Virus record (IMG/VR): IMGVR_UViG_3300034418_007641
Span: 1-22,085 of that record
Length of the DNA stretch: 22,085 bases
Reading direction: 5' to 3' (one strand)
From: a virus
Below are positions 1 through 22,085 of the stretch, one piece after another (within the stretch, counting starts at the first letter, position 1; every line of letters begins with the position of its first letter). The notes under the pieces were generated by a model, which saw nothing but the letters and a program-made list of their open reading frames with translations, searched no databases and was not told the DNA's origin. A program made the position numbers and the translations under genes.

Positions 1-362
1 AATTGTGCTGTAAATCTTGAGAGAGCACCTTGTCCCGGACGATATCTTACTGATCTCTTAGATCGAATAACACCATATCCATATGCACCAGTTCCTGATG
101 AAACCTCCATTAAAGTATTGGAGGTAGTAATCCCAGTGCCTGATGAATATCTTTCAAACCTATCAGAGTTTAATCCATATAATCCGTCAAGTTGAAATAC
201 TGGTGTAATTTGAGATACAATCTGTTCTCCAAATGCACCACTTCCACTTGCAGTTCCATTACACCCATCAATGTTGCCGTATCTATCGGCACACATATAA
301 ACCTCAAAAAGAGATCTCTCTTGGTTGAGGTAATCTTGGTTATTTTTATTCCACTGTGCCAT
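1..362 (-). CDS. Conserved marine T4-like phage virion protein, N-terminal part (3' end outside window)
   Basis: The ATG is at 360-362 and the frame stays open to the left edge, giving about 120 residues. The protein begins MAQWNKNNQDYLNQERSLFE and later has a Gly/Ser/Thr-rich stretch and a basic segment (VIRSKRSVRYRPGQGALSRF). From memory, an N-terminus of this MA-x-WNKN...YL-x-Q-(E/D)R-(S/T)-LFEV type recurs in structural proteins of cyanophages and pelagic myoviruses, but I know of no assigned function. A GGAG Shine-Dalgarno lies 6 nt upstream, and the ATG overlaps the previous stop as TAATG, so translation is probably coupled to the 102-residue gene. It could be a fibre-like or capsid-surface protein; this is inference from context only. 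I am confident it is a real gene and unsure of its role. Confidence 0.75.
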   Translation of the reverse strand, partial: MAQWNKNNQDYLNQERSLFEVYMCADRYGNIDGCNGTASGSGAFGEQIVSQITPVFQLDGLYGLNSDRFERYSSGTGITTSNTLMEVSSGTGAYGYGVIRSKRSVRYRPGQGALSRFTAQ

Positions 363-670
363 TAATCACTCCACGATAATCTTTCTGGTTGGTATCTTTG
401 TGCGTTTTTGATTCTTGAAGTATTTACCTGACCAGGATAAATCTGATGAACAATCGCTCCAGGATACTCTCCCTGAATTTGTTCTGCAAGTTCATTCTTA
501 GAAAGCATCTTGCCTTCTACTTCTAAACGATAAAGTTTACCTTCCCACATAACATCAGCAAAGAAAGATTCTTGTGCAGGTTCTGGTTGAGAACCCCCTA
601 CGTTGAGGGTTCCATTGAAATCACCGTTGATGGTGATACTTTCTGAGAGAAATTGTTGAAAACTTTTCAT
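362..670 (-). CDS. Small protein with T4 internal-protein-like capsid-targeting N-terminus
   Basis: This is a 102-residue protein. Its first ten residues, MKSFQQFLSE, closely match the capsid-targeting sequence of T4 internal proteins IPI and IPIII (MKTYQEFIAE). In T4 that peptide directs the protein into the prohead and is removed by protease gp21 after the Glu. Here the equivalent cut would be after E10, leaving a body that starts SITINGDFNG. The rest is a short linker, then a compact domain (about 36-85) with Trp, Tyr and Arg (VMWEGKLYRLEVEG, ELAEQIQGEYPGAIVHQIYP). GGAAG lies 9 nt before the ATG, and the gene starts 3 nt after the upstream stop. The likely role is a head-internal or DNA-coinjected protein; that is inference. 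The body matches nothing whose function I know. Confidence 0.85.
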   Translation of the reverse strand: MKSFQQFLSESITINGDFNGTLNVGGSQPEPAQESFFADVMWEGKLYRLEVEGKMLSKNELAEQIQGEYPGAIVHQIYPGQVNTSRIKNAQRYQPERLSWSD

Positions 671-673
671 TGA

Positions 674-2659
674 TCAGCACTTCCAGCGACGACGGGCTTT
701 GCAAACGGGTTTGTCTGGGGTCTTGGAGCAATCAATGTTATGCATATCTTGTTGACCCTTAGATCTTGCACAGAAAGACTTTCTGCGTTTGGCATCTTTA
801 CTTCCTGGTTTTGGATCACCAGTTACGGCAGTCTTCAACTTAGAACCAGGATTCTCACGACGATATGCCTTAACTGCTGCAGGACTCATACCATCAGTCT
901 TATCGGATTTATTGACCTTTTGCCAATCCTCATCAAGTTCTGCTCTCCAATCAGAAAACTCTTCTTTTTTAACTTTTACTTTTTTAGAATCTCCAGTTCT
1001 AAACTTACCAAATGGAGTTGGAAGTTGTTCTCCATATTCTCCAGTTTTCTTTTCAACTTTGTCATTGGGATCTACATCACCATCAACGTCATAATCAATT
1101 CTTGTTGATGCTTTTTTTGAAAGTTTCTTGAGATTACCTCCACCAATTTTTGATTCTAAATCAGATTTTGTTGGTGTGTGCTTTGCCTCATCAATTTCAT
1201 TTTCCTCTTTCTTCACACAGTTATTATAGGTCTTACCAAACATTTTTTTAGTTCCCTTTTTCTCATATCCCTTCCAACACTTTTGACCTTCATCAATCTG
1301 TTCACCTTTTAGTGGTTCTGGTTTGATAAGATCAACAAACTCATATTCAGTTGCCTTGAAGTCTTCTCTCCAGTTTGAGAAATCGTAACTCTCAGACTTA
1401 TTTCCCCAGTTATCGGCACCAACCTTACGGCACTTTACAAGTGCTCCAGAGGCATATGCAGAAGGCCAGACAGAATAACGTGACTTGACCTTATGATAGC
1501 AGGCATCTTTGGTGCCACTACCTTTACCCGGTTTATCCTTTGCCTCTGTTACCTCTTCTTTCTTCTTTTTATCAAACTTTCTACCAATAGCACCACCTAC
1601 TCTTTCCCCTACTTCACCACCAACAATTCCAGTTCCAATAGATGCAGCTCCTGCACCAGCAGCACCACCTGCTATACCACCAACGACACCACCAATAACT
1701 TTACCAATTTTTTCTCCCTTTCCTGCTTCATTTTTTTGTATTGCATTTTTAGTTGCAGTTTTACCAGATTTTAATCCACCTTGTACTGCTCTACCACCTC
1801 TTTTTCCAGCAACTTTAATACCGGATCTAACTAATCCACTGTATTCTAACAATTCCATTTCTTCTTTTTTCATTTTCTTCTTTGGATCTGTAGAAACATA
1901 AGTTGGTTTTGCAGCACCAGATTTTTGTTGCTGTCCCGGATCTGCTGCCTTTTTTCTTCTTTGAGCAGAAAGTCTCTCTGCCTTACTCATACTTGCTCTT
2001 TTTGCCGAAGAAACGCACTTTGGTGTTCCTTCACCAGGTTCATCACTTGCACAGGTTCCACCTGTAACAACATTAACCCAACCACTTTTGCCATCTTTTG
2101 ACTTGGATTTACCAAACCAATCACGAAGTCCCTCTTCTTTGACAGTCTCTTCGTTGGTTACATAATCTGCTGCGGTATCAATATAATCTGCTGCTTTGGT
2201 AATTTTTGATTGAACCCATGCTTGCAGATTACCCTCACCTTTTTTACCCATCTTCTTTTGAAGACGTTTGGCAGCATTAGTAACGGTTTTCAATTCAGAT
2301 CTTGCCATAGAGTATTCGTGATCTTTCTTTTCTTCACTCATCTTCTTTCTTCCTTGACAATGCGCTCTCTGAGAAAATCCTTTTGGGTTATTGCAATCGA
2401 TGGACCTTTTATACTTTTGACTCCAACCTTCGGAGACGCCTCCGCCATTAGAACCCCCATTAGAGTCCCCATTCCCACTTCCATTGCCATTCGAGTGATT
2501 TCCATTTTTCTTTGTATCCTTCTGTTCTTCCCCGTTTTCTTTGCGGAGCCAACCACCAAGACCCACACGATATCCTGTTGGGATTCGCTTACACTTTTTA
2601 TCTTTATAGCAGTAGTAGTATCCCTGCTTACACTTTTTCATTTTTAGTGTTTGAGTCAT
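674..2659 (-). CDS. Modular Cys/Lys-rich protein of marine T4-like phages (putative virion/head-internal polyprotein)
   Basis: This 661-residue, very basic protein looks like a string of modules. They are: N-terminal KKCKQGYYYCYKDKKC (8-23); a Gly/Asn/Ser linker (about 52-75); a Cys module (SIDCNNPKGF...AHC, 86-101) followed by a helical segment (115-167); a DWFGK...GWVNVVTGGTC...PKC module (180-215) with a Lys/Arg tail; a glycine-zipper segment (about 314-360); an ACYHKVKSRY...VKC module (386-410); a CWKGYEKKGTKKMFGKTYNNC module (461-481); a calcium-loop-like DYDVDGDVD (522-530); and a C-terminal module ending CKARRRWKC. From memory, similar modules occur in shuffled order in cyanophage and pelagiphage proteins of unknown function. 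Several (L/I/V)-x-E sites lie near module edges. The ATG at 2659 overlaps gp16 by 32 nt. An ATG at 2641 (MKKCK...) is a credible alternative that would remove six residues; neither start has a well-spaced Shine-Dalgarno. Confidence 0.8.
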   Translation of the reverse strand: MTQTLKMKKCKQGYYYCYKDKKCKRIPTGYRVGLGGWLRKENGEEQKDTKKNGNHSNGNGSGNGDSNGGSNGGGVSEGWSQKYKRSIDCNNPKGFSQRAHCQGRKKMSEEKKDHEYSMARSELKTVTNAAKRLQKKMGKKGEGNLQAWVQSKITKAADYIDTAADYVTNEETVKEEGLRDWFGKSKSKDGKSGWVNVVTGGTCASDEPGEGTPKCVSSAKRASMSKAERLSAQRRKKAADPGQQQKSGAAKPTYVSTDPKKKMKKEEMELLEYSGLVRSGIKVAGKRGGRAVQGGLKSGKTATKNAIQKNEAGKGEKIGKVIGGVVGGIAGGAAGAGAASIGTGIVGGEVGERVGGAIGRKFDKKKKEEVTEAKDKPGKGSGTKDACYHKVKSRYSVWPSAYASGALVKCRKVGADNWGNKSESYDFSNWREDFKATEYEFVDLIKPEPLKGEQIDEGQKCWKGYEKKGTKKMFGKTYNNCVKKEENEIDEAKHTPTKSDLESKIGGGNLKKLSKKASTRIDYDVDGDVDPNDKVEKKTGEYGEQLPTPFGKFRTGDSKKVKVKKEEFSDWRAELDEDWQKVNKSDKTDGMSPAAVKAYRRENPGSKLKTAVTGDPKPGSKDAKRRKSFCARSKGQQDMHNIDCSKTPDKPVCKARRRWKC

Positions 2660-3074
2660 TACTATTTAGAAAACCTTGTTTCAACATTTTTTGCAGTTCT
2701 GAAGTTGATCCAACAAACACCGCATTATTAGTTACATTGTTTGTAGTTTTCCTAGAGTCTTCTTCTACATCTTTAAGTTTCTTTTGTAAGTCAATCAACT
2801 TATCAGTGGTATCCGCAACACTCTTAATCAACTGTCCAGCAACCTCATATGCCCTTGGACTGCCCCCTTCACCTGCTACCTCCATAATACCGTTAATTGC
2901 CTCTTGACCCTTCTCTATGAGGGAATAGAGGTTAGCACGACTATATTCATAGTCTTTTTCAATATCAACTTCTTTAGATTTTACAATCTCTGGTTTTTTC
3001 CTTGTGGGTTCTACCTCAACAATCTCACTCGTTGTGTTGAGTGCTTCATCTATGGAATCATAATTATTACTCAT
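2628..3074 (-). CDS. 16: Small terminase subunit gp16
   Basis: This DNA-packaging regulatory subunit forms a ring that recognises phage DNA and stimulates the large terminase gp17. The 148 residues compare with 164 for T4 gp16, and landmarks align in order: an acidic start of the helical core (KDYEYSRANLYSL against T4 DDYGVVRRNMHFQ), the GSPRAYEVAGQL segment against DSPRHMEVFATL, a helix KLIDLQKKLKDVE against ILKLHKDMKDI, and NNAVFVGSTSELQKM against NATVFMGSPTELMDE. An in-frame TTG lies at 3083, but it overlaps the gp15 stop and sits only 3 nt after AGAGGA. I prefer the ATG at 3074, which is 5 nt after the gp15 stop; its AGAGGA is about 12 nt away, slightly long. The large terminase gene, next in T4, does not follow immediately here. 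Confidence 0.92.
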   Translation of the reverse strand: MSNNYDSIDEALNTTSEIVEVEPTRKKPEIVKSKEVDIEKDYEYSRANLYSLIEKGQEAINGIMEVAGEGGSPRAYEVAGQLIKSVADTTDKLIDLQKKLKDVEEDSRKTTNNVTNNAVFVGSTSELQKMLKQGFLNSNDSNTKNEKV

Positions 3075-3079
3075 AACAA

Positions 3080-3883
3080 TCAAATATCCTCTTGTCTAGT
3101 TGGACTATACCCCTTAGAATCTGGTAAGAAAGACCAGTTTTCTGTAAATCCAAAATCATCACCTGGTTCTGCACTGATTGGATCTGGAACAACAGTATAT
3201 CTCATTTCACGTCTTGCAGTTTGAGTATTTGTATCACCGTAAAGATCTGCCTGAACCTTACGAATAAGTCCATCGGAAGACTCTGCAATAGGACCAAAGA
3301 GATAAGTCTTTGCAGTAAATCTTAGAGTATAAATGAGTGCTCTTCTGGTCTCAAAAGAACCCTCATAATCATCCTGGAAATCAATACTGTCAAGTATAAT
3401 GGGAATATCTCTTTTCTCTCCGATTGACTCAACTAAGTCAACAGTTAGGTTAAATGATGGTTGAAAGAATGGGAGTATTTGCTCAATGATTTGAAGGGCA
3501 TCATCATTCAACTTACTAAAGATATTAAGTTCAAACTCAATATTATAAGGAACCGGCATGAATACTTTTTTAGTTTTATTGTCAGTAGTATCGTTTGCCT
3601 TAAACGTTTGAGTTACTCCAGTTTTTCTAGTTGGATCATACTGAATCCTAGTCATCTCAAATGACATTCTTGGAAGAGTAATTGCAATCGATTTTGATAA
3701 CTGCTCTTGCTCTTGAATCTTTGCCAAGAATTTTTGCATTGGTCCATAAGAAAGACCAACTTTAGTCTCATCTAAGATGCTACCATCACTTTTAGTGTGT
3801 CGAATTGAAATATTGTTAAATAAAGTTCCAAAACTAATAATAGTTTTTCTTATTATCTCGTGATAAAAATAGGTTCCTAACAT
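3080..3883 (-). CDS. 15: Tail completion / proximal tail sheath stabiliser gp15
   Basis: In T4, gp15 forms the hexameric ring that caps the tail tube and sheath and provides the surface to which the head neck (gp13/gp14) attaches. The 267-residue length is close to T4's 272. The N-terminus, GTYFYHEIIRKTIISFGTLF, and the following GLSYGPMQKFLAKI segment are characteristic of the gp15 family. The C-terminal part contains RREMRYTVVPDPISAEPG and a Trp-containing end (FTENWSFLPDSKGY). The ATG at 3881-3883 overlaps the gp14 stop as TAATG, so it is probably translated by reinitiation from gp14; only a weak TTTGG lies upstream. Gene order gp13-gp14-gp15-gp16 supports the call. Confidence 0.93.
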   Translation of the reverse strand: MLGTYFYHEIIRKTIISFGTLFNNISIRHTKSDGSILDETKVGLSYGPMQKFLAKIQEQEQLSKSIAITLPRMSFEMTRIQYDPTRKTGVTQTFKANDTTDNKTKKVFMPVPYNIEFELNIFSKLNDDALQIIEQILPFFQPSFNLTVDLVESIGEKRDIPIILDSIDFQDDYEGSFETRRALIYTLRFTAKTYLFGPIAESSDGLIRKVQADLYGDTNTQTARREMRYTVVPDPISAEPGDDFGFTENWSFLPDSKGYSPTRQEDI

Positions 3884-5322
3884 TAATAATTACCAAATGG
3901 ATTTGACTCTGTAAAATCTAGTATGCCGTCTGCTTCTGTTTCGATTTCTTCATTAACATCATATGGGTTGTCATAACTTTCATCATCATATTGTGAAACA
4001 ACATATCTGGCGGAAGAAATTGATCCGACAACAATTTCACCCACACTAAACTTACCAGTATTTAGTGATACTCTAACATTGGTGACGGGAGGATTTCCTG
4101 GGAATGGAGATACTGTAGTTCTAAAGTCTCTAACTCTTGCCGTAGTTCCGGAAGATTGTCCGGTAATAATCTCATTATAGGTAAAGGTTCCAATGCCAAT
4201 GGTAGAGAATCCTGCAATAGAAACTGTTGGTGCTTCTGTATATCCAATACCAGGATTAAGAATTCTGATTGAATCGATTTCAGTATTTGCATTAATCCTA
4301 GCAATCGCTGTTGCAGTTACTCCAGTTCCAGGTCCACTAATCGTTATCACAGGTGCAGATGCATATCCTGTTCCCCTATCACTTATATTAATACCACTTA
4401 CACTAAACTGTGTTCCACCAATTGAACAAGTGGCAGCTGCCCCTGTTCCCCCTCCACCGGAGATTGTAATCGTGGGTGGAGTTATATATCCTTTACCACC
4501 ACTTGTAAGTTCTAATCTTAATATGGATTGGACATTTCCGACACTTGTCGTTATAGCAACTGCAGTTGCCGGGAAATTTCCACCACCAAGATTTGGTGGA
4601 TTAGAGAAAGTTACGGTTGGTGCTGTTTGATATCCAGAACCATCGTTATTCAAGAATATTTCACTAACTGCACCTGTTGAAATTCCTGCAGTTATTACTG
4701 CAGTTCTTGTAGTTCCAACAACTGTGATGGATGTGATATAACCTTCATCTTCTACAGTATTATCAACTTCTTCAATTGCAGTATCAATAAGTTCATTTTC
4801 CCATTCATAGAGTTCACAACTTAGTTCATAAGTGTAATTTGATCCTAGTTGATAGAATGGTTTTTCGTGCTCAACTCTTTTAATCTCAAATAATCTTTCA
4901 CCGAGAGGGAAATAAATCAAATCACCTTCTTTTGGTCTGGTGATCAAATCGGCAAAATCATACTCGGTGATTCTACCTTCTCTGATACCTGAAGAAATAC
5001 CTTCCAAAAAGGGAGCAATAAATTCTTCATATCTTTCTCTAGATATGGTCAAACTTATTTCATTTTTTAACCTAAGACCAAACTTGGTCATAATGTCACT
5101 GTCTGGAGCATATCCTTCATAGTTATTAATATATGCCTCAATCATAAAAACATCATCAAACTTTGATGATTGTATTTCTCTTATGATATCATCAGTTTTG
5201 AAAATCTTTCTTGGTAGATAATAAACATCTACACCATAAATCTTTAACTGCTCATTAATGATATCCTGAACAAGAAATTGTTCGTTTGTAGAACCTTGGA
5301 GGAAAAATGGATTTAATGACAT
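3883..5322 (-). CDS. 14: Neck protein gp14 with a large Gly-Tyr repeat insertion
   Basis: This is a head-completion (neck) protein that joins gp13 at the portal and binds the finished tail. Residues 1-175 are a clear gp14 domain: NPFFLQGSTNEQFLVQDIIN, YGVDVYYLPRKI, a TKFGLRLKNE segment, and GDLIYFPLGERLFEIKRVEH. The protein is 479 residues against about 256 in T4. The extra length lies at about 200-445 and holds four repeats of G-x-G-Y-x-x-x-P-x-(V/I)-(T/S)-(F/I), at residues 228, 276, 317 and 358, spaced 41-48 residues. Two GEI(I/V)-type segments follow (385-397 and 428-441). A conserved-looking acidic tail (ADGILDFTESNPFG) closes the protein, so the repeat block appears inserted before the C-terminus. 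The ATG is 5 nt after the gp13 stop, with GGG about 11 nt upstream. Confidence 0.93.
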   Translation of the reverse strand: MSLNPFFLQGSTNEQFLVQDIINEQLKIYGVDVYYLPRKIFKTDDIIREIQSSKFDDVFMIEAYINNYEGYAPDSDIMTKFGLRLKNEISLTISRERYEEFIAPFLEGISSGIREGRITEYDFADLITRPKEGDLIYFPLGERLFEIKRVEHEKPFYQLGSNYTYELSCELYEWENELIDTAIEEVDNTVEDEGYITSITVVGTTRTAVITAGISTGAVSEIFLNNDGSGYQTAPTVTFSNPPNLGGGNFPATAVAITTSVGNVQSILRLELTSGGKGYITPPTITISGGGGTGAAATCSIGGTQFSVSGINISDRGTGYASAPVITISGPGTGVTATAIARINANTEIDSIRILNPGIGYTEAPTVSIAGFSTIGIGTFTYNEIITGQSSGTTARVRDFRTTVSPFPGNPPVTNVRVSLNTGKFSVGEIVVGSISSARYVVSQYDDESYDNPYDVNEEIETEADGILDFTESNPFGNY

Positions 5323-5327
5323 ACTTA

Positions 5328-6194
5328 TTACCCAATCATGTCCATAGGTGGCAGTTCATAGTCGGATGACATTCTCTGTCTTATCTCATCCAGTTCTCTC
5401 TGCCCATCTTCATATAGAGCTCTACCATTTAGTTCAACACCACCAGGAAGTTTTACTCCTTGGAATTTGATCAAGTTTTGTCCCCACTGTTTCTTGATTG
5501 AAGCAGTCAAATATTTTTTAACAAAACTATCATTGAATACTTTTGAATAGTCTGCAGGATCCATTGCTCTGTAGCATTCAATCACAATAAAACTATTTGC
5601 CTCTTGTGCTCCCCAGTCAATATCAAGATATAATCTATTTTGTCTTTGATTGAATCTAATCTGCTTGTCTGTTGTCAATAACATATCAATATCTTCCAAA
5701 TAAGATTTGGTCATTGAATATGTCAATAAGTCTACAGAGTTAAAGAAATACAAATCATTCAAAAACAACTGATATTTGATACTAAACATTCCGCCAGAAA
5801 TAGAACTAGTATCAAACTTAAATATTTTCTCAATACCAATTACAGAATCTGGAACTTGGATGAAGTTTGAAGTTTCATAAAAGTTAGAAGTAACTGCTCC
5901 AAACCCAGCAATATTGGTTGAGGTTCCTGTTGTAGTAACAATACCAACACCAGTCGTTGTAACACCAACAGAACCTGATCCAGATCCTCTGCCACGATTA
6001 ATATCATCTTGAGTGATCTTATACTTAAGATATGTTTTTTCTACACCATCAAAGTGTCTTTCATTAAAATATTGAAGTGTGTCGTCGAGTAAATCATCAA
6101 CCTGTTCATCTGCAACGTTAATTTCCAAAACAGGTGCGCCAAGTTGTCTAAGGCAATAATCTTTGAGTTCTTGTCTAGTGGTTGGTTTTGCCAT
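5328..6194 (-). CDS. 13: Neck protein gp13
   Basis: This head-completion protein seals the portal after DNA packaging and recruits gp14. At 288 residues it is close to T4's 309. Family landmarks run through the chain: KPTTRQELKDYCLRQLGAPV at the start, DDLLDDTLQYFNERHFDG, QIRFNQRQNRLYLDIDW, FIVIECYRAMDP, the KKQWGQNLIKFQGVKLPGGV helix and loop near the C-terminus, and a final PPMDMIG. Residues 67-104 form a Gly/Ser/Thr-rich stretch with no counterpart I recall in enterobacterial gp13. Translation starts at an ATG overlapping the upstream stop (TAATG), with a strong GGGGGAG about 7 nt before it. Confidence 0.94.
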   Translation of the reverse strand: MAKPTTRQELKDYCLRQLGAPVLEINVADEQVDDLLDDTLQYFNERHFDGVEKTYLKYKITQDDINRGRGSGSGSVGVTTTGVGIVTTTGTSTNIAGFGAVTSNFYETSNFIQVPDSVIGIEKIFKFDTSSISGGMFSIKYQLFLNDLYFFNSVDLLTYSMTKSYLEDIDMLLTTDKQIRFNQRQNRLYLDIDWGAQEANSFIVIECYRAMDPADYSKVFNDSFVKKYLTASIKKQWGQNLIKFQGVKLPGGVELNGRALYEDGQRELDEIRQRMSSDYELPPMDMIG

Positions 6195-7291
6195 TAGTAT
6201 TCTCCCCCATCAATGAGACCGGCAGTAAGAGTTCCAGAAATAAACACATTATTTGAGAACGTTGCAATACCAACAAATGTTGATAATCCTGCAACGTGCA
6301 AATCTCTAGAGAGTGTTAAGTCACCACTAGCAGTTAATGTAGATGCGGCACCAGGATATCCTGCTTCAAGACCACTTCTGGCAGTGATCAATCCAATAGC
6401 ATCAACGTTAGTTACATCTTCATAAGTTAATGTTCCTGCAATAGAAACATTACTATTGAAAATGGCATTTCCAACAAATGTAGAAACTCCCGATACATTT
6501 AAATTGTCTAACTCAGTGTGCCCATCAATATCAACATCACCGTTGAAGTTAACAGCACTGACGAAAGTGGAAACACCCGATACATTAAGGTTGTCTAACT
6601 CCGTATGGCCATCTACATCTAGATCACCATTGGCATCAATGTTGCCAGTAAAAGTTGATACTCCAGTTACTTGAAGATCTGATGTTGTTGTTACACCAGA
6701 AACATTTAAGTTATCAAGTTCAGTATGACCATCAACGTCAAGATTTCCATTTAAATTTAAATTTCTTGCAGTTATTTCATCAAGTACGAGATCATCATTA
6801 ACATATAAGTCCCCACCAACATATAGATCTCCTCCAGTGGTTGTAATGCCACCAGAAGATGCTAAAGTGGTAATACCAACAGATTTGAATGAGGAGTTTA
6901 CTGTTGTTTGATTTAGAATATCAACTGCAGCATTAATATCTAAATTAGAGGCAAATGTTGCAATACCTGCAACAGAAATCGCACCACCAATATTTACTTG
7001 TTTTGCGACTCCAAGACCACCATTAACAACTAAAGCACCGTTTGTAGGTGCCGAAGAGCTGGTTGTATTTGGAAAAGTTACAATACCTGTAATATTCAAG
7101 GATGACGAATCAATCGTATCCGTCATATAGAAAGATTCTGTGGCAAGATCCCATACCAGGATCATTCCATCTCTAGTTTTTAGAGTAGAATCTACGTCAG
7201 TTAAATTAACTAGTCGTGTTGGTGGTGCAGAAGCATTAGATAATACACGGATTACATTCTGAGAACCAATCCTATCGTTAATATTAGGCAT
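6194..7291 (-). CDS. Fibre-like repeat virion protein
   Basis: This 365-residue protein lies just before gp13, where T4 encodes short tail fibre gp12 and fibritin (wac). The first 60 residues (INDRIGSQNVIRVLSNASAP, DGMILVWDLATESFYM) look like an attachment domain. The remainder is a chain of short beta-strand repeats of the form LxVxGxSTFxGN. Three copies contain the identical core DGHTELDNLNVSGV (about 185-198, 224-237 and 253-266), followed by LTYEDVTNVDAIGLITARSG, a segment I recall from other marine phage structural proteins. It ends LTAGLIDGGEY. A trimeric beta-structured fibre or whisker is likely by inference. I cannot say whether it is an adhesin or a collar fibre. A GGGGGAG lies about 10 nt upstream of the ATG, which overlaps the previous stop (TAATG). 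Confidence 0.85.
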   Translation of the reverse strand: MPNINDRIGSQNVIRVLSNASAPPTRLVNLTDVDSTLKTRDGMILVWDLATESFYMTDTIDSSSLNITGIVTFPNTTSSSAPTNGALVVNGGLGVAKQVNIGGAISVAGIATFASNLDINAAVDILNQTTVNSSFKSVGITTLASSGGITTTGGDLYVGGDLYVNDDLVLDEITARNLNLNGNLDVDGHTELDNLNVSGVTTTSDLQVTGVSTFTGNIDANGDLDVDGHTELDNLNVSGVSTFVSAVNFNGDVDIDGHTELDNLNVSGVSTFVGNAIFNSNVSIAGTLTYEDVTNVDAIGLITARSGLEAGYPGAASTLTASGDLTLSRDLHVAGLSTFVGIATFSNNVFISGTLTAGLIDGGEY

Positions 7292-7626
7292 TACCTGGTG
7301 ACTCCCCCTCGTATTAGTGCTGCACCCTCTACAGCTTTATATTCTCTGCCAGCATTTGTAATTTTTACGTCAAAAACGTACCTTCCAGGTTTCAAACTAC
7401 TGGATTGTGAACCAGTTAAAGAAATTGAAATGATACCTAGTTCAGGACTAGTAATGGTAGATCCAAAAGATACTGATGTAGTTGCACCATAATGTTTTCT
7501 AAGCTGTGCAGTTGTTGATGCATCTGTTAAAATCAAAGGCGAATTGGTTCTAGTGTCTTCCAACTGAAATGACGTATCAAAATCATATCCTTGTTCGATC
7601 ACAATATTGGATACATAAACAGCCAT
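7291..7626 (-). CDS. Small predicted beta-sandwich virion protein
   Basis: This 111-residue protein is the first gene after the late promoter at 7655-7662 and is joined to the fibre-like gene by TAATG. It alternates hydrophobic and polar residues as in an all-beta fold: VSNIVIEQGYDFDTSFQLED, then a linker of Thr and Ser, then GIISISLTGSQSSSLKPGRY and FDVKITNAGREYKAVEGAAL. This pattern (a D-x-S-F-x-L-E-D strand, then PGRYVFDVKI) resembles beta-sandwich adaptor domains of tail-fibre or baseplate proteins in other phages, but I cannot name the family. Being co-transcribed with the fibre-like gene, it could be an attachment or assembly partner. No good Shine-Dalgarno is visible near the ATG. Confidence 0.75.
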   Translation of the reverse strand: MAVYVSNIVIEQGYDFDTSFQLEDTRTNSPLILTDASTTAQLRKHYGATTSVSFGSTITSPELGIISISLTGSQSSSLKPGRYVFDVKITNAGREYKAVEGAALIRGGVTR

Positions 7627-7646
7627 TATTTTATGATGCTAATATA

Positions 7647-7675
7647 CCTCTAGCTATTTATATTAATTGCTGAGG
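7647..7675. repeat. Imperfect inverted repeat enclosing the late promoter
   Basis: On the minus strand CCTCAGC (7675-7669) can pair with GCTAGAGG (7654-7647) with one bulged base. The loop is 14 nt and contains TATAAATA. There is no U-tract after it, so it is not a convincing intrinsic terminator. It could be chance. Confidence 0.3.
7655..7662 (-). promoter_or_regulatory. T4-type late promoter (TATAAATA)
   Basis: On the minus strand the gap 7627-7679 contains TATAAATA, a perfect match to the T4 late promoter, which is read by host RNA polymerase carrying gp55 and gp33. Transcription would start about 6 nt downstream, leaving a leader of roughly 22 nt before the ATG at 7626. It should drive the small beta-sandwich gene, the fibre-like gene and gp13-gp16, and perhaps the genes after gp16. 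The element lies in the loop of an imperfect inverted repeat whose arms are 7647-7654 and 7669-7675. Confidence 0.8.
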
Positions 7676-7679
7676 CTAG

Positions 7680-7874
7680 TTATTTTTGAAGCAATTCTTT
7701 AAGAATACTTTTTATTTCATCAATATCTTTTCTCATATCATCCAACTCTTTTTTACGCAAATCTTTTTGCACTAAAGAGGTTACATATTGATTGTAACCG
7801 GCAGTATCGCAGTTTACGATAGCACCGGTATTTTCATCTCGATATAGATTTGAGTGTCCTTCTACCTTTATCAT
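7680..7874 (-). CDS. Small conserved coiled-coil protein of marine T4-like phages
   Basis: This 64-residue protein begins MIKVEGHSNLYRDENTGAIV, has NCDTAGYNQYVTSL in the middle, and ends in a charged helix (about 38-64; LRKKELDDMRKDIDEIKSIL) with heptad-like spacing, so a short coiled coil is likely. I recall near-identical small proteins in cyanophages, all without function. The ATG overlaps the stop of the DUF4815 gene as ATGA, so it is translationally coupled to it. This suggests a small partner or assembly factor for that giant virion protein, which is inference. It is the last gene before the late promoter at 7655-7662. Confidence 0.8.
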   Translation of the reverse strand: MIKVEGHSNLYRDENTGAIVNCDTAGYNQYVTSLVQKDLRKKELDDMRKDIDEIKSILKELLQK

Positions 7875-10800
7875 CTGAGTGCAATAACTCTAAGATCTGC
7901 GAAACGAGGTGCTTGTGCCTGATTGGAACTTGACATTACAATTTTAATACCATATCCAATGAAGAGATCCAGATTATCGACTGTGAACTCATATTCTAAA
8001 AATTCTCCACCTAGACTTGCTCTTACCTTTCTATCAGGTAATCCACTATTCTTAGATGGGTCAACAACTAATAATCCTTCTGTTGTTTGTTTCAGATTAT
8101 TATATCCTGGGAACAATTCATATGATTGTCCAACTTCACTAGAATCTGCCTTTATAGTCGTATATAGAACTCTGAAATCGGCATCTCCAGGTCTTTCTGC
8201 GGCAATGATAACTTTAAGTCCAGATGCGGGATTTTGGAGATTAGTTATATTTGAATAATATACTGATGCATGTGGATCGTCAAGTACAGAATTAACTCTA
8301 TTGTCACCTGGATAGTTTGTTATTGGTTTGTTGATTCTATTCAGATTAAATATGGATCTTGCAGATTCTAAATCTAATATTGGAGAAAGTGCATTATTTA
8401 GATCACTGGAGTTGAAAGTAATTGCAGTTGTAAATGATTTCTTTCTTGGCATAGCAGTTAGATATTGATTCTGATTTGCCTCAGATGCAACCATTCGAAC
8501 AGAATTTAAGGAATTGAGAGAATTAAGTTGAACATCCTCATATCCATTGTCATTGAAAGAAACCTCTGTACCATCAACACTTGTTGAACTTACAGTTCTA
8601 ATTTTTCCAGTTACGGAAGTTGTTGATCCAGGTGTCAGAATATCATATGAAGGAATTACTGCATCATACATTAAGTTTTCTGAGGCAGTTACTTTGTCTC
8701 CACCTACTAACTTTTCATCATTGAATGAAAGTTGTGGAGCATTTGCAGTCGCACCATCGTTTATTCTACTATTTCCTTTGGTGTTTGATCTATCAATCTT
8801 AATATGATAACTATCAATATCAAATGGTGCAACTATAGATGTTGTGATTCCATTGATTCTTCTCAATGAAACTCCACCAAACTCATATTTTTCCACAACA
8901 GAATTTGAGAAATGATTGACAGGGATGGTGCCATCAATAGCTCTACCACTTGGGGAAATGCTCAGTGTTCCACTACCAATATTGTTGTATCCGATAATCT
9001 CATTTCCAATCTTAACATATCCAACATATCCTCCACCAACTGGTCTTCCTTCAAAGGTTGTAAAGTTTGAAGTGGAAGCAACACTAATCGTTGATACTTC
9101 ATCAAGTGTTACTTGAGAAGTCAATACTGTTGCTGGAACATCTGATTTAATGTTATTAACTACAACTTTATTAGTAGTCGAATACATTCCGTGATTGAAG
9201 TGGTCTACCTTGAAATAATCTCCCGAGTAAACTCCACCATTTGCAGAAGCAGAAACGATATTAGTTCCCGCAGCAGAAACTATGGTAGTTGCATCACTAT
9301 AGTAACTTACGGCAGCACCTACAGCAAACTCCGTTCCACTAGTATCGAACTGACCTTGTACATTTGTGAGGTACAGTGTGTCTACACCATTGATTGCAGT
9401 AATCGTTATTCTTGCATCTCTACCAGTTTGAGTTGAAGTTGTTGAAGTTTGAATGCCAACAACATCTCCAACTTTGTAACCAGTTCCAAAGTCTGGGTGG
9501 ACAGTAGAATGTGCTACACCGGTAATAACTCCACTAGCGTTTGTAGTTATTCTAAGTTTGAGATTTTCCCCTTCACCAGAAATATTATAAGTGCTTACAA
9601 CTTCATTTGTAACACTTGCTGGATAACCAGAACCAGCAGTTGTGAGACCGACTGTTGAAACAGAACTACCTTGCCCAACAACTACTGCAGACCCACCATT
9701 ATTATTGACACCTGCAAGTTTTCTACCAACAGTTACAATACCAATAAAGTCACTATTAGTTGTTGTTACGATACCAATCTTTCCTTTCTTGGGAAGAGTA
9801 GTAATTGGATTATTGATTAATTCGGGAACATAAGTATTACTTTCGTCAAGTGGTGGATTATAGAAGTATGCAGTTCCCTGATTTGAGGTAAACTCTGCTT
9901 TATAGAGTTTAAACTTCAAATCCTGATTCTGATCAGTAGTCCAAATAGAACCATTTTGAGATTTGAATAATGATCCAAGAGCAAATTGCTTAGTGTATAT
10001 AACCTGATCAACATCTGGAAGTTGTTGGGTATTTATCGTCTTATTTCCCATAACCGCAGTCCAGACTTCATATTCATCACTTTGTTCTGAGACTAAAACG
10101 ACTGCATATTCTCTTCCTGGTGGTAAGAAGATGGGTTCTGGGAATCTAACATTTGTTGCAACTTCACCTGTAGAAGATGTTTGAATGAGTTGAGTTTCAA
10201 CTCCATCTTCGTTAATGGTTCTAGGTCTAAGAGTTACAGGAGTACCAATGACTTCAAGTGTTGGTGTTCCAAGTTGAGTAGATCTGATTTCAACTCTTAT
10301 GGGTGCATTTCCACTATCGATAGATGCAAAATATAGATCCACTGAGGTTAAAAATACTCCATTTACATCATCATCAGTATCGATATCAGATTTAACCTGA
10401 ATATTTCCACCAACTGTGAAAGTTTGCGCCAGTGGGTCTGCATATGTATTTGTGGTAACTCTTCTTCTTGTGGTAGTGGTTAATGAAGTGGTTAATGAAG
10501 TTCTCAAATTAACAGTATTAGAGATACTGACGTTAGTTCTTGTTGTTTCTCTTGCTACTGTTGATCTAAACTGTAACAGGGCTGCATTTGCACTATAGTT
10601 TGCTTCCGCAAAAGAAACCGAATTACTACCTGGTAATCCAGAGGCATTTGTGGGACTAGAAGTGAGTCTGTAAGTTTTTATGCCTGTTCGTATTCTAGTT
10701 GATGGTCTGGGTGTTTGATTTGGATCTCTTATAAAGAATGCTCCAATAAGATCTCCATAATTATCAGAGATCAACCTATTATCCTTTACAAATGCAATAG

Positions 10801-13800
10801 CTCCACTGGTTTGTCCAACCAATTGCATTCCTTTTACAATATATCCAGAATAAAGACCTTGAGCATTTTGTGATAATGCTGAAGTATCTACATTCAAAGT
10901 TTTTGATGTTGTACTATAAAAATTGCCTATTGATTCTTTATTATATGGATCTTGATTGTAAGTTGTTACTGGATTTGCGAATGGACCAGACTTATGATTG
11001 GGTTTGCAGATTCTAAATCTAATTCTTTCAACACCATCTACTACTCCAACAACAGTTTCACCAACACTAAATGCTGCAGATGCACCAAATCCAGTAAGTT
11101 GCCTATTATTTGAAATTTCAATGAGTTTTGGAATAATGTCAATTCCACTATTACCATCTAAGAAATGATAATATCTAGTGTTTGGTTTCAAGTTTGATGC
11201 ATTGAACTCAACATTTTTAGATCTCATAAAGAGTGGCTGAGATGTTCCAACGAGTTCATTGCGAATAGTCGTATCTACAGTATCAAATGAGAATGATCCT
11301 GTTGCAGTTCTTGAAGAGTTTGAATCATTAGTTGAAGAAATAATCGATCTTCCAACTACTGTGTCTCTTGTAGTTGATCTTATCAATCTCCCCCTACCAC
11401 GATTGACAGTTATTCTTGCAAGTCGTACATTGGTTCTTAAATTACTTCTTAGATCTTGACTTAAATTATTAACTAAGTTTGCATTCCTATTTTGAGTTCT
11501 TACCACACCTCGATCAACATGTCTATCTGGTAATTGAACTGTTCTAACCCAACTATCAACTTCTGGTTGCAGTTTTACGACTCCCTCATATACGACAATG
11601 TTGAATGGGTTGACATTTTCAAATTTTGTTGCAAATGGTTGTTCCAACCAATCAACTTGGTCATATGCAAGAGTTAGTATATTGCCAGTTTTTTGTATGT
11701 TTCCATCTAGAAGTTGAAGAGATGGATTTGAATATTTGTCGAGTGATAAATCTAAATTCTCTGGATTTAGGTCATCTTTAGTTGCAACTAAAGATTCTAA
11801 AGAATCACTGCTAATATCAGAATTCAATGTTCTAGAATCTTCGTCAACTAGTGTTGTTGAGAAGAAGGTATCGAATTTTGATTCATCGGAAAAATCATCA
11901 ACAAAGAATCCACTCTTAAATCTGTTTCTTCCTTCAGCATCTTGAATCTGTAAAGATTGAGTATTAACTTCAAGTAAAGATAATGTTGTTACTCTTTCCA
12001 GATTTTCAACCCTATCCTCAATGAGTCCAATATCTCTCATTGTATATCTTCTATTATCTGTTAAGATAATATTTGCATCAGAAGGATTATATAAGTATGC
12101 TGGATATGAAATTGTTCCTAATTCCAAAAACTCACCATTTTTTGTGGGTGGTTTTGGATTTTTTGATGATATACCTTTTTCTATAACAAAATTTCCAAGA
12201 ATATCTAAATAAATCTTATCAATCCTGGAGAGATAAAAACTTTGATTGATTACTGACCCCTCTTCCGGTGCCAATAATCTTAATGGGGAAGTATTAAATG
12301 CTGAAGTTCTTGAGTTGAAATCAAATGGTGATCGATCAGTTGTTACTGCAGGATCAAAGACGGATACTCTAGGTCTAAAATCTAATGTATCAGTTGCTCT
12401 AATAGATCCCCCAATATTTGGAATATCAGATGAGAATCTTTCTTTATCGTAACTATCAACGGTAAATACGTCACCTGTATCGTTTGTTGGAACCGTATAG
12501 TGGTCAAATACAACCATCAAACGTCTTGATGGATCTTGGGTATTTTTGGTTCTTACAAGTCTGGAATAATCATAGTACTGATTCTTTTGACCTCTATTCA
12601 GTTTGAACTCTTGGGTTATATTGCTAAAGTTGCCATTTGTAATAGAATCTACTTCGGATGTGATTCCAGATTCTTCAAAAGTTACTGCCTCACCAATAGA
12701 AAACTTATTTTCATTCAAATAAACAATCCCCAGTTTATTTGTACTACCAGATGAGGGAGTTGTTGTATTATTTGTAACTACTCTAGCAACTGCGTTACTT
12801 GCAGATCCTATAATATTTTCACCAATAAGTGCGTTGGATCCGACATTTACAATAGCAGGGAACTCAACTATATCTAAAGTTGGATTTAATGTATTTAAAG
12901 ATTCATATACGGCAAGAACTTTTACTACGTCTGGATAATTGAGAGAAATTTCCTCATCCTGAACTCTCAAACCATAGTATTCGTTATAAGTCAATCCATC
13001 ATTTTTAGAAGTTGCTGCATTACTACCAGACTCTTTTAACTTGGATCCATTTACAAATAAAACTCTACTTCTACTGAAGTTTTTAGTTTTACTTTGAATG
13101 CCATTCTTAAGGAAGGTTATATTTACAACGGTATCATTATTTGATTGTGCACTATCAAGATTTCTTAGAGTAAGCACATTTCCACTAAGATCAAATGTGT
13201 CGGAAGTAATGGTTCCAATGCCTCCACCATTATATCCGACAGAAAATCTTTCCTGATCAAAGTTTACCCAAGAAATATCAGTGATTCCACTAATATCACT
13301 GGTGTTTATGGTAAGAGTATTATCGGAGTTATCAACATCTTTTCCAGTAAGTTGATCGATCAAATAAAGGTTGGAATTTGATAGATCAACATCGGAAGTA
13401 TTTTCTTCGGGTAATGGTGCAAATAAAGCTCCAGATCCTCTTATAATAGGTGCACCCAAGAATCCATTGACTTGAATATCTGATGTTGGAAGTGCTCCAT
13501 TGAAAACTCCCGCAACACTAGATATTGCAGAAACCTCAAATGACAATAAGTCTGACGAGATGCTGGATATTCTATTGTAAGATTCTAAAGAAGATCCAGA
13601 TTGTTGATATCTGATAACTGTATCCGTTCTAAGACCTACAAATGTACGTCCAGGAGACGTTACTGTGGAAATGCCACCACCACCAGCAGTAATGACTAAC
13701 TGAGAAACTGCTCCAGGAAAATCAAACTTATCTAAAATAGAGTCTGCTTTGAAATCATTAGTTCCACTGAAAGGAGTGGTTTGTTTTACGGACTTTATGT

Positions 13801-15400
13801 TCTGAGTATTATATACACGAACTTCGGTTACAGATCTAGGTGATTCTACACCATTAATGATTAAAGTTTCTCCCTTTGCAAAAGTTCCGGAAGTCTGCCT
13901 TAAGAAGACTGTATTGGAAGATCCATCTGCAGTTGCAAATCCTGTTGCACCAGTGCTTTTTCCTTTAACAAAATATGATTGCTTAATCTCTGATGTAGTT
14001 ACTGCTTGATTTAATGTGAGTTTTGTGTATGTTTGAATATCATAAAGTCTCAAATCCCAACTGGTGCTGGCATCTGCATATGCAGAATCAGTTAAGTTGA
14101 AAGAATAGACTCTTGCTTCACCGATCTGTTCTCCAACACAACCAAACTGTGCGTATAGAGAGATTGTTTCTCTCACTTTTGCTACGCCAGTTACATTATT
14201 AACTCTTAAAATATTTCCCATTTCAAATGGGACCGTTACGTTTTTAATATCTTCAGTATCTCTTGGTTTTTCTACATCAATGATTGATGTTGATGTTTTT
14301 TCAATATCATATCCTTTTACATATGCCTTACCTGGAGATATTTTTAATGATACAAGATTATCAGATGGAATGTTTCCTTGATCCGTTTGCTCATTGGCAA
14401 AGAAAGAACCATCATTCCCCAGTAGATTGTTTAAGGATTCTTCTAAATTTAAATCAAAAGGTCTTACAGTGTAATCACCAGACTCATCAAAAGTCCTTTC
14501 TGCAAGATAGTCTCTAATTTTATTATATTCAGTTTTTGTCGTTATTTTCTTAACTCTTCCGTTTTTTAATCTGAGTAACTCTACAAAATCAGTATCATTC
14601 GTATCTGTTAATGATCTTTTTGTGAGGGAAAGGAATATTTTGAATCTATCGGCACCTGGTGACGCATAGTTTGTAAATCCCTTTGCATTATCGTTTAACG
14701 ATTCATCCTCTTTTGCATTAACAATAGATTCAGTTATTTTCAGTCCAACTCTATATGAAGGAGTATTCGTATATTCGTCTAAAAGGATTGTTTGGTTTGA
14801 AACACTTACAAAATAACCCCTTATAAAATAAACACCGTCACCAATTGATGCTGCTGATCCAATAGCAGTTGCATTTGTACTGATTAAAGAACCGAAAGGA
14901 GTTCCTGCATTTATAGTTGTATTTCCATATATAACATTTTCTGTCGCGGACAACAATTCTCCGTCTACAAATTCGGAGAACTCAAAGTTTGAATCGGATT
15001 CAAGATATTTTACATATAATGTAACATCAGTTATATTATCATTTTCTGTTGGTAGAACTACTTTTTGAACTTTTGCGGTAATTCCAGTAACTTGTCCCTG
15101 TATTGTTTTTCCAACAAACTTATCAATATATAACGATATATCAACTCCAAATTGAGTCGAATTTAGTTTAACTGCATAAAACTGTCCGTCATATGTTATG
15201 TTTCCTGGGATAACTACTGACCCCTCTTTAAACATATGACTTCCAAAATCTTCAATCTGATTTTGAAGTATCGATTGTAAAGTTGTCAGTTCTCTAGACT
15301 GAACAGGATATCCTGGTTTAAATAAAACTTTTAGAAAGTTTTTTGCTGAGTCGAAATCGTCATAATATGGATTGATATTTAAGTTTGTTTTTTGCGACAT
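7871..15400 (-). CDS. Giant DUF4815 virion protein (baseplate/tail-fibre associated)
   Basis: This 2509-residue protein fills a third of the window. Its N-terminus (NPYYDDFDSAKNFLKVLFKP, then VQSRELTTLQSILQNQIEDFG) is the signature I recognise as DUF4815, found in large structural proteins of cyanophages and related myoviruses. Later parts include repeated sticky-loop segments (such as KGKSTGATGFATA and GENIIGSASNAVARV), an Arg/Asn/Thr-rich middle, a beta domain starting near D1655 (DPLAQTFTVGG, then GVFLTSVDLYFASIDSGNAP, PPGREYAVVLVSEQSDEYEV), two G-x-G-Y sites coded near 9475 and 9620, and a conserved-looking C-terminus (IKIVMSSSNQAQAPRFADLR). It lies between gp8 and gp13, where T4 encodes gp9-gp12, so it may replace peripheral baseplate and fibre-attachment proteins. 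Only an A-rich AAAGAAAA precedes the ATG. The exact role is unknown. Confidence 0.88.
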   Translation of the reverse strand: MSQKTNLNINPYYDDFDSAKNFLKVLFKPGYPVQSRELTTLQSILQNQIEDFGSHMFKEGSVVIPGNITYDGQFYAVKLNSTQFGVDISLYIDKFVGKTIQGQVTGITAKVQKVVLPTENDNITDVTLYVKYLESDSNFEFSEFVDGELLSATENVIYGNTTINAGTPFGSLISTNATAIGSAASIGDGVYFIRGYFVSVSNQTILLDEYTNTPSYRVGLKITESIVNAKEDESLNDNAKGFTNYASPGADRFKIFLSLTKRSLTDTNDTDFVELLRLKNGRVKKITTKTEYNKIRDYLAERTFDESGDYTVRPFDLNLEESLNNLLGNDGSFFANEQTDQGNIPSDNLVSLKISPGKAYVKGYDIEKTSTSIIDVEKPRDTEDIKNVTVPFEMGNILRVNNVTGVAKVRETISLYAQFGCVGEQIGEARVYSFNLTDSAYADASTSWDLRLYDIQTYTKLTLNQAVTTSEIKQSYFVKGKSTGATGFATADGSSNTVFLRQTSGTFAKGETLIINGVESPRSVTEVRVYNTQNIKSVKQTTPFSGTNDFKADSILDKFDFPGAVSQLVITAGGGGISTVTSPGRTFVGLRTDTVIRYQQSGSSLESYNRISSISSDLLSFEVSAISSVAGVFNGALPTSDIQVNGFLGAPIIRGSGALFAPLPEENTSDVDLSNSNLYLIDQLTGKDVDNSDNTLTINTSDISGITDISWVNFDQERFSVGYNGGGIGTITSDTFDLSGNVLTLRNLDSAQSNNDTVVNITFLKNGIQSKTKNFSRSRVLFVNGSKLKESGSNAATSKNDGLTYNEYYGLRVQDEEISLNYPDVVKVLAVYESLNTLNPTLDIVEFPAIVNVGSNALIGENIIGSASNAVARVVTNNTTTPSSGSTNKLGIVYLNENKFSIGEAVTFEESGITSEVDSITNGNFSNITQEFKLNRGQKNQYYDYSRLVRTKNTQDPSRRLMVVFDHYTVPTNDTGDVFTVDSYDKERFSSDIPNIGGSIRATDTLDFRPRVSVFDPAVTTDRSPFDFNSRTSAFNTSPLRLLAPEEGSVINQSFYLSRIDKIYLDILGNFVIEKGISSKNPKPPTKNGEFLELGTISYPAYLYNPSDANIILTDNRRYTMRDIGLIEDRVENLERVTTLSLLEVNTQSLQIQDAEGRNRFKSGFFVDDFSDESKFDTFFSTTLVDEDSRTLNSDISSDSLESLVATKDDLNPENLDLSLDKYSNPSLQLLDGNIQKTGNILTLAYDQVDWLEQPFATKFENVNPFNIVVYEGVVKLQPEVDSWVRTVQLPDRHVDRGVVRTQNRNANLVNNLSQDLRSNLRTNVRLARITVNRGRGRLIRSTTRDTVVGRSIISSTNDSNSSRTATGSFSFDTVDTTIRNELVGTSQPLFMRSKNVEFNASNLKPNTRYYHFLDGNSGIDIIPKLIEISNNRQLTGFGASAAFSVGETVVGVVDGVERIRFRICKPNHKSGPFANPVTTYNQDPYNKESIGNFYSTTSKTLNVDTSALSQNAQGLYSGYIVKGMQLVGQTSGAIAFVKDNRLISDNYGDLIGAFFIRDPNQTPRPSTRIRTGIKTYRLTSSPTNASGLPGSNSVSFAEANYSANAALLQFRSTVARETTRTNVSISNTVNLRTSLTTSLTTTTRRRVTTNTYADPLAQTFTVGGNIQVKSDIDTDDDVNGVFLTSVDLYFASIDSGNAPIRVEIRSTQLGTPTLEVIGTPVTLRPRTINEDGVETQLIQTSSTGEVATNVRFPEPIFLPPGREYAVVLVSEQSDEYEVWTAVMGNKTINTQQLPDVDQVIYTKQFALGSLFKSQNGSIWTTDQNQDLKFKLYKAEFTSNQGTAYFYNPPLDESNTYVPELINNPITTLPKKGKIGIVTTTNSDFIGIVTVGRKLAGVNNNGGSAVVVGQGSSVSTVGLTTAGSGYPASVTNEVVSTYNISGEGENLKLRITTNASGVITGVAHSTVHPDFGTGYKVGDVVGIQTSTTSTQTGRDARITITAINGVDTLYLTNVQGQFDTSGTEFAVGAAVSYYSDATTIVSAAGTNIVSASANGGVYSGDYFKVDHFNHGMYSTTNKVVVNNIKSDVPATVLTSQVTLDEVSTISVASTSNFTTFEGRPVGGGYVGYVKIGNEIIGYNNIGSGTLSISPSGRAIDGTIPVNHFSNSVVEKYEFGGVSLRRINGITTSIVAPFDIDSYHIKIDRSNTKGNSRINDGATANAPQLSFNDEKLVGGDKVTASENLMYDAVIPSYDILTPGSTTSVTGKIRTVSSTSVDGTEVSFNDNGYEDVQLNSLNSLNSVRMVASEANQNQYLTAMPRKKSFTTAITFNSSDLNNALSPILDLESARSIFNLNRINKPITNYPGDNRVNSVLDDPHASVYYSNITNLQNPASGLKVIIAAERPGDADFRVLYTTIKADSSEVGQSYELFPGYNNLKQTTEGLLVVDPSKNSGLPDRKVRASLGGEFLEYEFTVDNLDLFIGYGIKIVMSSSNQAQAPRFADLRVIALR

Positions 15401-15406
15401 TTTTCT

Positions 15407-16975
15407 TTAGAATTCCAGAATAATTTTGATGTCTTCTTTTTGCCTAGAGTCTCTTTCTATAAGAGAACGATTATCAATGTAGATAATATCTCCTGTGTTT
15501 TTATTTATCTCCGGATCTGCAATCCCTGCTGAGAAAGTTACACCTAAACTAACTTGTCTAGAACCAATCGTTGTTGTGATTCCACTAAAATTAATGTCAA
15601 CTGATCCCGAAATCGGAGATATTGTTGTAGTAGTTGATGCAAAACTAACAACATTTGCTTTTGAAGTAACATCATTCCTATCAGTCTGATTGATACCATT
15701 AGCAAAATTTAATGATCTATCTTGATAATACTTCAATACTCTTGTATCGGTATCATATGATGCAATATATCCTCTTGCAGTTCCATTTGAAGTCAATTGA
15801 GTTATTGCTGTACCAACAACAGGAGTTCCACTAAAATCTGAAGTCAACTTAATGGCACCCAAAGATGAATATTCATTGCCAGTAAAAGTTGTTTTTGAGT
15901 TATACTTTTCTGGATTCTTTATGATTCCAACTTGAGAAAATTTGGTGTCCGTTGGAAAGTCTTTGGTAGAGTCATCAAATCTAGAATAAACTAAAACTTT
16001 ATCCGCACCCAATTCTGTATAAATGTCATAACCATGACCTCTAGATGGGGGAATGATCGGAATCAATTTTGCTAAGTTACTACCTAAAGAGTCACTTGAC
16101 GAATGCCCAAAATCAACAATTCCGAAAGTATATCCACTACCACCAGAAACGACTGTTGCCTTTGTAATCTGACTGGAGGTATTAACCTCTATATTTACTT
16201 TTGCCCCAGTTCCATCACCCTTAATATCATAAGTTCCTGCACTATAAATCCCACTTCCACCATCTTCAATATATACAACTTTTATTTGGTTGTTATTTAC
16301 AGTCGAATCAGCAGAATCTCTTACACTTTGAATTTGGAAATCGGTAGATGTTGACCAATTGTTTGGAAGAACAATATATTCGGTAGAGTCAAACTTAATA
16401 ATATCACTCGGAGAAATGGTGAACAAATATTTCCAAATATACCCATCACCACTCGTTCCGGCAGCAGATGGTTCCAAATCAGTAAATGTGGGTTCATCTT
16501 GAGATGTATTTCCTGCCAGGTTCGATGAACCTCCAATATCTCCATGCGACCCATTATACAGGCATATATAAACTCTAAAGTCACTATTAACAACAAAGTA
16601 GTTTGTATCGTAAAGTCTTGCACTTCCAGAATTAGGAGTTTGATTTGCAACACTGTAATCATGACGATACATGTCATATCTAGTGTTTGCAGTCCAAGTA
16701 ACTTTTCTTACAACTCTTCTAATATTTGAACTGTTTAGTTTTTTGCCAAATAAAGCAGTATTTCTATAATGACTCAAATATTGTTGATTATCAATAGGAC
16801 TTGGTGGATTAGATGGAGTATTACTCCACGAATCTGATCTACCAAATCCTACAGAAGTTGGTCCAGGATTAGACAACCCTAGAAACACATAATATGAATT
16901 ATTAGCATCCAATACAGAATCTACAAAATTATTGGCATTCGCAATTCTAAATTGGTCTGTTACTATAGCAGCCAT
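15407..16975 (-). CDS. 8: Baseplate wedge subunit gp8
   Basis: In T4, gp8 dimerises in each baseplate wedge and links gp7 to gp10 and gp6. This 522-residue protein keeps the T4 landmarks in order: AIVTDQFR (T4 AIVTSKFR), GRSDSWS (GRSEPWS), GDGYIWKYLFTI (GDGYVWEYLFEI), TEYIVLP (TEYIVVP), QVGIIKNPEKY (QISIITNPLEA), and a C-terminus GDIIYIDNRSLIERDSRQKE...IILEF (T4 GEMIYMENRPPI...INILFTF). It is about 190 residues longer than T4 gp8 (334). The extra sequence is mostly in a central part with a GGSGYTFG segment (coded near 16130) and in a Ser/Thr-rich region (about 395-480) before the C-terminal motif. It follows a perfect late promoter with no visible Shine-Dalgarno. Confidence 0.94.
   Translation of the reverse strand: MAAIVTDQFRIANANNFVDSVLDANNSYYVFLGLSNPGPTSVGFGRSDSWSNTPSNPPSPIDNQQYLSHYRNTALFGKKLNSSNIRRVVRKVTWTANTRYDMYRHDYSVANQTPNSGSARLYDTNYFVVNSDFRVYICLYNGSHGDIGGSSNLAGNTSQDEPTFTDLEPSAAGTSGDGYIWKYLFTISPSDIIKFDSTEYIVLPNNWSTSTDFQIQSVRDSADSTVNNNQIKVVYIEDGGSGIYSAGTYDIKGDGTGAKVNIEVNTSSQITKATVVSGGSGYTFGIVDFGHSSSDSLGSNLAKLIPIIPPSRGHGYDIYTELGADKVLVYSRFDDSTKDFPTDTKFSQVGIIKNPEKYNSKTTFTGNEYSSLGAIKLTSDFSGTPVVGTAITQLTSNGTARGYIASYDTDTRVLKYYQDRSLNFANGINQTDRNDVTSKANVVSFASTTTTISPISGSVDINFSGITTTIGSRQVSLGVTFSAGIADPEINKNTGDIIYIDNRSLIERDSRQKEDIKIILEF
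15502..15509 (-). promoter_or_regulatory. Possible weak late promoter (GATAAATA) inside gp8
   Basis: The minus-strand octamer GATAAATA lies about 100 nt upstream of the DUF4815 gene start. It fits the relaxed NATAAATA late motif described for T4-like cyanophages but not the strict TATAAATA. The same octamer also occurs once deep inside the DUF4815 gene (10030-10037), so a chance match is quite possible. Confidence 0.25.
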
Positions 16976-16993
16976 ATTACACAGTTTTTTAGA

Positions 16994-17001
16994 TATTTAT
17001 A
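16994..17001 (-). promoter_or_regulatory. T4-type late promoter (TATAAATA) for gp8
   Basis: The 30-nt gap between the gp7-like stop and the gp8 ATG contains a perfect TATAAATA on the minus strand. Only 18 nt separate its end from the ATG. With a start about 6 nt downstream the leader would be about 12 nt and would contain no purine-rich Shine-Dalgarno. It should drive gp8, the DUF4815 gene and the 64-residue gene. Confidence 0.82.
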
Positions 17002-17005
17002 TTGT

Positions 17006-20000
17006 TTAGTTGAGTGTTTCTGGAAGTGCACCAGTTTTTCTAAGACCTTCACCTCGTCTTTGGATTGTTGGGAATGTGGATAAACCAACATCAACAGTTT
17101 TTCCAGTAACTCCAATAGAAATTGGAGGTGAAGATCTAGTAATCGATGTAAACAGTCCCCAAGAGAATTCACCAACAATATCTCCACTTGTAGTGAGTCC
17201 AGTTGTAACAGTTCCAGAATCAATATTACATGTCACAATTCCAACTGTTCCGTCAACAGTTATTGCACCAACATAATAGATATTATCCAAGAATGTTGTT
17301 CCAATACCAACTACAGCACTATCGGAACTATCGACTGATGTTACACCAGATCCAACCTTAGTATTCTTAACGAATATTGGATATCCAACTTTCAAATCAT
17401 TACCAAATGCTGTTGGAGATCTATCAAGGAAGAACTTGATTCCTAATGGATGTCCACCTGTTCCCGTAGTAGTCTCAATAGATGTTACTATTCCTGAGAA
17501 ACCAGAGACAAATTCAATACCTCCTAAGTTTTCATAATTTGGATTGGGTAGAGGAATGATAGTTTTTGGTGCAACAGTATATCCAAATCCTGGATTTGTA
17601 ATGTTGATTGGAGTAGTTAAAGATCCACCACTTCCAACTGTTGCGGTTGCAGTGGCAGTTGTTCCAAATCCAACACCAATACGTAAAGGATTTTGGAACT
17701 TAATATTAACAGTAGATCCAGTGTATCCACTTCCACCATTGACAATATTAAGAGAACTAATAGTTCCACCTACACCAATAGTTGCAGTAATATTTGCTGG
17801 TGAAGGATCTTCTTTACCATCAACAACAATACCTGTCAATGAGTTGTATGGTCCGGCACCAAGATTATATGTAAAATCACTTACATCATCAACAAAAACT
17901 CTAGAATCTGAAGTTGAAACATCTTTAATAATTTTTGCAGTTGGATATACTTGAGAAAGTGTAGATTGTCTTGTCTTATATATAAACTCACCATTAATTA
18001 CTCTATCAGTTTTCTGTTTTGTCCATGACATAGGTTTATCATTAACCTCATCAACTCCTTGGTCAATATATAAATTTGTTTCAAACTTATCAGAGAACGA
18101 AACATCAAAAACAGTTCTTTTATTTTGAGTAACTGTTCCAGAAATAGTATCATTTTTAAATACCTGAACATTATCACCTCTTTCCAAAGTTGGAATAACA
18201 TTTTCTACTTGTATATCATCTAAACCTCTTGACCCCCTATAGAAGAAAATGTCAATATTATCACTTGGTTTTGGTGCAACACTGAACGCGAATGATGTGC
18301 CACCATCAAAAGTATATGAATCTCCAGGACTTTGAAGAACTCCATTGATGAATATTAATAATACATTTTGAAGATCTATAGTAGAATCTTCTGGTTTTTC
18401 AAAACTAAGAATTGATCCATTGTAGAATAATGGGAATCTGATTCTTGTTCCATCCTGATAGTTTTCAATGGAATCAATGAAGTCAAGTTCTCCAAACTGC
18501 CATGCTCCAAAATTATCAGTGAATGTCTCTAATACGGTTATTTCAAAATCGGACAATGGAGATGCTAATCCTGATGCAGTAACTAATCCAACTGGTTTAA
18601 ACACATCACCTTTTCTAAATGCATAACCAGATCTTGCGATAGAGAAACTATTGACAGCAAAGTATGTTGAACCAACACCAACCGTTGAACTTGCACCAAC
18701 ATTAACATTAAGTAATAATCCAGTTCCAGTATCTGTTGTTGCACCAACACCTATTCTAGAAACGCCTGTTATTTCAAGATTTTCATATGTAGGTTCAGAA
18801 ACGTAAATTCTAGTTTGATCAGAGTATCCGGAACCACCATTTGTTACATTAAATGTTAATGATCCACCAGCCCCAACAGTCGTTACTGGAGAAGCAGTTA
18901 TGACTGCTCCTGATCCATTTCCAGTTGGATCAAAAACTGAAACTCCAATTGAAACAACTCCATTATATCCGGACCCAACATTATCAGTTGCTCCAAGACC
19001 AATACTATTCTGAATAACTCCACCACTAATCACCGCAGTGACTGCTGCACCAGCAAGAGGTGCATATCCAAGACCACCAGTCGATCCAAGAGAGATAATC
19101 ATGCCACCTCTAGGGATTTGGTTTTGATTCACATCAGATTCCGAAATCAAAATACTATTTGGATCTGCTATGTCTGTTCTGATACCACTGAATACAATTG
19201 AAGATATTCCTGTAGGAGTAGTTTGTTCAATGATCCTGAAATTTTTTGATGGATTGTTTTGGGTTGTCGGAGTTTGGAATATTCCATTAATAAATACCAC
19301 TCCATTTCCACCAGTAGTTCCAATTCCTGCAGTGTTTGCTCCACCAACTGTCAATGTGAACGTTCTTCCAATTCCACTAAATTCATCGGAAATATCATCA
19401 TAAACTTGGTTTGTGGTGTAATCACTTCTAAGGAATACTCTACCAGTAAAATCGGAAGTTTCAAACTCTAAGTTGTTTTTATTTCTAGTAATATTTGAAT
19501 TGCCTCTAGGTGCTTTTGTAAAGAAAATACTGTCCCCAACAATGTTGTAAGATCCTTTGTATATTCTAGTTGATGTCGAATCGGTATGTGATGTTGCGGA
19601 AGATCCCACATGACCTCTCTCGACCTGAACTAATTTTTCAGTTCCAGTATTGGTAATCGGTCCAACATTTGTTGTTCCAAATCCAACATTGACAACTTTC
19701 ATATATTCATCATCGATTTTTAATATGTCAAGAGGAACTATAGTTGTGATTCCACTTAAAGCAAATGTTGTTGCTGAGGTTGTGATTCCACCACCATTTC
19801 CACTTAATGTTTGAGAGATTTTTGTGAATGTGATTGGATATTGTGCAACATTATCGAGAGTAATGATTGCTTTTTCATTTCTCTTTGCCATTGCAAATTT
19901 ATGAGCATTTCCTTCACCTAAAGATGTAAATGTAACTGCTGTTCCCGATTTTGTTGTTGATATTGAGAACTCATTATCGTTATTATTGACAATGGCAAAT

Positions 20001-22085
20001 ACTTGTGTTGGGAGTTCTGCAATAACAGATCCATTTTTATACATCATTGGAGTTGATCCAACACCAACAAATGTTGATCCTGGAGTATAAACTATTTCTT
20101 CACCATTACTAAAGAAGTGGTTATTAATCGAAAATACGCCTGTTGATTGATTAAGGATATTTGTATCTGCTGGATCAAATGTCTTAGCAAAAATTGGAGT
20201 ACCATTCGATCTAAGTACAAAGTCTTCTTTATTGATTCTATCTCCATTGATTGCAAGATATTTGGAAGTATTTACAGTTTCTACTGAATTTCCATATAAA
20301 AGATTTGGTGCTTGATTTAAGAAATCAACAGTTGTATAAAGACATTCACTGAAAGAGTGAATTTCAACATTACCAGTAAAACTTGCATCTGGATAGAACT
20401 TAACTAAAACATTATCTCCAGAATATTCTCCACCAAATGTTCCTATTCCTGTTGTGCTTCCAACTGAAAGGAATGAAGACTGTTGAACATAAATGTCAGT
20501 TTTGTCTTGAACCATCATAATCTGGTGGATAGATTTTGTTGATCCAATACTAACTTCAACTAAAGACCTTGATGCATCAAAAGTATTTTTGTCTAATGAT
20601 AGGAGCGATATCGTACCAACCCCACCAGCAAAATCAGACTGATAAATTGCAGATCTTTCGTTACCAACTGGTTGATTTGGCAAGATATATCTATATGTTC
20701 CAACACCAACAGAAGTTGTTCCGAATCCTACGATTCTAGTTTTTACAACGACATCTTCACCGGAATCATTGTTGAAAGTCAAATTAACTATTCCAGAATC
20801 TATACTTGCTCCAAATGATCCAATCAATCCACTAGATCTTGAGAAATCTTCTGTATCAAAATAGAAGTCTGCAATATTTGTATCAGTTCCATCATGAGTT
20901 AAATACAACTCAACAAAATTCATGTCATTACTACTTTCTTTATAAATCTGTGCATTGACATGAAGTGACGTAAACTTATCAGTTGCAACTCCAATGATAG
21001 TTGAAGTAATTCCAGTAACAACTTCCTGACTGCGGGAGGTTAGATTTACAAATCCGACTGATTGTGTTCCCACACCAACAACTTGATTATCAAACTTTTT
21101 GTAGATATATTTAATATCATATTCAATGTTAAATGGATCTTCTGGAGTAAATCTGAGATAGTTGTCTCCAAATTCATCACTTTCTATTGAGAAGTCACCG
21201 TGCTGTTCTCCATTCTGTGTGGTGAATCCAGATCCGACATTTACTAAAGACTGTTTTTCTAAAATAGCAATATTTCCATTAACATTATTCTTTAAGAAAA
21301 CTAGATTTGTAAGTTGAACATGATTTCTATTACTTACATCAGAAACTTTAAACAAATAATTGTTATATGATCCAACATCATCCAGATTCAATATATTTGT
21401 GTAAGTAAATGGTTCAGATTCAAAAGCACTAAACTGATCTTGAATATTGTCAATTTTTAAAACAATATTAGATCTGGACTCATTATAATTTGTGAGTTTT
21501 TTGTTTGATAATTTTAAGAATTTTGATCTTTCATTGACCAAATCAATATCTTTCACAAAATCAAAGTTATTAATGGTATCCACTCTTTTTTCATCAATAT
21601 AATCTCTTACGATTGTCGTATTGTCTGAGAAACTAGAGATTCCAATCTTATCATCTTCATCGGATATTACTTCTGTATCTGAGAAATTTTTAGTTCCAAC
21701 TGAGTGAACCAAACTATTAACTGGTGTCCTAATGTCTTTCCATTGTTGATTACTCTTAATAGAGTAAGAAAGATTTTGATAATAATCATTATCTGCAAGA
21801 ACCTGATAATCTTCACTCAATTTTCCAGTTTCAGTATCCCAACCTTCGTCTTTTCTATTGGAGAACTGAATCTCATACATTCCATTATATTTGACCAAAG
21901 ATTCGATAGTTGCAATATTTCCAGATGTTTTTCCCTCAATTATCTCATTAGTAGATAGATCATAAGATCCAAATACTTTAAGAGACCCAGTATCATCATA
22001 TCCAGTGACTTCTAAATCTCTCTCTATACCATTACTAATAATCTTTTCTCCAACTTCAAACGCAGATGGTTTTAATGAAATTGTA
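17006..22085 (-). CDS. Giant gp7-like baseplate wedge / virion protein (5' end outside window)
   Basis: At least 1692 codons are in the window. The frame is open to the right edge, so the TTG at 21898 is not the true start. The segment coded at about 21683-21811 (DYYQNLSYSIKSNQQWKDIR ending VHSVGTKNF) resembles the C-terminal part of T4 gp7 (SYYVMKIKSNLPSSRWKSDV...VHPVGFGF). The gene directly precedes gp8, as gp7 does in T4. After this point the chain differs from T4 gp7: about 1600 residues of Gly/Thr/Ser-rich beta repeats. These include two F-I-N-G-(V/I)-(L/F)-Q-(S/T)-P modules (coded near 18350 and 19280), several G-(S/F)-G-Y sites (near 17585, 17725, 18825 and 18965), and a C-terminus ending KTGALPETLN. 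I read it as a gp7 functional counterpart carrying a long fibre-like extension. An alternative is an unrelated wedge protein. Confidence 0.82.
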   Translation of the reverse strand, partial: TISLKPSAFEVGEKIISNGIERDLEVTGYDDTGSLKVFGSYDLSTNEIIEGKTSGNIATIESLVKYNGMYEIQFSNRKDEGWDTETGKLSEDYQVLADNDYYQNLSYSIKSNQQWKDIRTPVNSLVHSVGTKNFSDTEVISDEDDKIGISSFSDNTTIVRDYIDEKRVDTINNFDFVKDIDLVNERSKFLKLSNKKLTNYNESRSNIVLKIDNIQDQFSAFESEPFTYTNILNLDDVGSYNNYLFKVSDVSNRNHVQLTNLVFLKNNVNGNIAILEKQSLVNVGSGFTTQNGEQHGDFSIESDEFGDNYLRFTPEDPFNIEYDIKYIYKKFDNQVVGVGTQSVGFVNLTSRSQEVVTGITSTIIGVATDKFTSLHVNAQIYKESSNDMNFVELYLTHDGTDTNIADFYFDTEDFSRSSGLIGSFGASIDSGIVNLTFNNDSGEDVVVKTRIVGFGTTSVGVGTYRYILPNQPVGNERSAIYQSDFAGGVGTISLLSLDKNTFDASRSLVEVSIGSTKSIHQIMMVQDKTDIYVQQSSFLSVGSTTGIGTFGGEYSGDNVLVKFYPDASFTGNVEIHSFSECLYTTVDFLNQAPNLLYGNSVETVNTSKYLAINGDRINKEDFVLRSNGTPIFAKTFDPADTNILNQSTGVFSINNHFFSNGEEIVYTPGSTFVGVGSTPMMYKNGSVIAELPTQVFAIVNNNDNEFSISTTKSGTAVTFTSLGEGNAHKFAMAKRNEKAIITLDNVAQYPITFTKISQTLSGNGGGITTSATTFALSGITTIVPLDILKIDDEYMKVVNVGFGTTNVGPITNTGTEKLVQVERGHVGSSATSHTDSTSTRIYKGSYNIVGDSIFFTKAPRGNSNITRNKNNLEFETSDFTGRVFLRSDYTTNQVYDDISDEFSGIGRTFTLTVGGANTAGIGTTGGNGVVFINGIFQTPTTQNNPSKNFRIIEQTTPTGISSIVFSGIRTDIADPNSILISESDVNQNQIPRGGMIISLGSTGGLGYAPLAGAAVTAVISGGVIQNSIGLGATDNVGSGYNGVVSIGVSVFDPTGNGSGAVITASPVTTVGAGGSLTFNVTNGGSGYSDQTRIYVSEPTYENLEITGVSRIGVGATTDTGTGLLLNVNVGASSTVGVGSTYFAVNSFSIARSGYAFRKGDVFKPVGLVTASGLASPLSDFEITVLETFTDNFGAWQFGELDFIDSIENYQDGTRIRFPLFYNGSILSFEKPEDSTIDLQNVLLIFINGVLQSPGDSYTFDGGTSFAFSVAPKPSDNIDIFFYRGSRGLDDIQVENVIPTLERGDNVQVFKNDTISGTVTQNKRTVFDVSFSDKFETNLYIDQGVDEVNDKPMSWTKQKTDRVINGEFIYKTRQSTLSQVYPTAKIIKDVSTSDSRVFVDDVSDFTYNLGAGPYNSLTGIVVDGKEDPSPANITATIGVGGTISSLNIVNGGSGYTGSTVNIKFQNPLRIGVGFGTTATATATVGSGGSLTTPINITNPGFGYTVAPKTIIPLPNPNYENLGGIEFVSGFSGIVTSIETTTGTGGHPLGIKFFLDRSPTAFGNDLKVGYPIFVKNTKVGSGVTSVDSSDSAVVGIGTTFLDNIYYVGAITVDGTVGIVTCNIDSGTVTTGLTTSGDIVGEFSWGLFTSITRSSPPISIGVTGKTVDVGLSTFPTIQRRGEGLRKTGALPETLN

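Follow-up and report, generated by a model that had tools for sequence, protein, structure and literature searches.

The tagged gene and its surroundings

The window analysed here is the whole of a 22-kb stretch (22,085 nucleotides) from an IMG/VR virus record, and its neighbouring genes led us to judge it a fragment of a T4-like cyanophage. Close to its start, an open reading frame (ORF) for a protein of 102 amino acids (aa) runs on the (-) strand from an ATG at 670 to a stop at 362. The ORF list thus bears out the gene proposed at 362-670 in the initial annotation, which had given no strand. The protein matched the PHROG family phrog_1742, annotated as of unknown function; Pfam, NCBIfam and PADLOC contained no family for it, and nothing credible was returned by Pfam. 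A Shine-Dalgarno-like GGAAG is located 9 nt before the ATG. The upstream gene (674..2659, (-)), whose stop lies 3 bases before the tagged gene, encodes a Lys-rich protein of 661 aa with a C-terminal DUF6321 domain (residues 586-659; 683..904, (-); domain search), and its counterpart in phage S-SCSM1 is a virion protein by mass spectrometry (MS). Downstream, the next gene has its ATG at 362-360, overlapping the tagged gene's stop codon. The window includes only the start of this downstream gene (1..362, (-)), whose product has a virion structural protein of cyanophages as a homologue.

According to the ORF translation, the 102-aa protein begins with MKSFQQFLSE, a capsid-targeting-like decapeptide (641..670, (-)) after which the rule for the T4 protease gp21 predicts a prohead-protease cut (after E10, L-S-E|S). 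Residues 11-24 (SITINGDFNGTLNV; 599..640, (-)) would form the N-terminus after the predicted cleavage. They are followed by a predicted folded core at residues 33-84 (419..574, (-)), modelled by AlphaFold2 as strand-strand-helix-strand.

Gene order was kept among relatives and ran gp13, gp14, gp15, gp16, a large DUF6321-type gene in most genomes, the tagged gene, a virion structural protein, gp17 and gp18. Insertions interrupted the gp13-gp18 order in some genomes, and the tagged gene was within the head/neck/terminase block in all genomes examined. By tblastn, the phrog_1742 protein was found in 139 phage records. Of these, 137 are named Synechococcus phage or Cyanophage; the remaining two carry a Prochlorococcus name, and both are Syn33, which was isolated on Synechococcus WH7803. 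A terL match was present in 377 + 61 Synechococcus- or Cyanophage-named records, and 137 of these ~438 had the phrog_1742 protein. As the terL records outnumber the tblastn records, the family is common, not universal, among these phages. No phrog_1742 match was found in the S-CREM2 genome, nor was a homologue of the 102-aa protein found in the gp16-gp17 region of S-SM1, so the S-SM1 proteome is no test of this protein.

Conservation of the leader and the body

One of the search patterns used to retrieve relatives was the N-terminus itself, whereas the phage tblastn and the body patterns were independent of it. Among the 60 tblastn homologues listed, all 60 alignments started at query residue 1. 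A decapeptide lost where the body is kept would have spoken against the reading in the initial annotation; instead, the two were conserved together in all 163 distinct homologues, the most distant of them at about 40% identity. Invariant throughout (163/163) were K2, F7 and E10; position 4 was always F or Y, and position 8 was always L, I or M, with Met in four sequences. In T4 IPIII, positions 4 and 7 serve targeting and positions 8 and 10 serve processing (PMC9026906). Each of these IPIII-type positions (aromatic 4, Phe7, position 8 and Glu10) was retained in 163/163 homologues.

Over the same 163 homologues, mean entropy was lower in residues 1-11 (0.51 bit) than in the remaining ones (1.26). 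The dN/dS ratio was 0.16 for the tag, 0.38 for the linker and 0.09 for the body, and the family is under strong purifying selection. The most constrained segment was residues 11-24, which are predicted to be disordered, yet show nearly no amino-acid change (dN/dS 0.012).

The AlphaFold2 model, built on a 68-sequence alignment, had an overall pLDDT of 72.6. Within residues 41-90, the averages per ten residues ranged from 71 to 92 and were mostly about 90. Residues 1-31 were predicted to be disordered, and the tag, being inside this region, would be accessible. The 102-aa protein is acidic (pI 4.9), as is its family (pI 4.5-5.2).

A T4-type leader on unrelated proteins

T4 IPI, IPII and IPIII share a ten-residue leader, MK[ST][FY]xxF[LI]xE, followed by a small body, and this leader is common to otherwise unrelated proteins. 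The 102-aa protein is alike in all these respects, with the L/I-x-E cut predicted here. In T4, the leader brings the internal proteins into the head, where gp21 processes them, and they are injected at infection. The initial annotation had likened its decapeptide to the targeting peptide of IPI and IPIII; in the sequences we fetched, the likeness stands for IPIII and was found also for IPII, both of which start MKTYQEFIAE. The resemblance ends with the leader: a blastp match to IPII was confined to residues 1-23, and a profile match to IPIII (5.7% probability) was leader-driven. The 102-aa protein is therefore outside the T4 internal protein families proper, having neither a body homologous to those of IPII and IPIII, the two compared, nor a basic mature protein. 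IPII and IPIII are basic (pI 9.6-9.7), unlike the acidic 102-aa family. Moreover, T4 internal proteins are variable and poorly conserved, whereas the 102-aa protein is strongly conserved and, again unlike them, has its gene among the late structural genes, close to gp16/gp17. The folds of IPI, gp67 and gp68 were absent from the fold-search list for the 102-aa protein, an absence that does not exclude them, and a PDB sequence profile search gave RPA alone (E 0.23), which is not credible.

We then scanned ten phage genomes, T4 among them, for a strict motif, ^M[KRN]x[FY]xxF[LIMFV]xE, at start codons. It occurred at 24 start codons, against 0.1 expected from shuffled sequences or 0.24 from its internal frequency, and these two controls rule out a chance match. 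Homologues across genomes are not independent among the 24 carriers, so bodies were counted instead; the motif was on at least 9 unrelated ones, including T4 IPII and IPIII, the positive controls, both of which the scan recovered. The initial annotation had suggested searching relatives for further tagged ORFs, and several of those found are published virion proteins. A relaxed motif gave many internal-start matches and was kept out of the statistics.

The cytidylyltransferase/NMNAT T4-GC190 carried the strict motif in seven cyanophage genomes, with tags such as MKKFSAFLNE (S-SM1), MKSFLQFLKE (S-SCSM1) and MKNFSSFLTE (S-CREM2). Its tag is of the same type as that of the 102-aa protein; unlike the latter, it is a nucleotidyltransferase of 286-440 aa, and most members have an AKxLGLxxxGxGxW module after the tag. 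The S-CREM2 carriers also included a SAM lyase (PF23780; MKDFDSFLEE) and an APH-like kinase (GTG start, KRFDAFLTE), which share the tag and, unlike the 102-aa protein, have enzyme bodies. Further carriers were two proteins of S-SRM01, a short S-SKS1 protein with a start like that of T4-GC190, and a stand-alone DUF6321 protein of S-CREM1 (MKTYNDFITE; locus L090 5605-5880 = S-CREM1 138886-139161; motif and domain match), which is very basic (pI 10.1). Elsewhere, DUF6321 forms the C-terminal end of the large protein encoded upstream. In a DNA pattern search, S-CBWM1, reported to have a virion NMNAT, gave no match.

A module AKxLGLxxxGxGxW(Y/A)D was observed right after the tag in cytidylyltransferases, the S-CREM2 kinase and the short S-SKS1 protein (L096 1820-3049; L195 7580-9847, (-); S-SKS1 72899-73234, (-); phrog_3561).

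Published proteomes place several tag carriers in virions. For S-CREM2, whose virion proteome is available with coordinates (PMC10665884 Table 3), all three strict carriers were MS-detected: ORF6 (the SAM lyase; locus L195 4705-7314, (-)), ORF14 (the kinase; 7580-9847, (-)) and ORF154 (the cytidylyltransferase/NMNAT). With 52 proteins detected and 221 annotated features, the chance of 3/3 is P=0.012, a value based on few proteins. Two relaxed carriers, ORF13 (MKDLHSFLTE) and ORF136 (MQTFSMFFSE, just after gp16), were also detected. So was a protein named 'Cas9' (838-2082 of the same locus, (-)), which has an offset version of the tag, RFASFMAE|A, at residues 18-25 and no domain in Pfam. NMNAT carriers were likewise found by MS in the virions of S-SCSM1 (PMC9602691) and, as T4-GC190, of S-SM1 (PMC3037559). 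The authors of the S-CREM2 study pointed out that non-structural virion proteins may be co-purified contaminants (PMC10665884).

The end of the tag also resembles a cleavage site in the major capsid protein. T4 gp21 cuts after L/I-x-E (PMC9026906), and the 65-residue propeptide of T4 gp23 ends FLTE|A. The equivalent place in cyanophage gp23 reads FLAE|A in S-SCSM1, FLSE|A in S-SKS1 and S-SRM01, and FLNE|A in S-CAM9; exceptions are LLTE|A in S-CREM2, ILNE|T in Syn33 and LMET in RB11-B. Because several cyanophage gp23 propeptides end alike, the last four residues of the tag resemble a site for the protease of the phage itself. A gp21-type protease, a gp22 core protein and gp23 are encoded in the relatives S-SKS1, S-SCSM1 and S-CREM2, and the 22-kb record of the window does not include that region.

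Proposed role and alternatives

The view of the decapeptide as a T4-type head-entry tag is better supported now than in the initial annotation. MKSFQQFLSE is most likely a T4-type capsid-targeting leader cleaved by gp21, because such a tag starts virion proteins detected by MS in S-CREM2, S-SCSM1 and S-SM1, and because gp23 propeptides end FL[SAN]E|A. During prohead assembly, the decapeptide would dock the 102-aa protein onto the scaffold core. A gp21-type prohead protease would cut after Glu10 (L-S-E|S) and the tag would be lost, leaving a 92-residue acidic protein with the new N-terminus SITINGDF. This protein would be kept in the mature head and would leave it with the DNA at infection. Judging from sequence, we consider it fairly probable that the 102-aa protein is a head-internal cargo protein of this kind, docked by its tag, cleaved and leaving with the DNA. 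Taken separately, the tag is very probably functional and the protein is probably present in the mature virion, while its ejection and action on the host are possible at a little below an even chance.

In the initial annotation, such a protein was a candidate injected anti-defence or host-takeover factor, with IPI, which protects T4 DNA from a restriction enzyme, as the T4 example. T4 Ip1-3 inhibit distinct GmrSD type IV restriction enzymes (PMC12373910). For the 102-aa protein, an IPI-like anti-restriction role is less well supported, given its pI of 4.9, strong purifying selection and fixed place in a structural gene block. With its acidic, conserved and syntenic body, the protein is more likely to have a conserved role in host takeover or in the virion than to counter restriction. 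Its conservation and its small body (strand-strand-helix-strand) point to a single conserved binding partner in the host (or the virion) more than to an arms race with restriction enzymes.

The tag may instead bring the protein into the head to serve there, in structure or packing, together with the DUF6321 protein encoded next to it, and not in the host. We regard this as unlikely. Using hmmsearch, we detected a phrog_1742-type domain within the DUF6321 proteins encoded upstream in S-CAM9, RB11-B and S-SCSM1, with E-values of 2e-11, 1.5e-6 and 7e-6 in a nine-protein search and of 4e-8, 0.004 and 0.018 in six-frame translations of ten genomes. As the S-SCSM1 protein is the one found in virions by MS, and as conservation is strong and synteny fixed, a structural partnership would fit. 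However, no copy of the domain was detectable in the upstream proteins of the window, Syn33 and S-RIM8, and a protein present in only 137 of ~438 terL-matched records is not an obligatory part of the head.

As a separate observation, the Lys-rich upstream DUF6321 proteins (window 674-2659, (-), and counterparts in L081, L084-L089 and L091) look like chains of modules, in many cases with a sequence resembling the tag or a gp21 site in front. Examples are ISFQQFQE before KCWKGY in S-RIM8, KSFEQFIGE shortly before DUF6321 in S-T4, and LSE before DWQSVN in S-SRM01. From these sequence patterns, the upstream proteins may be prohead-protease polyproteins.

It is rather unlikely that the 102-aa protein acts in assembly alone, docked to the prohead core and lost in maturation like T4 gp68 and most of gp22, without being injected. 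In T4, some core proteins leave no copies behind in the mature head (PMC9026906), and a conserved place in the late block, from gp16 to gp17, suits morphogenesis. In addition, the S-SCSM1 homologue, gp030, is outside the MS-detected virion proteins of that phage, and the products of both flanking genes, gp029 and gp031, were detected. This absence, like the acidic body, also counts against the cargo reading. However, gp030 yields only 2 tryptic peptides of 7-30 aa, compared with 3 to 7 for four small detected proteins, and with just two usable peptides its non-detection is a weak negative. Core proteins are processed at several positions; the 102-aa protein has a single predicted site, N-terminal to a conserved folded body, and other tagged proteins are enzymes detected in virions.

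A more specific version of the injected-cargo reading is that the body binds cyanobacterial RNA polymerase (RNAP) as T7 Gp2 does, which we consider improbable. The first PDB match in Foldseek was T7 Gp2 in complex with E. coli RNAP (4lk0_M; E 0.12, probability 0.99, TM 0.65 when normalised by target length). Further Gp2 entries ranked high as well, as did YkzG, an RNAP-interacting protein; two BFVD phage 'RNA polymerase inhibitors' were in the fold list, and VIA-align with Gp2 gave Z 4.5 over 49 residues at 2.4 A. These Foldseek E-values are not significant, though, and a Z below 8 may reflect a mere common arrangement, with phi29 p6 and ribosomal proteins scoring alike. Homology to T7 Gp2 by sequence was not found (hhalign probability 0.1%), and Pfam offered nothing credible. 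The proteins may share a predicted strand-strand-helix-strand core; by profile they have no sequence similarity, and Gp2, which unlike the 102-aa protein lacks a leader, is synthesised in the infected cell and not carried in the head. The fold resemblance is thus weak and a lead only. Still more far-fetched is the idea that the tag is a shipping label for a host-takeover set (the NAD/nucleotide enzyme, the SAM lyase, the kinase, DUF6321 and the 102-aa protein), with the last as an injected Gp2-like RNAP inhibitor replacing the transcription takeover by T4 Alt. Least credible of all is a decapeptide unrelated to heads, arising by chance or as an unrelated N-terminal amphipathic segment: cleavage and packaging of the phrog_1742 family are predicted only, but the motif enrichment, the sharing of the tag by unrelated bodies and the likeness to gp23 propeptide ends argue against it.

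A literature search, which covered few subscription-journal papers, turned up no report of this kind of tag in cyanophages. Non-structural enzymes are a puzzling presence in cyanophage virion proteomes, and the authors could not tell cargo from contaminant (PMC10665884). A shared T4-type tag, if true, would explain how non-structural enzymes enter heads, and injected cyanophage proteins would then be findable by sequence search. The 102-aa protein would be a conserved candidate effector carried by phages of marine Synechococcus, a photosynthetic bacterium that is abundant worldwide.

A last observation concerns T4 itself, in which gp61.1 (54 aa; locus L194 953-1117, (-)) is a strict carrier starting MKTFKEFIKE. 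Its body resembles the segment of gp23 past the cleavage site (ISIGTTSGAVVNKGP vs NIAAGQTSGAVTQIGP), and from this likeness gp61.1 is possibly an unrecognised T4 head protein.
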